In this document: piece by piece, positions 1 to 64,000 of the stretch
How positions within the stretch are numbered: position 1 is the stretch's first letter
Layout of the letters: each line of letters opens with the position of its first letter
Assembly: GCA_026706815.1 (NCBI GenBank)
Contig: JAPOYA010000057.1
Span: forward strand, 109,228 to 173,227
Length of the DNA: 64,000 nucleotides
Direction: 5' to 3'
DNA from: Acidimicrobiaceae bacterium
Lineage (GTDB): Bacteria > Actinomycetota > Acidimicrobiia > Acidimicrobiales > Aldehydirespiratoraceae
Position numbers and translations under genes: made by a program
Notes under the pieces: generated by a model
What the model was told of the DNA's origin: nothing
Databases searched by the model: none
Seen by the model: only the letters and a program-made list of their open reading frames with translations

Positions 1-45
1 CTCCGACTCCTCCGACTCCTCCGACTCCTCCGACTCCTCCGACTC
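1..45. repeat. 9-bp tandem repeat (TCCGACTCC) in the nuclease gene
   Basis: About five copies of a 9-bp unit, TCCGACTCC, run from the first base of the window. In the frame of the downstream nuclease they encode a Ser-Asp-Ser tract. The array probably continues upstream of the window, so its full length is unknown. Confidence 0.8.
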
Positions 46-871
46 TGCCAGCCCGGCGCCTCCGCCCCGCCTCTCACCCTCTGGGGCGGGCACGTTCAAC
101 CAATGCCCCCGTCGCTGGAGATTCCGGTACATCGACCGACTGGAGGACCCTCCAGGTGAGGACGCGCTCGCCGGGAGCTTCGCTCACCGGGTCCTCGAAT
201 TGTTGATGCAACGCCGACCCGCCCAGCGCACCGTCGACGAGGCTCGCCTGATCGCTCGTGCCGAGTGGCCTGAGACCGAGGCGATGAGCGACTATCAGGC
301 GCTGGGGCACAACGAGGAGGAGTCTCGTCTCTTCCGCTGGAAGGCATGGGCGGCAATCGAAGGCCTTTGGCGCCTCGAAGACCCCGCCGAAGTGGACGTG
401 CGAGCCACAGAACAAGACGTGGAAGCCGAACTGGCCGGCGTGCCCTTCCGTGGAATCGTCGATCGGCTCGAAGAAGAAGGCGACGGGGTGATCGTCACCG
501 ACTACAAGTCGGGGAAAGCGCCGTCGCCGCGTTTTCGTCGGTCAAGGCTCGACCAGGTTCTGCTGTATGCCGCGGCGGTGGAGGCGTCCACGGGCGAGAT
601 GCCGGTGCGAGCACGCCTGCTCTATCTCGGCCAGCGCACCATCGGCATGGACGTGAACCGTGAAGAGATCGAGACCGTCACCGAAAAGCTCGCTGAGACC
701 TGGGCGGAGATCCACACGGCTTGTGCCGATGATTCCTTCGAGCCGCGGACTGGCCCGCTCTGCGGATGGTGCCCCTACGTGTCGATGTGTCCGCAGGGCG
801 CCGCCGAAGTCGCCAAAAGAGCCGACCGCAGAGCCGGCCGAGAAGCCGAGTTGCTGGCGATGGCGAGTTGA
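2..871 (+). CDS. RecB-family PD-(D/E)XK nuclease with Fe-S cysteines (5' end outside window)
   Basis: The reading frame is open from the left edge, so the start lies upstream. It encodes a small actinobacterial RecB/Cas4/AddB-type exonuclease. Visible motifs: a first cluster cysteine in FNQCPRRWRFRYIDRL, the nuclease core with GIVDRLEE and VIVTDYKSG (catalytic Asp and Lys), a downstream LDQVLLYA helix (the Gln of motif QxxxY type), and three C-terminal cysteines in LCGWCPYVSMCPQG. One N-terminal plus three C-terminal cysteines is the usual way this family holds a [4Fe-4S] cluster. Such single-domain proteins in actinobacteria are about 270-290 aa, so nearly all of the protein is visible. An unusual Ser-Asp repeat precedes the first motif. 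The precise DNA-repair role is not shown by the sequence. Confidence 0.85.
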   Translation, partial: SDSSDSSDSSDSSDSASPAPPPRLSPSGAGTFNQCPRRWRFRYIDRLEDPPGEDALAGSFAHRVLELLMQRRPAQRTVDEARLIARAEWPETEAMSDYQALGHNEEESRLFRWKAWAAIEGLWRLEDPAEVDVRATEQDVEAELAGVPFRGIVDRLEEEGDGVIVTDYKSGKAPSPRFRRSRLDQVLLYAAAVEASTGEMPVRARLLYLGQRTIGMDVNREEIETVTEKLAETWAEIHTACADDSFEPRTGPLCGWCPYVSMCPQGAAEVAKRADRRAGREAELLAMAS

Positions 872-921
872 GGCGCAGCGACCGGCGCGAAGACGGTTGA
901 TTCTCAGCGGTTGTCGAGCGT

Positions 922-1260
922 CTATTCTGGACGGTCGCTTTGAAGCCAGCGCTTCCATAAGAAACGCAGTGCCAAGGCGCCGATCAGCGCTCCAACGGCA
1001 CTGATGAGGGCGCTGTTGAGCAACAACTTGTCCGGAGGCGGGTTGGCCGGCTCGGGAGTGACGGCGAGAGCGGGAGGCGTGTTCTCGGTTGCCGGCGGGA
1101 GCTCTTCGTCGCTGGTGTTCGCGGCTGGCGTTGAGGTGTCCGCAACGACATCTTGACCGGCGGCGTCGGCGGCGTCCGCGAGCAGCAGGGCATCGACCGG
1201 AGCGGGTCCCTCTGGCGCCGGTTTTGGACGCTTGTGTTCAGCTTGCGGGTCATACACCAT
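922..1260 (-). CDS. Small proline-rich single-pass membrane protein, unknown function
   Basis: 112 aa. The first ~75 residues are polar and rich in Ala, Pro, Asp and Glu. A hydrophobic helix (LISAVGALIGALALRFL) then spans roughly residues 85-103, followed by a short basic tail (KRWLQSDRPE). This looks like a C-terminally anchored protein. Its start overlaps the end of the ParA-like gene by 11 bp, so the two are probably co-translated. I do not recognise the family. It could be a membrane partner for the ParA ATPase, but that is only inference from the overlap. Confidence 0.6.
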   Translation of the reverse strand: MVYDPQAEHKRPKPAPEGPAPVDALLLADAADAAGQDVVADTSTPAANTSDEELPPATENTPPALAVTPEPANPPPDKLLLNSALISAVGALIGALALRFLWKRWLQSDRPE

Positions 1261-2038
1261 TGGACGCCTCGATGTTGACGATCAGATCGAAGAGAGTGTC
1301 GAACTCAGCGGCGGCTTCGGGAGCACCGGGCCGGGACCCGAGCGCGTGGATCGGCAGAGAGCTGGCGGCCGCTTCGGTGACTGCGGCACGAAGCCGGACG
1401 GCTGGGAGCACCATGCTGCCATGGTCGCCTCGGAGCTGCTCGTCCCAGTATCTGGCATCCCGAGTACGACCCATTCGGTTGACGGCGACTCCCGCGACGG
1501 TTAACGGCACGGGTCGGCGCGCAGAGATCCGTTCAACTGTTCGAAGGATCTGGTTGACGCCGTCTGACGCCCAAGCTCCGGGTTCGGTGACGATCAAGGC
1601 CTGGTCTGCTGCGAACAGCCCATTGACAGTGAGCAGGCCCAGCGATGGAGGGCAATCGATAATGACGATCTCGTGATCGACGCCCTCAAGTGCGACCGCA
1701 AGGCGATTGTTGGCCCCGATCGGGTCGGTCATCAACTGTGGTTCGCGGGCCGCGAGAGCGGGAGTGGCGGGGACCACCGATGGGGGGCGTCCGCCGTCTG
1801 GGGGCCAGGCAGAGGTCGCCCGCAGACTCGCGATCGAACCGGGACGCTCCTCGGCCAGAGCATGGTCGATGCTGAAAGGCGGATTCCAGATCCCGAGCCC
1901 GGTTGTGGCGTTTCCCTGGGGGTCGATGTCAATGACGAGGCAGTCGATTCGGCGAGCCCAGGCAGAGGCTGCCAACCCCAAAGCAACCGTTGTCTTGCCG
2001 ACTCCACCCTTTTGATTGACCAACGTGAGGACTTGCAC
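1250..2038 (-). CDS. ParA/MinD-family P-loop ATPase (orphan, no ParB nearby)
   Basis: About 262 aa from the GTG at 2038, which places the start just before VLTLVNQKGGVGKTT. An upstream GTG at 2074 would add 12 residues. The deviant Walker A (KGGVGKTT) sits at the N-terminus, the switch region is DIDPQGNATTGLG, and the Walker B-like strand is IVIIDCPPSLG. These are standard for ParA ATPases that dimerise on DNA and position chromosomes, plasmids or protein complexes. No parB or parS cluster is visible and the neighbours are small unknown proteins, so this is probably not the chromosomal segregation ParA but a dedicated positioning ATPase. It lies between two small genes on the same strand. Confidence 0.85.
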   Translation of the reverse strand: MQVLTLVNQKGGVGKTTVALGLAASAWARRIDCLVIDIDPQGNATTGLGIWNPPFSIDHALAEERPGSIASLRATSAWPPDGGRPPSVVPATPALAAREPQLMTDPIGANNRLAVALEGVDHEIVIIDCPPSLGLLTVNGLFAADQALIVTEPGAWASDGVNQILRTVERISARRPVPLTVAGVAVNRMGRTRDARYWDEQLRGDHGSMVLPAVRLRAAVTEAAASSLPIHALGSRPGAPEAAAEFDTLFDLIVNIEASNGV

Positions 2039-2129
2039 ACAGACAAGGTAGTCAACAGAACCACCAGCGGCCACGGCGGGGCGCGTTGCTGTCGCCCGGG
2101 CGTGGCCGGAGCCGCGGAAATCTGTTGGT

Positions 2130-2441
2130 TCAGGCTGCGCGCTTGGCCCGGTTCGCCCCCCTCAGAATGTCGTCGAGAGCGTCGACTAGATCGGGACGGC
2201 TCTCAAACAGTTCGTCCACCGCCGGTCCGCTCCAAGGCACGCACAGTCCTGTCGGCTCGAGACCGGCTTTGGTCCACGATTCGGCGATACGTCGGATTGC
2301 TCCGTCCACTTGAGGGTCGGCCGCTGTGACCGATGCGATAGCAAGTTCCTCAACGTTCCACTCGTCGACTTGCACAAGTGGGGCTTGTACCAGTTTCAAG
2401 CGATAGCGCAGCGCTTCGGCAGCGATCATTGCGTGATTCAC
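2130..2441 (-). CDS. Hypothetical 103-aa protein upstream of parA-like gene
   Basis: GTG start at 2441 (an ATG four codons later is an alternative). Soluble, acidic-to-neutral, no clear domain: the sequence shows a predicted helical region (VDELFESRPDLVDALDDILRG) and a basic C-terminus. It is on the same strand as the ParA-like ATPase, 91 bp upstream of its likely start, so it may be the first gene of that operon. Two direct repeats resembling DnaA boxes lie just upstream. Function not recognised. Confidence 0.55.
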   Translation of the reverse strand: MNHAMIAAEALRYRLKLVQAPLVQVDEWNVEELAIASVTAADPQVDGAIRRIAESWTKAGLEPTGLCVPWSGPAVDELFESRPDLVDALDDILRGANRAKRAA

Positions 2442-2466
2442 CGGGTGGGGGCCTCCGACGGATCAT

Positions 2467-2498
2467 GCCTGTGGACAACTCACAGAGCCTGTGGACAG
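2467..2498. promoter_or_regulatory. Two 11-bp direct repeats resembling DnaA boxes
   Basis: GCCTGTGGACA occurs at 2467-2477 and 2487-2497, exactly 20 bp (two helical turns) apart. The reverse complement of 2470-2478 is TTGTCCACA, the actinobacterial consensus DnaA box. The second copy gives CTGTCCACA, one mismatch. They lie 26-57 bp upstream of the small gene that begins the ParA-like operon. They could be DnaA sites or an operator; the sequence alone cannot decide. Confidence 0.45.
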
Positions 2499-2567
2499 AT
2501 ACATCGCAAACAATAAATCACGTCTCATGGATTCTGGTGGATACTTGATCTCCCCAGTTGGTTTTTC

Positions 2568-3587
2568 CTACACCTTGAACACACAGCAACCAGGCGCACA
2601 GTCGCGAGGTCGCGCGGGCAAGGCGCTGAGGGCTCGAGGAGCCAGACGGCCCAGTCGCTCCTCTATCAACTCGCGGGCCATTGCTATGAACTCCGGATCC
2701 GGAACGGTCCCAGGCGTAGCCGCACGCTCGATGGACAGCCCCAGTTCGTTGGCCGTCGCCACTGCTTGGTGGTCTAAATCCCAGAGCACTTCGACATGGT
2801 CGGAGATGAATCCGATCGGGATCACCACAGCGTTGTCGCAACCCTGAGAGGCGAGCCAGCGGAGGTGATCGTTGACGTCGGGTTCAAGCCATGGCACCGC
2901 GGGGGACCCCGAGCGGCTCTGCCAGACGAGATGGCAGATGCTCTCGGACGACGCCTTGCCGGCCACTAGGTCCATCGCGGCCTGCAACTGGGATTCGTAG
3001 TCACAACTGCTCGCCATCGCCACCGGTATGGAATGGGCAGTGAACACCAGAGGTGGCGGGTCGACTGCCCCAAGACGCTCGAGCGCATCCTGGGTCGATC
3101 GAATGAACGGTTCGACAAACCCGGGATGATCGAAGTAGGGACGGATCTTGTCGATTTGCAAGCCGTCCGCACCTGCCGCCGACTTGGCGCGCTCGATGTC
3201 CTCGATGTACTGCCGACAACCCGAATAGGAACTGTAGGCAGACGTCACCAGAGCGACGGCATGGCGGACTCCCTCGGAGGCCATCTGCGCGACCGCCTCA
3301 TCGAGCAGAGGATGCCAGTTGCGGTTCCCCCAGTAGACGGGAAGCGAATGGCCGGCTGCATCGAGTTCGGACTGCAGCGCTTCACGAATGCCTCGACACT
3401 GCTCGTTGATTGGGCTGACGCCTCCGAAATGCGCATAGTGAGCACCTGCCTCGGCCAACCGCTCCGGTCCGATACCGCGACCGGCCGTCACCCGCTCGAG
3501 AAACGGCACGACATCCTCTGGGCCCTCCGGACCACCGAAGCCGACCAGCAGAACCGCGTCGATATCAGACGCGTCAATATCGGACAC
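2568..3587 (-). CDS. hemH: Ferrochelatase (protoporphyrin/coproporphyrin type)
   Basis: 339 aa, the usual length. It inserts ferrous iron into a porphyrin in haem synthesis. Visible family features: LLVGFGGPEGPEDVVPFL at the N-terminus, the metal-binding region VFTAHSIPVAMA with its conserved His, and GFISDHVEVLWDLD near the C-terminus with the conserved acidic residue. The C-terminal tail DCAPGCCVF has clustered cysteines like the [2Fe-2S]-binding tail known in mycobacterial enzymes. In actinobacteria the substrate is normally coproporphyrin III, so a CpfC role is likely. The gene is divergent from the ABC exporter genes with about 40 bp between starts. Confidence 0.93.
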   Translation of the reverse strand: MSDIDASDIDAVLLVGFGGPEGPEDVVPFLERVTAGRGIGPERLAEAGAHYAHFGGVSPINEQCRGIREALQSELDAAGHSLPVYWGNRNWHPLLDEAVAQMASEGVRHAVALVTSAYSSYSGCRQYIEDIERAKSAAGADGLQIDKIRPYFDHPGFVEPFIRSTQDALERLGAVDPPPLVFTAHSIPVAMASSCDYESQLQAAMDLVAGKASSESICHLVWQSRSGSPAVPWLEPDVNDHLRWLASQGCDNAVVIPIGFISDHVEVLWDLDHQAVATANELGLSIERAATPGTVPDPEFIAMARELIEERLGRLAPRALSALPARPRDCAPGCCVFKV

Positions 3588-3629
3588 AGTGCGAGGCTAC
3601 CTTCGGCGAAGCGCCGCTAGTGTCGGCGG

Positions 3630-4571
3630 ATGGCTGCAATTCAGGTGGAGGGACTTGTTCGCTGCTTCGGCGATCTTCGCGCGGTGGACGGCATCGACCT
3701 TGAAGTCCCCGAAGGGCAGATCTATGGATTCCTCGGTCCCAACGGCGCTGGGAAGTCGACCTTGGTGCGGATGCTGTGCACTTTGCTTCTGCCGACCAGC
3801 GGTCGCGCCCGGGTCGCGGGTTTCGATGTCGTCTCCCAAGCAGCCCAGTTGCGGTTCTCGATCGGTGTGGCTCTGCAAGAGGCGGCCCTCGACGACCGTA
3901 TGACCGGTCTTGAGATCCTCCAGACGCAGGGTCGCCTGTTCGGACTGCGCTCAAACGAGATCACCCGGCGAATAGGGGAACTCTCGCCGATCCTCGACAT
4001 GGGAGCCCTCCCGGCGCTTGTTTCGACATACTCGGGAGGAATGAAACGCCGCCTCGATTTGGCGGCCTCATTGATGCACAGCCCATCAGTTCTGTTTCTC
4101 GATGAGCCGACAACGGGCTTGGACCCTCAGGGAAGGCTGCGTGTCTGGGAGGAGGTGCGGCGGCTCAACCGCGAGCACGCAATGACGGTGTTTCTCACCA
4201 CGCAATACCTCGAAGAAGCTGATGAGTTGTCGAACCGAATCGGGATAATCGACCAGGGCCGGCTCGTAGCGGAGGGAACTCCCGCAGAATTGAAGCGCAC
4301 AGTCGGAACCGATGTGGTCATCGCCCGCCTCGAAGAGGGCCACGAAACTGCAGCGGCAGCCCTTGCGGGCATCGAAGGGCTCGATTCGGTTGAACACCAT
4401 GGCGACGAGCTGATCATCAACACCAGCGACGGCAACCGAGCGCTCAGCCCGGTCGCCTTGGCTTTCGACCGGGCCGGTGTCTCGGTAACCGAACTGGCGC
4501 TTCGAACACCGACCCTCGACGACGTTTTCTTGGAGGTCACAGGCCATCGCATGGAAGGAGTCGATCCATGA
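3630..4571 (+). CDS. ABC-2 type exporter ATP-binding protein (DrrA-like)
   Basis: 313 aa. It is the energising subunit of an ABC-2 exporter of the daunorubicin-resistance type. Walker A is GPNGAGKST, the signature is YSGGMKRRLDLA, and Walker B is VLFLDEPTTGLDP, followed by the H-loop region FLTTQYLEEADEL. In that loop the usual His is Gln (TTQ), as in many DrrA proteins. The C-terminal ~80 residues form the extra domain typical of DrrA. It overlaps the permease gene by 4 bp (ATGA), so the two are translated together. Substrate unknown: a drug, lipid or natural product exporter are all possible. Confidence 0.9.
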   Translation: MAAIQVEGLVRCFGDLRAVDGIDLEVPEGQIYGFLGPNGAGKSTLVRMLCTLLLPTSGRARVAGFDVVSQAAQLRFSIGVALQEAALDDRMTGLEILQTQGRLFGLRSNEITRRIGELSPILDMGALPALVSTYSGGMKRRLDLAASLMHSPSVLFLDEPTTGLDPQGRLRVWEEVRRLNREHAMTVFLTTQYLEEADELSNRIGIIDQGRLVAEGTPAELKRTVGTDVVIARLEEGHETAAAALAGIEGLDSVEHHGDELIINTSDGNRALSPVALAFDRAGVSVTELALRTPTLDDVFLEVTGHRMEGVDP

Positions 4572-5371
4572 CCACCGAAATCACGCCTCATCATCATATC
4601 CAGGCTCGGCAAACGGGGTTCCTCCGAGACGTCGGAAGCATCGCCGTGCGGTCGGTCCGACAGTTGCCCCGTGATCTGGAAGCGGTCGTCCCAGCGCTTC
4701 TCATCCCGTTGTTCTTCCTGGTCATCAACGTTGGCTCACTGCAGGATGTTGCCAACTTCACCTCGATCGAGATCGACTACAAGGCCTTCCAGTTGCCCGT
4801 CGCCATCATCTTCGCGGTCACGGGAGTGTCGCGTGCACCGGCGCTGGTGCTCGACATCCAGAACGGGTACTTCGACCGTCTGATGCTCACCCCAGTGTCA
4901 CGCAGGGCGCTGTTGATCGGCCATATCGTGGCCGACTTCGTACTGGTCGTGATGCTGGTGATCCCAGTGCTGGTGCTCGGCTTCATTATCGGTGTGCGTT
5001 TCCCGACGGGGCCGTTGGGAGTGATCACGTTCATCGTGATGGGCGCCCTCTGGGGGGTTGCCTACACGGGTTTGCCGTACGCCATCGCCCTTCGCACGGG
5101 CAACCCGGGAGCTGTCAACTCCTCATTCCTGCTGTTCTTTCCTTTCGCATTCATCACTTCTTCGTTCGTCCCGATCGACGCCATGACCGGTTGGCTGGGC
5201 GAAGCTGCGAAATACAACCCGGTGACGTATCTGCTGGAGGGTCTGCGCTCGCTCTTCCTTGATTGGGACAGCGAGTCGCTCTTCGAGGGTTTCTTGGCAA
5301 TTGCGTGCGTCGCGCTGATCAGTCAGACGTTGGCGTTCCGCGCCCTGAAACGACGAGTCGCCCGCGGCTGA
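4568..5371 (+). CDS. ABC-2 type exporter permease (DrrB-like)
   Basis: 267 aa with about six hydrophobic segments, for example AVVPALLIPLFFLVINVG, FVLVVMLVIPVLVLGFIIGV and SSFLLFFPFAFITSSFVPI. The last matches the conserved ABC-2 permease motif before the final helices (AKYNPVTYLLEGLR). It pairs with the preceding ATPase through a 4-bp overlap. The pair sits alone between hemH and nfuA, with no biosynthetic genes that would indicate the substrate. Confidence 0.9.
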   Translation: MTTEITPHHHIQARQTGFLRDVGSIAVRSVRQLPRDLEAVVPALLIPLFFLVINVGSLQDVANFTSIEIDYKAFQLPVAIIFAVTGVSRAPALVLDIQNGYFDRLMLTPVSRRALLIGHIVADFVLVVMLVIPVLVLGFIIGVRFPTGPLGVITFIVMGALWGVAYTGLPYAIALRTGNPGAVNSSFLLFFPFAFITSSFVPIDAMTGWLGEAAKYNPVTYLLEGLRSLFLDWDSESLFEGFLAIACVALISQTLAFRALKRRVARG

Positions 5372-5478
5372 GAGGCGCCCGGCGCGTAGATCTCGCCCGT
5401 GATCCTCGTCGACGAGGGGCGTATCGGCAGCAACCTCGGCGGCACTAGTCCCCCTCGCGGGCCGCTAGCCTGAGTCCT

Positions 5479-6120
5479 ATGACGGAAACGGAACTTGCTG
5501 TCGCTGAAACCGACCGGGGCGAAGTCTTGATCGTCACCGATGCGGCACGCGCCACCGTCCTCGATATCCGTTCCAACGAAGATGACGCAGAATCGCTGGG
5601 ACTTCGCGTAGAGGTGACCGGTGCCAGCGGGGTGGACTACACCTACGACCTCTCCCTTGAGCCCCTTGCTGAAAAAGCCGAAGACGACCACACCCATGAG
5701 AAGGACGGACTCACGGTGATCGTTCCAGCGCTCAGCGTCTCCGCCCTGACGGGCGCCACTCTCGACCTTCCGACCAACGCCGGCCAAGGGGGCTTGGTGA
5801 TCCGCAACCCGAATCGCCCGAACCCGCTCGGCGATATGGGCCGACTCGAATTGACCGGTGACTCAGCCAACAAGGTGCGCACCCTTCTGGCCGAGCGGAT
5901 CAATCCCGCTCTTGCCTCACACGGTGGATACGCAGAACTGGTCGGTGTGGAGGGCGATCGGGCATTTGTGACGATGGGCGGCGGTTGTCAAGGCTGCGCA
6001 ATGAGTGCTGCGACTCTGCGCGAGGGGATCTCCAAAGCGATCCTTGAAGCCATCCCCGAAATCACCGAAGTCGTCGACACCACCGATCACGACCAAGGGG
6101 AAAACCCCTACTACTCGTAG
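5479..6120 (+). CDS. nfuA: NfuA-type Fe-S cluster carrier
   Basis: 213 aa with two parts. Residues ~15-115 form a degenerate HesB/IscA-like domain without its cysteines. Residues ~125-205 form a NifU C-terminal domain with the CxxC pair in GGGCQGCAMSAATL, which binds a [4Fe-4S] cluster and passes it to target enzymes. This is the NfuA architecture. Targets in this window could include MoaA, the formate dehydrogenase subunits and the RecB-like nuclease (inference). It is convergent with dxs and separated from it by a perfect 16-bp palindrome. Confidence 0.9.
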   Translation: MTETELAVAETDRGEVLIVTDAARATVLDIRSNEDDAESLGLRVEVTGASGVDYTYDLSLEPLAEKAEDDHTHEKDGLTVIVPALSVSALTGATLDLPTNAGQGGLVIRNPNRPNPLGDMGRLELTGDSANKVRTLLAERINPALASHGGYAELVGVEGDRAFVTMGGGCQGCAMSAATLREGISKAILEAIPEITEVVDTTDHDQGENPYYS

Positions 6121-6148
6121 CGCTTGGCTTTCGCCGGGGCACGGCCCG

Positions 6149-6164
6149 GAGCCCCGCGGGGCTC
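6149..6164. terminator. Palindrome between convergent nfuA and dxs
   Basis: GAGCCCCGCGGGGCTC is a perfect 16-bp palindrome lying between the two convergent genes. It would form a strong GC hairpin in transcripts from either strand. No U tract follows, so it is a bidirectional terminator candidate rather than a classical intrinsic terminator. Confidence 0.5.
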
Positions 6165-6178
6165 TAGCGGCGGGTGGG

Positions 6179-8008
6179 CTAGGGATTGAGCAGGGCCCGG
6201 ACTTCGGTGGCGATGCTCTTGGCGTCGAGACCGAAGCGGGCGTGGATGGCGTCCGGGTTGGCGTGGGGGACGTACTCCACTGGGATCCCCAACACTCGAA
6301 TACGGCAGTCAGTGTCACGGTCGCCCAGCGTGTCGCGGACTGCTGCGCCGGCGCCTCCGATCCGCAATCCGTCCTCGACGGTGACAACCACGTCGTGTTC
6401 AGCGATGTCGTCGATCATCTTCGGATCCAGCGGAACCACCACTCGAGGGTCGTAAACCGTCGCCCCAATGCCGTTGGCGGCCAGCAGATCAGCCGCTCCC
6501 GTCACAGCGCCCAACATCTGGCCGAAGCCGAGCAACGCAACCTGCCCGTCGCCGGTCCGGGTCTTGCGCGCGTGGAGCCCCGCGCCGACTTCATTGTCGG
6601 CCACATGAGCAGCGGGGCTGCGGGACCAGCGGACAGCCACGGGACCGTCTGTGAGGTCCATGGCATCCTCCATCATCTGTTGGAGCTCTTGGTAGCTCGA
6701 AGGAGCCAGCACGGTCATTCCAGGCACCTTCGTGAACAACACCATGTCCAACAGGCCATGATGCGATGCGCCGTCAGGGCCGGTCACACCCGCTCGGTCC
6801 ACGCAGAAGATCACTGGTTGGCCATGCAAGCCGACGTCAAGGTTGATCTGATCAAAAGCCCTGCTCAGGAAGGTCGAATACACTGCGACGACCGGGCGCA
6901 GGCCACCCATCGCCATGCCCGTCGCAGCAGTGACAGCATGCTGTTCAGCAATACCGACGTCGAAACACCGCTCGGGGAACCGATCCCGGAAAGGCAGTAG
7001 ACCGGTGGAATCAGGCATTGCGGCGGTGATTGCCACGAGTTCGGGATGCTGATCGCCCAACTTCACCAACGTCTCAGAGAATGCCGCCGTGTAAGAGCCG
7101 TCCTTCACCGACCCGATGTCGTGCATGTTCTTGATCGCGTCGTTCTCGGCCGGAGCGTAACCACGGCCCTTCTGGGTCAGCACATGCACAAGAACCGGTC
7201 CGTCGAACTCGGCGGCGTTGTGCAGCGCCTCCTCGAGCGACTCGATGTCGTGGCCGTCGAACGGACCGATGTAGCGGATGCCGAGGTTCTCGAAAAAAGC
7301 CGGCGGCTCCCACATCTCGCGGATCGCTGCTTTCGACATCTTCACGCCGCGCTTGATCTGCTCGCCTACCCAGGGGATGCGCTCAGCAATCTCCTCGACC
7401 TTCGCCTGCCGGCGCATGTAGATCGGATTGCTGCGAATCTTGACCAGGCTCTCGCTCAAACGGGAGACCGTGGGCGCATAGGAGCGACCGTTGTCGTTCA
7501 ACACGATCACCACGTCGCGCCCGCTGTGCCCCAGGTTGTTGAGTCCCTCGAAAGCCATGCCCCCGGTAAGCGCACCGTCGCCGACGACAGCCACTACCCG
7601 CCGACGCTCGTCATTGGCGTGAAACGCGGTGGCCAGACCGTGGGCATAGGACAACACCGTTGAAGCATGGCTGTTCTCAATCCAGTCATGTTCAGACTCC
7701 GCCCTCGACGGATACCCGGAAAGCCCGCCCTCCTGGCGCAGACGGCGGAATCCGGCGAGTCTCCCCGTCAGCATCTTGTGGACATACGCTTGGTGTCCGG
7801 TGTCCCACAGAATCGCGTCGTGAGGAGAACGGAACACGCGGTGCAACGCGACCGACAGTTCCACCGCGCCGAGGTTGGAGCCCAGGTGACCGCTGTGCTC
7901 ATTCACCGCCGAGACGATCTCCGCCCGGATCTGTTCGCAAAGATCATCGAGTTCTTCGAAACTGCGGCCCTGCAGGTCAATCGGGCCGTGGATGGCGTCG
8001 AGGCGCAT
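6179..8008 (-). CDS. dxs: 1-deoxy-D-xylulose-5-phosphate synthase
   Basis: 609 aa from the ATG at 8008, chosen because an AGGA motif precedes it and MRLDAIHGPIDLQGRSF matches the usual N-terminus. Upstream in-frame starts would overlap the neighbouring gene. The enzyme makes DXP from pyruvate and glyceraldehyde 3-phosphate, the first step of the MEP isoprenoid pathway, using thiamine diphosphate. Visible: WDTGHQAYVHKMLTGR, the ThDP/Mg motif VVGDGALTGGMAFEGLNNLG, and the transketolase central region DVGIAEQHAVTAATGMA. Complete length. uppP, which acts on polyprenyl diphosphate, lies nearby but is not in the same operon. Confidence 0.95.
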   Translation of the reverse strand: MRLDAIHGPIDLQGRSFEELDDLCEQIRAEIVSAVNEHSGHLGSNLGAVELSVALHRVFRSPHDAILWDTGHQAYVHKMLTGRLAGFRRLRQEGGLSGYPSRAESEHDWIENSHASTVLSYAHGLATAFHANDERRRVVAVVGDGALTGGMAFEGLNNLGHSGRDVVIVLNDNGRSYAPTVSRLSESLVKIRSNPIYMRRQAKVEEIAERIPWVGEQIKRGVKMSKAAIREMWEPPAFFENLGIRYIGPFDGHDIESLEEALHNAAEFDGPVLVHVLTQKGRGYAPAENDAIKNMHDIGSVKDGSYTAAFSETLVKLGDQHPELVAITAAMPDSTGLLPFRDRFPERCFDVGIAEQHAVTAATGMAMGGLRPVVAVYSTFLSRAFDQINLDVGLHGQPVIFCVDRAGVTGPDGASHHGLLDMVLFTKVPGMTVLAPSSYQELQQMMEDAMDLTDGPVAVRWSRSPAAHVADNEVGAGLHARKTRTGDGQVALLGFGQMLGAVTGAADLLAANGIGATVYDPRVVVPLDPKMIDDIAEHDVVVTVEDGLRIGGAGAAVRDTLGDRDTDCRIRVLGIPVEYVPHANPDAIHARFGLDAKSIATEVRALLNP

Positions 8009-8042
8009 GGATTTCCTATTGCGGCGGTGGGGGTAAGGAAGC

Positions 8043-8891
8043 TTAGCCATTCGAGACAGCGCTTGTGGAACGGCCTCGGCTGCCACCAGGCAAGAACTGC
8101 GAGAGCTTCGGAGCCAACAGCAGACCCAGAGCCACGGACACGAGGCCGCCCACGGCGTCGATCCAGTAGTGGTTGGCCGTGACCACGATCGAAAAGAGCG
8201 TCAGCAGCGGATAGGACGCAATCACCGCTCGGCTCGTCCGCCGCTTCAGCACCGGATACAAGCCGATCATGCACCACACCGCCCAAGCGACATGCAGGCT
8301 CGGCATCGCCGCGTACTGATTCGAGATCGCCTCCATCGTCCCCGACTCGAAAGACCACAGTCCACCGGGATCAACAAGAGTGTCGACATAGTTGTGGCCC
8401 GGCACGCAGACGCCGTACTGCGAAGCACAGTTCGACAACAGGCGCGGCGGCATCAGCGGATACAGCGCAAAGCCGATGAGGGCCGAAGCGGTGGTGACCG
8501 CCAGAGCCGACCGCATCAAGGTGTAGCGGGCCGGGAAACGAACGAACAGGTACACCATCACGAAGATCGTGACGATGAAATGGAACGACCCGTAAAACAC
8601 GTTCAAGAACACAATGAGCCATTCCCAATCGAGAAATTGCTGTTGCGTCCTTTCCTCGAGGTAGAGCCCCATGGCCTTCTCAATGTCGATTATGTCAAGG
8701 GCGTTTTCGTAGGAGCGCTGCCGCACACTGTCGCCGAGGGCTGAACCGAACTGGTTCCTGATATACGAATAGACGATGTAGAACCCGAGCGTCATCCCGG
8801 CCTCGAGCCACCACTTCAACACCGGCCCCGGCGACGGGTTGCTTTCGACACTGGCGGCGTGCCCTGCTTCGACGCGCATTGGCGGTACCAT
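8043..8891 (-). CDS. PAP2-superfamily membrane phosphatase/phosphotransferase
   Basis: 282 aa with about six membrane segments. The PAP2 catalytic motifs are visible as YAAMPSLHVAW (second motif, with catalytic His) and ANHYWIDAVGG (third motif, His nucleophile and Asp). The family includes lipid phosphate phosphatases and inositol-phosphorylceramide-synthase-like proteins, whose long-loop layout this resembles. A GAGG motif five bases before the ATG at 8891 supports the start. It ends 34 bp before the dxs start on the same strand, so the two may be co-transcribed. Lipid substrate unknown. Confidence 0.8.
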   Translation of the reverse strand: MVPPMRVEAGHAASVESNPSPGPVLKWWLEAGMTLGFYIVYSYIRNQFGSALGDSVRQRSYENALDIIDIEKAMGLYLEERTQQQFLDWEWLIVFLNVFYGSFHFIVTIFVMVYLFVRFPARYTLMRSALAVTTASALIGFALYPLMPPRLLSNCASQYGVCVPGHNYVDTLVDPGGLWSFESGTMEAISNQYAAMPSLHVAWAVWCMIGLYPVLKRRTSRAVIASYPLLTLFSIVVTANHYWIDAVGGLVSVALGLLLAPKLSQFLPGGSRGRSTSAVSNG

Positions 8892-8919
8892 AGCGACCTC
8901 TGGACCTTGGAGTTGCTAA

Positions 8920-10311
8920 GTGCTTGACCATCAGTTGATAAACCGCACCCTCAGCGCTGCGCTGAGCACGGGCGCGGAGTTCGCAGAAGTGTTCGTAGAA
9001 GACAAGAAGTCATCGTCGGCCATGCTCGACGACGGGAAGGTCGAGGAGCTGACAAGCGGCCGGGACCGAGGGGCCGGCATTCGCGTGGTGGTCGGGGACA
9101 CAACCGGCTTCGCGCACACTGCGGATCTCTCGGAAGCTGGTCTCGCCGGGGCGGCCGAGGTCGCAGCGGCCGCGGCCCGGGGTGGAGGAGGCGGAACACG
9201 CACTGTCTCGGTCGGCAGCAGCGGCGTCTCGGCCGGCGCCACCGCCCAGGTTCCACCCGAAGACGTGGCCAAGACCGCCAAAGTCGAACTGCTGGTGCGC
9301 GCCGACGCGGAAGCGCGAGCGGTGGGACCACAGGTCTCGCAGGTCGCGGCTCGCTATGGAGACAGCCGCCGCCGGATTCTGGTGGCCAACAGCGACGGAC
9401 TCCTGGCCGAGGACGACCAGATCCGCACCCTGTTCTCGGTGTCGTGCGTGGCGACAGGCGACACCGGCCTGCAGACCGGCCGCGAGTCGGTGGGCCGAAC
9501 CATCGGATTCGAGCTCTTTGAAGAAACCGACGTCGCCGAGCTGGCTCGACGGGCAGCCGACCGTGCGACAACCAAACTGAGCGCGCGTCCAGCACCCTCG
9601 GGGACGATGCCGGTGGTGGTCGGCCCGGGCGGCGGGGGTGTGCTGTTTCACGAGGCGTGCGGCCATGGCCTGGAAGCTGACCTGGTAGCCAAATCGGCGA
9701 GCGTCTTCGCCGGCCGGGTCGGTGAACAGGTGGCCACGCCTCTTGTCACCCTTATCGACGACGGCACCATGGCCGGCGAATGGGGGCACTTCGCGATCGA
9801 CGACGAAGGCCGAGAAGCCGCGCACAACGTATTGATCGACCGCGGGGTGCTCACCGACTACATGTGGGACCACTTGCGTGCCCGCAAGCAGGGCCGGCCG
9901 AGCTCGGGCAACGGTCGGCGCCAGAGCTATCAGCATCTGCCGATGGTGCGAATGACCAACACCTACATCAGCAACGGTGAAGACGACCCGGACGACATAA
10001 TCTCCGGAACCGGATCAGGTGTGTATGTCGCGCAACTCGGCGGAGGGCAGGTCAACACCGCGACCGGCGACTTCGTGTTCGGCATGACCGAGGCCTACCT
10101 GATCGAGAACGGCGAGATCGGCGATCCGATACGGCAAGGAAACCTCATTGGCAACGGACCCGAGACCCTCAAGTTGATCGAGGCTGTCGGCAATGACTTT
10201 GCAATGGGCTCACCCGGCACCTGCGGCAAGGACGGCCAGGGCGTGCCGGTCGGGGACGGCACCCCGACGCTGCGGGTGAAGGCTCTCACCATCGGCGGCA
10301 CCGCGGCCTGA
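8920..10311 (+). CDS. tldD: TldD-family metalloprotease
   Basis: 463 aa, GTG start with GGAG eight bases upstream. The HExxxH zinc motif is seen as FHEACGHGLEAD at about residues 243-254, which is the catalytic mark of TldD. The TldD/TldE heterodimer cleaves unfolded peptides and matures certain RiPPs. The partner tldE follows 9 bp downstream, so they form an operon. No RiPP precursor or cyclase gene is visible nearby, so a general proteolytic role is more likely here. Confidence 0.93.
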   Translation: MLDHQLINRTLSAALSTGAEFAEVFVEDKKSSSAMLDDGKVEELTSGRDRGAGIRVVVGDTTGFAHTADLSEAGLAGAAEVAAAAARGGGGGTRTVSVGSSGVSAGATAQVPPEDVAKTAKVELLVRADAEARAVGPQVSQVAARYGDSRRRILVANSDGLLAEDDQIRTLFSVSCVATGDTGLQTGRESVGRTIGFELFEETDVAELARRAADRATTKLSARPAPSGTMPVVVGPGGGGVLFHEACGHGLEADLVAKSASVFAGRVGEQVATPLVTLIDDGTMAGEWGHFAIDDEGREAAHNVLIDRGVLTDYMWDHLRARKQGRPSSGNGRRQSYQHLPMVRMTNTYISNGEDDPDDIISGTGSGVYVAQLGGGQVNTATGDFVFGMTEAYLIENGEIGDPIRQGNLIGNGPETLKLIEAVGNDFAMGSPGTCGKDGQGVPVGDGTPTLRVKALTIGGTAA

Positions 10312-10320
10312 GGCGCTGTC

Positions 10321-11688
10321 ATGGCTGAGACGAACGGATCGACCAGCACGGAGCTGTTGGATATCGCCACTCGGGTTGCGGGTTGGGCGGACAGCGGCGA
10401 ACAGGTAGAGGTCTTCGTTGCTGAAGAACTCGAAACCGAGGTTCGGGCATACCAGGGAGCGGTCGAATCGTTCACGTCGGCTCGAAGCCAGGGGATTGGC
10501 GTGCGGGTTGTGGCCAACGGTCGCCAGGGGTATGCCTACGCGGGGACTCTCGACTCGTCGGCGTTGTCGGAGACTTTGCAAGAAGCACGTGACAACGCCG
10601 CCTTCGCCGAACCCGACGAATTCAACGGTGTGGCACAGCCTGACGGCGTGGACCCCGTCGCATTCGACCTGTTCGACCCGTCGCTGGACGACTTCTCAAC
10701 CGACGAGAAGGTCGCGCTCGCGGTCGAGCTCGAGCGCTGCACCCTCGGCGCAGACCAGCGGATCGCCGGGATCGAGACTGCCGAATACGCCGACACGCGT
10801 TGCGAGTCTGCGATCGCCACGTCCACGGGTATCGCCGGCGCCAGCCGCGAAACCGGCTGCTATCTGGCGACCTACGCAATGGCCGAGGCCGACGGCGAAA
10901 CCCAGACGGGTTTCGGGTACTCGATCGGCAGGGGGCCAGGCGCCCTGGACGTAGAACTTGCTGCCACCGAAGCGGCCGAGAGGGCCACTCGACTCCTGGG
11001 AGCGACCAAACCGCAGACGAGCAAGCTGACCGTCGTGCTTGATCCGTGGGTGACGGCCCAGTTGCTCGGAATCATCGGCGGAACGCTGAGCGGTGATGCG
11101 GTGCAGCGCGGTCGCTCCTTTTTCGCTGATCGAGTTGGTGAGCAAGTGGCAGTAGCCGACCTCTGTCTTCTCGACGACGCCACCAACGTCGACGCTTTCA
11201 CAGCTTCCGCGGTCGACGGCGAGGGGCTTGCCACGCGTCCGAATTCACTGATCGACTCAGGGGTGCTGCAGGGTTTCCTCCACAACTCCTACACGGCCCG
11301 GCGGGGTGCAACCTCGTCCACCGGCTCAGCGGTGCGCGCCGGCTTCAAAGGCGCCCCGGGGGTTGGTTCCCAAGCATTGGCTCTGCGTCCCGGCACGCGT
11401 AGCCGACAAGAGCTCATCGCCGGTATCGACGACGGCCTCCTGGTGCAGGGCGTCACCGGACTGCACTCCGGCGTCAATCCGGTTTCTGGGGATTTCTCCA
11501 CTGGCGCTGAAGGGCTTCGAATCCGCAGAGGCGCCCTGGCCGAACCGGTACGGGAGGTCACCATCGCTTCGACCCTCCAGCGGATACTGCTCGACATAAC
11601 CGAAATAGGCGATGATCTGCAGTGGCTGCCAATGAGCGCTGCGGGTGTTTCCCTGGTCGTCGCCGATGTGATGATGTCGGGCGCCTGA
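10321..11688 (+). CDS. tldE: TldE/PmbA-family protease partner
   Basis: 455 aa, homologous in layout to TldD but without the HExxxH motif, as expected of TldE/PmbA. Visible family segments include VLDPWVTAQLLGIIGGTLSGDAV, the C-terminal GVTGLHSGVNPVSGDFSTGAEG and the final IASTLQRILLDITEIGDDL. It would combine with TldD to form the proteolytic chamber. It is followed 11 bp later by uppP. Confidence 0.92.
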   Translation: MAETNGSTSTELLDIATRVAGWADSGEQVEVFVAEELETEVRAYQGAVESFTSARSQGIGVRVVANGRQGYAYAGTLDSSALSETLQEARDNAAFAEPDEFNGVAQPDGVDPVAFDLFDPSLDDFSTDEKVALAVELERCTLGADQRIAGIETAEYADTRCESAIATSTGIAGASRETGCYLATYAMAEADGETQTGFGYSIGRGPGALDVELAATEAAERATRLLGATKPQTSKLTVVLDPWVTAQLLGIIGGTLSGDAVQRGRSFFADRVGEQVAVADLCLLDDATNVDAFTASAVDGEGLATRPNSLIDSGVLQGFLHNSYTARRGATSSTGSAVRAGFKGAPGVGSQALALRPGTRSRQELIAGIDDGLLVQGVTGLHSGVNPVSGDFSTGAEGLRIRRGALAEPVREVTIASTLQRILLDITEIGDDLQWLPMSAAGVSLVVADVMMSGA

Positions 11689-11699
11689 GCCGGTGGCCG

Positions 11700-12521
11700 A
11701 TGTCAGTTCTGCACGCCATTGTCCTCGGCATTGTGCAGGGTCTCTCTGAGTTCTTCCCCATCTCATCGAGTGCGCATCTGGAGCTGACTCGCCGGCTGTT
11801 CGGCTGGGAGGAACTGAGTGGTGAGCTCGAGACGTCGTTCGACGTTGCGGTGCATCTTGGAACGCTCGTCGGCGCGATCGCCTACCTCCGTGCCGATATA
11901 GCGAAGTACCTCGTCGCCGGACTGGCGCCTCTGCGGCGGCGACCGCTCACCAACGATGGGCGTGTCGGCTGGTTCTTGGTCGCTTCTGCGGCGCCGGCGG
12001 GGTTGGTTGGCGTGGCCCTGGCCGATCAGATCGACAACCTTGAGGGGACAGCCGCGATCGCGGTCGTGTTGATCGTGTTCGGGTTGTTGCTGCTGTTGGC
12101 TGACCGGATGCCGGAGCGGCGCGGCCGAGACGAGTTCACCCTTCGTGACGCCCTGCTTATGGGCGTTGGCCAAGCTCTGGCTCTGCAGCCTGGAGTCTCT
12201 CGTTCTGGAGCAGCCCTCACAGTTTCGCGTCTGCTCGGTTTCGAGAGGGACGCAGCGGTCCGGCTGGTCTTCTTGATGAGCCTTCCAGTCATTGCCGGCG
12301 CTGGACTGTTCTCCTTGTTGACCGCAGATATTCCGCCGTCATTTCGGGCTCCGTTCCTCTCAGGCGCCGCGACCTCTGCGGTGACGGGCTGGGTTGCGGT
12401 GTGGGGAATGCTCCGCCTGGTCCGGCGCCACAGCTTCACTCCGTTCGTCTGGTACCGGGTGATCCTCGGCCTCGGCGTGCTCGGCATTCTGGCCGCCTCT
12501 ATGTCCACTACAGCCAGCTAA
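11700..12521 (+). CDS. uppP: Undecaprenyl-diphosphatase
   Basis: 273 aa integral membrane protein from the ATG at 11700. The N-terminal signature GIVQGLSEFFPISSSAHLEL and the second motif (QPGVSRSGAALTVSRLLG) with its Ser-Arg-Ser-Gly are diagnostic for UppP/BacA. It recycles undecaprenyl diphosphate to the monophosphate carrier for cell-wall synthesis and gives bacitracin tolerance. It is 11 bp after tldE on the same strand. Its stop overlaps the end of the convergent SAF-domain gene by 4 bp. Confidence 0.94.
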   Translation: MSVLHAIVLGIVQGLSEFFPISSSAHLELTRRLFGWEELSGELETSFDVAVHLGTLVGAIAYLRADIAKYLVAGLAPLRRRPLTNDGRVGWFLVASAAPAGLVGVALADQIDNLEGTAAIAVVLIVFGLLLLLADRMPERRGRDEFTLRDALLMGVGQALALQPGVSRSGAALTVSRLLGFERDAAVRLVFLMSLPVIAGAGLFSLLTADIPPSFRAPFLSGAATSAVTGWVAVWGMLRLVRRHSFTPFVWYRVILGLGVLGILAASMSTTAS

Positions 12522-13141
12522 CCGACAAGGACAGGAACGACGCCTCCGGTGGTCAACGATTGAATGACGGCTTGGATCTGTTGATCCGCTATGGCGACGG
12601 TGGCGAAACCTTCGTGAACCTCGATGACGCGTGCATCGTCGGCCAATCGCTTGCCGTCGATGAGGCCGTACAGATCAACCAAGTCTCCTGCTCCCAAGGG
12701 GGTTCCGTCGGTTGCGATGGTCAGCCCTCCCGCAGCCTCGCCGAGTTGAGCGGCCAACTGCCCGGTGGCGGTCGTGAGCCTCCCGTCTCGGACGATCTCC
12801 CCGGTCGCCATGGAATCTCTCAGCATGAGCCCGTTCGGGTCGGTGAGCGTCGCGTCGTGAGGTGTTCCCGCAGTTGGGAGTCGTGTCGAGGCGAGATCAT
12901 CGGTGGTGAGAGTCGTGCCGGCTTCCAAGTCTCTGGTGACCACCCAACCGTCGATTTCGGTTTGCCACTGCGCTCGTGCTGTTGCAGCGCTGTCGTAGAT
13001 CCCCGCGAGCCATAATCCGACGCCCAGACCGATCGCCGCCGTCAGGACGAATCTCGGCCAGCGACTACGGCGAACAGCCACCCGACAACTGCCGATTGTG
13101 GCGCGCAACGCTGCTATTGGCGGCCTGCCCAGCTCAAACAT
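12518..13141 (-). CDS. SAF-domain membrane-anchored protein (CpaB/RcpC-like)
   Basis: About 207 aa from the ATG at 13141, supported by an AGGGGG motif and a methionine that begins a normal N-terminus. An upstream extension would run antiparallel through the fmdB tail. One membrane helix (FVLTAAIGLGVGLWLAGIY) lies at about residues 31-49. The following part, VVTRDLEAGTTLTTDDL to about residue 130, is a SAF domain of the CpaB/RcpC/FlgA kind. Such proteins act in pilus assembly or in periplasmic chaperoning. No other pilus genes are visible here, so the function stays open. It lies 53 bp after fmdB. Confidence 0.75.
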   Translation of the reverse strand: MFELGRPPIAALRATIGSCRVAVRRSRWPRFVLTAAIGLGVGLWLAGIYDSAATARAQWQTEIDGWVVTRDLEAGTTLTTDDLASTRLPTAGTPHDATLTDPNGLMLRDSMATGEIVRDGRLTTATGQLAAQLGEAAGGLTIATDGTPLGAGDLVDLYGLIDGKRLADDARVIEVHEGFATVAIADQQIQAVIQSLTTGGVVPVLVG

Positions 13142-13194
13142 GTTCGCCCCCTGTGGAGGCTCGAGAATTGTTGGGGGAAGCTGTGAGGGGAGTG

Positions 13195-13551
13195 TCAGGC
13201 AGCGCTCGAGGCGTTGCTCTTGGAGGTGTTGGAACCGTTCACGGACGACCCGGAATCGCTGGTCGAAGAACTCGACTCGCTCTTTGCAGTGCTTGATTCG
13301 CTGGTCGAAGAACTCGAGCGGGACTCCTCCGATGCCCTGGATCGGGCGTTCGAGCCGTGGTCGTTCTTGTAGAAACCCTCGCCCTTGAAAGAGATTCCAA
13401 CCTTCGAGAACACTTTCTTGACGGGTGCGCCGCACTCTTGATCCTCGTTGTCATGGACTAGAGTGCAGACTGTCAGGGCTTCGTCGCGGAACGACTGCCA
13501 CAACTCGAACATCTCTCCGGTGCGCTGACAGCGATAGTCGTACGTGGGCAC
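13195..13551 (-). CDS. FmdB-family zinc-ribbon protein with Ser-rich tail
   Basis: 118 aa from the GTG at 13551, which gives the family-typical start (M/V)PTYDYRCQRTGEMFE. Cysteines in YDYRC, LTVC and the ECGAPVKKVFSKVG segment fit the putative FmdB regulatory zinc ribbon. After about residue 65 the protein becomes a low-complexity tail of Ser, Glu, Asp and Asn (for example SRSSSSTSESSTAKSESSSS). That tail makes it roughly twice the domain length. FmdB proteins were first linked to formamidase/C1 regulation, but their molecular role is not well established. Confidence 0.8.
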   Translation of the reverse strand: MPTYDYRCQRTGEMFELWQSFRDEALTVCTLVHDNEDQECGAPVKKVFSKVGISFKGEGFYKNDHGSNARSRASEESRSSSSTSESSTAKSESSSSTSDSGSSVNGSNTSKSNASSAA

Positions 13552-13602
13552 GAGGAGAGAGGATACCTGTGCCGACAGCGCTCGCCACCGTACGATGGTC
13601 GG

Positions 13603-14157
13603 GTGATTGAAGTTGCCGCCCTTGCGGTCGGCGCCTACGTCTTTGGAATGTTCCCGACTGCGACGATCGTGGGGCGGCGCATGGGCGTCGATCCAACCCG
13701 CGAGGGCTCGGGCAATCCCGGTGCGTCCAACATCTATCGGCTCGGGAGCCGCAGGGCCGGTGTGGTCGTCGGGCTGATCGACATGTGCAAGGGCGCGGCT
13801 CCCGCGGCGGCGGCTCTCGCACTGTCCGGCCGGCCTGCCGCACATGCCGTATGGGTGGCTGCGGTGGCCGGGCATGTCTGGCCGGTGCTTCGACGCTTTC
13901 GCGGCGGCAAGGGTGTGGCCACCGCAGGCGGCGCAGGCCTGGTTGTCAGCCCTGTCATCGGCTTGCTGTGCGCGCTGTCCTTCCTCATTGTGGTGAAGGT
14001 GATGAGGGTCGCCGCGTTGGGATCACTGTCAATCGCGTTCTCGTATCCGGTGCTGGCGACCATTGCGGGTCTCCCGACTTGGGAGATCCTGGTGTCGATC
14101 GGGGTCGCGGCCATCCTTGTCGCACGCCACCAGTCCAACATCCGCCGCCTCATTTAG
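13603..14157 (+). CDS. plsY: Glycerol-3-phosphate acyltransferase (acyl-phosphate type)
   Basis: 184 aa integral membrane protein, GTG start. PlsY motifs are present: GSGNPGASNIYR (motif 1), GHVWPVLRRFRGGKGVATAGG (motif 2, glycine-rich and basic) and the C-terminal ARHQSNIRRLI (motif 3, ending just before the stop). It transfers acyl groups from acyl phosphate to glycerol 3-phosphate at the membrane, the first step of phospholipid synthesis. It is divergent from fmdB, with about 50 bp between starts. Confidence 0.93.
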   Translation: MIEVAALAVGAYVFGMFPTATIVGRRMGVDPTREGSGNPGASNIYRLGSRRAGVVVGLIDMCKGAAPAAAALALSGRPAAHAVWVAAVAGHVWPVLRRFRGGKGVATAGGAGLVVSPVIGLLCALSFLIVVKVMRVAALGSLSIAFSYPVLATIAGLPTWEILVSIGVAAILVARHQSNIRRLI

Positions 14158-14238
14158 GAGCGCCGGCTGCCGACAGCCAACCACCAGCGTCGTGCGTCGG
14201 CGGTGGCATCTGGTCCCGCGTTGGGGCACGCTTTAGGT

Positions 14239-15453
14239 GTGATCCCGCTAGAAGAAGCTCGTTCGCACGTTCTTGACCGGGTCGGCACTCTGCCCGCTGT
14301 GTCGGTCTCGTTGGCCGACGCCGCCGGTTTGGTGCTGGCGGAGCCCATTGTCGCCCAAGAGTTGGTGCCGCCGTTCGCAAACACCGCCATGGACGGGTTC
14401 GCGGTGATTGCCGCCGACACGGCTGACGCACCGGTCACTCTCGAAGTGGCGGGCACGGTGGCCGCGGGTGCCCCGGCAACTCGGCCGCTAGGTCCGGGTC
14501 AAGCTATGCGCATTATGACGGGGGCGCCGATGCCCGAAGGCGCCGATGCGGTTGTGATGGTCGAGAGGACCTCCCACGACGCCGAAAACGGGCTGGTTGA
14601 TGTTGAGATCTCGGTGGGCGAAGGCAACCATGTGCGCGAGGCGGGGGAGGACGTACGACCCGGTGACGAGCTGTTCGGTGCGGGTACGGTGCTGGCTGCA
14701 GGCCACCTCGGCGTTCTGGCAAGCGTCGGCATTGGTGCGGTGCGCGCCCATCGCAGGCCAGTGGTGGGAGTCGTTTCCACAGGCGATGAGCTCGTCGACG
14801 ACGGTCGACCGCTGAAACCCGGAGAGATCAGAGACTCGAACCGGCGCACTCTGCTGACGATGCTGGACGAATCCGGCATGGAACCCGTTGATCTCGGCAT
14901 CGCACGCGACAACGAGGCCGACATCGCCGAGGCGTTCACCCAGGGCGCTGCCCGCTGCGATGCGATACTCTCGTCAGGCGGCGTGTCGATGGGAGCTTTC
15001 GACTATGTGAAAGTGGTACTGGACCGTCTCGGTGACATGCGCTGGATGCAAATCGCCATCAAGCCTGCGAAACCGTTCGCGTTCGGGCTGATCGGCACGA
15101 CTCCGGTGTTCGGGCTTCCAGGCAACCCGGTTTCGTCTATGGTCAGCTACGAGCTCTTTGCCCGTCCTGCGCTGCGCAGGATGGCGGGGCATGCGCTTAT
15201 TGCCCGACCGGTCCGGCGCGCGGTCAGCGAGGATCCACTCGGCCGCCACGATGACGGCAAGACCCATTTCATACGAGTCACCGGCGGCCCGGACGAAACC
15301 GGGCGTTGGCACGTCCGCAAGCTCACCGGTCAAGGCTCGCATCAGCTCACGGCCATGGCCCGTGCCAGCGCGCTGGCGATTGTTCCCGAGGGGGTGGAGA
15401 TCGCAGTCGGCGATGAGGTTGAGATCATAGGTTTGGGTACGGTGGTCGCATGA
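14239..15453 (+). CDS. moeA: MoeA/gephyrin-like molybdopterin molybdotransferase (possible Glp)
   Basis: About 404 aa from the GTG at 14239, so that the protein begins just before PLEEARSHVLD as in the family. A GTG at 14203 would add 12 residues. Motifs include PPFANTAMDGFAV, the MoeA/MoaB core SSGGVSMGAFDYVK and PVFGLPGNPVSSMVSYELF. It inserts molybdate into adenylylated molybdopterin. In actinobacteria a MoeA paralogue (Glp) works in cell division with the membrane protein GlpR/SepX. A SepX/GlpR-like gene lies three genes downstream, so this protein could be Glp, a true MoeA, or both. It overlaps moaA by 4 bp. Confidence 0.9.
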   Translation: MIPLEEARSHVLDRVGTLPAVSVSLADAAGLVLAEPIVAQELVPPFANTAMDGFAVIAADTADAPVTLEVAGTVAAGAPATRPLGPGQAMRIMTGAPMPEGADAVVMVERTSHDAENGLVDVEISVGEGNHVREAGEDVRPGDELFGAGTVLAAGHLGVLASVGIGAVRAHRRPVVGVVSTGDELVDDGRPLKPGEIRDSNRRTLLTMLDESGMEPVDLGIARDNEADIAEAFTQGAARCDAILSSGGVSMGAFDYVKVVLDRLGDMRWMQIAIKPAKPFAFGLIGTTPVFGLPGNPVSSMVSYELFARPALRRMAGHALIARPVRRAVSEDPLGRHDDGKTHFIRVTGGPDETGRWHVRKLTGQGSHQLTAMARASALAIVPEGVEIAVGDEVEIIGLGTVVA

Positions 15454-16433
15454 TCTCGCAGTTGATCGACGGATTCGGTCGCGTTCATCGGGACCTGCGA
15501 ATCTCCGTCACCGATCGCTGCAACTTTCGTTGCACCTACTGCATGCCCCAGGAAGGTATGCAATGGCAGCGACGCGAAGACCTGCTTTCGTTCGAGGAGA
15601 TCGAACGCGTGGCGCAGATCATGGTTGAGCGCTTCGGGGTGAGCGCTGTCCGTTTGACTGGCGGCGAGCCGACGGTACGCGCCAAGCTGCCGATTCTGGT
15701 TGCCAAGCTCGCAGCCCTGAACGTTGATCTGGCGATGACGACCAACGGGGTCGCGCTGCCGTTGCTGGCCGACGAGTTGCGAGCCGCTGGTCTCGCAAGA
15801 ATCAACATTTCCCTGGACTCATTGCGAGCAGATCGTTTCGGGCAACTCACTCGACGCAATGAACTTCCACGGGTGCTGGAAGGCATCGACGCCGCGCTGG
15901 CTGCAGGTTTCAACCCCGTGAAGGTCAATGTCGTCGTGATGAAAGGCGTCAACGACGACGAGATTGTGGACTTTGCCCGCTTCGGCCGAGACCGGGGTGT
16001 GGTCGTGCGCTTCATCGAGTTCATGCCCCTTGACGCGGACGAAATCTGGAGCAGCGAACAGGTGATGGCTCAGACCGAGATCCTCGACCGCCTCTCGAGC
16101 GAATTTGATCTGGTCCCCCTTGAGCGCACATCGGCGCCGGCCACACGCTGGCGCCACGCAGACGGCCGAGGCGAGATCGGGATCGTGGCCAGCGTGAGCC
16201 AGTCGTTCTGCGAGTCGTGTGACCGAGTACGCATCACTGCGGACGGGCAGTTCCGCAATTGCCTGTTCGCCACCACCGAGACCGATGTCCGGGCGCTTTT
16301 GCGCAACGGAGTGTCCGACGACGGGATCGCCGAGGCACTGCAGCGGTCCGTGTTGTCCAAGTGGGCTGGTCACAGCATCAATCGGGTGCACTTCATCCGT
16401 CCCCGTCGTTCGATGTCGGAGATCGGCGGCTGA
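15450..16433 (+). CDS. moaA: GTP 3',8-cyclase, radical SAM
   Basis: 327 aa. The N-terminal radical-SAM cluster motif CNFRCTYC is present, with the second [4Fe-4S] site near the C-terminus in SFCESCDRVRITADGQFRNC. The protein ends in Gly-Gly (MSEIGG), the tail needed for activity. It converts GTP to 3',8-cyclo-7,8-dihydro-GTP, the first step of molybdopterin synthesis. It starts inside the moeA stop (ATGA) and ends 4 bp before moaC, so the three are one operon. The product would serve the molybdopterin formate dehydrogenase at 49.8-54.5 kb. Confidence 0.96.
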   Translation: MISQLIDGFGRVHRDLRISVTDRCNFRCTYCMPQEGMQWQRREDLLSFEEIERVAQIMVERFGVSAVRLTGGEPTVRAKLPILVAKLAALNVDLAMTTNGVALPLLADELRAAGLARINISLDSLRADRFGQLTRRNELPRVLEGIDAALAAGFNPVKVNVVVMKGVNDDEIVDFARFGRDRGVVVRFIEFMPLDADEIWSSEQVMAQTEILDRLSSEFDLVPLERTSAPATRWRHADGRGEIGIVASVSQSFCESCDRVRITADGQFRNCLFATTETDVRALLRNGVSDDGIAEALQRSVLSKWAGHSINRVHFIRPRRSMSEIGG

Positions 16434-16437
16434 CACG

Positions 16438-16923
16438 ATGGCCGATCAGGGGTTCACGCATCTAGATCCCGCCGGCCGTGCCCGAATGGTGGACGTCACC
16501 CCCAAAGACCCGAGCCATCGTATGGCGATTGCCCGAGCCCGTGTGTTGATGACGGCTGAGACCGCGCTGGCTGTGGCACAGGGAGCAATAGAGAAGGGCG
16601 ACGTCTTGGCAGTCGCCCGCGTCGCTGGGATTCAGGCCGCGAAGTGTTGCTCCGACCTGGTTCCCCTGTGCCATCCGCTGCTGGTCGGAGCGGTCACAGT
16701 CAACTTCGAGATTCTCGACACGAGCATCGTGATCGAGTCGCAGGTCGAAACAGTCGACCGCACCGGGGTGGAGATGGAGGCGCTCACAGCCTGCAGTGTT
16801 GCCGCGCTGACCGTGTATGACATGTGCAAGTCGAAGGATCGCTCGATGGTGATCTCAGATATCGCGCTTTGGGAAAAAACTGGCGGCCGCTCCGGCCATT
16901 ACCGACGTGAAGGCTCGGATTAG
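16438..16923 (+). CDS. moaC: Cyclic pyranopterin monophosphate synthase
   Basis: 161 aa from the ATG at 16438; longer in-frame versions overlap moaA. Typical MoaC features are GRARMVDVTPKDPSHR, LVPLCHPLLV and AALTVYDMCKSKDRSMVISDIALWEKTGG. It completes conversion of the MoaA product to cyclic pyranopterin monophosphate. It is the third gene of the moeA-moaA-moaC operon. moaB, moaD and moaE are not in this window. Confidence 0.96.
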   Translation: MADQGFTHLDPAGRARMVDVTPKDPSHRMAIARARVLMTAETALAVAQGAIEKGDVLAVARVAGIQAAKCCSDLVPLCHPLLVGAVTVNFEILDTSIVIESQVETVDRTGVEMEALTACSVAALTVYDMCKSKDRSMVISDIALWEKTGGRSGHYRREGSD

Positions 16924-16943
16924 GATCGGGGAACTCGAAAGCG

Positions 16944-16972
16944 TTGCCTTTGCATTTCGATTGTAGTATAAC
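16944..16972 (+). promoter_or_regulatory. Putative sigma-70-type promoter for the SepX/GlpR-like gene
   Basis: TTGCCT at 16944-16949 and TATAAC at 16967-16972 are separated by 17 bp in an unusually AT-rich stretch between moaC and the downstream membrane-protein gene. The spacing and hexamers fit a housekeeping promoter. This would let the downstream gene be expressed separately from the moa genes. Confidence 0.4.
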
Positions 16973-17048
16973 TGTAACTTAGCTCTAAGGTACCTGCCCT
17001 TTCGCAGCCGCGTTCACACAGCCAACACTTGCTGGGAGTTCAAACCAC

Positions 17049-17531
17049 ATGTCGGAGTCGATCATCATTGTGGCCTTGGCCGCATGCTGGGCCGGATATC
17101 TCGGCTGGTACTGGAGACAGCGTTTCCGGAGTTCACAGCAAGAGAAGGATCAAGTCAATTCGTTCTCTCAAGGACTCGGCACTCTAGGGTCTGCTCGACT
17201 GCTCCGCGACCAGTCACCGACGGCTGTGTATCAATCATCATCATCGCCGTTGGCGCCCCGCAGCGTGCAACAGGCGGCCCGCAGGCGCCGCGACGTTGGC
17301 ATCACTTTGGGCTTGCTTTGCCTGACGACGCTGTTCGCGGCGTTGGCCTTTGGCCTGGTTGTCTGGGTTGTCCACGTCTTGGTTGATATCGCTGCCGGGT
17401 CGTTCGCCTATTTCGCCTTTCAGCGCCGTAGCATCGCCGCTGAGCGGGAGATGAAGGTACACATGCTCTACCCTGATCGCATGGTTGAGCAACCGCCGCT
17501 TGCGGGAGCCGGAAGGGCTGTCAACGGTTAA
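17049..17531 (+). CDS. SepX/GlpR-like divisome membrane protein
   Basis: 160 aa. An N-terminal helix (SIIIVALAACWAGYLGWYW) is followed by a basic stretch and the VNSFSQGLGTLG region. A middle polar segment leads to an arginine-rich QAARRRRDVG before two more helices (residues ~87-130). The end is cytoplasmic and basic. This layout and the N-terminal pattern resemble the actinobacterial septal protein called SepX in Streptomyces and GlpR in Corynebacterium, which is the membrane receptor of the MoeA-like protein Glp. It is shorter than most described members. The moeA gene three positions upstream supports the link. The assignment rests on pattern recognition, without an alignment. Confidence 0.6.
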   Translation: MSESIIIVALAACWAGYLGWYWRQRFRSSQQEKDQVNSFSQGLGTLGSARLLRDQSPTAVYQSSSSPLAPRSVQQAARRRRDVGITLGLLCLTTLFAALAFGLVVWVVHVLVDIAAGSFAYFAFQRRSIAAEREMKVHMLYPDRMVEQPPLAGAGRAVNG

Positions 17532-17605
17532 GGCCGACGGTTAAGGCGTTCGAGGAGCGGACAGGTCCGTACCTTGCGCGCGCGGCGCTACGATTGCCGG
17601 TTGCA

Positions 17606-17678
17606 GGGGGTGTAGCTCAGTTGGTAGAGCGCCTCGGTCGCATCGAGGAGGCCAGGGGTTCAATTCCCCTCACCTCCA
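17606..17678 (+). tRNA. tRNA-Ala (anticodon CGC)
   Basis: A complete 73-nt cloverleaf. The acceptor stem GGGGGTG pairs with CACCTCC and includes a G3:U70 wobble pair, the identity element of tRNA-Ala. The D arm is GCTCAGTTGGTAGAGC. The anticodon stem CCTCG/CGAGG encloses GTCGCAT with anticodon CGC. The T arm AGGGGTTCAATTCCCCT is standard. The discriminator is A, and CCA is not encoded. Confidence 0.96.
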
Positions 17679-17702
17679 CTCTGCTTGTGCCGGGCGCGGC
17701 CG

Positions 17703-17736
17703 GAGCCGTTCACCTGGGAGAGCCGTTTACCTGGGA
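17703..17736. repeat. 17-bp tandem duplication at the 3' end of the binding-protein gene
   Basis: GAGCCGTTCACCTGGGA is followed directly by GAGCCGTTTACCTGGGA, one mismatch in 17. The second copy contains the stop codon (TAA on the minus strand) of the ABC substrate-binding protein. A recent slippage or duplication event is the simplest explanation. Confidence 0.6.
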
Positions 17737-19394
17737 GCGGGGCGGAAGTCGTTGCGACCCGTGATGCAGACCGGATCCCCGCTGCGCCGGACGAACGGCA
17801 ACGGCTGGTCACACGGGAAAGAGAAGTCCAGTGTTTGGATCGAGTCAGCCATCTGGGTCTTGCCGGGACGGATCGACGCTGGTGCCATCGCGTTGTTGTC
17901 GATGGGACCCAAATTGATGATTGCCTCGCGGACGTCAGCGATAGTCGGGTTGTCACCCGCGTCGTACAGCCCGCGAGCCATTATGCGGGTGATCCCGCAG
18001 ACGCTGCCGACCATCCCGTAGCCCGAGTCGCCCAGAGTCCGCCAATCATGGCCGGCGCCCGACGGACTGTTCTCGCTGTAGAGCTGGTTGCAGTTCTCGG
18101 CCATGGCGTTGGGCACATAGTCTGGATCCCGGTATTCACCCGTGGTCCTGAAGTCAATGATCGTGGCGCCGTTGTAGAGGTTGCCGGCTTCGACGTTGTT
18201 GGCAATCTGGCCCGACACAAGTTCAGAAGTCTGAGAGTTGAAATCCGAAGCGAAGAAGCGCACATCGCCAGGCTCGTAACCCTGATTGGCCATCTCCCCG
18301 ATGTAACCGGGTGCGGAAACCACGTTGAGGACATTGAAGAAACCGTTCACCCCCGCGTTGACCATGTTGGTGACGGACTCGGTGACGCCGCCGAAGCAGA
18401 TCGCTCCACCGCCGCAGTCGATCACATCGAACACGACCTCGAACCCGGCGCCACGCAATGGAGCCACGAGACCCTCTTCCACAGCCTCGACCTGCCCCGG
18501 TGTGTTGGGAGCCGCAACGCCCAGCGTGAGGCCGTCGAGCTCACCGCTGTTCAGAAGGTCGATGACCATGAAACGCATGCTCTCCTCCAGGGTTGGAGAC
18601 AGCGAGAGCAGCAAATCGTTGGAACGGGCCATGAACTCTTCGGTCTGCCCTTGGGTCGAGATGAATATGGTCTCCTGCTCCTCGACCAAGCACAGATTGG
18701 CTGTCCCCTGGAAGCCGGTGCTGTTCATCACGATCACCGACTGATGGTCCTCGGTCATCGCCAAGCAGGCAGCGTTGCGGCTGCCGTCGACGTCGGAGCC
18801 CAGAACTTCTGCCTCCGCGTAGCCAAGGTCGAGCATGCGGCCTCTGATCCCGCCGCACTCCTCGTTGATGTAGTCGATGAAGACCTCGAAAATCTCCTTC
18901 GGATCGCCGACAGGCACAGCGAAACCCAAATCGGTCAGGTCTTCGAGACGGCTCCTAATGTGGCCGACTCTGATCGAGTCGGCGGTGATTCCGTCGTCCG
19001 TGTCGACGCGGTTCTGGGCTGGATCATGACGCACGCAGAAAACGTCGTGCTGTGCGAACGGATGGTCTCCACGGTCGAAGCCCTGCTGGAACTCGGCGAA
19101 GACGCCGCCGCGAGGATCGTCATAGATGTTGGGAGCCGCCGCTTCCTCCTCGGGCATCTCACCGTCGTTATCCTCACCAGCGTCGTCTCCTGTGGTCGTT
19201 TCGGGCGCGTCGTCTGCGCTGTCGTCTCCTGTGGTCGTTTCGGGCGCGTCGTCTGCGCTGTCGTCATCCTGCGCTGCTGTGTCGCCGTCGTCGGCGTCAT
19301 CACTCGAATCATCGGTCGTCTCACCGCCGCAAGCAGCGGCAAAAAATGCAAAAGCCAGCAAAACCGCTAGCCACCGGAACCGTTGGTTGTGCAT
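17727..19394 (-). CDS. ABC transporter substrate-binding lipoprotein (Liv/amide type)
   Basis: 555 aa from the ATG at 19394, preceded by GGAGGG. The N-terminus is a lipoprotein signal (RFRWLAVLLAFAFFAAACGG) with a lipobox ending at Cys, so the mature protein is tethered outside the membrane. A Ser/Asp/Thr linker with a duplicated 13-residue unit follows. The rest is a type I periplasmic binding fold, with segments such as DSIRVGHIRS and ETIFISTQGQTEEFMARS. It is divergent from the two fused transporter genes and would deliver substrate to them. The ligand could be an amino acid, urea/amide or a methylated compound. The family alone does not decide. Confidence 0.85.
   Translation of the reverse strand: MHNQRFRWLAVLLAFAFFAAACGGETTDDSSDDADDGDTAAQDDDSADDAPETTTGDDSADDAPETTTGDDAGEDNDGEMPEEEAAAPNIYDDPRGGVFAEFQQGFDRGDHPFAQHDVFCVRHDPAQNRVDTDDGITADSIRVGHIRSRLEDLTDLGFAVPVGDPKEIFEVFIDYINEECGGIRGRMLDLGYAEAEVLGSDVDGSRNAACLAMTEDHQSVIVMNSTGFQGTANLCLVEEQETIFISTQGQTEEFMARSNDLLLSLSPTLEESMRFMVIDLLNSGELDGLTLGVAAPNTPGQVEAVEEGLVAPLRGAGFEVVFDVIDCGGGAICFGGVTESVTNMVNAGVNGFFNVLNVVSAPGYIGEMANQGYEPGDVRFFASDFNSQTSELVSGQIANNVEAGNLYNGATIIDFRTTGEYRDPDYVPNAMAENCNQLYSENSPSGAGHDWRTLGDSGYGMVGSVCGITRIMARGLYDAGDNPTIADVREAIINLGPIDNNAMAPASIRPGKTQMADSIQTLDFSFPCDQPLPFVRRSGDPVCITGRNDFRPAPR
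19182..19259. repeat. 39-bp tandem duplication in the lipoprotein linker
   Basis: Two identical 39-bp units (19182-19220 and 19221-19259) encode DDSADDAPETTTG twice, in frame, directly after the lipidated cysteine region. A partial third unit follows. It lengthens the acidic, Thr-rich linker that holds the binding domain away from the membrane. Confidence 0.85.
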
Positions 19395-19574
19395 CGGACC
19401 CTCCATGCCTGATCGCCGCGGGTGTTCACGGCACAGCCAGAATTGTTGCCTCAAGTGACGCGCGACTCAAATCGCTGCTGAGGTTTCTTGAGTCGATTTG
19501 CGCTCTCGCTGCTGGCGCGGCTCTGCTTGTGCGGTGATGACGCCGGCGCACCGAACCGTCAACCTGGGGGGTCG

Positions 19575-21809
19575 ATGAGCAGCCAGGACCGAGATGTTGA
19601 ATCCGGAGAGGCTGCAGCCGAGTCGGCCGGAAGTTCAACAGCACGGCTGGCAGCCGCGGTCCTAGACGAGGAAGCGCGTCGCCAGATCGAACAAGCGGAA
19701 CGGGACAAAGCGGTATTGTTCCCCGACGACCTGCTTCCAGGCGTGGGTGACGAGCCGATGACGTTGCGCGAGGCGATGGCAGTCGGAGGCAAGACCACTG
19801 TGGTGATGATGTTCCTGCTGAACTTCATCGACGATCTTCCACGGGCCGTGCGGGTAATCGGACCCGACATCCAAAACTCGCTTGACATCTCAGACACCGT
19901 GCTGGCCGGCGTCCTCGGCTTTGGCGGGGTTGCCTTAGTCCTGGGAGCGGTCCCGATGGCAGCCCTCGCTGATCGCGTGACCCGTGTCGCCATCATTCCT
20001 GTCGCCTCGTTGTTCTGGGCGGCGACGATGGCGTTGTCGGGGTTCATAGTCAATGCCTTCCAGTTGTTCTGGACCAACGCTGCTACCGGCTTCGGGCAGG
20101 CATACAGAATTCCGGTTTCCAACTCGTTGATCAGTGACCGCTATCCCATACAGGCGCGGGCGCGGGTGTTTGCATTCGAGGCCTTGGGCCGACCGCTCGG
20201 CCAGCTCCTGGGTCCGCTGGCGATCGGCTTGATTGTGGCGATAGCCGGCGGTGAGGAAGGCTGGCGCTGGGCGTTCTACATCATGGCTATTCCACCGGTG
20301 CTGGTCGGTTTGGCCTCGCTGGCGATGAAGGAACCACCGAGGGGCAAGAACGAACAGATCGCGGTGCTCGAGGACGACGCCATCGACGTGGAGGAACTTG
20401 AGGCGTCGATGAGTACGGCTCTGGCTCGGCTGCGCAAGGTCCGAACCTTCTATTTCTTGGCCACAGGCGTTGGCGTGCTGGGGTTCGCGTTGATCGCGGT
20501 GCCCGGCCAGTTCAACCTGATGCTCGAGGACAAGTACGGGCTCGACGCCCTCGATCGGGGGATTGTCGAATCGCTGCTATGGATCCCTGCGTTGATCGGT
20601 ATTCCGGTCGCGGGTCGAGTGTTCGACCGCAAGTTCCGCGAGGACCCCGAAGCTGTGGTCAAGCTGACCGGATCGTTGATCATCGCCGCAGGCTTTGTCT
20701 ATCTGGTGGCGTTGCCGATCAAAGACCGGGTGCTGCTGATTGCAGGCGTCGGGTTGGCCCAAGCGCTGATCTCGGCCGCGTTCGTAGCCGCCCCGACAAT
20801 CATCGCCTTGGTCTCCCCGTACCGGATCCGGGCCCAGGCGTTCGCCCTGCTGCCGGTTTTCATCTTCCTGATGGGGGGGTTCGTCGGCGGCCTGATCGCC
20901 GGGCAGATCTCCGACGCTTACAACAACCGCACCGCCATGATCATCCTTGCGCCCTATGCCGCCATGCTCGGCGGCTGGCTGATCAGGCGCGGCGCCGGCC
21001 ACATACGCCGAGACGTCTCCCTGGTGGTGGAGGAACTGCTCGAAGAGCAATCCGAAGCACGCAGGATCGCCTCGGGTGAAGCAGTCCCCGTGCTGCAAGT
21101 TCGCAACCTGGACTACAGCTACGGACCGGTTCAGGTTCTGTTCGATGTGGAGATCGAAGTGGCCAAGGGTGAGGTGCTGGCCCTGCTGGGAACCAACGGC
21201 GCCGGAAAATCCACGCTGCTGCGAGCCGTCTCCGGTCTGGGCATCCCCGACCGGGGCGTGGTTCGCCTCAACGGGCGCACGATCACCTATGCCGAGGCCG
21301 AGACGCGCTTCCGGGTCGGCATTGTGCAGTTGCGGGGAGGTGAGGGGATCTTCCCGGAGTTGAGCATCGGCGACAACCTTCGCGCCGCGCTCTTGGGCAA
21401 AGAAATGGAACCCGAGGAGGCAGCACGAAGGATTGCCAAGGCCATCGAGACCTTCCCTGTGCTGAATGGCCGACTCGGAGAGCTTGCCGGCGATCTGTCG
21501 GGAGGCCAGCAACAGATGTTGGCCTTGGCAATGGCACTGATCCACGAACCCGAGGTTCTCCTCATCGACGAACTGAGCCTGGGACTTGCGCCGGTGGTGG
21601 TTCAGGAGTTGTTGGAGGTCGTGTCGGACCTCAAAGCGCAGGGTCAGACGATGATCATCGTCGAGCAATCGCTCAACGTCGCTCTGGCTTTCGCTGATCG
21701 AGCCGTCTTCATGGAGAAAGGCGTGGTCCGCTTCGAAGGACCTGCACAAGAACTCGCCGAACGCGATGACCTGGCCCGGGCCGTCTTCTTGGGAGGCGAA
21801 GGCGGATGA
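19575..21809 (+). CDS. Fusion of an MFS-type permease and a LivF-like ABC ATPase
   Basis: 744 aa from the ATG at 19575 (GGGGGG upstream). Residues ~60-475 are an MFS-like membrane domain with about 12 helices. An example is TVVMMFLLNFIDDLPRAVRV, followed by GFGQAYRIPVSNSLISDRYP and a cytoplasmic loop rich in acidic residues. Residues ~500-744 are a complete ABC ATPase of the LivF kind: Walker A GTNGAGKST (~538), signature DLSGGQQQMLALAMAL (~641), Walker B VLLIDELSLGLAP (~660) and H-loop IIVEQS. Normal LivF proteins have no membrane domain. The next gene, which supplies LivH, LivM and LivG, overlaps by 4 bp, so this protein provides the second ATPase. What the MFS part transports is unknown. 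Confidence 0.88.
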   Translation: MSSQDRDVESGEAAAESAGSSTARLAAAVLDEEARRQIEQAERDKAVLFPDDLLPGVGDEPMTLREAMAVGGKTTVVMMFLLNFIDDLPRAVRVIGPDIQNSLDISDTVLAGVLGFGGVALVLGAVPMAALADRVTRVAIIPVASLFWAATMALSGFIVNAFQLFWTNAATGFGQAYRIPVSNSLISDRYPIQARARVFAFEALGRPLGQLLGPLAIGLIVAIAGGEEGWRWAFYIMAIPPVLVGLASLAMKEPPRGKNEQIAVLEDDAIDVEELEASMSTALARLRKVRTFYFLATGVGVLGFALIAVPGQFNLMLEDKYGLDALDRGIVESLLWIPALIGIPVAGRVFDRKFREDPEAVVKLTGSLIIAAGFVYLVALPIKDRVLLIAGVGLAQALISAAFVAAPTIIALVSPYRIRAQAFALLPVFIFLMGGFVGGLIAGQISDAYNNRTAMIILAPYAAMLGGWLIRRGAGHIRRDVSLVVEELLEEQSEARRIASGEAVPVLQVRNLDYSYGPVQVLFDVEIEVAKGEVLALLGTNGAGKSTLLRAVSGLGIPDRGVVRLNGRTITYAEAETRFRVGIVQLRGGEGIFPELSIGDNLRAALLGKEMEPEEAARRIAKAIETFPVLNGRLGELAGDLSGGQQQMLALAMALIHEPEVLLIDELSLGLAPVVVQELLEVVSDLKAQGQTMIIVEQSLNVALAFADRAVFMEKGVVRFEGPAQELAERDDLARAVFLGGEGG

Positions 21810-24670
21810 TCGAGCTTCTCGGTCTTGAGATCGGCCAACAATCGATAGTGATCGGCATCATCGCAGGGCTCACCTATGCCGCGTTGGCGGCGGGTTTCGT
21901 GCTCATCTATCGCTCGACCGGCGTACTCAACTTCGCGCACGGCGAGATGGGCTTCTTTGGTTTGGCGATCTTCGTGATGATGATCATCAACTATGGATTT
22001 AACTGGTGGGTCGCGTTCGCATTGGCGATCGCCGGCACCGCCGTGATCGGGATGGCCGTTGAACTGATCGTGGTCAGGCGGCTGTTCGAATCACCGCGAC
22101 TGGTGTTGTTGATAGCCACAATCGGGGTAGGCCAGATCCTGACTCTGGCGCGTGTCGGCTGGATCCCCGACATCACTGCCGGAGGGAGCATTCCCACGGC
22201 TTTCGAGATGACCTGGGAACCGACGGACCACATCCGGCTGCAAGCACGCGAGATCACGGTGCTCGCCGTGGTACCGGTCCTCATCGCCTTGCTCGGCTTG
22301 TTCATGACCAAGACCCGCTTCGGCTTGGCGGTGCGGGCTTCGGCGTCCAATCCCGACACCGCCCGGGTCTACGGCACCTCGCCCCGTCGGGTGTCGACGA
22401 TCGTTTGGACCATCGCAGGCGGGTTCGCGGCGGCGACCGCGATCCTCACCGCGCCGCTTCAAGGATTTCAAGCGGCGACCGTCGACGACACCGGCAACCT
22501 CTTGGTCGAGGAACTCCTCCTGAAGGTGCTGGTCGTGTCATTGCTGGCCAAGATGCGGTCCTTGCCGGGCGTTATCTGGGCGGGTCTCGCGGTCGGCGTG
22601 GTCGAGAAGATTGTCCGGAACAACGTTGATTCGACCAATCAGTCGATCGTCAACCTGTGGTTCTTCATCACCGTGCTGGTGGTGGTCCTGTGGTTCGTGC
22701 GTTCAAGCAGGGAGGATGTGGGCTGGTCGCTGTCACCGACTCTGCGGCCGGTCCCTGAGAGGCTCCGCAGCATCTGGTGGGTGCGAAACCTCAACGGCAT
22801 CGGATTCCTCTTCCTGTTCGGGGCGCTGGCCCTGGTCCCGATCTTTGTGACGAGTTCTGCGCCGATCCTCATCTGGAGCAACATTCTGTTGTTCGCCATG
22901 GTGGCCTTGTCTCTGACCGTTCTGACCGGATGGGCAGGGCAGCTGTCCCTCGGCCAGTTCGCTTTCGTCGGCGTCGGGGGATTGGCCACGCTGGCGTTCA
23001 CCGAAGGTCACGACATACCGATCCCGTTCGATCTGTTCGACCTCAGCATCGACGTGCCCTGGGGGATCGCGGTGATTCTGGCGACAGCGCTGGGAGTGCT
23101 GGTCGCGGTTCTGGTCGGTTTGCCGGCGTTGCGGGTGCGCGGCTTGTTCCTGGCCGTCACCACCCTCGCGTTTGCAGTCATGGCCGGCACTTGGATCTTC
23201 ACTCAAGACTTCTTCAGCGGCGGCACGACCGCGCCTCGGCCGCCCGATCGACCGGCGTTGTTCGGGATCGACGCCGGGGAGTCGCGGCGGACGCTGTATC
23301 TGGTCTGCCTCGTGACGCTCGTATTGATGTCTTGGATTGTGGCCCGTATCCGCGCCACAGGCATCGGACGCTCGTTCATCGCGGTGCGCGACAACGAGGA
23401 CATGGCCGCGGCCTCCACGGTTCCGCCGGGTCGCATGAAACTCGCGGCTTTCGCGGTGGCTGGGGGGATGGCGGCTTTGACGGGCGCTCTCTATGTCATC
23501 GTCCAACCATCGCTCAGTCCCGGTACACAATTCGCGCCCGTCAATTCGTTGCGGGTGGTCGTGATCGCGATCGTGGGCGGCTTGGGATCGGTTGCCGGAC
23601 CGGTTCTCGGCTCGCTGTGGATCCTGGGCATTGAGCGGTTGGTGCCGGATCAGCTCCGCGACCTGCAGCAACTGCTCACCTCCAACATCGGCCTGCTGGT
23701 GCTGCTCATGTACTTCCCGGGGGGCTTGCTGCAGATCGTCTATTCGATCCGCGATGGCCTGCTGGCGGTGGCAGACCGTCGCCTCAGCGAGCGCCGAGCC
23801 GGCGATCCGCCCCAGGTGGTGGAGCGCAAGGCGGTTCCGGCAAAGACACGTCCCGAGCGCCCGACGGTGGACGGCCCGACTCTAGCGGCTCGCGGCATGA
23901 CTGTCCGATTCGGAGGCAACACCGCCGTGGCTGACGTCGACTTCGAGATCCACCAGGGAGAACTGGTCGGCCTCATCGGAACCAACGGCGCTGGAAAGTC
24001 GACCTTGCTCAACGCGATCGGTGGGTTTGTGCCCTCCGAGGGCACGGTCGAAGTCCTTGGAGTGGATGTCACGGACCGCAGTGCCTCGGCCCGTCACCGC
24101 CTCGGTCTCGGGAGGGGCTTCCAGGCGGCCCGCCTGTACCCGGGCCTCACCGTGCGAGAGGCGGTGATGGTCGCGTTGGAGGCCCGTCAGCATTCTCGTC
24201 TGGTGCCGTCGATGCTGGCGCTGCCACCGTCGGGCGTCCACGAGCGCGCCAAGCGAAGCGAAGCCGATGAGATCATCGACTATCTCGGACTGGGGCGGTA
24301 CTCGGACTCTTTCATCGAGGCGCTGTCGACAGGAACGCGGCGCATCGTCGAGCTCGGCAGCCTCTTGGCGGTCGATGCACGCGTACTGCTGCTCGATGAG
24401 CCGACCGGTGGTGTGGCCCAGCGAGAAGCCGAGGCGTTCGGGCCGCTCATCAAGCAGATCCAATCCGAGCTCGACGCCTCGGTCGTGGTGATCGAACACG
24501 ACATGCCGTTGGTGATGAGCATCAGCGACCGGGTGTACTGCCTTGAGTCCGGCGCCGTGATAGCCGACGGGCCCCCAGATGAGGTTCGCAGCGATCCCAA
24601 GGTTGTCGCCAGCTATCTCGGAACCGACGAGTCGGCCATCCAGCGGTCCGGCCCCGCCGAGCGCGGCTAG
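21806..24670 (+). CDS. Fused LivH-LivM-LivG branched-chain-type ABC importer
   Basis: 954 aa combining three normally separate subunits. Residues ~1-300 are a LivH permease (GVLNFAHGEMGFFG; ASNPDTARVYGTSPRRV). Residues ~320-650 are a LivM permease (SLTVLTGWAGQLSLGQFAF; GRSFIAVRDNEDMAAAS). Residues ~690-935 are a LivG ATPase with Walker A GTNGAGKST (~724) and Walker B VLLLDEPTGGVAQ. The LivG signature motif is LSTGTRRIVELG instead of LSGGQ, a variant found in this subfamily. With the MFS-LivF fusion upstream and the divergent lipoprotein, the whole importer is encoded by three genes. The predicted substrates are amino acids, amides or similar polar solutes. Confidence 0.9.
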   Translation: MIELLGLEIGQQSIVIGIIAGLTYAALAAGFVLIYRSTGVLNFAHGEMGFFGLAIFVMMIINYGFNWWVAFALAIAGTAVIGMAVELIVVRRLFESPRLVLLIATIGVGQILTLARVGWIPDITAGGSIPTAFEMTWEPTDHIRLQAREITVLAVVPVLIALLGLFMTKTRFGLAVRASASNPDTARVYGTSPRRVSTIVWTIAGGFAAATAILTAPLQGFQAATVDDTGNLLVEELLLKVLVVSLLAKMRSLPGVIWAGLAVGVVEKIVRNNVDSTNQSIVNLWFFITVLVVVLWFVRSSREDVGWSLSPTLRPVPERLRSIWWVRNLNGIGFLFLFGALALVPIFVTSSAPILIWSNILLFAMVALSLTVLTGWAGQLSLGQFAFVGVGGLATLAFTEGHDIPIPFDLFDLSIDVPWGIAVILATALGVLVAVLVGLPALRVRGLFLAVTTLAFAVMAGTWIFTQDFFSGGTTAPRPPDRPALFGIDAGESRRTLYLVCLVTLVLMSWIVARIRATGIGRSFIAVRDNEDMAAASTVPPGRMKLAAFAVAGGMAALTGALYVIVQPSLSPGTQFAPVNSLRVVVIAIVGGLGSVAGPVLGSLWILGIERLVPDQLRDLQQLLTSNIGLLVLLMYFPGGLLQIVYSIRDGLLAVADRRLSERRAGDPPQVVERKAVPAKTRPERPTVDGPTLAARGMTVRFGGNTAVADVDFEIHQGELVGLIGTNGAGKSTLLNAIGGFVPSEGTVEVLGVDVTDRSASARHRLGLGRGFQAARLYPGLTVREAVMVALEARQHSRLVPSMLALPPSGVHERAKRSEADEIIDYLGLGRYSDSFIEALSTGTRRIVELGSLLAVDARVLLLDEPTGGVAQREAEAFGPLIKQIQSELDASVVVIEHDMPLVMSISDRVYCLESGAVIADGPPDEVRSDPKVVASYLGTDESAIQRSGPAERG

Positions 24671-24686
24671 AGCCCCGAGCGGCTCT
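24669..24686. terminator. Hairpin between livHMG fusion and the convergent secreted-protein gene
   Basis: AGAGCC and GGCTCT pair around a 6-base loop (CCGAGC), starting at the stop of the transporter fusion. The site lies between two convergent genes and may end transcripts from both sides. There is no T run, so confidence is limited. Confidence 0.4.
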
Positions 24687-24704
24687 GTGGGCGGTGTCGG
24701 TGGG

Positions 24705-26654
24705 TCAGTTGTTGCGGCAGGTTTGGAGTCGGTCGAGCTCTGTGTAGACGGCCTGCCATAGGGCGTTGGGGCCGTTGCCCTGCCAGTTGGGGGCTTGCCG
24801 GTCGGGTCGGGTTTTGATGTCGGTGACGGTGTAGGAGTCGTTGCCGAGCATTGTGGCATGCGCGCGGCCGAACGTTTCGACCAAGTCGCTTCGACCGGTT
24901 GTCCGGTGTCGTTGTATTTTGGCGGCGATCTGGTTGATCAGGGCTGTGTCGGTGCTGGCGCAAGCGGTCTCGGTTTCGGCTTCTGGTTCCTCGGTCTCGG
25001 CGTCGGGTTGTTCGGTTTCGGGTGTTTCGGGTTGTTGTTGGTCTTGTTGTTGTTGGGCTGGTAGGTCGTTGTCGAGCACTGGTGTGGTCAGTTGGTCATC
25101 AGAAGCGAACGGTGTTTCGGTTGCGTATGGCACGTGTCCGGCTACGTCGAAGCGGGGGATCGACGCCTGCCGGCTGCCGCGGCGTGTGATCACGCAGGGG
25201 GCGGTCCAGCGGGTGCTTTTCTCAGGCCCGTTCTTTCTGAGTTCTTGGTTCCTAGCGTTGAAGCAGTCAGCTTCGTCTGTTGAGCGTTCTTGGTAGGAAT
25301 ACCATTCGCGTTGGCCTTCGTAGGCCTTGATGTACGGGTCGGAGAAACCCGTTGAGAACCGGTGGCGGATCACGAACGAGTCGCCCGGCTCGGCGTCCGC
25401 TGACGCGATCACGCGCACTATACGGGGCTGGTCCCAGTCGGCGGCGGTGAAGTCGAGTTGGTCGGGTTGAACGGTGACGCTGCCTGCGGGGCTGTCCACA
25501 TAGTCGGTTCGCATCCGCACGGTGAGGGTCTGCCCGGGGGCGGGCTGCTGGGGGTTGCGCACCACGTATGCGTGGCCGTCGGTGTCGCCGCGCACTGGTT
25601 GAAGCACCAGCTCGCCGAGGTCGACTTCGCGAAAGCCCGGCACCGTGTTGACATGGGTGGCGCCGTTCACACCCGAGTGCGACACGTCCACCAGGTCGGG
25701 GTCCGACGGCATCGACGGGCCGTTCGGGTTGCGCCGCCACACACCGCGGTCCGGCGGGATGGCGTTGTAGTAGCACGGATTGTCCACGGACAGACCGCCG
25801 CCGCAGGGACTGTCGTCGTCGACGATCGTGAGCGTCGCCGACGGCGCATCGTAGACCCCCAACGGCGCGACCCCATCACCGCAGTCGAGGAGGTTCAGCC
25901 GCGTGGAGGGGCTGGGCTTGGAGGGGTCCTCGCAGCCCGACAAGCGAGCCACATCTCGGGGCATCACCGTCGCTGTGATCGTCTCGTCGCGCTCCCACCG
26001 GTCGTCGTCGACGATGTTTGTGACATGGACCAGGGCCGCCACGAGATTCCCGTCCGCGTCGACGTCGGTGGCGCTGTTGGACGGCTCCCAGGCGCGACGC
26101 TGGAAGATGAGGCCGGTCGGTTCGTGGCGCAGCGTCGCGACGGTGCAGCCCGGCATCTGCCGAACAGGCCCCAGCGGCGGATATGCCACCAGTTTTTGCT
26201 GTAGGAAATCGTGTTGTTCGAAGGGTTTGTGGCCCCCCGCCGGGAACGCGTTGTAGTCGTTCTCCCAGTGGGACTCGCCGGCGGCGGGGGTGTGTGCGTG
26301 GTCCGCTTGCGGCCCGACCCATTTGGCGGTCCCCGACCAGCACACCACCACGGTCGCTCCCTTGCCCGAGGCGGCCTGGCCCGGCGGCGGCAGCGGCGGG
26401 TTGAACTTCAGCCGCAGCCACACCCTGCGATTCACGGAGCTGAGGCCCTCGTCGATCGACGTGGCAGGCGCCAACGAGGCGGCCGAGGCCGTCAAGTCAG
26501 CCTTGCGGATCCTCTCGTCGACGAAGTCCACGGCGATGGTGCCCGACCAGTCCGCCGCGGTCGGCGGCGGGGCCTGCGCCGAACTGACCCCGGCGACCCC
26601 ACCGCCGGCAACCACCAGAGCCGCCAGAATCACGATCCCCGAACGCGAACGCAT
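24705..26654 (-). CDS. Secreted protein with Calx-beta-like segments, function unknown
   Basis: 649 aa with a clear signal peptide (GIVILAALVVAGGGVAGVSSAQA). Several segments look like Calx-beta/immunoglobulin-like repeats. One is VTVQPDQLDFTAADWDQPRI followed by a VRVIASADAEPGD strand; another is ATLTIVDDDSPCGG. Paired cysteines are scattered through the protein, consistent with export. Residues ~545-580 form a Gln/Glu/Pro-rich linker (PAQQQQDQQQPETPETEQ) before a ~70-residue helical C-terminus. It is probably a cell-surface or extracellular adhesion-type protein, though no anchor motif is seen. A run of 14 G (coding strand) lies 55-68 bp upstream of its start. Confidence 0.75.
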   Translation of the reverse strand: MRSRSGIVILAALVVAGGGVAGVSSAQAPPPTAADWSGTIAVDFVDERIRKADLTASAASLAPATSIDEGLSSVNRRVWLRLKFNPPLPPPGQAASGKGATVVVCWSGTAKWVGPQADHAHTPAAGESHWENDYNAFPAGGHKPFEQHDFLQQKLVAYPPLGPVRQMPGCTVATLRHEPTGLIFQRRAWEPSNSATDVDADGNLVAALVHVTNIVDDDRWERDETITATVMPRDVARLSGCEDPSKPSPSTRLNLLDCGDGVAPLGVYDAPSATLTIVDDDSPCGGGLSVDNPCYYNAIPPDRGVWRRNPNGPSMPSDPDLVDVSHSGVNGATHVNTVPGFREVDLGELVLQPVRGDTDGHAYVVRNPQQPAPGQTLTVRMRTDYVDSPAGSVTVQPDQLDFTAADWDQPRIVRVIASADAEPGDSFVIRHRFSTGFSDPYIKAYEGQREWYSYQERSTDEADCFNARNQELRKNGPEKSTRWTAPCVITRRGSRQASIPRFDVAGHVPYATETPFASDDQLTTPVLDNDLPAQQQQDQQQPETPETEQPDAETEEPEAETETACASTDTALINQIAAKIQRHRTTGRSDLVETFGRAHATMLGNDSYTVTDIKTRPDRQAPNWQGNGPNALWQAVYTELDRLQTCRNN

Positions 26655-26708
26655 ATCGACCGAACCTCCATAACCAAGGCAGAACTCTCACCCGGCACAG
26701 CAGAGTAA

Positions 26709-26722
26709 CCCCCCCCCCCCCC
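26709..26722. repeat. 14-base homopolymer (C on +, G on the gene strand) upstream of the secreted-protein gene
   Basis: An uninterrupted run of 14 C residues on the + strand lies between the end of the ROK gene and the start of the secreted-protein gene (both on the minus strand). It is 55-68 bp before that gene's start, where it could sit in or next to a promoter or 5' UTR. It is the longest homopolymer I see in the window. Length may vary by polymerase slippage, and it could also be misread in sequencing. Confidence 0.9.
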
Positions 26723-26752
26723 GCCGTCAAGCACCGACAACAGAACTTGCGC

Positions 26753-27697
26753 CTAGAGTCCGAGCGGGTCGGAGGCGACCAGAGCGGCGCCGAGGGCTCC
26801 GGACTCGGCACCGAATGCTGCCAGCACGACCTCTACTCTGGGGCGGTGCTCCGACCCCAGAAGCAAGCGCTGGAGCCAATCGTCGATTCCGGCTCTGAGC
26901 GGCTCGCCCACCTCCGCGAGACCGCCGCCGATCACCACACGGCTCGAATCGAGTATCAGAATCAGGTTGGCGATCCCCCGGGCGGCTTCGCGGCAGAAAC
27001 CGTCGAAGATCTCCACAGCGGTCGAATCCCCCTGATTGAGCGCCTCAATCACATGTTCACTGCGAATCTCGTTGACGTCGCCCACTAGAGCCACCACCGC
27101 GGGAAAATCACCGGCCGCGGCAGCCTCACGGCCGAGACGGCCGAGTCCGTTCCCTGAGGCGAAATACTCCCACGGCCCCGGTTCACCCGTTATATGCGCC
27201 GGGCCGCTCGCGTCGACGGTCATATGCCCGGACTCGCCGGCGAAACCGTTGGCGCCCAGCAGCAGGCGCCCGCCGGCGACGAAGCCGGTCCCGATACCGC
27301 TCCCCAGAGCCACGTAGGCGAAGTCGTCTGCGCTTCGCCCTGCGCCGAGCTTCGCCTCAGCCCAGGCGCCCGCAGTGGCGTCGTTGATTGTGATCACGTT
27401 CGTCTGAGTTGTCTCGGCCAAGAGCTGGCCGACTGGAAACTCGACGAGGTTCGGCAGGTTGGGGGAGTAGCGGACCACTCCGGTGCGGGCGGCCAGACCC
27501 GCTATACCGAGCCCCACGCCCTGCAGCGGCGCCGGGCTGCGTTCGGAAAGGCCAGCCACGATTTCTGTCAGTCGTCCGACTAGTTCATCGCCGCTGCCAT
27601 GACTGGACTTCTTTGTTCTGGCCACGATGCGACCGTCGTCAGGATCGACGAGCAACCCCAGGGCCTTGGTCCCTCCAACGTCAATCCCGACGATCAC
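26753..27697 (-). CDS. ROK-family sugar kinase (glucokinase-like) lacking the zinc motif
   Basis: 314 aa. The N-terminal ATP-binding motif is GIDVGGTKALG. The sugar-binding region is VITINDATAGAWAEAKLGAG, with the catalytic Asp, and later GSGIGTGFVAGGRLLLGANG and GESGHMTVD. ROK kinases normally carry a Cys-x-Cys-G...GC zinc motif next, but here the same place reads GPAHITGEPGPWEYFASG without any cysteine. The adenosine motif VIGGGLAEVGEPL is intact. It probably phosphorylates glucose or another hexose, though the altered loop could change specificity. It is divergent from the propeller-like gene with about 48 bp between starts. Confidence 0.85.
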   Translation of the reverse strand: MIVGIDVGGTKALGLLVDPDDGRIVARTKKSSHGSGDELVGRLTEIVAGLSERSPAPLQGVGLGIAGLAARTGVVRYSPNLPNLVEFPVGQLLAETTQTNVITINDATAGAWAEAKLGAGRSADDFAYVALGSGIGTGFVAGGRLLLGANGFAGESGHMTVDASGPAHITGEPGPWEYFASGNGLGRLGREAAAAGDFPAVVALVGDVNEIRSEHVIEALNQGDSTAVEIFDGFCREAARGIANLILILDSSRVVIGGGLAEVGEPLRAGIDDWLQRLLLGSEHRPRVEVVLAAFGAESGALGAALVASDPLGL

Positions 27698-27745
27698 CCC
27701 GCGAATCTACTGTCGAGGGCGCCGAAGTCGTGCCGATTAGCGGCA

Positions 27746-29350
27746 GTGAGCACAGTGAAATACCTTGCTTGGATGCAGCCCGGACCTCGCAATCCGTTCC
27801 TTGCCGACTCGTCGAACGCGATGGCCCACGGTCGTTGCGACCAGCAGGACAACGTGGCCTGGCGTGGCCCCGAAGGGCCGAGCGAGGTGCTGAGCGAGGA
27901 CGACATCCAATATTCGTGGCTCGGACCGTGCCACTTCGGGTGTACGATCTCGGGTCCGTATCCCGACGGCCGTCGGGTCTTGTGGAGCAACGGTCGGCAG
28001 AATATCGCGAAGCTCGACTACGAGACCCTGGAGATTTTGGCGGACCACGAGATTGTCGGGGGCGAGGGCCGCACGCCCACAGCCGAACTGGAGGCGAACC
28101 TCGCCGGACTCGACAACAAGGAGGGGCAGGAAGCGATCGAGCACGCGCTCGGCCTGTCGCTGCGCTACATGACCGGCCTCGACGGCGTCTATGCGTTGCT
28201 GGATTGCGACAACACGTTCTTCCTTGGCCGCAAAGACCACGCGGTGGCCTATGCAGAAGCTGATTCAAGTGACCCGGCTTCGGAGATCAGCGAACGTGAC
28301 CGCTGGTACAAACCCGACCACATCGAAGGCTTCTTCGTGGGGATGAACATGACCTTCGACGGTCGGCTGGTGATGTCGACCGATCATGGCTGGGTCGTGG
28401 TGCTGGCCCGTGACTTCAGCGAATACCACGCACTCCAGGTTGCGGGCGGAGCAGAAGAGGCCGCCGAGTACTGTGCCATGCGAGCGGCCGAGCGGGGCCA
28501 CACCGGGTATGGCTGGATGCGCACCAGCATCTGCGTCGACGACGACAACGGCATCTACATCAGCTCCAACGATCACCACCACAAACTCCGCTGGACCGGT
28601 GAACGGCTCTCAGACGACGAGGCAGACGGCTGTTGGTCGGTGCCCTATCGCAACGGTGGAGGCTGCGGGTCCGGTACCACTCCCTCGCTGATGGGGTTCG
28701 GCTCCGACGAAGACAAGTTCGTGGTGATCGGCGACGGCGACGAGGTCGTCAACATCACGCTGCTTTGGCGCGAGGACATCCCCGATGACTGGGAACAGCT
28801 CCCCGGCGCTCCCCACCGCCGGATAGCCGGTATCGGCCCGGCGAACATGGGCGACCCCGACCTCAAAGAGATCAAGACCGAGCAGTCGATCACGGTGTCG
28901 GGATACGGGGCGATGACCGTCAACAACGAACCTGCCACAGTGCCCGACAACTTCCCCCCCAGAGGCGCACGGATGCTCTGCTTCATGCTCGGCCACAAGC
29001 CCGAATACACACCCCGCGGCATGCACAAATACCAGTGGGACCCAGAGGCCAGAGAATTCAAAGAAGCCTGGGTCAACTACGACATTTCCTCGCCGAACTC
29101 GGTTCCGTTCGTGGCGCAGGAAAGCGGGCTGGTCTATACCTGCGGCGCGCGTGGCGGCAAGTGGACTGTTGAAGCTGCCGATTGGGAGACCGGTGAGAGC
29201 CGCTTCCATTTCGTCGTCGGAGGCTCGAAGTTCAACACCACCGGTGCCGGAGTGACCGTCGACGAAGACGGCCGCCTGCTCTTTGGTTGCATGTACGGCA
29301 AGACCCGAATCCTGCGCGCTCCCGGCCCGTCTTCCCGGTCAATCTTGTGA
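27746..29350 (+). CDS. Propeller-like soluble protein, unknown function
   Basis: About 534 aa from the GTG at 27746. A GTG at 27755 and an ATG at 27773 are alternatives. No signal peptide. Repeated strand-turn patterns suggest a beta-propeller: ISGPYPDGRRVLWSNGRQNI, MNMTFDGRLVMSTDHGWVVV, SICVDDDNGIYISSNDHHHK and GAGVTVDEDGRLLFGCMYGK. Several resemble PQQ/NHL/SGL-type blades. Histidines and acids cluster in NDHHHK, which could be a metal site. I do not recognise a specific family. It is convergent with valS, and the two stop regions overlap by 12 bp. Confidence 0.7.
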   Translation: MSTVKYLAWMQPGPRNPFLADSSNAMAHGRCDQQDNVAWRGPEGPSEVLSEDDIQYSWLGPCHFGCTISGPYPDGRRVLWSNGRQNIAKLDYETLEILADHEIVGGEGRTPTAELEANLAGLDNKEGQEAIEHALGLSLRYMTGLDGVYALLDCDNTFFLGRKDHAVAYAEADSSDPASEISERDRWYKPDHIEGFFVGMNMTFDGRLVMSTDHGWVVVLARDFSEYHALQVAGGAEEAAEYCAMRAAERGHTGYGWMRTSICVDDDNGIYISSNDHHHKLRWTGERLSDDEADGCWSVPYRNGGGCGSGTTPSLMGFGSDEDKFVVIGDGDEVVNITLLWREDIPDDWEQLPGAPHRRIAGIGPANMGDPDLKEIKTEQSITVSGYGAMTVNNEPATVPDNFPPRGARMLCFMLGHKPEYTPRGMHKYQWDPEAREFKEAWVNYDISSPNSVPFVAQESGLVYTCGARGGKWTVEAADWETGESRFHFVVGGSKFNTTGAGVTVDEDGRLLFGCMYGKTRILRAPGPSSRSIL

Positions 29351-31975
29351 TTCGGGTTCGAGGGTGGCTTCGACGGTGATCTCGCTCTGGTCGGCGACTG
29401 TGCCGGGGGCGACTGTGACGATCACCCCGGCGGCCTTCACGTCGTCGATCACCTGCTCGAGCATCGCCAACTGCGGGCCGGAGGCAGAAAAGGACGCGGA
29501 CTGAACAGGCGTGCGCAATTTGCGCTTGCCCTCAGACTTCTTGCGGCGGACCGCGCTCAGAGCTTCAGCAGCCACCCCGCTGGCCGCCGCCCCGATGCCT
29601 CCGGCAGCCGCGCGCAGGCTGTCGCTTTGGGGCCAGTCAGCAGCGTGAACCGAATCGTCATGCCACCAACTCCAAACCTCTTCGGTGACGAACGGCAGGA
29701 ACGGAGCGAACATTCGCTGCATCGTCGACAAGGCGAAACGAAGCGCGTGGCGAGCCGATTCAGCGCGCTGCGGGCCGTATTCGCCGTAGGCACGGGCTTT
29801 CACCAACTCCAGGTAGTTGTCGGTGAACCACCAGAAGAACGATTCGGTCCGTTCAAGCGCCCTTGCGTAGTCGAAGCGCTCGAAAGCCGCGGTGGCATCG
29901 TCGACGAGGTCGGCGAGCCGGTCCAGCATCGAGCGGTCGAGGGGTTCGCTGACCTTGTTTGCATCATGGTCGCCTGCATTGGGGGCATCCGTGTCGTCGG
30001 CGCCCGAGGCGCCGAAACCGAGCGTGAACTTAGAAGCGTTCAACAGCTTGATCGCTAGGCGGCGCCCGATCTTCATCTGCCCCTGATCAAAGGCGGTGTC
30101 GGTGCCGGGGCGGCCCGATGAGGCCCAGTAGCGAACCGCGTCTGCGCCGTACTGCTCCAACAGATCGGTGGGAACCACAACGTTGCCCTTGGATTTGGAC
30201 ATCTTCTTCCGGTCCGGATCAAGGATCCATCCCGAGAGGGCGGCGTTGCGCCAGGGAGCAGCACCAGCGTCGAAATGGGCTCGAACCACGGTGGAGAACA
30301 GCCAGGTACGGATGATGTCGTGTGCCTGTGGCCGGACGTCCATCGGAAATGTGGCGGCGTAGAGGCCGGCGTCGGTTCTCCAGCCGGTCGCTATCTGGGG
30401 AGTGAGCGAGGAGGTGGCCCAGGTGTCCATCACGTCGACCTCGCCGGCAAAACCGTTGGGCCGACCCCGCTGAGACTCTTCGAAGCCGTCGGGCACATCG
30501 GTCGAAGGATCGACCGGGAGTTGATCCTCGCGTGGACAGATGGGCTGGTCCCATCGTGGCTCTCCGTGGCCATCGAGGGGATACCACAGCGGCAGCGGCA
30601 CACCGAAGAAGCGCTGCCTGCTGATCAGCCAGTCTCCGTTGAGTCCCTCGATCCAGTTCGAATAGCGGGCCTGCATGTAGTCCGGCACCCAGTTGATCTC
30701 GTCGCCCCGAGCCACCAGAGCCTCGCGCAGGTCGGCGTCGCGGCCGCCGTTGCGGATGTACCACTGACGGCTCGACACGATCTCAAGTGGCTTGTCGCCC
30801 TTCTCGAAGAACTTCACGGGATGAACGATCGGCCGGGGCGCACCGTCCAGGTCCCCTGATTCGCTGAGGATCTGCACGATCTCTTCCTGTGCTTGCCTGA
30901 CCCTTTTGCCGGCGAGCCGCTGATAGGTCGCGCAGCCGTCGGGCGAGTCCAGCCAATCCGGGGTCTCAGCTGTGAAACGGCCGTCCCGACCGATGACCGT
31001 GCGCACAGGGAGGTCGAGCTCCCGCCACCAGGTCACGTCGGTGGTGTCGCCGAAGGTGCAGATCATGGCGATTCCGGTTCCCTTCTCGGGATCGGCGAGA
31101 TGGTGCGGATGCACGGGCAGTTCAACGCCGAAAACCGGACTCAGCACGGTGACGCCGTCGAACAGAGGCTGGTAGCGCTCGTCATCTGGATGAGCGACCA
31201 GAGCGACGCAGGAGGGGACCAACTCCGGGCGGGTGGTGTCGATCCAGACCGGCTCGCCCCCGTCGGAGCGTGGGAAACGAAGCTTGTGGTAGGCGCCGGG
31301 CACTTCTTTGTCTTCGAGTTCAGCTTGGGCCACTGCGGTTTGGAAGGTGACGTCCCAGAGCGAGGGCGCCTCAACCTGATATGCCTCGCCGCGAGCGAGG
31401 TTGTCGAGAAAGGCGAGTTGGCTGACCCGTCGGCAGTGGTCGTTGATCGTGGTGTAGGTGCGGGTCCAGTCGACCGAGAGGCCGAGGTGGCGAAACAGTT
31501 GCTCGAAGACCTTCTCGTCTTCCCCTGTCAGTTCCAGACACAGGTCGATGAAGTTCGGTCGGCTGATTGCGATCGGGCGGCGCTTCGAAACCTCTTTCGG
31601 GTTCCCGGCGTCGCCGGGTGCGCTGAAATCTTCGTCGTAGGGCAGCGACGGGTCGCACACCACTCCGTAGTAGTTCTGCACACGCCGCTCAGTGGGGAGG
31701 CCGTTGTCGTCCCAACCCATGGGATAGAACACTTCACGGCCTGCCATGCGCTGATAGCGGGCGATGGTGTCGGTGTGGGTGTAGCTGAAGACATGGCCCA
31801 CATGCAGCGAGCCGCTGACCGTCGGCGGCGGGGTGTCGATCGAGAAGACTTCATCGCGCGGCTTTGCGGGGTCGAAATGGTAGATGCCGGTGCGTTCCCA
31901 TACGGCATCCCACTTCTTCTCCAGACCGACCAGATCAGGCTTTTCGGGAAGTCGCAGCGTAGCCATATGGGCCAT
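29339..31975 (-). CDS. valS: Valyl-tRNA synthetase
   Basis: About 878 aa from the ATG at 31975 (another ATG at 31966). Class I signatures are seen as SGSLHVGHVFSYTHTDTIAR (HIGH-type) and KKMSKSKGNVVVPTDLL (KMSKS). The sequence GWDDNGLPTERRVQNYYGV and the shorter C-terminus resemble the type used by several actinobacteria and archaea, not the E. coli enzyme. The editing (CP1) domain and an anticodon-binding domain are present. The C-terminal coiled coil is reduced to about 60 residues. It charges tRNA-Val with valine. The gene lies 96 bp downstream of the enoyl-CoA hydratase-like gene on the same strand. Confidence 0.95.
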   Translation of the reverse strand: MAHMATLRLPEKPDLVGLEKKWDAVWERTGIYHFDPAKPRDEVFSIDTPPPTVSGSLHVGHVFSYTHTDTIARYQRMAGREVFYPMGWDDNGLPTERRVQNYYGVVCDPSLPYDEDFSAPGDAGNPKEVSKRRPIAISRPNFIDLCLELTGEDEKVFEQLFRHLGLSVDWTRTYTTINDHCRRVSQLAFLDNLARGEAYQVEAPSLWDVTFQTAVAQAELEDKEVPGAYHKLRFPRSDGGEPVWIDTTRPELVPSCVALVAHPDDERYQPLFDGVTVLSPVFGVELPVHPHHLADPEKGTGIAMICTFGDTTDVTWWRELDLPVRTVIGRDGRFTAETPDWLDSPDGCATYQRLAGKRVRQAQEEIVQILSESGDLDGAPRPIVHPVKFFEKGDKPLEIVSSRQWYIRNGGRDADLREALVARGDEINWVPDYMQARYSNWIEGLNGDWLISRQRFFGVPLPLWYPLDGHGEPRWDQPICPREDQLPVDPSTDVPDGFEESQRGRPNGFAGEVDVMDTWATSSLTPQIATGWRTDAGLYAATFPMDVRPQAHDIIRTWLFSTVVRAHFDAGAAPWRNAALSGWILDPDRKKMSKSKGNVVVPTDLLEQYGADAVRYWASSGRPGTDTAFDQGQMKIGRRLAIKLLNASKFTLGFGASGADDTDAPNAGDHDANKVSEPLDRSMLDRLADLVDDATAAFERFDYARALERTESFFWWFTDNYLELVKARAYGEYGPQRAESARHALRFALSTMQRMFAPFLPFVTEEVWSWWHDDSVHAADWPQSDSLRAAAGGIGAAASGVAAEALSAVRRKKSEGKRKLRTPVQSASFSASGPQLAMLEQVIDDVKAAGVIVTVAPGTVADQSEITVEATLEPESQD

Positions 31976-32070
31976 GAGGCTACCGTCCAAGCCGTCCACC
32001 CGAACCGGATCACTGTTGCAATCACCGCCCGCCGTCTGGCGGTTGCGGCCGATGCAATTGCCCAGCGTGG

Positions 32071-32985
32071 CTATTCGGCCACTTTGGGTTGCTCGGCAGC
32101 AGTCCGGTAGTCGTCGTAGGGCTCGTCTCTCTCGCTGAGCGCGGCGGTCAGGCCCCTTTCCTTGATGTTGCCGATGAAGCGCTTCATCGATTCGCTGTGT
32201 ACGCCCAGAGCGCACAGCTCGGTGCCGGCGCGGATCCCGGTGCGCAGGCCCATCACCTCCATCTGGCGATGAACCACACGTTTGTTCAGTTGGACCACGT
32301 CAGTCGGGGTCTGCGCGATCCGCTCGGCGATTTTCAGCACTTCAGCCGACAAATCCTCGGCGGGGAACGCTTTGTTCGCCCAGCCGTACTCGACTGCCTC
32401 GAGGCCGCTGACTGAATCGCCGGTGATCATCATCTCCATGGCCTTGCGCATCCCCATGAACCAGGCGTGGAAGTGCATGTCGGGCACGCCGAAACGGGTG
32501 GCCGGGTAGCCCATCTGGGCGTCTTCGGCCACGTAGACGAGATCGCAGCAGGTCGCGAGTTCGCTGCCTCCCGCCAGGCAGTATCCATGGACCTGGGCGA
32601 TCACCGGCTTGGCCAGATCCCAGATGCTCATCCAACCCTCGGTGACATGGCGCGGCCACTGCCCCTCGCCTTGAGCAGTGAAGAACGGCAGTTCATAGTC
32701 GGTGTTGCCTCCGGCCAAGTCGTAACCCGCAGAGAATGACGGACCGTCGCCTCTGATGATCGAGACCTTGACGCCGTCGTCATCGTCGGCGTCTCGAAGC
32801 GCGCCGAGGATCGCGCCCCGCAGAGGATGGATCAGCGAGTTGCGCTTGTCGGCCCGGTTGAAAGTGATCCTGCGGACCCCGGGCAGCGGATCGTCGAGCA
32901 GGACCCATTGACGGACCTCTGCTGCTTGCGTGCCGTCGTCGCCCGCTGTGCTTGGATTTGCGGTTTTTTGACTGTATTCGCTCAT
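32071..32985 (-). CDS. Enoyl-CoA hydratase/isomerase (crotonase) family protein
   Basis: 304 aa from the ATG at 32985. The crotonase oxyanion-hole segments are visible: SFSAGYDLAGG and the HGYCLAGGSELATCCDLVYV stretch, followed by ATRFGVPDMHF. The usual catalytic glutamates of true enoyl-CoA hydratases are not in the expected AxxGxGxEL/xxPExxLG form. It may therefore catalyse a related reaction on an acyl-CoA. The N-terminal ~35 residues are polar and probably flexible. It precedes valS on the same strand, with no obvious functional link. Confidence 0.85.
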   Translation of the reverse strand: MSEYSQKTANPSTAGDDGTQAAEVRQWVLLDDPLPGVRRITFNRADKRNSLIHPLRGAILGALRDADDDDGVKVSIIRGDGPSFSAGYDLAGGNTDYELPFFTAQGEGQWPRHVTEGWMSIWDLAKPVIAQVHGYCLAGGSELATCCDLVYVAEDAQMGYPATRFGVPDMHFHAWFMGMRKAMEMMITGDSVSGLEAVEYGWANKAFPAEDLSAEVLKIAERIAQTPTDVVQLNKRVVHRQMEVMGLRTGIRAGTELCALGVHSESMKRFIGNIKERGLTAALSERDEPYDDYRTAAEQPKVAE

Positions 32986-33037
32986 GGCTTTGACCCTACG
33001 ACGCACGCCCCGCATCGGCGAAATTCAATGATGGCTC

Positions 33038-33394
33038 TCAGTCGCTTTGATCGCGTATCCGTATGCGTTCACGGGTTACGACGATGATATTGCCTCGTTC
33101 GATCGCTTCGGACTCTTGCTCTATCAACTGGAGCATCGCGGACACCTTGTCCAGAACGGACATATCACCGAAACGGATGATGCACGGATGCGGCAAGCGC
33201 CGGACGAACACCAACTCGCCGAAGTCCTTGTCTTCGGTGATCAAGGCGCGCCCTTCAGCCACCGCCAACGCGAGCAGTTCTTCGTCTGATGCCCGAGGCG
33301 CGTGTTCCATGGCCGATAGGACATCGTGTCCGAGGTCGGTCAGGGTCGTCCACATGTCGCGGGAAGCGGCACAAACGTCAAGGAGAAACTTCAC
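33038..33394 (-). CDS. PIN-like DUF5615 protein, probable toxin
   Basis: 118 aa from the GTG at 33394. The start KFLLDVCAASRDMWTTLTDL, the middle HAPRASDEELLALAVAEGR and ALITEDKDFGELVF match the DUF5615 PIN-like family, with acidic residues (LLD, EDKD) that would hold metal. PIN-like proteins of this kind are thought to be RNases partnered by small antitoxins. Its GTG overlaps the DUF433 stop by 4 bp (GTGA), so the pair is co-translated. The toxin role is inferred from family and pairing. Confidence 0.8.
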   Translation of the reverse strand: MKFLLDVCAASRDMWTTLTDLGHDVLSAMEHAPRASDEELLALAVAEGRALITEDKDFGELVFVRRLPHPCIIRFGDMSVLDKVSAMLQLIEQESEAIERGNIIVVTRERIRIRDQSD

Positions 33395-33645
33395 GAGCCG
33401 CTGATCGGCACAGGCTCGCGGACATGCTCGCCGGCGATTGAGCGGTAGGCATAAAGCAAGCACGCCTGAATGTCCTCAGGCTCCAGAAACGGATATTGGT
33501 ACAGGATGACCTCAGCGGTGTCACCCGATGCGAGCATGCTGAGGATGTGCTCGACGGCCATCCTCATATCACGGACGATCGGCTTGCCGCCGAAGACATC
33601 AGGGCGCACGGTGATGCGCTCCAATAGCGCGGCCTGCTTGGTCAT
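33391..33645 (-). CDS. DUF433 protein, probable antitoxin
   Basis: 84 aa. The sequence ITVRPDVFGGKPIVRDMRMA followed by VEHILSMLASGDTAEVILYQYP is the typical DUF433 winged-helix-like core. DUF433 genes very commonly precede DUF5615/PIN-like genes and act as their antitoxin and regulator. An AGGAG-like motif precedes the start. The two genes form an isolated pair between the crotonase gene and folD. Confidence 0.82.
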   Translation of the reverse strand: MTKQAALLERITVRPDVFGGKPIVRDMRMAVEHILSMLASGDTAEVILYQYPFLEPEDIQACLLYAYRSIAGEHVREPVPISGS

Positions 33646-33779
33646 GTTTCTCCTCCGATGGCCGTTGTGCTCACCTTAGCGAACAGTGAGCAGCATCGCG
33701 TCTGGTAGTCGCTTTCCCCGCTGTCGCGCGAATAGGGCGAGCCATCGTCTCTGTGCGGGCACAGCGATAGCCTACGGGC

Positions 33780-34679
33780 GTGACTTCTTACGATGATTTC
33801 GAGCGCACTGCCGGCGGGGCTGTGCTCATGGACGGAAACCTGCTGCGCGACGAGATCGTGGCAGCCATACGCGCAGAGATCGAATCGCTGCAGAATCCCG
33901 AGGTATGCCTCGCGACCGTGTTGGTGGGCAGCGACAAACCGAGCCAGATATATGTTCGCAACAAGCACCGCAAGGCCCAGGAGGCGGGCATGGTGTCGCG
34001 TCATGTGGAACTGGGCGAAGATGCGACCCAGGACGAGGTCGAAGCAGCGGTCGGAGATCTGGCGTCTGACCCGTCGGTCCACGGGATTCTCGTGCAGCTT
34101 CCCGTTCCGGTCGGGATCGACGCCGAAGCGGTGCTCGATTTGATCCCACCCGAAAAAGACGTCGACGGCTTGACTGAGCGCTCGATGGGCCGACTGGTTC
34201 GCGGACGTGTGGGGCATGTCCCCTGTACGCCGCTGGGAGTGATGGAACTCCTTGCGCGTTATGGAATCGAGACCAGCGGTAAGCGGGCTGTGGTCATCGG
34301 ACGCTCCACGCTGGTCGGCCTGCCCCAAGTGCTGCTGCTGGGACGCAAGGGCTGCGACGCCACCGTGACGCTCGCCCACAGCCGAACCGCCGATCTGGCC
34401 GGACTGTGCCGACAGGCCGACGTCATCGTCGCCGCGGCCGGCATGGCACGGTTGGTCACCGCAGACTTCGTGAGTCCCGGAGCGGCCGTGGTCGATGTGG
34501 GCATCTCCCGCACCGAAGCGGGCATCGTCGGCGATGTCGATTTCGACAGCGTGCAGGGCATAGCGGGCGCGATCACCCCTATGCCGGGAGGCACCGGTCC
34601 GATGACCATCGGCTGCCTGCTGAAGAACACTCTGACCGCAGCGCGCATGATGGGCTCAATCGCCCCTGATCTGTCCTAG
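33780..34679 (+). CDS. folD: Bifunctional methylenetetrahydrofolate dehydrogenase/cyclohydrolase
   Basis: 299 aa, GTG start. The active-site Tyr/Lys region is QIYVRNKHRKAQEAG, followed by GILVQLPVPVGID, the signature PPEKDVDGLTERSMGRLVRG and the NADP-site motif VIGRSTLVGLPQ. The C-terminal motif is ITPMPGGTGPMTIGCLLKNT. It interconverts 5,10-methylene-, methenyl- and 10-formyl-tetrahydrofolate. It faces the fhs-metF-DUF1015 operon convergently. Together they link C1 units from demethylation to formate. Confidence 0.96.
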   Translation: MTSYDDFERTAGGAVLMDGNLLRDEIVAAIRAEIESLQNPEVCLATVLVGSDKPSQIYVRNKHRKAQEAGMVSRHVELGEDATQDEVEAAVGDLASDPSVHGILVQLPVPVGIDAEAVLDLIPPEKDVDGLTERSMGRLVRGRVGHVPCTPLGVMELLARYGIETSGKRAVVIGRSTLVGLPQVLLLGRKGCDATVTLAHSRTADLAGLCRQADVIVAAAGMARLVTADFVSPGAAVVDVGISRTEAGIVGDVDFDSVQGIAGAITPMPGGTGPMTIGCLLKNTLTAARMMGSIAPDLS

Positions 34680-34698
34680 GTCCGTGTGTCGGCGAGGC

Positions 34699-35958
34699 TC
34701 AACTTGGAGTGAGGTGGCTGGTGGCGCCCACTCCTAGGACCTGCAGGAACACTCCAGACGGGGCCTTCGGGTAGATGAAGCTTGATTTGGGGGGCATCAG
34801 CTGTCCAAGGGCAGCGATTGCCATGATGTCGCTGATGTCAGGTGGATGAAGCAGCAAACCGACGAATCCATCCGCATCGCAGCGAGCCACTAGTTCAGAG
34901 ATTCCAGTGGACTCAGGCACGTAATCGACGTTGCTGTCCTCGCTCAGTTCGTCGCAGCCGAGGACTTGATGGATGATCTCGCGGCGCAACCGTTCGACGT
35001 CGAGCGAAGCCAGAGTCGTCGGGTGTTCGACGGGGTCGAGAAGCAGCCGAGACCATGAACGATGGTGGTACACGCCGATCTCGCCGCGAGCCCTCGGACG
35101 GGCCGCCTCCATGCTGTCGACGGGAATGATCGTTCCCGCAGCACTGAGAGCGCCGGCCAACTCCGCTGTGGAGCGGGCACTGCGGTCGGGCGCCCTGCGA
35201 TGAAAGGCTTCTACTCGCAGATGGTCGTGGGGAAACATCACCGCGAGTGTTCGGGAGAACGCGGCGTTGTTCTTGTGGGCATCGCGGCCCTCGATGGCCG
35301 CCGCGCATCGATGATGGCCGTCGGCAATGAACAGAACTAGATCCTCGACTAGTGGTTGGATGGCTGAAGTGTCTCTAGTGCTCAGTGTCCATACCTGGTT
35401 TCTGATGCCCTCGACCACAACGTCGATCTCTGGTTCGGCTTCAGATGCTGCTCCAAGGAACTCTTGCAGTTCGGGCATCGCCATGTGGGTCAATGCGATG
35501 GGAGACGCCGACGCGCCGACATGGTGGAGGTGATCCGCTATCAGCGAAGTCCTCTCAGGGCGAACATTCTCGTGGGTCAGAACTCTCCCGTCGTTCAACC
35601 CCTCGACGTCCAAGGCGCCGACAAGGCCGATCTGGGTGAAAGGGATTTGACAATCGCCCTCTCCCTCTGAACTCATTCGATATACATAGAATGCAGCATG
35701 GTCGCTTGGCTGGTAAGCGCCTGATTGAATGATCCTGGTAAAGGTTTGAGTGCTCAGCGCAGACAGTTCGTCTATGGAACCCTGCTCGGGTATGTCGTCA
35801 GGCGTCCGCGTCACCCCCAAATAGCTGAATGGGTTGTTTTTGACAATGGCTTTGCGCTGCTCGGGAGTTTTGGAGTCAGTCGCGCTGGCGACTACGCGAT
35901 CGGACCACTCGGGCCGGATGAGCCAGCCTTGGAACGGTGCGAGCAGCGGAGCGCTCAT
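34699..35958 (-). CDS. DUF1015-family protein
   Basis: 419 aa. The conserved DUF1015 hallmarks are LFIADGHHRCAAA (the ADGHHR motif) and the C-terminal LMPPKSSFIYPKAPSGVFLQ. The molecular function of this family is not firmly established. It is the third gene of an operon with fhs and the metF-like gene (13 bp after the latter), which suggests a role in folate or C1 metabolism in this organism. A predicted kinase-like or nucleotide-using activity cannot be read from the sequence. Confidence 0.85.
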   Translation of the reverse strand: MSAPLLAPFQGWLIRPEWSDRVVASATDSKTPEQRKAIVKNNPFSYLGVTRTPDDIPEQGSIDELSALSTQTFTRIIQSGAYQPSDHAAFYVYRMSSEGEGDCQIPFTQIGLVGALDVEGLNDGRVLTHENVRPERTSLIADHLHHVGASASPIALTHMAMPELQEFLGAASEAEPEIDVVVEGIRNQVWTLSTRDTSAIQPLVEDLVLFIADGHHRCAAAIEGRDAHKNNAAFSRTLAVMFPHDHLRVEAFHRRAPDRSARSTAELAGALSAAGTIIPVDSMEAARPRARGEIGVYHHRSWSRLLLDPVEHPTTLASLDVERLRREIIHQVLGCDELSEDSNVDYVPESTGISELVARCDADGFVGLLLHPPDISDIMAIAALGQLMPPKSSFIYPKAPSGVFLQVLGVGATSHLTPS

Positions 35959-35971
35959 GTGCGGTCCGGCG

Positions 35972-36847
35972 TTACCTGAGCTTGGCTTGTTGCCACTGCT
36001 TCGTGGCGGCTACCTGGTTGAAGGTGAACACATGGAGGCCCTCGATGCCCAGAGAGCCGAACTCGTCGGCGAGTGGGTCGATGACGTCGCTGGGGTTGTA
36101 GCCCACCGAGGAGAAGAGCTTGAGCAGACCGGTCCTGTTCTTCTGGACGTATCTCAGCGAGGCCCCCACACCCAGCCGCATTCCCATGCGAATGAGCTTC
36201 GCCCGATCCACCACGCCCGCGACTCCAAGATGCACCGGCATGGTCAGACCCTGCGCGCGTTGCGAGGTCAGCCAAGAACGGATCGCGTCGGTCGAAAAGC
36301 ACATCTGTGTGGATGCGTGCCCCTTGATTCCCGCCTCTTGAAAAAGCTCCTGTTTGTCTGCCAACGCCTGCTGCAATGCTGAATCGTCGATGAAGGCATG
36401 GCCGTCGGGGTAGGAGGACACGCCCACAGCAGAAATATCACCGGCGGCGATGTCGAGCAGGGGTCGCAGCAGCGACATGGCGTCGGGATATTCGCCTGCG
36501 TCTTGCGCATCGCCGGCAATGCAGAAGATCTCGTTGAGCCCGAGTTGCTTGATGCGCGCTGCCATCGAGCGCAGGTGCGCCGCGTCGGCCACCTTGCGAG
36601 CAGCGAGATGGGGGATCGGGCGGTGGCCGAGGTCGAGCAACTCCGCACAGACGTCGAGCGTGTCCTCCAGAGGTTTGACTGGGGAGGCTGTGACGCTGAC
36701 GCGGGCGTTGGCGGGAAGCTGCTGAATCGCCTCGGCCAGGCTCTTGAGCGGGATGACCTCATAGGTCATGTCGGAAATCGCGGCGCGCGCGACGGGGGAG
36801 CTGATTGCCCGGGGGCTGGGGCGCAGGATGTTGGCGAGCGGGTTCAC
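35972..36847 (-). CDS. Methylenetetrahydrofolate reductase (MetF-like)
   Basis: 291 aa from the GTG at 36847, supported by CTGGAG upstream; longer open frame is antisense to other genes. It has the TIM-barrel size and segments of MetF: VSVTASPVKPLEDTLDVCAE, RPIPHLAARKVADAAHLRSM, IFCIAGDAQDAGEYPDAMSL and the C-terminal GLHVFTFNQVAAT. The enzyme would reduce 5,10-methylene-THF to 5-methyl-THF with FAD, or run in reverse when methyl groups are oxidised. It follows fhs by 41 bp and precedes DUF1015. It is divergent in sequence from the E. coli enzyme, so the electron donor is uncertain. Confidence 0.82.
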   Translation of the reverse strand: MNPLANILRPSPRAISSPVARAAISDMTYEVIPLKSLAEAIQQLPANARVSVTASPVKPLEDTLDVCAELLDLGHRPIPHLAARKVADAAHLRSMAARIKQLGLNEIFCIAGDAQDAGEYPDAMSLLRPLLDIAAGDISAVGVSSYPDGHAFIDDSALQQALADKQELFQEAGIKGHASTQMCFSTDAIRSWLTSQRAQGLTMPVHLGVAGVVDRAKLIRMGMRLGVGASLRYVQKNRTGLLKLFSSVGYNPSDVIDPLADEFGSLGIEGLHVFTFNQVAATKQWQQAKLR

Positions 36848-36888
36848 TTGGCTCCAGTAATCGGGGGCCCTCTGAAGGGCCGTTGGTT

Positions 36889-38586
36889 CTAGGAAAGACC
36901 GACGACGTTGCCGTCGGCGTCGATGTCTATGGACTTGGCTGCCGGAATCCTGCCGAGTCCGGGCATGGTCCGCATGTCCCCGCAGATCGGGTAGACGAAG
37001 CCGGCGCCGACGCTCGCGCGGACCTCGCGCACGGGCAGGGTCCAACCGGTGGGGGCGCCCTTCAATGCGGGGTTGGAGCTGATGGAAAGATGGGTTTTGG
37101 CTATGCACACAGGCAGGTCGGCAAAACCCGCCTCAGTGTAGGTGGCCAGCTGTTTGTCGGCTTGGGCGGTGTATTCCACGTCGTCTGCTCCATACACCTT
37201 GGTGGCAACCGCATGGATCTTGTCCTTGAGTGAAGCCTCACTCGGGTACAGCAGTTGGAATTCGCTTGGTTCAGCGGCAGCGGCAGCCACCGCTTCGGCC
37301 AACTCGGCAGCTCCGCGTCCTCCATCGGAGAAGTGGGTGGACACCGCGGCGCGAGCACCGTACTCGTTTGCAATCTCCTTGATCGCGTCAATATCACCGG
37401 GATGGTCGCCGGGGAAGACGTTGATTGCCACAACCGGCGTACACCCGTGTACCTGCATGTTCTCGAGCTGCTTGCGCAGGTTGTCGCCGCCCATGTGAAC
37501 CTCGTCGGGATTCTCGGCCAGCAACGCCTCGGGCAGAGGCCTTCCTGCAACGATCTTGTGCTTGCCGGAGTGGGCTTTGAGGCCTCGCACCGTGGCGACC
37601 AGCACGGCCGCGTCCGGCGCGATCCCGGAATAACGACACTTGATGTTGAAGAACCGCTCGGCTCCCATGTCGGCGCCGAACCCCGCCTCGGTCAACAGGA
37701 ACTCGCTCGTGTGGACGCCGATCTGGTCGGCGATGATCGAGCTGTTGCCGGTGGCGATGTTGCCGAAAGGTCCGGTGTGAACCAGCGCGGGGGTGTTTTC
37801 CAGCGTCTGCATCAGGTTGGGCTTGATGGCCTCTTTCAAGATCACGGCCATCGATCCTGCCGCACCGATGTCTTCCGCGGTGATCGGAGTGCCGGCCTTG
37901 TTGTAGCCCAAGACGATCCGTCCGAGGCGGGATCGGAGGTCTTGAAGCGAGGTGCAGAGGGCGAGAGCCGCCATTACTTCGGATGCGGCTGTGATGTCGA
38001 ATCCGGTTTCTCGGGGGATGCCGTCGAGTCGTCCGCCGAGACCGATCACCGCGTTGCGCAGGGCGCGGTCGTTGACGTCTAGAACCCTCCGCCAAGTGAT
38101 GTTGTGGACGTCGAATCCCGCGTCGTTGCCGTGATAGATGTGCGCATCGAGCATTGCCGAGCAGAGGTTGTGGGCCGCGGTGACGGCGTGCATGTCGCCG
38201 GTCAGGTGAAGGTTGAAGAGCTCCATGGGCACGACCTGGCTGTAACCGCCGCCTGCGGCGCCGCCCTTGATCCCGAACGTCGGCCCCATCGAGGGTTGGC
38301 GGATAGCGATCGTGGCGGTTCTGCCGATGTGCTGGAACGCTTGGCCGAGGCCGACGGTTGTGGTCGTTTTGCCCTCGCCCAGCGGTGTCGGCGTGATCGC
38401 TGAAACGACGACGTACCCGGCTTTGGGCCTGTCGCTCATTTTTTCAACGGCGTCGAGCGAGATCTTGGCGGCGCCCACGCCGTAGGGCTCTAGACATTCA
38501 GCCGGGATACCGGTGCCGTGCGCGATGTCGGTCAGAGGTTTGAGATTTGCCTGGTTGGCGATCTCAAGGTCACTGGGAAAGGCCAT
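36889..38586 (-). CDS. fhs: Formate-tetrahydrofolate ligase
   Basis: 565 aa, normal length. Motifs: the phosphate-binding loop TPTPLGEGKTTTTVGLGQ, QPSMGPTFGIKGGAAGGGYS and the C-terminal GAGFVYPICGDMRTMPGLG. It links formate and THF to 10-formyl-THF with ATP, and it can run in reverse to release formate and save ATP during methyl-group oxidation. It heads the fhs-metF-DUF1015 operon. A perfect GTTCCG-N5-CGGAAC palindrome and a second imperfect copy lie about 60-90 bp upstream of its start, matching sites near iclR and the formate dehydrogenase genes. Confidence 0.96.
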   Translation of the reverse strand: MAFPSDLEIANQANLKPLTDIAHGTGIPAECLEPYGVGAAKISLDAVEKMSDRPKAGYVVVSAITPTPLGEGKTTTTVGLGQAFQHIGRTATIAIRQPSMGPTFGIKGGAAGGGYSQVVPMELFNLHLTGDMHAVTAAHNLCSAMLDAHIYHGNDAGFDVHNITWRRVLDVNDRALRNAVIGLGGRLDGIPRETGFDITAASEVMAALALCTSLQDLRSRLGRIVLGYNKAGTPITAEDIGAAGSMAVILKEAIKPNLMQTLENTPALVHTGPFGNIATGNSSIIADQIGVHTSEFLLTEAGFGADMGAERFFNIKCRYSGIAPDAAVLVATVRGLKAHSGKHKIVAGRPLPEALLAENPDEVHMGGDNLRKQLENMQVHGCTPVVAINVFPGDHPGDIDAIKEIANEYGARAAVSTHFSDGGRGAAELAEAVAAAAAEPSEFQLLYPSEASLKDKIHAVATKVYGADDVEYTAQADKQLATYTEAGFADLPVCIAKTHLSISSNPALKGAPTGWTLPVREVRASVGAGFVYPICGDMRTMPGLGRIPAAKSIDIDADGNVVGLS

Positions 38587-38913
38587 GTTTGCTCCTGCGC
38601 GTGCGCTGCGGTTGGATCCTCACGCTCGTTGCTCGGGTTGGTTTGTTCCGTATTGCGGAACGATTCCGCGATACGGACCCATTGTAGCCTCTTCATCCCA
38701 ACCGTGTGTTTGTCAGATCTGCAGAAATTCGCGCGTTGTTGAAATATTCTCATTCGTTGACCGCAGCGCTTGAAATCGCGTCCTTGGGCTGCGATCGCGT
38801 GCAAACTGAACGATCGTCCAGTATTGTCTCCGTGGGTTGTGCCGCAAACGCACGCACTGCGACGCCGGCGGCGCCAACCGGCACGACAATCGACTTCAGA
38901 ATAGAGTCCAACC
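38587..38913. other. Divergent intergenic region between fhs and the FAD/GcvT gene
   Basis: 327 bp without a gene. The fhs-proximal part holds the two IclR-type palindromes. The rest is relatively AT-rich for this genome (around 38690-38800) and is likely to carry promoters for both directions, though no hexamer pair with correct spacing is convincing. A 13-mer TGCCGCAAACGCA at 38840-38852 recurs upstream of the formate dehydrogenase genes. Confidence 0.6.
38645..38679. promoter_or_regulatory. Tandem palindromic operator upstream of fhs (IclR-type)
   Basis: GTTCCGTATTGCGGAAC (38645-38661) has perfect 6-bp arms around TATTG. A second copy, ATTCCGCGATACGGACC, begins exactly 18 bp later (38663-38679). 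The same 17-bp pattern occurs before iclR and twice, with the same 18-bp spacing, before the formate dehydrogenase genes. Tandem palindromes of this length fit binding by a tetrameric IclR protein. Confidence 0.75.
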
Positions 38914-41490
38914 GTGAGCGAATTCCCCACCAGAGCCAATGTCGTAGTGATCGGCGCAGGGATCGTCGGCAACTGCCTCGTCGGGCATCTCGCCCGGCTC
39001 GGCTGGCAGGATCTCGTCCTCGTGGAGAAAGGGCCGCTTCCCAACCCTGGCGGCTCGACCGGACATGCATCGAACTTCATCTTCCCCGTCGACCACAACA
39101 AAGAAATGGCCCTGCTCGGCGAGCAAAGCGCCAACCAGTACCGCGACCTGAACCTGTCGGTGGACTCAGGAGGCATCGAAGTAGCCCGCACGCAGGAGCG
39201 CATGGACGAACTCCAACGGCGCATGACCTCAGCGGTGGCATGGGGCATCGAGGCTCACCTGCTCACCCCCGCCCAGGTGAAGGAACTGGTGCCCTACATC
39301 AACCCCGAGGTCATCCTCGGCGGCTTCTACTGCCCCACGGTCTCGGTTGTCGACTCGCTGGAAACCGGCACCGTCATGCGCAAGGAGGCCATCGAGAAAG
39401 CCGGCTGCAAGGTCTTCGCCAACACCGAGGTGCTCGATCTCGTCACCGACGACACGCCCCGACCCAACGGCCGTCGCAAGATCAAGGCAGTGGTCACCGA
39501 CAAGGGCGCCATCGAGACCGAACACGCGATCATCGCCTGCGGCGTCTGGTCCAATCGCATCGCGGGCATGGCCGACACATACATCCCGCTCGTGCCCGCC
39601 GTGCACCAGATGGCTGACGTCGGCCCGATAGACGTCCTCGCCGAGACCAACAACGAGATCGGCTACCCGATCGTGCGCGACATGGACACCTTCTGTTACG
39701 AGCGGCAGTCTGCGGGCTCGATGGAGGTCGGCTCGTACGGCCATCGGCCCATCCTGCACCACCCCGACGAGATCCCGTCCAACGAAGAGGCTGCGCTGTC
39801 GCCGACCGAGATGCCGTTCACTCCCGACGACTTCGACCAGCAGATGGAAGAGGCAATCGAGCTGATGGACATGCTCGGCGACGCCGAGATCAAATACGCC
39901 ATCAACGGCCTGTTGTCGCTGACGCCCGACACCATGCCCTGCCTCGGGGAGATCCCCGATGTGGAGGGCCTCTGGTCGGCCGCTGCGGTGTGGGTCAAAG
40001 AAGGCCCCGGCATGGCCCAGGTGGTAGCAGAGTGGATGACCCACGGCTACCCGCGGGTTATCGACGCCCACGGCGCGGACATAGCCCGCTTCTATGACGA
40101 GGAGAAGAGCAACGAGCACATCTGGGCGAGGGCTCACGAGCACTTCAACAAGACCTACGGCATCGTCCACCCCGCCGAGCAGTGGGAGTCTCGCCGTCAT
40201 CTCGTCGAGTCGCCGTACCGTTCCCGCCAGGAAGCGCTCGAAGCCGAGTTCTTCCAAGCACGGGTGTGGGAGCGGCCCCAGTGGTACAACTCCAACGCTG
40301 ATCTGTGCGAGCGCTACGACCTCGAGCCGCGTGAGGTCGAATGGGACAACCGCTGGTGGAGCCCCATCACCATCGGCGAGCACCTGAACCTGCGGGAGAA
40401 CTGCGGCGTGGTCGACCTGTCGGCCTTCCAGATCTACGAATTGCAGGGACCGGGAGCTGTTGAGTACGCGGATCGACTCGCCGTCAACAAGGTCGACGTC
40501 GCCGTGGGTCGGTCGATCTACACGCCGTGGCTCAACGCCGACGGCGGCTTCCACTCCGACCTCACCATGATGCGCATGGGCGAAGACCGGGTGAGGATCG
40601 TCACCGGCGTGTTCGACGGCGGACGTGACGAGTTCTGGACCCGCAAGCACATGCCCAACGACGGTTCGGTGACCTTCACCAACCTCACTGCACAGATCAC
40701 CACCCTCGGACTCTGGGGCCCCAACGCGCCTCGAATCCTAGCACAGCTCAGCGACCACGACCTGAGCCAAACCGGTTCGCCCTACGGCTCGATCATCCCG
40801 ATTGAAATCAACTGCTCGACAGGCGGAGGGCAGCCCCGAACAGTCGAAGCCCACCTGTTCCGCATCTCCTACGTGGGCGACACAGGCTGGGAGATCTACC
40901 TGGACTGGAACGACGGCCCGGCGCTGTGGGACGCCCTCTTGACGGTTGGTCGAGAACTCGGCATCCGTCCGACCGGTGGCGGCGTCTACGGCACCTCGGG
41001 TCGGCTTGAGAAGGGCTATCGACTGATGGGCGCAGAGCTCGAAAGCGAGTACAACCCGGTCGAGGCGGGGCTCGCCCGGCCCCGAGTCAAAGCCGCGGAT
41101 TTCATCGGCCGCGAGCCCTATCTCAAAGCCCGTGAAGCAGGCGCCGAAGTCCAGTGTGTGACGCTCACCGTCGATGATCAGACAGACGGCAATGGGCGCG
41201 TCCGCCACATGATGGGGGGCAACGAGCCCATAGTCGACCTCGACGGCGAGCGTATCGTCGATTCCCACGGGAGGGTGTCGCGGGTGACCTCGGCAGGGTA
41301 CGGGCCGTCGATCGGCAAGCACCTCCTCATGGGGTACCTGCCCAACGAACTGGCTGCCGCGGGCACCCGACTGCAGGTCATGTACATGAACGAGTTGTTC
41401 CCCGTGACCGTCGTGGGCCCGGGTTCGGCCTTCGACCCTGAAGACTCACGTCTCAAGAGCGGATGTTTCGAACTTTCGGTTCAAGGTTGA
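38914..41490 (+). CDS. Dimethylglycine/sarcosine dehydrogenase-like FAD-GcvT protein
   Basis: 858 aa. An N-terminal FAD oxidoreductase (GAGIVGNCLVGHLARLGW, residues ~10-27) is followed at about residues 430-858 by a GcvT-like folate-binding domain (WWSPITIGEHLNLRENCGVV; RISYVGDTGWEIYLDWND). This is the layout of dimethylglycine and sarcosine dehydrogenases, which remove a methyl group oxidatively and give methylene-THF. The motif GGSTGHASNFIF has the His that is covalently linked to FAD in the family, but the residue before it is Gly where the second copy in this window (59 kb) has Trp. The ETF genes follow 7 bp later and would take its electrons. Confidence 0.87.
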   Translation: MSEFPTRANVVVIGAGIVGNCLVGHLARLGWQDLVLVEKGPLPNPGGSTGHASNFIFPVDHNKEMALLGEQSANQYRDLNLSVDSGGIEVARTQERMDELQRRMTSAVAWGIEAHLLTPAQVKELVPYINPEVILGGFYCPTVSVVDSLETGTVMRKEAIEKAGCKVFANTEVLDLVTDDTPRPNGRRKIKAVVTDKGAIETEHAIIACGVWSNRIAGMADTYIPLVPAVHQMADVGPIDVLAETNNEIGYPIVRDMDTFCYERQSAGSMEVGSYGHRPILHHPDEIPSNEEAALSPTEMPFTPDDFDQQMEEAIELMDMLGDAEIKYAINGLLSLTPDTMPCLGEIPDVEGLWSAAAVWVKEGPGMAQVVAEWMTHGYPRVIDAHGADIARFYDEEKSNEHIWARAHEHFNKTYGIVHPAEQWESRRHLVESPYRSRQEALEAEFFQARVWERPQWYNSNADLCERYDLEPREVEWDNRWWSPITIGEHLNLRENCGVVDLSAFQIYELQGPGAVEYADRLAVNKVDVAVGRSIYTPWLNADGGFHSDLTMMRMGEDRVRIVTGVFDGGRDEFWTRKHMPNDGSVTFTNLTAQITTLGLWGPNAPRILAQLSDHDLSQTGSPYGSIIPIEINCSTGGGQPRTVEAHLFRISYVGDTGWEIYLDWNDGPALWDALLTVGRELGIRPTGGGVYGTSGRLEKGYRLMGAELESEYNPVEAGLARPRVKAADFIGREPYLKAREAGAEVQCVTLTVDDQTDGNGRVRHMMGGNEPIVDLDGERIVDSHGRVSRVTSAGYGPSIGKHLLMGYLPNELAAAGTRLQVMYMNELFPVTVVGPGSAFDPEDSRLKSGCFELSVQG

Positions 41491-41497
41491 TCGGGTC

Positions 41498-42277
41498 ATG
41501 AGGATTCTCTGCTGCGTCAAGCGAGTGCCGGCGCCCGGCGCCAAGATCAACGTCACCGCAGACGGCTCCGACGTCGATGCCGCTCACTTGGGCTTCACGA
41601 CCAGCCCCCACGAAGAATGCGGCGTCGAAGGGGCTGTCCAACTCCGCGAACAACACGGCGGCGAGGTCACCGTGCTCACGGTGGGCCCTCCCGAAGCAGC
41701 CGAACAACTGCGCTACGCCGCCTCGGTTGGGGCTGATCACGGCGTTTTGATCCCCGGCGACGGGGCTTGGGACCCACAGCGGACCGCGGCCGTGATCGGC
41801 GAGGCGATCGATGTGCTCGAGTCCGAGGCTAAAGAGCTGTTCGATCTCATACTGTTCGGCAACGAGTCGGCAGATTCCGGTGGCTTCCAGGTAGGAGTAC
41901 GGGTGGCGCACTCGCTGCGGCGGCCCATCGTCAACGGAATCAAGGGCATCGAAGTGTCCGGTGACGGGAGCGGAACCGGCACGGTCACGGCGCGTCGAGC
42001 AATCGACGGCGGCTTCGAGGTTTACGAACTCCCACGGCCATGCGTCCTAGGGGTCAAAGAAGGGCTCAACCTGCCCCGTTACCCGACTATGAAGGGCCGC
42101 CTGAGGTCCAAGAAACTTGAGATCCGGTCGCTCGACATCGACGCCGCTCAAGGTGGTCAACGCCGGATTCGACTGCATCGCCCGCCTGAGCAGGTGTCCG
42201 AGACGGTCATCTTGGGAGACGGCCCCGACGCGGCTGTTGCGGTGGTCGACGTGCTCGAAGAGTTGGGGGTGCTCTGA
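41498..42277 (+). CDS. etfB: Electron transfer flavoprotein beta subunit
   Basis: 259 aa. It begins MRILCCVKRVPAPGAKINVT as usual and carries the family signature region VTARRAIDGGFEVYELPRPC followed by VLGVKEGLNLPRYPTMKGRL. With EtfA it carries electrons from dehydrogenases to the ETF:quinone oxidoreductase. It lies 7 bp after the dimethylglycine-dehydrogenase-like gene and overlaps etfA by one base (TGATG). It therefore looks like the dedicated acceptor for that enzyme. Confidence 0.93.
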   Translation: MRILCCVKRVPAPGAKINVTADGSDVDAAHLGFTTSPHEECGVEGAVQLREQHGGEVTVLTVGPPEAAEQLRYAASVGADHGVLIPGDGAWDPQRTAAVIGEAIDVLESEAKELFDLILFGNESADSGGFQVGVRVAHSLRRPIVNGIKGIEVSGDGSGTGTVTARRAIDGGFEVYELPRPCVLGVKEGLNLPRYPTMKGRLRSKKLEIRSLDIDAAQGGQRRIRLHRPPEQVSETVILGDGPDAAVAVVDVLEELGVL

Positions 42278-43242
42278 TGCTGCTCGTCGTGCTCGAGCAT
42301 GATCGGGGAGCACTCGCCGAGGCAGCTCGCGAGGCCCTCGCCTTCGGTCGGTCCTTGGCCGAGAAGATGGATGAAGATCTCCAAGCCGCGCTGATCGGCT
42401 CAGACGATGGAGCGCTGGTCGCCGAGGCCGGCGACTACGGCGCTGAGGTGGTCCACACCTGTGTTCATGAAGTGCTGAGCGACTACGGGCCGGATGCCCA
42501 CGGCGCTGTGCTGGCCCAGATGGTTGCCGAGCTCGAGCCGTCCGCCGTGCTGGCCTGCGGCTCGGATCGCGGCAACGAGGTCATGGCGCAGGCTGCGGCC
42601 CGTCTTGACGCTCCGTTCGCGGCCAACTGTGTCGATGTCACGCCGGGCAGTCCGTGGACCATGACACGGGTGCAGTGGGGGGGTTCCCTGCTTGAAGACT
42701 CCAGTCTTGAGGCCGAGGTCGCGCTGCTCACCTGCGGGCTTCATGCGGTGGCCGCTCAACCCGGAGACTCTGTCGATGCCGACACGGAGGCATTCGAAGC
42801 CGACCTCGACGAGAGCCATCGGGTGACCGTCGTGAAAGATCGCACGGTGCAAGAAGCCGGTGTGACTCTGCCCACCGCACCGGTTGTTTGCGGCGGCGGC
42901 CGCGGGGTCGGCTCAGCCGAGGGATTCGCGCAACTCGAGGAACTGGCCGAGCTTCTCGGTGGCCGAGTTGGATGCTCACGGGCTGTGACCAACCTCGGAT
43001 GGCGCCCCCATTCCGACCAGGTCGGCCAAACCGGCACCCGTATCGCCCCGGAGATCTATATCGCCTCAGGAATCTCGGGGGCGATCCAGCATTGGGTGGG
43101 GGCGATGGCCAGCAAACACATACTGGCCATCAATACCGACCGGGAAGCAAACATGGTCGTGAAGGCCGATTGGGCGGTGATCGCCGACCTCCACGAGGTG
43201 ATCCCCGCCATCATCGCCGAAGTCCGCAACCGCAAAGGTTGA
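42277..43242 (+). CDS. etfA: Electron transfer flavoprotein alpha subunit
   Basis: 321 aa. The C-terminal FAD-binding domain shows VVCGGGRGVGSAEGFAQLEE, VGQTGTRIAPEIYIASGISG with an AIQHWVGAMASKHILAINTD stretch, and ADWAVIADLHEVIPAI at the end. It forms the ETF heterodimer with EtfB. It is the last gene of the FAD/GcvT-etfB-etfA operon. Confidence 0.94.
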   Translation: MLLVVLEHDRGALAEAAREALAFGRSLAEKMDEDLQAALIGSDDGALVAEAGDYGAEVVHTCVHEVLSDYGPDAHGAVLAQMVAELEPSAVLACGSDRGNEVMAQAAARLDAPFAANCVDVTPGSPWTMTRVQWGGSLLEDSSLEAEVALLTCGLHAVAAQPGDSVDADTEAFEADLDESHRVTVVKDRTVQEAGVTLPTAPVVCGGGRGVGSAEGFAQLEELAELLGGRVGCSRAVTNLGWRPHSDQVGQTGTRIAPEIYIASGISGAIQHWVGAMASKHILAINTDREANMVVKADWAVIADLHEVIPAIIAEVRNRKG

Positions 43243-43305
43243 CTGTCGGAATCCGGCAATGTCCTTCCAGAACACTGTCACAGGGGTTCGGTATCCTGCG
43301 CTGAC

Positions 43306-45432
43306 ATGGCAGACCCTGGACAGTCACCTCACACAATTGATGTCGGCAACGGTGATCAAGCGGAGGATCCGGTGTCACTCAGCGGTGAGGTGCTCAGCCT
43401 GCTGCATCGACTCACTGGCGATCAGACCAGCGTGTTCCGCCCTGGTCAACTTGAGACGATCCTCCGGCTGGCAGTTGATCGGCAGAGGGTTCTGCTGGTT
43501 CAGCGGACCGGCTGGGGAAAGAGTGCTGTCTATTTCATCTCCACGAGAATGCTCCGCAACAGGGGATTGGGGCCGACGCTGCTCGTATCGCCGCTGCTCG
43601 CGCTGATGCGCAACCAGATCGAGGCCGCCGAACGGCTCGGAGTTCGCGCTGAGACGATCAACAGTTCGAACACTGATGAATGGAGTGACATCCGAGAGAG
43701 GATCAAGGCCGATGAAGTGGACGTTCTGTTGATTTCGCCTGAGCGATTGGCGAACCCTGATTTCCGAGGTCAAGTCCTTCCGGTGGTTGGTCAGCGCAGC
43801 GGGTTGTTGGTGATCGACGAGGCGCACTGTATCTCGGACTGGGGTCACGACTTCCGGCCTGACTACCGGCGCTTGGTTAGAGTCTTGGAACTGCTGCCGC
43901 AGGGAGTCCCTGTCCTGTGCTGCACCGCCACGGCCAACGAACGGGTTGTGGCCGATGTCGGGGAGCAACTCGACGCGGACTTCGCGCCTGTCCGCGGCCC
44001 GCTCGCGAGGGAGGGTCTGCGCCTGCATGCGATCGACAAGCCGTCACAGGCGGAGCGGTTGGTGTGGCTGGCCGCCATCATCGAGGACCTGCCGGGTACG
44101 GGCATCGTTTACTGTCTGACGGTTGCCGACACCGAACGTGTAGCAGGTTGGTTGCGGACGAGGGGCATCTCCGCGGAGGCCTACAGCGGCGAGAACGACA
44201 ACGAGGACCGCCAACGGATCGAACAGCAACTTCTCGTCAACAAGGTGAAGGTCGTTGTGGCCACGTCTGCGCTCGGGATGGGCTTCGACAAACCCGACCT
44301 AGCATTCGTCGTTCACTATCAGTCGCCGGGAACTCCCGTCGCGTACTACCAGCAGGTAGGCCGCGCCGGACGGGCGCTGCCTGAGTCGTGGGGGATTCTC
44401 TTGCGGGGTGCAGAGGATTCCGACATCCAAGACTATTTCATCGAGGGTGCGTTCCCTTCACCGCGTCCCGCCGAGCAAGTCGTCGACTTTCTTGACCGCA
44501 ATGCCGTACCGATGACGAAGAGGGAGATGCTCGCAGAGGTGAACCTGCGGCCCGGCCAATTGGACCTGCTTTTGAAGGTACTCGAGGTTGAAGGCGCAGT
44601 GGAGCGAGACGGCGGTCGCTGGCTGCGTGCGCTCTCTCCCTGGGCATTCGATCACGACCGGTCCGCTTCGGTCACGCAGTTGCGTAGAACCGAACAACAA
44701 CAGATGCTTGACTACATCAACACAGATCAGTGTCGCATGCTGCTGCTGAACGATTATCTCGACGACAACAGCAGCGAACCGTGCGGAATCTGTGACAACT
44801 GCACCGGTGACAGCATGGATCGGACGTTCAGCCCGGCCGAAGTGCAAGAGGCAATCGACTTCCTGCGATCCGCGGAGAGGTCGATCGAGGCCCGCAAGCA
44901 ACTGCCGGACGGCAAGAGGATACAACCGGAACACCGGCTCGAAGAGGGCCGTGTCCTGGCTCGATGGGGCGACGCCGGTTGGGGGAGCTTGGTGCGAAGC
45001 GGCAAGCAGGATCAGGGCAGATTCGACGACCAACTAGTGAGCGCCGCCCGAGAACTCATTCTTGACCGCTGGCGGCCGGTTCCCATGCCCGAGTGGGTGG
45101 CGTTCGTGCCCTCGTTGCGTAGGCCCGAACTTGTGGCCGACTTCGCGGCCCGGCTGGCCGCTAGCTTGGAGCTAATCTGTGAAGCAGTGGTAGCTAAGGT
45201 CCGTGAAACCGAACCCCAGAAAACCATGCAGAACAGCCAGATGCAGTATCACAATGTGCGGAGCGCCTTCAAAATCAGAGATCCAGTGCCCGTTGGCCCA
45301 GTGCTCTTGCTTGACGACATCGTTGACTCTCGTTGGACTATGACTGTCGTCGGAGTGAGCCTTCGTGAGGCTGGCGCCGGCCCGGTGCTTCCGTTTGCGC
45401 TTGCGGAAACGGCGGATAGGTCGGGCCGATGA
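43306..45432 (+). CDS. RecQ-family helicase with C-terminal phosphoribosyltransferase-like segment
   Basis: 708 aa. Helicase motifs are complete: QRTGWGKSAVYF (I), LLVIDEAHCISDWGHDFRPD (II), CCTATANERVVADV (III), TSALGMGFDKPDLAFVVHY (V) and YYQQVGRAGRALPESWG (VI). The zinc site has the last cysteines in EPCGICDNC. There is no HRDC domain. Instead, the last ~60 residues contain VGPVLLLDDIVDSRWTMTVV, which looks like the PRPP-binding motif of phosphoribosyltransferases. The gene overlaps a DprA-like gene by 4 bp. A role in DNA repair or in defence against foreign DNA is possible; the pairing is more informative than either gene alone. Confidence 0.88.
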   Translation: MADPGQSPHTIDVGNGDQAEDPVSLSGEVLSLLHRLTGDQTSVFRPGQLETILRLAVDRQRVLLVQRTGWGKSAVYFISTRMLRNRGLGPTLLVSPLLALMRNQIEAAERLGVRAETINSSNTDEWSDIRERIKADEVDVLLISPERLANPDFRGQVLPVVGQRSGLLVIDEAHCISDWGHDFRPDYRRLVRVLELLPQGVPVLCCTATANERVVADVGEQLDADFAPVRGPLAREGLRLHAIDKPSQAERLVWLAAIIEDLPGTGIVYCLTVADTERVAGWLRTRGISAEAYSGENDNEDRQRIEQQLLVNKVKVVVATSALGMGFDKPDLAFVVHYQSPGTPVAYYQQVGRAGRALPESWGILLRGAEDSDIQDYFIEGAFPSPRPAEQVVDFLDRNAVPMTKREMLAEVNLRPGQLDLLLKVLEVEGAVERDGGRWLRALSPWAFDHDRSASVTQLRRTEQQQMLDYINTDQCRMLLLNDYLDDNSSEPCGICDNCTGDSMDRTFSPAEVQEAIDFLRSAERSIEARKQLPDGKRIQPEHRLEEGRVLARWGDAGWGSLVRSGKQDQGRFDDQLVSAARELILDRWRPVPMPEWVAFVPSLRRPELVADFAARLAASLELICEAVVAKVRETEPQKTMQNSQMQYHNVRSAFKIRDPVPVGPVLLLDDIVDSRWTMTVVGVSLREAGAGPVLPFALAETADRSGR

Positions 45433-46457
45433 GACGCGACGACGACTCGTTGGCGACGATTCTGCTTGTGAGTCGTCTCTGCGCCGATGGTCTGCGGCCG
45501 TTGAAGGCTTCTGAGTTCTGGAGTCTGGTGGAACGGACTCGAACCGGGGGTGAACTCGGTTCTGGAGACAGTGCCCAGTTCGACTCCAGCGATGGGCCTG
45601 GGGTGTTCTTGGGGCTGGGTCAGGACCGGCTCGTGGCTGATTACGGCCTGACCGACGACTTGGCGGGCCGAGTAGCGGAGCTTGTCGGACGTGCTACTGC
45701 GGTTGCATTCGAGTTGGAGCGACTGGAGCAGTCGGGCATCAGGGCGCTCACCGTTTTCGACGAGCACTATCCCCGCGAGTGGATTGTTCGGTTGGGAAGC
45801 AAGGCCCCGCCGCTGATGCATGCCGCCGGAGCCGTTGAGCTGTTCGATTCCCCCGGGTTGGGTGTGGTTGGCAGCCGCGATGTGTCAGAAGCCGGTGGCG
45901 AAACCGCCAAGGAACTGGCCGTTCGTGCGGCCTCACTGGGTTTGCCGCTCGTATCGGGGGGAGCCCGGGGTGTGGACCAACTGGCCATGAATGCGGCCTT
46001 CGAGGCAGGCGGAACTGTCGTGGGGATTCTGGCTGAGTCGCTGCTGCGCAAGCTCAAGCGCCCCGACGTTCGCCGAGCTGTCCTTGACGGGCAAACGGCC
46101 ATGTGTACGCCGTACGCGCCGGGCGCACCGTTCAGCGCCGGTAACGCTATGGGGCGCAACAAGCTGATCTACGCGCAAGCCGCGCTGACCGTGGTGATCG
46201 CCGGCGACCACGGAAGCGGTGGCACCTGGTCAGGCGCCGCCGAGGCCCTCAAAGGGGGATTCGGGCCAGTCGCAGTGTGGAGGGGCGCCGGCGAAGGACC
46301 TGGCAATGAGCCCCTCCAACGACTGGGCGCGACGGCGATATCGAACCTCCGCGACCTCGAATCCCTGCTTGACGACTCACGCTTCGAACCGGTGTACGCA
46401 GCTCAGACACATGCAGGGACGGTCGTCCAACCGTCACTGTTCAGGTCCGTAGGTTGA
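45429..46457 (+). CDS. DprA/Smf-like Rossmann-fold protein coupled to RecQ
   Basis: 342 aa. The DprA core is visible: FDEHYPREWIVRLGSKAPPL, then VVGSRDVSEAGGETAKELAV and LVSGGARGVDQLAMNAAFEA, with NKLIYAQAALTVVIAG later. Classical DprA loads RecA on incoming single-stranded DNA. This version differs in the GARGVDQLAM segment (usually GLARGID..AH) and lacks a C-terminal winged helix. It is therefore a RecQ-associated paralogue, not the transformation protein. Translation is coupled to the RecQ-like gene by ATGA. Confidence 0.85.
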   Translation: MRRDDDSLATILLVSRLCADGLRPLKASEFWSLVERTRTGGELGSGDSAQFDSSDGPGVFLGLGQDRLVADYGLTDDLAGRVAELVGRATAVAFELERLEQSGIRALTVFDEHYPREWIVRLGSKAPPLMHAAGAVELFDSPGLGVVGSRDVSEAGGETAKELAVRAASLGLPLVSGGARGVDQLAMNAAFEAGGTVVGILAESLLRKLKRPDVRRAVLDGQTAMCTPYAPGAPFSAGNAMGRNKLIYAQAALTVVIAGDHGSGGTWSGAAEALKGGFGPVAVWRGAGEGPGNEPLQRLGATAISNLRDLESLLDDSRFEPVYAAQTHAGTVVQPSLFRSVG

Positions 46458-46482
46458 TCGGCTGACGCTCAGATCCGTCGGG

Positions 46483-47229
46483 TCACTCGGAGGCGAGGTT
46501 CTCGGCGAGGCTGGCGGCCGCGTTCATCACCAGGTTGCCGAGGTCGTGGGTGCGTTCTGGGTTGGGGAAGCGATAAGCCGGTCCGTGTATGTGCAGCGCA
46601 GCCTCAACCGTGCCGTCGGCCTCGATGATGGGTGCTGCAACAGAGTTGATGCCCTCGGCGAACTCCTCATAGACCCAGGCGTAGCCGAGGCTGCGGATGG
46701 TGGCGAGCCGCTTGCGGATCTCATCTGGGTCGGTGATGGTCCAAGGGGTTGAAGCCGTTACCGGACCCCGCAGGTAGGCGTCGAGCTGCTTGTCGTCGTA
46801 GTGGGCAAGCAGCACCAGACCAGACGGCACCGCATGGAGAGGAGCGAGCTCGCCGGTCCAGCTCCGAACCTGTACGTCGCTCTCGGCCTCCACATGGTCG
46901 AGGTAGTAGACGCAGCGCCCGTCGAGCACCGACACGCCTGCGGCCTCCCCGGCTTCGTCGCAGAGGTCGATCAGATGCGGACGGGCGGTGGCCACAAGAT
47001 TGCGGCCGGGTTGGGTTGCGCCGGCGATGTCGAGCAGCCCCTCGCCGAGGCGATACTCACCGCCGATGTCGTCTTGGGTGACCGCACCCTCGTTCTCCAG
47101 CGCCGCCAGGATCCGAGCGACGGTCGACTTGGGCAGCTCCACCCGTTCAGCCAGTTCCGTGACCCCGACGGGGCCGACCGCGAGGGCACGCAGCAGGGCG
47201 AAGGCTCGTTCAATCGACTGCACAGACAT
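46483..47229 (-). CDS. IclR-family transcriptional regulator
   Basis: 248 aa. The N-terminal winged helix is GVTELAERVELPKSTVARIL (residues ~18-37). The effector domain shows the typical SVLDGRCVYYLDHVEAESDV and the SLGYAWVYEEFAEGINSVAA with its AAPIIEADG follow-on. A palindrome GTTCCGCAGTATGGAAC lies 23 bp before its start, which indicates autoregulation. The same site occurs before fhs and before the formate dehydrogenase genes. I infer that it controls formate/C1 metabolism. The effector is unknown. Confidence 0.92.
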   Translation of the reverse strand: MSVQSIERAFALLRALAVGPVGVTELAERVELPKSTVARILAALENEGAVTQDDIGGEYRLGEGLLDIAGATQPGRNLVATARPHLIDLCDEAGEAAGVSVLDGRCVYYLDHVEAESDVQVRSWTGELAPLHAVPSGLVLLAHYDDKQLDAYLRGPVTASTPWTITDPDEIRKRLATIRSLGYAWVYEEFAEGINSVAAPIIEADGTVEAALHIHGPAYRFPNPERTHDLGNLVMNAAASLAENLASE

Positions 47230-47251
47230 TGCCTAGCGACTATAGAAGCCT

Positions 47252-47268
47252 GTTCCGCAGTATGGAAC
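47252..47268. promoter_or_regulatory. Palindromic operator upstream of iclR
   Basis: GTTCCGCAGTATGGAAC differs from the reverse complement of the fhs site at only 2 of 17 positions. It lies 23-39 bp before the iclR start, a position expected for repression of its own promoter. I see no second copy at 18-bp spacing here, unlike the other two locations. Confidence 0.7.
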
Positions 47269-47306
47269 GGGCAAATGTTCCTCGTTCGGCTTCGCAGGGA
47301 CTCAGG

Positions 47307-47840
47307 TCAGGTCTTGACCACGAGCGTTTTGGCGACCATGTCATGCCATCCCTGGCGGTTCTTGCCCCACAACAAAGAGAGATAGATCAGCAGTGACACG
47401 AGCCCCAATATCCCCAGGGCCGGGGATAGATTGGCGACAATGCCGAAGACGCCTGGGAGAGCCCAGCGATAAAACGAACTGTCCCACCCGGGCGGTGTGC
47501 TTGCCTCAGTTTTGATGACCTTGATCCGGGTGGCCATCTTTCCAAGGGTTTGGCCGTTGTTCGCGATCATTGAGACTTCGTAGACGAGGCCGAACACGAT
47601 GAGTGTGCCTCCGAATGCGATTTCCCCTCCGACAGCGCCGGCAACAATCGCAGGAATCAAAACGACTATCGCGTCCACGATCCGGGCCAAGAGGCGGTGT
47701 CCGGCACCAGCAAGTTCAACGTGCTCGCCGATGCCCGTGGTGGCCGAGCCCTTCATCGGTTGCGGTTCTGGCGGCGGAGGTGGTGGTTCAGAGGACGACC
47801 CCGACTCGAACTCGGGTGGGGGCGGGGGCAAGTCGGACAC
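47307..47840 (-). CDS. RDD-family membrane protein
   Basis: 177 aa, GTG start with AGGAG upstream. A proline-rich cytoplasmic N-terminus (residues ~1-35) precedes an RDD domain. The Arg is in GHRLLARIVDAIVVLIPAIV, a second Asp/Gln segment is NNGQTLGKMATRIKVIKTE, and the end is GKNRQGWHDMVAKTLVVKT. Three to four membrane helices. RDD proteins are poorly understood (some affect ion transport). It lies between iclR and proS on the same strand, with no clear functional link. Confidence 0.88.
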   Translation of the reverse strand: MSDLPPPPPEFESGSSSEPPPPPPEPQPMKGSATTGIGEHVELAGAGHRLLARIVDAIVVLIPAIVAGAVGGEIAFGGTLIVFGLVYEVSMIANNGQTLGKMATRIKVIKTEASTPPGWDSSFYRWALPGVFGIVANLSPALGILGLVSLLIYLSLLWGKNRQGWHDMVAKTLVVKT

Positions 47841-47918
47841 GGTTGGCTCCTAACTCATTGGATGTAAAAAGTAAGGTAGCACAGGGCGCTTGGTGGTCGG
47901 AGAATGCTGACTGCGGCG

Positions 47919-49628
47919 CTAGCCGCGTTCGCGGTTGACGGTGTCGACGAGCAGGTCAGCGATGGAGTCGACGCCCACGCGGGTTGTGTCGCCTGTGGCC
48001 CGGGAGGTTAGCTCGAGCTCTTTGTCGGCCAGTGCCCTAGGGCCGACGGTGACCCGGTAGGGGATACCGATCAGCTCCGCGTCGGCGAACTTCACACCGG
48101 CACGGGCATCACGGTCATCCAGCAAGACGTCAAGGCCGGTGGAGCGAAGATCGTTGTAGAGCGATTCGCCTGCTTCAACAGATGCGTCGTCCTTTGTGTT
48201 CACGATGGTGATCACCACCTCGAATGGGGCAACGTTCAGCGGCCATAGCAGACCCTTGTCGTCGTGATGGATCTCGGCCACCGCGGCGACGTTGCGGCCG
48301 ATGCCGATGCCGTAGCTGCCCATCACGAGCGGTTTCTGGCTGCCATTGGGGTCAAGTACCGACGCACCCAGCGCGTCGGAGTATTTGGTGCCGAGTTTGA
48401 AGATATGGCCCGCCTCGATGCAGCGGACGATCTCAAGGGGGGTGCCGCAATTCTGACAGGGCTCGTCGGCTTGGACTCTGCGCAGGTCGGCCCATTCGTC
48501 AACGTCGATGTCGCGGGCGATATCGACTCCGTTCCAGTGCCAGTCGTCTTCGTTGGCGCCGGTGGTCAAACCGCGCCGGCTCTTGAGTGCGGGGTCGCAG
48601 ATGACGCGCAAACCGTCGACATGCACGGCGCCGAGCGATCCGGGATTGGCGCCTAGATGTTGAAGCGCTTCTTGAGCAGTCGCGGGCCGGATGTCTGCGG
48701 CGCCGGTGAAATCGGCCAGTTTCTGGATCTCCAGTTCGTGGTCGCCGCGCAGCAGGGCCAAGGTCACTTCACCGTCGAGCACCATCACCATCGTCTTGAT
48801 CTGGTGGACGGCCGCAGCGCCGCCCTCGATCGTCTCCAGTGCCGCGATCGTGCGCACACCCGGGGTGGGGAAACGGACCAGCTCTGAGAGGTCCCGGTCA
48901 ACAACGGCATCCAAACGGGCTTCGGCTCGTTCAACGTTGGCTGCATAGCCGCAATTGCCGCACAGCGCGATGTCGTCTTCGCCCGCGCTCGAAGGGACCA
49001 TGAACTCGGTGGAGCCGGAGCCGCCCATCGCCCCCGACGAAGCCTCAACGGGTATTGCGGGCAGGCCCAGGGCAGCGAAGATGCGCACATACGCATCGTG
49101 GTGGACGTCGAAACTGCGATCGAGGCCCGCTTCGTCGATATCGAACGAATACGAGTCCTTCATAGCGAACTCGCGGACCCTCAGCAGACCACTTTTGGGG
49201 CGGGGCTCGTCGCGGAACTTCCACTGGATCTGATACCAGATCTGGGGCAGCGACCTGTATGAGGTGATCTCCCGGGCAACGTCAGTGAATATCTCCTCAT
49301 GGGTCATCCCCAAGACGTTGTCGGCGCCTTTGCGATCTACGAGGCGGAACATCTCTTCGCCCACAGCGTGCCAGCGTCCTGACTTCCTCCAGATCTCGGC
49401 GGGGTGCATGGCCGGCAGCAGGAACTCCTGGCCGCCGATAGCGTCCATCTCGCGCCGCACGACGGCGGCCACTTTCTCGTGTACCCGCAACCCGAGCGGC
49501 AGCAGCGAATAATGGCCTGAGTGGAGTTGGCGGATGAACCCGCCGCGGATCAACAATCTGTGGTTGGCTGCTTCGGCATCTGCGGGCGCCTCGCGCAGCG
49601 TGGGCGCAAAAAGGTTCGACCAGCGCAT
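47919..49628 (-). CDS. proS: Prolyl-tRNA synthetase (bacterial type with editing insertion)
   Basis: 569 aa from the ATG at 49628 (MRWSNLFAPTLREAPADAEA). Class II motifs are present: YSLLPLGLRVHEKV (motif 1), YQIQWKFRDEPRPKSGLLR (motif 2) and MGSYGIGIGRNVAAVAEIHH (motif 3). The INS editing domain lies in the middle (residues ~225-390), which makes this the bacterial form. It is divergent from the formate dehydrogenase operon, with 165 bp between starts that hold the palindromic operator. Confidence 0.96.
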   Translation of the reverse strand: MRWSNLFAPTLREAPADAEAANHRLLIRGGFIRQLHSGHYSLLPLGLRVHEKVAAVVRREMDAIGGQEFLLPAMHPAEIWRKSGRWHAVGEEMFRLVDRKGADNVLGMTHEEIFTDVAREITSYRSLPQIWYQIQWKFRDEPRPKSGLLRVREFAMKDSYSFDIDEAGLDRSFDVHHDAYVRIFAALGLPAIPVEASSGAMGGSGSTEFMVPSSAGEDDIALCGNCGYAANVERAEARLDAVVDRDLSELVRFPTPGVRTIAALETIEGGAAAVHQIKTMVMVLDGEVTLALLRGDHELEIQKLADFTGAADIRPATAQEALQHLGANPGSLGAVHVDGLRVICDPALKSRRGLTTGANEDDWHWNGVDIARDIDVDEWADLRRVQADEPCQNCGTPLEIVRCIEAGHIFKLGTKYSDALGASVLDPNGSQKPLVMGSYGIGIGRNVAAVAEIHHDDKGLLWPLNVAPFEVVITIVNTKDDASVEAGESLYNDLRSTGLDVLLDDRDARAGVKFADAELIGIPYRVTVGPRALADKELELTSRATGDTTRVGVDSIADLLVDTVNRERG

Positions 49629-49752
49629 TGGGCGACGATATCCGAACGCCGGCTGCTGACACGAACATTTGCCGCAAACGCATGATTGGCGTTGGAGCGC
49701 GCCGCAGAGCGTGTGATTGATGACACGCGATTCGAGGCGGAGAGACGCACCT

Positions 49753-49787
49753 GTTCCGCATTGCGGTATTGTTCCAATGTGGAGAAC
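49753..49787. promoter_or_regulatory. Tandem palindromic operator upstream of the formate dehydrogenase operon
   Basis: GTTCCGCATTGCGGTAT (49753-49769) and GTTCCAATGTGGAGAAC (49771-49787) are two copies of the IclR-type 17-bp site. Their starts are 18 bp apart, as before fhs. The second copy ends 6 bp before the chosen GTG start at 49794 and overlaps its ribosome-binding GGAG. Binding would block translation start and probably transcription. Confidence 0.65.
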
Positions 49788-49793
49788 GTTGCT

Positions 49794-51821
49794 GTGGACG
49801 ACAGCGAAGCGAACGCCCAATCAGCCCCCAAAGGACCGACTCGGCGGGGACTTGATCGCGGCAACCGCCGTCAGCGTTACATCAAGCCCACTGAGCGAAT
49901 CGCGACTCCGATGGTGCGAGAAAACGGTGAACTGCGTGCTGCTTCATGGGATGAGGCGCTTGCCCGCGCGGCGCAGGGTCTCGCCCGGGTCCGGGACCAG
50001 TACGGCGGCGAAGCGTTCGGCATGTTCAGCTGCTCCAAATCAACCAACGAGATGAACTACGCGGCGCAGAAGTTCATCCGCTGCGCGATGCGGTCCAACA
50101 ACATTGATTCCTGTAATCGAACTTGACACGCACCCTCGGTCGTCGGTCTGGCGACAGTGTTCGGAGCAGGAGGGGGAACATCGTCATATGCAGAAGTGGA
50201 ACAAACTGATGTCGTCCTGCTGTGGGGCTCCAACGCCCGAGAGGCCCATCCGATCTACTTCCACCATCTGTTGAAGGGTCTCGACAACGGGGCGAGAATG
50301 TACGCGGTCGACCCCCGCCGGACGAGTTCGTCGAAGTTCGCCGACGCCTGGCTCGGACTCGACGTCGGCACCGACATCGCACTGGCGAATGCAGTCGGCC
50401 GCGAGATCATCGCTGCGGGACTGCACGACGCCGACTTCATCGCCCACTCCACACAGGGCTTTGAGGATTACAAGGCGGCGGTCGAGCAATACACGCTTGA
50501 GGCGGCCGAGGAGATCACCGGTGTGCCCGCTCACGCGATCCGCGAACTGGCACATGACTATGCCAACGCTGATACTGCCCAGATCCTGTGGACTCTGGGG
50601 ATCACCGAACACCACAACGCGGTTGAGAACGTCCTGTCGTTGTGCAACCTGGCACTGCTCACCGGGCATGTCGGACGCTGGGGATCGGGTCTGGTGCCGC
50701 TGCGCGGCCAGAACAATGTGCAGGGAGGCGGTGACATGGGTGCGCTGCCCAACAAGTTCCCCGGATTCCAAGACGTCGAGGATCCGGTGGCGCTTGCCAA
50801 GTTTGAAGCCGCCTACAACATGTCGCTGCCCGCCGAACCCGGGCTCCACCTCACCTTGATGTTCGAGGCGATGGAGCAGGGCAGAATCAAGGGGCTCTAT
50901 GTGATCGGCGAGAACCCCGCAGACTCAGAAGCCGATGTGGCCCATGCCCGCAAACTGCTCGACGGGCTCGACATTCTCGTCGTGCAGGACATCCTGATGA
51001 CCCGGACAGCCGAAATGGCTGATGTCGTGCTGCCCGCAGCGGTCGGATGGGCCGAATCCGAGGGAACGGTCACTTCGTCGGAACGACGGGTGCAACGGGT
51101 TCGCGCCGCGGTCCCGCCACCCGGAGAGGCCCGCTGGGACACCGACATCATCGGCGACCTCGCGAACCGCCTCGGAGTCGATTGGGGCGCACCTACTCCC
51201 CAAGACCTCTGGGACGAGCTCCGGTCGCTGTCGCCGCTGCACGCGGGGATGAGCTGGGAACGCCTGGAGTCTGAGGGCGGGCTCCAATGGCCATGCAGAG
51301 ACTCAGACGACCCCGGCAGTACGTTCCTGCACGGCTGGCTGTGGGCCGATGACCTCGAGGGCCGCGATCCGGCCCCGTTCAGCGTGTGCCACCACGAAGG
51401 ACCCAAGGAACAGCTCAGCGACGAATTCCCGCTTCGGCTCACGACCGGGCGAGCGCTCGACAGCTACAACACCGGCGTGCAGTCAGGCGGCTACGCATCG
51501 CCGATCCGCTACGGAGACGGCATCGACGTCAATCCGGCCGATGCTGCGCGCCTCGGCCTCAGCGACGGCGAACGGGTGCGCGTCTGCTCTCCCCGCGGCT
51601 CTGTGGAGACTTGTGTCCGCATCCAGCCGGACATTCCCAAGGGCCTCACCTTCACCACTTTCCATTTCCCGGAACTGGTCGATGTCAACCAGCTCACCAA
51701 TCCCGAATGGGATCCGCGTTCCGGTACAGCGGAGTTCAAAGCGGCGGCCGTGCGGATAGAACGTATAGAGACAGAGAAGACTCCCGACTCCGACTTGGCG
51801 ACCACACTTGCTGATGGCTGA
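49794..51821 (+). CDS. Selenocysteine formate dehydrogenase catalytic subunit (lacks its N-terminal Fe-S domain)
   Basis: 675 aa if the in-frame TGA at 50124-50126 is read as selenocysteine (residue 111). The frame before it ends NNIDSCNRT and the frame after it continues HAPSVVGLATVFGAGGGTSS, which together form the conserved active site of molybdopterin formate dehydrogenases (Sec/Cys-His). Downstream are EQTDVVLLWGSNAREAHPIY, PLRGQNNVQGGGDMGALPNK and the C-terminal MGD-binding part (FPLRLTTGRALDSYNTGVQS). The start is the GTG at 49794 with GGAG upstream. The normal N-terminal CxxCxxxC [4Fe-4S] domain is missing here; it is found at the end of the third gene of the operon. It oxidises formate to CO2. 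Confidence 0.9.
50127..50160 (+). promoter_or_regulatory. SECIS-like element directly after the selenocysteine TGA
   Basis: A hairpin at 50139-50155 has arms GTCGTC and GGCGAC (one G.U pair, or a bulged U) around the loop GGTCT. The GGTCT loop begins at base 19 after the TGA, the same distance as in the E. coli fdhF element, which also has a GGUCU loop and a bulged U. This is the binding site of the SelB elongation factor. It supports recoding of the TGA. Confidence 0.85.
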
Positions 51822-53601
51822 CCTGTTTATCGGCGATGACATCGCCGACGATGTTGAAATTGCCGCAGTTGCGACTGTTATAGGGTCTCCGACCGCGATT
51901 GTGCATGAGACTGAGCGTCTCGTGTACGGCGGCACACACCGCCGCCATGACCACCGCCATCTGCTGCTTCCGGCCCTTCATGCGTTGCAGAGCGCCAAGG
52001 GATGGATCAGCCCCGGGGGTCTCAACCATGTCTGTGAACTGCTGCAGGTACCGCCGGCGGAGGCATACGGAGTCGCGACGTTTTACGACATGTTCCGACT
52101 CGACGAATCCGATCACCCCTCTGAGGTCGCCCATGTCACCCATGTCTGCGTTGACGCCGCCTGCCAGATAGCGGCCAACGAGGAACTGATCGCCGAGCTC
52201 GAGGCGAACGGGGAACAGGTTCACCGCTCGCCCTGCCTCGGACAGTGCGAACGGGCTCCGGCTCTGTTCCGCCAGGGAATCGGCAGGCCCGATTCTGTGC
52301 CCGCAGATGCCGTCGAGGTTGCCGAGGCTGCCAGGCGGATACCGCAACAGGGGGACCCGTCGCTGCGGCTGCTGCGCAATGTCGGTGTGGTAGACCCCAC
52401 CTCGCTGGATGCTTACCGGGCCAACGGCGGTTACCGGGCGCTTGCCGAAGCGATTGAGATGGGGCCGGCCGCGGTGTGTGCGGAGGTGGCTGACTCGGGC
52501 CTCTCAGGTCGCGGCGGAGCGGCGTTCCCGACCGGCGTCAAATGGCGGGCTGTGGCCGCTGAGCAGGGGCGCCCCAAACATGTCGTGGCCAACTGCGATG
52601 AGTCCGAGCCGGGCACGTTCAAGGACCGGATCGTGATGGAGCAGGACCCCTTCGCGGTGGTCGAGTCGCTCACGCTCGCGGGTTTCGCGACCGGCGCCGA
52701 GAACGGCTGGATCTATATTCGCGGCGAGTATCCGTTGGCCACAGCGAGGCTTGAGAATGCCGTGGGCCAGGCTCGTGAGGCGGGTCTGCTGGGCGCTGAC
52801 GCGGCTGGATCGGGGCATCGTTTCGACATCGAGATCCGCCGGGGCGCCGGTGCGTACATCTGCGGCGAGGAGACTGCCCTGTTCGCTTCACTTGAGGGGT
52901 TCAGGGGCGAGCCGCGCAGCAAACCGCCGTTCCCCACCACACATGGACTGTTCAGAGAGCCAACCGCGGTCAACAACCCCGAGACGCTGATCAACACCCT
53001 CGACATCGTGCTCCACGGCGCGCAGGACTATCGCAGCAGGGGGACGGAGCGATCACCGGGAACGAAGCTGCTGTGTGTGAGCGGAAGGGTGTCCGAACCT
53101 GGTCTCTACGAGGTGCCCTTCGGCACGACGCTCGGTCAGGTGCTGGATCTCGCAGGCCCTCTCACTGGAAGCGGTGCGCTGGCTGCGGTGCTGATGGGCG
53201 GCGCGGCCGGGTCGTTCGTCGGACCGGACGCTCTCGACATGCCCCTCACGCTGGAGGACACGCGTGAACGCGGCACCACGCTGGGTTCGGGCGTGGTGAT
53301 GGCATTCACCGATGAGATCGACATGACCGATGTGCTAGTGCGCATCGCGGAGTTCTTCAGGAACGAGTCGTGCGGTCAGTGTGTGCCCTGCCGTGTCGGC
53401 ACTGTCCGCCAACATGAGACGATGGTGCAGATTCAAGCGAAGGGCTCTTTGTCGCCACAGCGCCGCAGTCTCGTCGGCGACATCGCCGAGGTGATGGTGG
53501 ACGCCTCCATTTGCGGACTCGGCCACACTGCGGCGTCTGCTGTCAATTCCGCTATGGACCTCGGCCTGTTGTCGGCCACGAACGGGGATAGCCCGCGATG
53601 A
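51814..53601 (+). CDS. NuoE-NuoF fused NADH-oxidoreductase-type subunit of formate dehydrogenase
   Basis: 595 aa from the ATG at 51814, which overlaps the end of the preceding gene. Residues ~45-175 are a NuoE-like thioredoxin-fold [2Fe-2S] domain with cysteines in VCVDAACQIAANEE and SPCLGQCERAP. Residues ~180-590 are NuoF-like: GRGGAAFPTGVKW (NAD/FMN region), GAGAYICGEETALFASLEGF (FMN) and the [4Fe-4S] site ESCGQCVPCRVGT. Together these pass electrons from formate to NAD+. This fused arrangement is known from soluble NAD-linked formate dehydrogenases and hydrogenases. Confidence 0.92.
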   Translation: MADLFIGDDIADDVEIAAVATVIGSPTAIVHETERLVYGGTHRRHDHRHLLLPALHALQSAKGWISPGGLNHVCELLQVPPAEAYGVATFYDMFRLDESDHPSEVAHVTHVCVDAACQIAANEELIAELEANGEQVHRSPCLGQCERAPALFRQGIGRPDSVPADAVEVAEAARRIPQQGDPSLRLLRNVGVVDPTSLDAYRANGGYRALAEAIEMGPAAVCAEVADSGLSGRGGAAFPTGVKWRAVAAEQGRPKHVVANCDESEPGTFKDRIVMEQDPFAVVESLTLAGFATGAENGWIYIRGEYPLATARLENAVGQAREAGLLGADAAGSGHRFDIEIRRGAGAYICGEETALFASLEGFRGEPRSKPPFPTTHGLFREPTAVNNPETLINTLDIVLHGAQDYRSRGTERSPGTKLLCVSGRVSEPGLYEVPFGTTLGQVLDLAGPLTGSGALAAVLMGGAAGSFVGPDALDMPLTLEDTRERGTTLGSGVVMAFTDEIDMTDVLVRIAEFFRNESCGQCVPCRVGTVRQHETMVQIQAKGSLSPQRRSLVGDIAEVMVDASICGLGHTAASAVNSAMDLGLLSATNGDSPR

Positions 53602-54476
53602 CCGTTGCTCCTGATGCGGCTGTTGCTGAGGTCACCGTGACCCTCACGATCAACGGCCGGGCCGTCTCGGTGCCCGAGGGCACATCGATACACAAGGCTT
53701 GTGAGTCGGCCGGTATCGAGACGCCGACCCTGTGCTGGGCCGAGAACCTCACCCCGGTCAACGTCTGCCGGGTGTGCGTGGTCGAGGTGGAGGGCTCACG
53801 AGCGCTCGTTCCTTCGTGCGCTCGCGCCGCGGAGGACGAGATGGTCGTGCAGACCGACTCCCCTCGGGTTCGCCACAGCCGCAAGATGGTGCTCGAGTTC
53901 CTCGGTTCGAGCGTCGACTTGAGCCAGGCGACCGAGTTGGCTGCGTGGATGCGCCACTACGGGGCGGACCCGGACCGCTACGACCAGCCCGACCTGCCGG
54001 CCGAGCGGATCAGCGAGGAGCCCAAGATCCAGGACGACCTCTACATCCGCGACTACGACAAGTGCGTGCTGTGCTACAAGTGCGTCGAGGCTTGCGGCGA
54101 CGACGCGCAGCACACCTATGCCATCGCGGTCAGCGGACGTGGTTTCGACGCGCGGATCTCCACGGAGTTCGACACAGTGCTGCCAGATTCAGCGTGTGTC
54201 TACTGCGGCAACTGCATCGGCGTCTGCCCGACCGGGGCGATCCAGTTCAAGACCGAGTTCGACATGCGGGCAGCGGAGGTGTGGCGTCCTGACGAACAGG
54301 AGGTCACGACGACGGTCTGCTCGTTCTGCGGTGTCGGCTGCAACCTCGAGTTGCACACGCAGGACGACAGGATCGTGAAGGTCACTTCGCCGGCGGATCA
54401 CTCCGTCACTCACGGCCACCTCTGCATCAAAGGCCGTTTCGGTTGGCAGTACGTGCAACCGCCCACCCGAAAATAG
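53598..54476 (+). CDS. NuoG-like iron-sulfur subunit carrying the N-terminal Fe-S domain of the formate dehydrogenase alpha subunit
   Basis: 292 aa, overlapping the previous gene by 4 bp. Cys46, 57, 60 and 74 form a plant-type [2Fe-2S] site. Two ferredoxin [4Fe-4S] sites follow (Cys146/149/152/156 and Cys190/193/196/200). The last ~60 residues are the first domain of a molybdopterin oxidoreductase: CSFCGVGCNLELHTQDDRIV (Cys241, 244, 248) and HGHLCIKGRFGWQYV (Cys276). The protein stops exactly where a normal FdhA would continue with the part encoded at 49794. The catalytic subunit is therefore split and the order of its parts reversed in the operon. Confidence 0.9.
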   Translation: MTVAPDAAVAEVTVTLTINGRAVSVPEGTSIHKACESAGIETPTLCWAENLTPVNVCRVCVVEVEGSRALVPSCARAAEDEMVVQTDSPRVRHSRKMVLEFLGSSVDLSQATELAAWMRHYGADPDRYDQPDLPAERISEEPKIQDDLYIRDYDKCVLCYKCVEACGDDAQHTYAIAVSGRGFDARISTEFDTVLPDSACVYCGNCIGVCPTGAIQFKTEFDMRAAEVWRPDEQEVTTTVCSFCGVGCNLELHTQDDRIVKVTSPADHSVTHGHLCIKGRFGWQYVQPPTRK

Positions 54477-54545
54477 CGCCCCGGAGTCCTACTCGAGTGA
54501 GACCTCTAGGTCGTCGCTCAACCCGTGAGGTGTCGCTCAGCGTCG

Positions 54546-54851
54546 CTAGTCGAGGACCTCTCTTTGATCATCGGATTCATCTCTCTTCGAGGAACCCGGA
54601 CGCGCTTGAAGACGAGACTCGCCGCGAACAAACATACCTCGGCAGGTGAATGCTGTGGCAAGCAGAGCAATTACGGCAAACCAACGAGACAGGCCAAACG
54701 CCAAAGGGGCACCGAAGCCGACCAAGAAACACGGATACCACAAAAAATAGTGTTCGCGTTCGTGACTAGCGGTGATCCAACGAAACAATCTTGTCGGCCC
54801 GTTGATCATGAACCTAACCGGTGAGATAGTCACAAACCTCGCGAAGATCAT
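54546..54851 (-). CDS. Possible small membrane protein coupled to an MFS gene
   Basis: 101 aa. It starts inside the MFS stop codon (ATGA, 4-bp overlap). Hydrophobic segments run around residues 40-70 (YFLWYPCFLVGFGAPLAFGL; WFAVIALLATAFTC), with a polar, charged tail. No family recognised. If it is not a gene, the 371 bp between the formate dehydrogenase operon and the MFS gene hold nothing else I can name. Confidence 0.4.
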   Translation of the reverse strand: MIFARFVTISPVRFMINGPTRLFRWITASHEREHYFLWYPCFLVGFGAPLAFGLSRWFAVIALLATAFTCRGMFVRGESRLQARPGSSKRDESDDQREVLD

Positions 54852-56140
54852 AAAGACCGCTCAGACCCATTGGCGAGGGGGTACACAGCCGCGGCCACGA
54901 GGCTGAGAGCGGCCACTCCAGCCCAGTGGCTGAGGTTGCCGAAGCTGCTCTGCTCGACAATCACACCTGAGGCAAGCCCAGCCGCAGCTCCCGAGGCGAC
55001 CATCGTGAAATCGGCTGCACCCTGCACGTTCGCCCGCTCGTGGGCGGGGAATGCCCCAGTGAGCAGGGAACTCCCGGAGATCATCGCGAACGACCATCCC
55101 AGTCCGATCAGGAACAGCCCGACGAACACGCCGAGGCTGTCTGCGGGGTCCGTGTGCGATGCCAGTTCGCCTCCGACGAAGAGGATTGCACCGGCAGCGG
55201 CCACCATGGCCTCGGTGGGCAGCCGGTCTACGAACCAGCCGACGACTGGAGCGAAGAAGAACATGCCGACGATGTGGAGGCTGATGACCAGCCCGATGAT
55301 TTGGGTCTCGTGGTCGCCGTCGTCCATGTGCAGCGGTGTAACGGTCATGATCGCGACCATCACCGCTTGGCCCACAGCCATGGCGCCGACTGCCATCACC
55401 GCCCTCTGATGGCGTGCGATGGCGCTGAAGCTGTCGAGAAGCCTTGGTTTCGCGGTCGTATCGTGCCCTTCGCTGCGCGCTGGCGCGACCGCCGCCGACG
55501 CGGACAGGCTTGTCGCCAAGGTCAGGGGATCCGGCCGGAGTTTGATCTGGACGACAAGCCCAGCGACGGCGAACACCAACGCGCCCATGAGGTACGGGCC
55601 CGACAGGCGGGGCAGGTCGAGCTGTTCCGCGAGCCAGCCGGTCGGCCCGAGAGCGACCGTTGGGCCGAGCACCGAGCCGATCGACGATGCCCATACCAAC
55701 AGCCCGATCGTGCGTGCCCGACGATCAGGCGGGGCCAGATCCGCTGCGGCGTAGCGGGCCGCCAGGTTTGTGCCGTTGCCGACGCCGATCGCAAAGGCGC
55801 CGCCCACCAGCAGCGGATAAATGTCGGCGAGCACCGAGACGAAAGCGACAAGTGAGCCGATCCCGGCGATGGTCCAGCCGGTCCGCAGGCCGGGCCGCCG
55901 TCCCTTGGCGGCCATGCGGCGAGCCAGCGGGACGGCTGCCATGGCGCCGCCGATGCTGATCGTGGTGGCGGCCAGTGTCGCTAGGCCGTCGTTGCCGGTG
56001 ATGTCCTCGGCAGCCAGGCTGGTCGCCGAGAAGCCTCCGGCCATCCCCATTCCCGCGGGTCCCACCGACAACATCAGCACGACCAGGGTCCGGCGCTGGA
56101 TTGCCTCGGTGTCTGTAGTGGTTCCGGTCACCGAGATCAC
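54848..56140 (-). CDS. MFS transporter
   Basis: 430 aa with 12 predicted membrane helices and a long cytoplasmic loop (residues ~205-235) in the middle. The MFS loop motif appears as ARRMAAKGRRPGLRTGW between helices 2 and 3, and GWFVDRLPTEAMVAAAG at the equivalent place in the second half. Substrate unknown. It is divergent from the methyltransferase operon, 83 bp apart, so it might export or import a compound of that pathway, but this is only inferred from position. Confidence 0.85.
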   Translation of the reverse strand: MISVTGTTTDTEAIQRRTLVVLMLSVGPAGMGMAGGFSATSLAAEDITGNDGLATLAATTISIGGAMAAVPLARRMAAKGRRPGLRTGWTIAGIGSLVAFVSVLADIYPLLVGGAFAIGVGNGTNLAARYAAADLAPPDRRARTIGLLVWASSIGSVLGPTVALGPTGWLAEQLDLPRLSGPYLMGALVFAVAGLVVQIKLRPDPLTLATSLSASAAVAPARSEGHDTTAKPRLLDSFSAIARHQRAVMAVGAMAVGQAVMVAIMTVTPLHMDDGDHETQIIGLVISLHIVGMFFFAPVVGWFVDRLPTEAMVAAAGAILFVGGELASHTDPADSLGVFVGLFLIGLGWSFAMISGSSLLTGAFPAHERANVQGAADFTMVASGAAAGLASGVIVEQSSFGNLSHWAGVAALSLVAAAVYPLANGSERSL

Positions 56141-56223
56141 CCTAACGGTTGCGAAGAACAGCCGAAGATCACAGGCAGTTCGGGGCTAGTGGAGAGGTTG
56201 GAACTAGTAGTGTGACGGGTCAC

Positions 56224-57762
56224 ATGAGCACAGAGTCGCCGCCTCGTCGCCGGGGTCGCCGTGAGCGTCCCTCCGGTCCCGTAGCACCGCCCCAGCCTGA
56301 TTGGAGACTGCATCGGCGACCGTTCGCGCCGACCGCCGTTGTCTCCGACGATGAACTCGAGTCGATCCATGACTCTTCGCTGCTCGTTCTGCGAGATGTC
56401 GGCATGGACTTCCTCCATCCGAAAGCCACCGAGATGCTCGCGGCGGCAGGCGCCGACGTCGACGGCGAGCGGGTTCGCTTCGATCCGGCGATGGTTACTG
56501 AATTGATCAGCACCGCGCCCGCTGAGTTTGTGATGCATGCGCCCAACCCTGATCGCGACCTGCTGATCGGGGGCGACAGCGTGGTGTTCGGCTCGGTGGC
56601 GAGCGCGCCCAACGCGGCTGACCGCAAAGGAGGTCGCCGCACCGGGAACCGCGCCGATTTCCGCAATCTCGTCCGGCTGGCGCAGTGCCTCAACTCGGTT
56701 CAAACCCACGGCGGCTATCCGGTCGAGCCGATCGACATTCACCCCTCGATTCGCCACCTGGAAGCGTTCCGGGACCTTTTGACGCTGTCGGACAAGGTTG
56801 TGGACGCCTACTCGCTCGGTGCGCAACGCAACATCGACTGCCTGGAGATGGTGCGGATCGTGCGTGGCGTCAGTGACACCGAACTCGACGAGCAGCCGTC
56901 GATCCACTCAGTGATAAATGTGAGTTCGCCGCTGCGTCTCGACAGACCGATGATCGAGGGCATTCTGGAGTTCTCGTCGCGCAATCAGGTGATCGTGCTC
57001 ACACCGTTCACGCTTGCGGGTGCGATGGCGCCCGTCACTGTGGCGGGTGCGGTCGTGCAGCAGAACGCAGAGGCGTTGGCGGGAGTCGCTCTCACCCAAT
57101 TGGTCCGGCCCGGCGCGCCGGTCATCTACGGCGGGTTCACCTCCAATGTCGATATGCAGTCGGGTTCCCCCGCTTTCGGCACCCCCGAATACATGCAGTC
57201 GGCGCTGCTCGGAGGACAACTGGCGCGCCGCTACGGCCTCCCGTACCGCTCGTCCAACGTGTGTGCTGCGAATGCAGTCGATGCCCAGGCCGGTTATGAG
57301 TCGGTGTTCTCGCTGTGGGGTGCAGTCATGGGCGGCGCCAACCTGGTGTTCCACGGCGCGGGTTGGATGGAGGGCGGGCTTCACGCCGGCTTCGAGAAGA
57401 TGGTCATCGACAACGACCTGTTGCAGAGCGTGGCCGCCTTCCTGCAGCCGCTGGTTGTCGACACTGCGTCCATGGCCCTCGAGGCGATAGCCGACGTCGG
57501 ACCCGGCGGCCATTTCTTCGGCGCACAGCACACCCAGGACCGCTATCGGAGCGCCTTCTTCAAACCAGCGGTGTCGGACTGGCGCAACTACGAGTCATGG
57601 GCCGAGGCCGGGTCGCCCACCGCGTTGGATCACGCCGAACGCCTGGTCGAGGCCCATCTTGAGGCGTATCAGCCCCCTCATCTGGATGAGACTGTGCGAG
57701 AGGAACTGCATGCTTACGTCGATCGGCGCGTCGCCGAGGGCGGGGTTGAGACGGACTACTAG
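56224..57762 (+). CDS. MttB-family methyltransferase (non-pyrrolysine)
   Basis: 512 aa from the ATG at 56224. It belongs to the trimethylamine methyltransferase superfamily: LRDVGMDFLHPKATEMLAAA, VFGSVASAPNAADRKGGRR, AFGTPEYMQSALLGGQLARR and VDAQAGYESVFSLWGAVMGG are typical. Where trimethylamine enzymes carry pyrrolysine, the sequence reads SSNVCAANAVDAQAG, with no in-frame TAG. It is therefore a non-Pyl member, like those that demethylate quaternary amines such as glycine betaine, or proline betaine or carnitine. Its methyl acceptor is normally a corrinoid protein, which is not encoded in this window. Confidence 0.85.
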   Translation: MSTESPPRRRGRRERPSGPVAPPQPDWRLHRRPFAPTAVVSDDELESIHDSSLLVLRDVGMDFLHPKATEMLAAAGADVDGERVRFDPAMVTELISTAPAEFVMHAPNPDRDLLIGGDSVVFGSVASAPNAADRKGGRRTGNRADFRNLVRLAQCLNSVQTHGGYPVEPIDIHPSIRHLEAFRDLLTLSDKVVDAYSLGAQRNIDCLEMVRIVRGVSDTELDEQPSIHSVINVSSPLRLDRPMIEGILEFSSRNQVIVLTPFTLAGAMAPVTVAGAVVQQNAEALAGVALTQLVRPGAPVIYGGFTSNVDMQSGSPAFGTPEYMQSALLGGQLARRYGLPYRSSNVCAANAVDAQAGYESVFSLWGAVMGGANLVFHGAGWMEGGLHAGFEKMVIDNDLLQSVAAFLQPLVVDTASMALEAIADVGPGGHFFGAQHTQDRYRSAFFKPAVSDWRNYESWAEAGSPTALDHAERLVEAHLEAYQPPHLDETVREELHAYVDRRVAEGGVETDY

Positions 57763-57790
57763 CAACGGACTATCAATAAAGGACTGCCAG

Positions 57791-59059
57791 TTGAGGATCG
57801 AACAGAAGCGCCACGTATCGGAGGACGCGGGTGTTGAGCGTTGGGTTGACGAGTCGGTTTGGGGGGGCACGAGGGCCTCCTTGACCGCAGCGACCGGACT
57901 GCCGCCTCAGATGTACACCGACGAGGGCTTCTTCTCTGTGGAGCACAGCCGGGTGTTTGAACGAGCGTGGGTGGCGGTCGGCAACGCGGCCGAAGTGGCC
58001 GAGGCCGGTCGCTTGCTGGTGCGCCAAGTCGGCAGTCGGTCGATCCTCATCACCCGTGACCAGCAGGGTGTGCTGCGCGGCTTCGTGAACTCGTGCCGCC
58101 ACCGCGGAACCGAGTTGGCCGCGAGCGACTGCGACGTCGGCAGGACGATCCGCTGTCCCTATCACCGTTGGGGCTACGGACTCGACGGGTCCCTGCAGTC
58201 GACGCCCTTCTTCGAGGAGATTCCACGCGCTGGTTTCAGTCGGGAGGACTTCGGGCTCGTTGAGGTCCGAGTCGACACTTGGGGCTTGCTGCTGTTCGCC
58301 TGTGTCGACCCGGCGACCCCTCCGTTGCGCCAGTGGCTCGGCGATCTCCCCCAGCGGATGGGCGGGTATGGCTTCGACCGGTGGAGAGTGCAGTCGGAGA
58401 TGACCTTCGAGGTCCGGGCGAACTGGAAGCTGATCTCGGAGAACTTTCAGGAGTACTACCACCTGAGTTGGGTCCACCCGGAGCTGGCGAAGGTCTCCAG
58501 AGTCAAGGACCACTACCGCTATCAGGGACCGGGGATGTACTGCGGCCAGACCACCACCCCCGTCTCGGGCGATGACCGCGACGACTGGCTGGTGCTGCCG
58601 TCCGCAGCGGGGCTCAACCAGTCTGACTCTGTCAGCGGGCGCTTCGTTGCGGTGTTCCCCAATGTGATGTTGTCGGTGCTGCCCAACCATGTGTTCCTGA
58701 TCCGGCTCGAACCAGTCACTGCCGGGTTGACCCGAGAGCGGTGTGCGTTCCTGCTACCGCCTTCGACGCCCGACGTGTCGGACGAAGACATGTCCCAAAC
58801 TCGCAGTTTCTGGGTTGACGTCAACGACGAGGACATCGACATCGTCGAACGGGGGCAACGCGGGGTCGCCGCGGGCGCTGTCGCACCCGGGCCGCTCGCC
58901 CCGCGGTTTGAAGAACCACTGCATCGTTTTCACAACATGCTCGCCGACACCATGACCGCCGACTGCTCCGCAGATATCGCGATCCCCTGCGGCGACGACG
59001 ACAGTGAAGCCTCCCGCCTGGGCAGCGGCGTGAATCCCCATCCGCCCGAGTTCGGTTAG
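57791..59059 (+). CDS. Rieske-type non-haem iron oxygenase (N-demethylase-like)
   Basis: About 422 aa from the TTG at 57791, which has AAAGGA upstream and lies 28 bp after the previous stop. A TTG at 57881 (GAGGG upstream) and an ATG at 57911 are alternatives. The Rieske [2Fe-2S] motif is CRHRGTELAASDCDVGRTIR followed by CPYHRWGY. The mononuclear iron site follows in NWKLISENFQEYYHLSWVHP. Related enzymes remove N-methyl groups as formaldehyde from glycine betaine, stachydrine or carnitine. No reductase subunit gene is adjacent, so electrons must come from elsewhere. Confidence 0.86.
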   Translation: MRIEQKRHVSEDAGVERWVDESVWGGTRASLTAATGLPPQMYTDEGFFSVEHSRVFERAWVAVGNAAEVAEAGRLLVRQVGSRSILITRDQQGVLRGFVNSCRHRGTELAASDCDVGRTIRCPYHRWGYGLDGSLQSTPFFEEIPRAGFSREDFGLVEVRVDTWGLLLFACVDPATPPLRQWLGDLPQRMGGYGFDRWRVQSEMTFEVRANWKLISENFQEYYHLSWVHPELAKVSRVKDHYRYQGPGMYCGQTTTPVSGDDRDDWLVLPSAAGLNQSDSVSGRFVAVFPNVMLSVLPNHVFLIRLEPVTAGLTRERCAFLLPPSTPDVSDEDMSQTRSFWVDVNDEDIDIVERGQRGVAAGAVAPGPLAPRFEEPLHRFHNMLADTMTADCSADIAIPCGDDDSEASRLGSGVNPHPPEFG

Positions 59060-59084
59060 CGGCGAGAGACAGGCGACGAAGCAG

Positions 59085-61631
59085 ATGAAGACCGATGCGC
59101 GAGTCGTGGTGGTTGGCGGCGGGGTGGTCGGCGCCTCGGTGCTGTACCACCTCGCCAAAGCGGGATGGACCGACGTGGTGCTGGTGGAGCGGACCGAGCT
59201 GACTGCGGGGTCGACTTGGCACTCCGCGGGTGGGATGCACACGCTCAACGGCGATCCGAACGTGGCTCGACTGCAGCGCTACACGATCGATCTGTACGCC
59301 GAAATCGAGGAGGTCTCGGGCCAGGACTGCGGCATTCACCTGACCGGAGGGTTGATGCTCGCCGATACGGAGCAACGCTGGGATTGGTTGGGAATGGCCC
59401 ATGCCCGCGGACGCTATCTGGGTCTGGAGACAGAGCTGCTCTCGGCTGCCGAAGCGAAACGACTCATGCCTCTGCTCGACGAGAAGTACTTCGTCGGGGC
59501 CATGTACGACCCTCATGAAGGCCATGTCGACCCGGCGGGAGTCACCCATGCCTATGCAAAGGCGGCACGCCTGAAGGGAGCTGAGGTGTACCGCAACACC
59601 TGGGTTCGTGAGATCACCCGTGTCGGCGGCGGAGGCTGGGACGTCCACACCTACGACACCGCCTCGGGCGATGAGAAGGGGGTGATCCGTTGTGAACATG
59701 TGGTCAATGCCGGGGGGCTGTGGGCACGCGAGGTGGGACGCATGGTCGGGCTTGATCTGCCGGTGCTGGCCATGGAGCATCAATACCTTCTCACTGAGGA
59801 CATTGAAGAGATCGCCGAACACAACAGCGAACACGGCGAACTGATGCACTGCATTGACTTCGGGGGTGAGATCTATCTGCGCCAGGAGGGTGGCGGGCTT
59901 CTTCTGGGAACCTACGAGCGAAGCGGTGAGTCCTGGTCGCCACGTCAGACTCCGTGGGACTTCGGCATGCGCCTGTTGCCGCCCGACCTCGAGCGCATCG
60001 CTGATTCTCTCGAAATCGGTTTCCGACACTTCCCGGCCATCCGTGAGGCCGGCATCAAGCAGGTGGTCAACGGTCCTTTCACCTTCGCCCCCGACGGCAA
60101 CCCGCTGCTGGGTCCGGTTCTTGGTTTGCGCGGTTACTGGTCGGCGTGCGCGGTCATGGCCGGACTGTCCCAAGGGGGCGGTGTCGGTGTCGCCTTGGCC
60201 AACTGGATCACTGAGGGCGATCCCGGTTTCGACGTTTGGGGGATGGACATCGCGCGCTTCGGCGACTTCGCGGCGCCTGGGTACACCCGCGTCAAGGTCG
60301 CTGAGAACTACAGCCGACGTTTCCGGATCAGGTTCCCCAACGAGTTCCTCCCGGCCGCGCGCGCTGTCCAGACATCGCCGATCTTCGACCTGTTGCGTGC
60401 GCGGAACGCGGTGTTCGGAGACGGTTTCGGCCTGGAGGCGCCTCTCTGGTTCGCCCGGCCAGGCGCTGAGCCAGTCGAGGAAGTCACCTTCGGGCGGTCA
60501 AACGCTTGGGATCAGGTTCGGGCCGAGACCCTGGCGGTAAGGGCTGGCGTCGGGATCAGTGAGACGACCGGTTTCTGCAAGTTCATGGTCACCGGCCCTG
60601 ACGCCCGTGCCTGGTTGGATCGACTGTTGGCCTCGCGGGTGCCCAACCCGGGCCGGATGGCTCTGGCGCCCATGACCAACGGGAAGGGCAATCTGATCGG
60701 TGATCTCACGGTGGCCTGTCTCGGTCCGGCGCCGGGGCGCGCGGAGGGCCCCGAAGCCACGATCGTCGGTGGTACGACCGGCAACATACGAGGCGAAGAG
60801 CGGTTTGTGATTTTCGGATCGGGTGTAGCGGAGCGTTACTACGAACGCTGGTTCCACCAGCAGACGCCTGTCGACGGTGGCGTTTCGATCGACGCTCTGG
60901 GCGCAGAGATGTGCGGCTTGTCGATCGCGGGCCCGAACTCCAGGGCGTTGCTCGAAAAGTTGACAGACGCCGACGTGTCCGCTCACGGGATGCGGTTCAT
61001 GGCCTTCACCGAGCTGGAGATCGGCCTGGCCCCGGTGTGGTGCGGCCGTGTTTCCTACACCGGTGACCTGGGCTACGAGTTCTGGATGCCGGCGCGTTAC
61101 CAGCGCTACGTGTATCAACAACTGCTCAGCGCGGGGGAGGAGTTCGGCTTGCGTCATTTCGGGCTCCACGCGCTCAACTCGCTGCGTTTGGAGAAGGGCT
61201 TCGGGTCTTGGGCTCGGGAGTACCGTCCGATTTATGATCCCTTCGAGGCTGCGCTCGGTCGTTTCGTGCGACTTGAGAAGGATTTCATCGGTCGAGACGC
61301 TCTGGCCGAGAAGTACGCATCGGCCGGCCCTGGCCAGAAGTTGGCCCAGAAATTGGCGTTGTGTACTTGGAGCGTTGAGTCCGAACCCGGCCGAGCCGGT
61401 GCCGACGCGATCGGTGACGAACCGATCGCTTACGAAGGCGATGTGGTCGGCTGGGTGACCTCAGGAGGCTATGCACACCACTCCGAGACCTCGGTGGCCT
61501 TGGGCTACGTGCCCGCCGAGCTCAGTGGGGCTGCGGGCGCCTTCGAGATTGAGATACTGGGCCGACAACGCGAAGCGAAGCTCATCGAAGGATGCTTATG
61601 GGATCAACAGGGCGAAAGGATGCGTTCTTGA
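59085..61631 (+). CDS. Dimethylglycine/sarcosine dehydrogenase-like FAD-GcvT protein (second copy)
   Basis: 848 aa. The FAD domain begins VVVVGGGVVGASVLYHLAKAG, and LTAGSTWHSAGGMHTLNGDP contains the His that is covalently bound to FAD in dimethylglycine dehydrogenase. A GcvT domain covers residues ~440-848 (CKFMVTGPDARAWLDRLLAS; GRVSYTGDLGYEFWMPARYQ; HALNSLRLEKGFGSWAREYR). It would demethylate dimethylglycine or sarcosine and pass methylene groups to THF. It is 25 bp after the Rieske gene, and the M24 gene overlaps its stop. It keeps the classical STWH sequence that the copy at 38.9 kb has changed. Confidence 0.9.
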   Translation: MKTDARVVVVGGGVVGASVLYHLAKAGWTDVVLVERTELTAGSTWHSAGGMHTLNGDPNVARLQRYTIDLYAEIEEVSGQDCGIHLTGGLMLADTEQRWDWLGMAHARGRYLGLETELLSAAEAKRLMPLLDEKYFVGAMYDPHEGHVDPAGVTHAYAKAARLKGAEVYRNTWVREITRVGGGGWDVHTYDTASGDEKGVIRCEHVVNAGGLWAREVGRMVGLDLPVLAMEHQYLLTEDIEEIAEHNSEHGELMHCIDFGGEIYLRQEGGGLLLGTYERSGESWSPRQTPWDFGMRLLPPDLERIADSLEIGFRHFPAIREAGIKQVVNGPFTFAPDGNPLLGPVLGLRGYWSACAVMAGLSQGGGVGVALANWITEGDPGFDVWGMDIARFGDFAAPGYTRVKVAENYSRRFRIRFPNEFLPAARAVQTSPIFDLLRARNAVFGDGFGLEAPLWFARPGAEPVEEVTFGRSNAWDQVRAETLAVRAGVGISETTGFCKFMVTGPDARAWLDRLLASRVPNPGRMALAPMTNGKGNLIGDLTVACLGPAPGRAEGPEATIVGGTTGNIRGEERFVIFGSGVAERYYERWFHQQTPVDGGVSIDALGAEMCGLSIAGPNSRALLEKLTDADVSAHGMRFMAFTELEIGLAPVWCGRVSYTGDLGYEFWMPARYQRYVYQQLLSAGEEFGLRHFGLHALNSLRLEKGFGSWAREYRPIYDPFEAALGRFVRLEKDFIGRDALAEKYASAGPGQKLAQKLALCTWSVESEPGRAGADAIGDEPIAYEGDVVGWVTSGGYAHHSETSVALGYVPAELSGAAGAFEIEILGRQREAKLIEGCLWDQQGERMRS

Positions 61632-62956
61632 CCAACAGCTTCGAGTCGCTTCCAGCCCGTCATTTCCCGAGAATCGCGGCCCACTCGCAGGTTCCGACCT
61701 GGCTGATGGAGCACACCGAGCGGAACCGCCATAAACTGGGGCCTCATTCGTCGGTGGTCGAGGAGTGGACCCGAGCGGGACTGGCGCTTCCGGATATGGC
61801 AGCGGTTCGCAGCTATCGCCTGGAACGGGTACGGGAACAGTTGCAGACCCACGACATCGACGGTTTGGTGTTGCACGATCCTCTCAACGTCAGGTACGCC
61901 ACCGACACCACCAACATGCCGATCTGGACCATGCACAATGCGGTCCGCTACGTGTGGGTGCCGGCCGAGGGCGATGTCGTCCTGTTCGAGTTCTCCCACG
62001 GCGAGTTCCTCTCGGCGCATTCCGAGGCTGTCGATGAGATTCGGCCTGCGGTTTCGCTGCTGCCGTTCTACACGGGTTACCGCATCGCGGAGGCGGCCGA
62101 CCGCTTTGCAGACGAGATCATCGAGTTGCTGCGAAGAGACCAGAGGACCGGCGATATGCGGCTCGGGGTCGACGTCATCGGCTTGGAGGGTCTGCGTGCG
62201 CTTGAGGCCCGTGGGGCGACTGTGCTGTCGGCTCATCAATTGATGGAGAATGCGCGCCTCGTGAAGTCCGGCGATGAGATCGACGCGATGCGCTGTGCAG
62301 TCGAGTCCTGTCAACGGTCGATCGACGATATGCGCTCGCTGTTCGCTCCTGGCGTCACCGAACTGGAGCTCTGGGCCGAGCTTCAGAAGGCCAACTTCCT
62401 GCGGCACGGAGAATGGGTCGAGACCAGGCTTTTAGCCTCGGGCGCCCGAACCAACCCGTGGTATCAGGAGGCGGGCATCAAGGAGGTTGAAGCCGGCGAG
62501 TTGATGGCTTTCGACACTGACATGGTCGGCGCCTACGGGATGTGCGTGGACATGTCTCGCACCTGGCTGTGCGACGGGGGTCGCCCCAGCGCCGCCCAGG
62601 CCGATGTGTACAGCCGGGCGCGGGACATGATCGAGTCGAACCGGCCGTTGTTTGCGGCCGGCAGCACCTATCGCGAGATAACGGAGCAGCTCTCGTATCC
62701 CGATGTGGAGGAGTTCAACGGTTACACGGTTTTGGCCCATGGGACCGGCTTGTGCGACGAATACCCGTCGCTGTTCACCCGTGAACAGTGGGATGCCGTG
62801 GGCTTCGACGGGGTGGTCGAGGTGGGCAACGTGTTCAGCGTCGAGTCTTTCGTCGGGCGCCGCAGCGGTGGTGAGGGAGTGAAGCTGGAGGACATGGTCG
62901 TGGTCACCGAATCCGGCCCTGAGCTGCTCACCGACTACCCGCTTGATCTTGGCTAG
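61628..62956 (+). CDS. M24-family metalloenzyme resembling the DMSP lyase DddP
   Basis: 442 aa from the TTG at 61628 (TTGA overlap with the previous stop, AAAGGA seven bases upstream); ATGs at 61592 and 61598 are alternatives. Pita-bread fold with metal ligands present: the two Asp of AFDTDMVGAYGMCVDMSRTW, the His in AHGTGLCDEYP, and the Glu in VFSVESFVG and GVKLEDMVV. Creatinases of this fold lack these metal ligands, so this is not a creatinase. The segments HDPLNVRYATDTTNMPIWTM and GEWVETRLLASGARTNPWYQ closely recall DddP, which releases dimethyl sulfide from DMSP. A peptidase or another C-S/C-N lyase activity is possible. Confidence 0.78.
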   Translation: MTNSFESLPARHFPRIAAHSQVPTWLMEHTERNRHKLGPHSSVVEEWTRAGLALPDMAAVRSYRLERVREQLQTHDIDGLVLHDPLNVRYATDTTNMPIWTMHNAVRYVWVPAEGDVVLFEFSHGEFLSAHSEAVDEIRPAVSLLPFYTGYRIAEAADRFADEIIELLRRDQRTGDMRLGVDVIGLEGLRALEARGATVLSAHQLMENARLVKSGDEIDAMRCAVESCQRSIDDMRSLFAPGVTELELWAELQKANFLRHGEWVETRLLASGARTNPWYQEAGIKEVEAGELMAFDTDMVGAYGMCVDMSRTWLCDGGRPSAAQADVYSRARDMIESNRPLFAAGSTYREITEQLSYPDVEEFNGYTVLAHGTGLCDEYPSLFTREQWDAVGFDGVVEVGNVFSVESFVGRRSGGEGVKLEDMVVVTESGPELLTDYPLDLG

Positions 62957-62968
62957 CAGTCTTTCGAG

Positions 62969-63415
62969 TCAGGCGCCCGCGGCTTCTGGGCCGCTGTCAG
63001 CTTCTGGTTTGGCCCAGCTGCCCAGTCCGAGATGGCCTTCGATACCGGCGAGTCGTTCGCGAACGTCTGCGAGGCTGTCGCGTATCTTGATCACCAGTCC
63101 CTTGAGTTCGTTATGGTCCTTCTTCAACTCTTTGTGGTCGCGCTTGGCGGCATCACGGGTTTCCCGATTGGAGCGAATGATCAGTTCAGTGAGTTTCTTG
63201 GTGGTCTCTGCGTTGGTGCTGTGAATCAGGTCGCGGATCTCGAGGTTGGTGCTGTGAATCAGGTCGCGGATCTCGAGGTTGGTGCTGTGAATCAGGTTGC
63301 GGGTCTCTTGTACGTCTTTGTGGTGGATTCGGTGCGAGTAGAGCATGAACCCCAGCATGGGTCCGAGGATCGCGGCGATGATCGGGATTGCGTCGACGAA
63401 GTTGGTTCCGTCCAT
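62969..63415 (-). CDS. Membrane-anchored coiled-coil protein with 11-residue repeats
   Basis: 148 aa from the ATG at 63415. A helix near the N-terminus (IPIIAAILGPMLGFMLYS) anchors it. Then comes a repeat of IHSTNLEIRDL (about three times) and a long charged helix (KRDHKELKKDHNELKGLVIK). The 11-residue period suits a right-handed or hendecad coiled coil. No family recognised. It stands alone between the methyltransferase operon and the IS3 element. Confidence 0.65.
   Translation of the reverse strand: MDGTNFVDAIPIIAAILGPMLGFMLYSHRIHHKDVQETRNLIHSTNLEIRDLIHSTNLEIRDLIHSTNAETTKKLTELIIRSNRETRDAAKRDHKELKKDHNELKGLVIKIRDSLADVRERLAGIEGHLGLGSWAKPEADSGPEAAGA
63213..63311. repeat. 33-bp tandem repeat, three units
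   Basis: The unit begins TTGGTGCTGTGAATCAGG and is 33 bp long. Copies are at 63213-63245, 63246-63278 and 63279-63311; the third has several mismatches. The repeat is in frame and encodes the 11-residue coiled-coil unit of the small membrane protein. Confidence 0.88.
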
Positions 63416-63643
63416 GAGAGGGACCTTAGTCACTGCCACGCAATGAAGCAACACCAATTATCAGAAAATATCTCAAAAATGGGTAAACCGGCTCCAGAAC
63501 ACTTTGGCCATGGTGACCGAATACGGCCACGGGCTGCTCGCCGACTCCCGTCGGTCAACATCCAGTTGACCGACGAGGCATTGGGGTCCCATAATCTCCG
63601 GTGTTGATAGAACTCGCCGCGACTGAACAGCTTGAAGACCATC

Positions 63644-63669
63644 TGAGGTTCCCCCCTTTTTGTGGAGAC
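63644..63669 (+). mobile_element. Probable left inverted repeat of an IS3-family element
   Basis: TGAGGTTCCCCCCTTTTTGT and the following GGAGAC lie 21 bp before the transposase start and begin with TG, as IS3-family ends do. The right end is outside the window, so the inverted repeat cannot be confirmed here. Confidence 0.5.
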
Positions 63670-63689
63670 ATGCTCTATAAGGAGGAGCT

Positions 63690-63974
63690 ATGTCCAGACC
63701 ACGAAGAAATTTTGATCGGGAGTTCCGTGATGGGGCTGTGCGGATCGTCGAAGAGACCGGCAAGCCGGTGGCTCATGTGGCCCGGGATCTCGGCGTGAAC
63801 GAGGGCACGCTCGGGAACTGGGTGCGAAGGGATCGCGTCGAGCAGGCCGGTGGGCTGGGCTCTGATGAGCGGGCCGAGCTTGTGCGGTTGCGCAAGGAGA
63901 ACGCGACTTTGCGGATGGAGCGTGATGTGCTCAAACGATCCGCAATCGTTCAGGTGAGCGGGGCGACGCGGTGA
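63690..63974 (+). CDS. IS3-family transposase OrfA
   Basis: 94 aa with GGAGGAGC before the ATG. The N-terminal helix-turn-helix is FDREFRDGAVRIVEETGKPV followed by AHVARDLGVNEGTLGNWVRR. A leucine-zipper-like heptad (LVRLRKENATLRMERDVLKR) follows, the usual OrfA dimerisation segment. OrfB begins in the overlapping frame (GTGA) at 63971. In this family OrfA and OrfB are normally joined by a -1 frameshift to make the active transposase. Confidence 0.92.
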   Translation: MSRPRRNFDREFRDGAVRIVEETGKPVAHVARDLGVNEGTLGNWVRRDRVEQAGGLGSDERAELVRLRKENATLRMERDVLKRSAIVQVSGATR

Positions 63975-64000
63975 CAGCCGAGACAGCCGGGTTCATCGCT
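63971..64000 (+). CDS. IS3-family transposase OrfB, start only (cut by window edge)
   Basis: GTG at 63971 overlaps the OrfA stop by 4 bp and the frame stays open to the window end, reading VTAETAGFIA. Position and overlap fit the start of the DDE transposase domain (OrfB). Only ten residues are visible. Confidence 0.55.
   Translation, partial: MTAETAGFIA

Follow-up and report, generated by a model that had tools for sequence, protein, structure and literature searches.

A predicted selenocysteine-containing formate dehydrogenase with its alpha subunit split and permuted over two genes of one operon

Formate dehydrogenases (FDHs) of the FdsABG type (R. capsulatus, 6tg9/6tga; M. extorquens FDH1, 7vw6/8j83) are built from NuoE, NuoF, a NuoG-like Fe-S arm, an Fe4S4 domain and a bis-MGD core, and their alpha subunit FdsA is a single chain. 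E. coli FdhF (formate dehydrogenase H) and the FdhF of HDCR carry their own N-terminal Fe4S4 domain and have no NuoG-like arm. The other FDHs compared here all have the first [4Fe-4S] domain within their catalytic chain. A multi-chain bis-MGD enzyme is formylmethanofuran dehydrogenase, FwdB/FwdD, in which a chain of its own forms the C-terminal dinucleotide-binding domain and the core retains the Fe4S4 domain.

The window, i.e., the whole stretch of 64,000 nucleotides that was analysed, comes from an Acidimicrobiaceae bacterium (contig JAPOYA010000057.1 of assembly GCA_026706815.1) and contains a three-gene operon with the same total set of domains as FdsABG (Table 1). As judged from its sequence, the operon very probably encodes a selenocysteine (Sec)-containing, NAD+-linked FDH, the proximal [4Fe-4S] domain of which would be supplied in trans by the C-terminus of the third gene product.

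Table 1. Features of the split FDH operon (positions in the window).
Feature	Position	Strand	Basis
Catalytic subunit gene (bis-MGD core and dinucleotide-binding domain)	49794..51821	+	PF00384, PF01568, TIGR01591, sequence
NuoE-NuoF fusion (thioredoxin-like 2Fe-2S, FMN/NAD-binding 51K, SLBB, 4Fe-4S)	51814..53601	+	Pfam, sequence
Gene 3, NuoG-like electron-transfer subunit with displaced Molybdop_Fe4S4 at its end	53598..54476	+	Pfam, alignments
Fe4S4 domain, gene-3 residues 235-287	54300..54458	+	PF04879, 75.9 bits
In-frame TGA, predicted selenocysteine as active-site metal ligand	50124..50126	+	sequence, relatives
SECIS-like hairpin, 6 base pairs, GGUCU apical loop	50139..50155	+	loop and pair conservation

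Operon layout and electron-transfer module

The catalytic gene starts with a GTG, preceded at a distance of nine bases by GGAGA (49781-49785), and an alternative in-frame start, TTG, is located upstream at 49686. The ATG of the second gene lies inside the end of the catalytic gene, the stop codon of which is at 51819-51821, so that the two overlap by 8 bases, and the second and third genes share the sequence ATGA at 53598-53601. With start and stop codons that overlap in this way, the separated halves would be made in nearly equal amounts. The second gene, NuoEF, is a single ORF in which Pfam recognised 2Fe-2S_thioredx (NuoE) followed by Complex1_51K, SLBB, and NADH_4Fe-4S (NuoF); all of the diaphorase-module domains (PF01257, PF01512, PF10531, and PF10589) are thus encoded in one ORF beside the catalytic gene. 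Genes for an MTTB-family methyltransferase, a Rieske oxygenase, and a DAO-GCV_T fusion protein are present at 56149-61631, and these neighbours suggest demethylation, probably of betaine or methylamine, as the source of formate for the operon.

Modules of the NuoEF type are also part of bifurcating hydrogenases and transhydrogenases. The gene-3 profile also matched HydA1 chains of bifurcating hydrogenases, and the gene-3 model matched chains of StnABC and NfnABC. This would fit a split enzyme whose reaction is not formate:NAD+ but the reduction of CO2 or of another carrier, or electron bifurcation. We consider this unlikely: the three-gene operon has no extra ferredoxin-type subunit gene, the neighbouring demethylation genes would feed C1 units, and the catalytic chain carries the active-site pattern C/U-H ... 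R-G-Q, in its U-H form, that the accessible text of PMC8808070 gives for class I FDHs. Among 43 aligned catalytic rows, His86, Arg278, Gly279, and Gln280 were invariant and Sec or Cys was found in 42; a metagenomic row (P0160) has Arg at this site. The formate:NAD+ enzyme is therefore the reading that we follow below.

The displaced [4Fe-4S] domain and the in-frame TGA codon

An earlier note, made from the letters alone, had proposed that the catalytic gene lacks the N-terminal Fe4S4 domain, that this domain (Cys241/244/248/276) forms the C-terminal end of the NuoG-like third gene, that gene 3 stops where the catalytic gene starts in normal proteins, and that the two halves stand in reversed order with a NuoE-NuoF gene between them. 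All four points held. Pfam found PF00384 and PF01568 and no PF04879 in the catalytic protein, and residues 1-55 of E. coli FdhF, its Fe4S4 domain, were not covered by the chain. The match of the protein to TIGR01591 (NCBI Fdh-alpha) comprised positions 26-672 of 672 and scored 646.8 bits, below the curated cut-off of 666.25 bits, as expected for a protein without the first 25 model positions. The presence of PF01568 on the same chain as PF00384 differs from the FwdB/FwdD arrangement, as the dinucleotide-binding domain is not split off here; FwdB (432 aa) was among the matches listed.

The gene-3 protein (292 aa) has Fer2_4 and Fer4 domains of the NuoG type, followed by PF04879, and it matched TIGR01591 positions 1-49 with 54 bits. 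Its four cluster cysteines and Lys278 were invariant in all 45 aligned gene-3 proteins. The lysine belongs to the motif CxKGR, and we take it to be the residue between cluster and pterin in this enzyme superfamily. The stop codon of gene 3 lies 16 residues past the first letter of this motif (here CIKGR). In R. capsulatus FdsA, which is one chain, the break corresponds to residues 304/305: residues 25-304 of 6tg9_A align to gene 3 and residues 305-936 to the catalytic chain. The operon thus has the full set of FdsA-type alpha-subunit parts, covering FdsA from 25 to 936 and spread over two genes. A second Fe4S4 domain hidden upstream in the catalytic frame was looked for by the pattern CxxCx2-4C, which occurred in none of the 95 three-gene loci described below. 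In three loci (L064, L083, and L105), a Met located a few residues ahead of the conserved RLT motif is a possible catalytic start.

The catalytic chain could instead use a free ferredoxin or a full-length alpha subunit, and the gene-3 domain could be a NuoG-type, N7-like cluster that ends there by chance. This appears improbable, as the gene-3 C-terminus combines PF04879 with the Fdh-alpha piece that is lacking in the catalytic chain, and its ligands and lysine do not vary. Furthermore, in the NuoG of the same genome (L170) the 4Fe-4S domain also lies directly before a Molybdopterin domain. The draft genome, which is 95% complete, yielded no further full-length FDH alpha subunit that could use the operon. 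Its three other Molybdopterin proteins, with scores of 241, 150, and 147 bits, are far from the Fdh-alpha cut-off of 666 bits, and of these one is NuoG and two have an Fe4S4 domain of their own. We therefore continue with the domain supplied in trans.

The in-frame TGA had been missed in the earlier reading. Its context, NNIDSCNRT-U-HAPSV, is that of the Sec/Cys ligand site (residue 147 when counted from the TTG). In the 95 three-gene loci, this site was occupied by a stop codon in 77 and by Cys in 18, the search pattern requiring one or the other, and wherever the stop codon itself was inspected it was TGA. Directly downstream of the TGA follows the hairpin. Its conservation was assessed in 88 distinct 57-base stretches from split-family loci, 72 with TGA and 16 with a Cys codon. 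The GGUCU loop and all five inner pairs were kept in every one of the TGA stretches. In the Cys stretches, the loop was kept in one and only two to four of the five pairs remained in all 16, so the hairpin has decayed there. Within a subset of 38 TGA rows, 99.6% of the cells pair, with a two-sided change at a single pair (2 rows); the covariation score was 0.191 compared to 0.144 ± 0.013 in shuffles, most of the pair variation being one-sided. The fold of the 42 bases from the TGA was not unusually stable (z +1.33), and the hairpin is the centroid structure of this region, the minimum-energy structure being another one. An Rfam scan of the window gave an ordinary tRNA at 17606-17678 and no SECIS match.

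The genome encodes adjoining SelA and SelB, SelD, a 92-base tRNA-Sec (64.7 bits), and FdhD. Its selD gene, located outside the window (G000:C7:9952-10875), has an in-frame TGA of its own, and SelD is probably a selenoprotein in this organism. The loci L130-L167 (Streptomyces, Saccharopolyspora) have Cys instead of Sec and a decayed hairpin in an otherwise similar split operon. A genuine stop at the TGA, with the catalytic gene in two pieces or a pseudogene, would agree with the unremarkable fold stability and with the habit of gene callers of beginning the protein after the TGA (entries of about 540-558 aa), yet it is highly improbable, because the codon lies within split-family proteins that align over their whole length, is TGA or a Cys codon where inspected, is followed by a hairpin that decays where it is Cys, and is accompanied by the full Sec machinery in the genome.

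Distribution and origin of the split

In a near survey of 61 genomes, i.e., the own genome and 60 relatives, 39 had gene 3 at ≥59% identity, and 39 had the catalytic gene with its TGA at ≥62% identity. Both halves were found in 37 genomes, and the four with only one half (G014, G015, G016, and G053) have that half near a contig edge. SelB scored over the cut-off in all 41 genomes with either half and in 6 of the remaining 20.

For a wide scan, one genome per species from 84,980 species was searched with 17 gene-3 proteins as queries. At least 565 gene-3 relatives were obtained and the best 80 were kept; in all of these 80 the gene-3 protein ends shortly past CxKG. As the best 80 are the nearest to the split form, they describe the family and not all FDHs. 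Altogether 118 loci were examined, and all three genes were recognised in 95 of them (92 distinct). Homologues with the same split and order, for which the earlier note had recommended a search, are thus common: the strand and the order catalytic gene, NuoF, gene 3 were identical in all 95, and gene 3 ended 2-53 residues past CxKGR. This rules out an assembly rearrangement as the cause of the break. The NuoE motif was located within the NuoF ORF in 68 of the 95 loci, and the pattern had no match in the other 27.

Among the other 23 loci, 21 were cut by a contig edge or by the limits of the fetched stretch. In L102, only the N-terminal pattern of NuoF fails. In L129, from a Chloroflexi MAG, NuoF and gene 3 are in place, but the more than 2 kb of DNA ahead of them (before 3338) contains no catalytic gene; the catalytic gene may have been lost, moved, or misassembled. 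One assembly (G018, 6% estimated contamination) contains two copies of the split operon on two contigs (L063 and L064).

The split operon is present in Actinomycetota, Chloroflexota, Acidobacteriota, Eremiobacterota, and Bacillota, with many of the genomes being MAGs; the records name Acidimicrobiia, Streptomyces, Pseudonocardia, Saccharopolyspora, Thermoleophilia, Chloroflexota, Acidobacteria, Eremiobacterota, and Bacillota. Among 396 evenly drawn Actinomycetota genomes, 41 had a gene-3 match at an E-value of 4.7e-134 or better, the stop position being checked for those also fetched in other surveys, and one further genome had a match at 1.3e-76, which is probably a fused protein. Among 249 Bacillota genomes, four had gene 3, including the genome on which that draw was centred, and the break was present in all four. 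A tblastn search of plasmids returned 334 records, all below 60% identity; among the 20 listed, the annotated ones are named FDH, and the architecture was checked for L203 and L204. Many public entries of the catalytic protein are short, e.g., P0162 with 554 aa and 100% identity, as the start is called downstream of the Sec codon, and gene 3 is entered under names such as HndD or YjgC. With entries that lack the part before the Sec codon and misleading names for gene 3, the family is easily overlooked.

In the catalytic tree (63 rows, 648 columns), a branch with an SH-aLRT of 100 separates 23 split rows as one group from the fused enzymes, and in the N-terminal-half tree (58 rows, 293 columns) a branch with an SH-aLRT of 99 does so for 24 split rows. 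Both trees were made by a quick method and carry long-branch warnings, the N-terminal-half tree in particular. The inner groupings agree in outline between the trees (the window with L052, L058, and L105; L109 with L113; L123 with L143); L130 and L139 are joined in the catalytic tree and unresolved with L078 in the N-terminal-half tree. For comparison, 34 loci of fused NuoG-type FDHs (33 distinct, L231 being the same as L244) were inspected. The C-terminal motif of NuoF was upstream in 24, downstream in one, and in none of the DNA examined for the other nine. That one locus, L204 from Nonomuraea gerenzanensis, has a fused alpha subunit with the NuoE and NuoF motifs downstream, i.e., a further gene order.

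As the domain lies within one chain in the fused FDHs compared and in E. coli FdhF, the simplest reading is that the split is the derived state. Permuting [NuoE-NuoF][N half - catalytic half] circularly gives the order [catalytic half][NuoE-NuoF][N half]. The arrangement probably has a single origin in such a permutation of an ancestral operon, and a tandem duplication of the operon followed by loss of both ends would yield the permuted order. No evolutionary intermediate was seen among the loci examined.

Proposed mechanism and comparison with described enzymes

In the proposed enzyme, SelB would direct the reading of the in-frame TGA as Sec, and the bis-MGD would sit in the catalytic chain. 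As the complex assembles, the C-terminal domain of gene 3 would pack over this chain in its usual place, as suggested by the cluster cysteines and the CxKGR lysine, which never vary in the 45 rows. Electrons would then pass from formate to Mo, through Lys278 to the [4Fe-4S] cluster supplied in trans, along the remaining Fe-S clusters of gene 3, and via NuoE/NuoF and FMN to NAD+. We know of no activity measurement for any isolated member of the split family. We lean, with less confidence than for the enzyme itself, towards a wider reading: a phylum-spanning FDH family with an obligate trans-supplied proximal cluster, whose lid domain and relay lysine sit on the electron-transfer arm and close over a separately made Mo core, and which goes back to a single circular permutation of the whole operon and has been kept in all 95 three-gene loci.

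If this is true, bis-MGD insertion and cluster docking would be two separable steps of assembly. In a natural two-chain FDH, synthesis of the core and its loading with cofactor could take place separately from its first electron acceptor. The order of assembly, the oxygen sensitivity, and the role of the proximal cluster would become directly testable, and the parts could be swapped when engineering catalysts for CO2 and formate. The family would, in addition, be a case of circular permutation at the level of an operon that has become fixed across phyla, with Sec as well as with Cys.

The earlier note knew of no described enzyme with this gene order. That stands for the architecture: no description of the split was found in the open-access literature, in a search to which subscription papers and supplements were external and in which some queries were perhaps too narrow. 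The arrangement is not unique, being common, and a three-subunit FDH of the same subunit sizes is reported in the accessible text of Rohwerder et al. 2020 (PMC7176365). This cytoplasmic FDH3 of Actinomycetospora chiangmaiensis has subunits of 640 (Sec), 614, and 316 aa, sizes close to those of the three proteins encoded here; the likeness is one of sizes, the FDH3 sequence not having been compared. According to the same text, all three subunits were in the proteome, with levels 2.2- to 3.1-fold higher on 2-hydroxyisobutyrate compared to acetone, formate removal needed selenite, and another Sec-FDH, FDH1, was also expressed. The accessible text makes no mention that we found of an Fe4S4 domain on the third FDH3 subunit (PMC7176365). 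Other Actinomycetospora species have gene-3 homologues of 310-392 aa with PF04879. Going by the part of the report available, FDH3 is probably the same kind of enzyme, and the evidence from this probable relative speaks for expression of all three chains; the enzyme would then already be in print, without a description of its split architecture that we could find there. The 'split' genes in the accessible part of PMC7325909 are other genes.

The top-scoring fused relatives, at about 700 bits in a ranking of catalytic-chain scores within the Bacillota sample, are clostridial-type FDHs of approximately 900 aa with a NuoG-like N-terminus (Bacillota, e.g., L208-L223). Most of them have TGA at the same place and NuoF usually adjoins, but the N half and the catalytic half are on one chain and the order is NuoF, then alpha. 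In comparison to FdsABG, the halves of the split FDH stand in reversed gene order with NuoEF between them, the window has NuoE and NuoF as a fusion, and most members are predicted to use Sec as the metal ligand.
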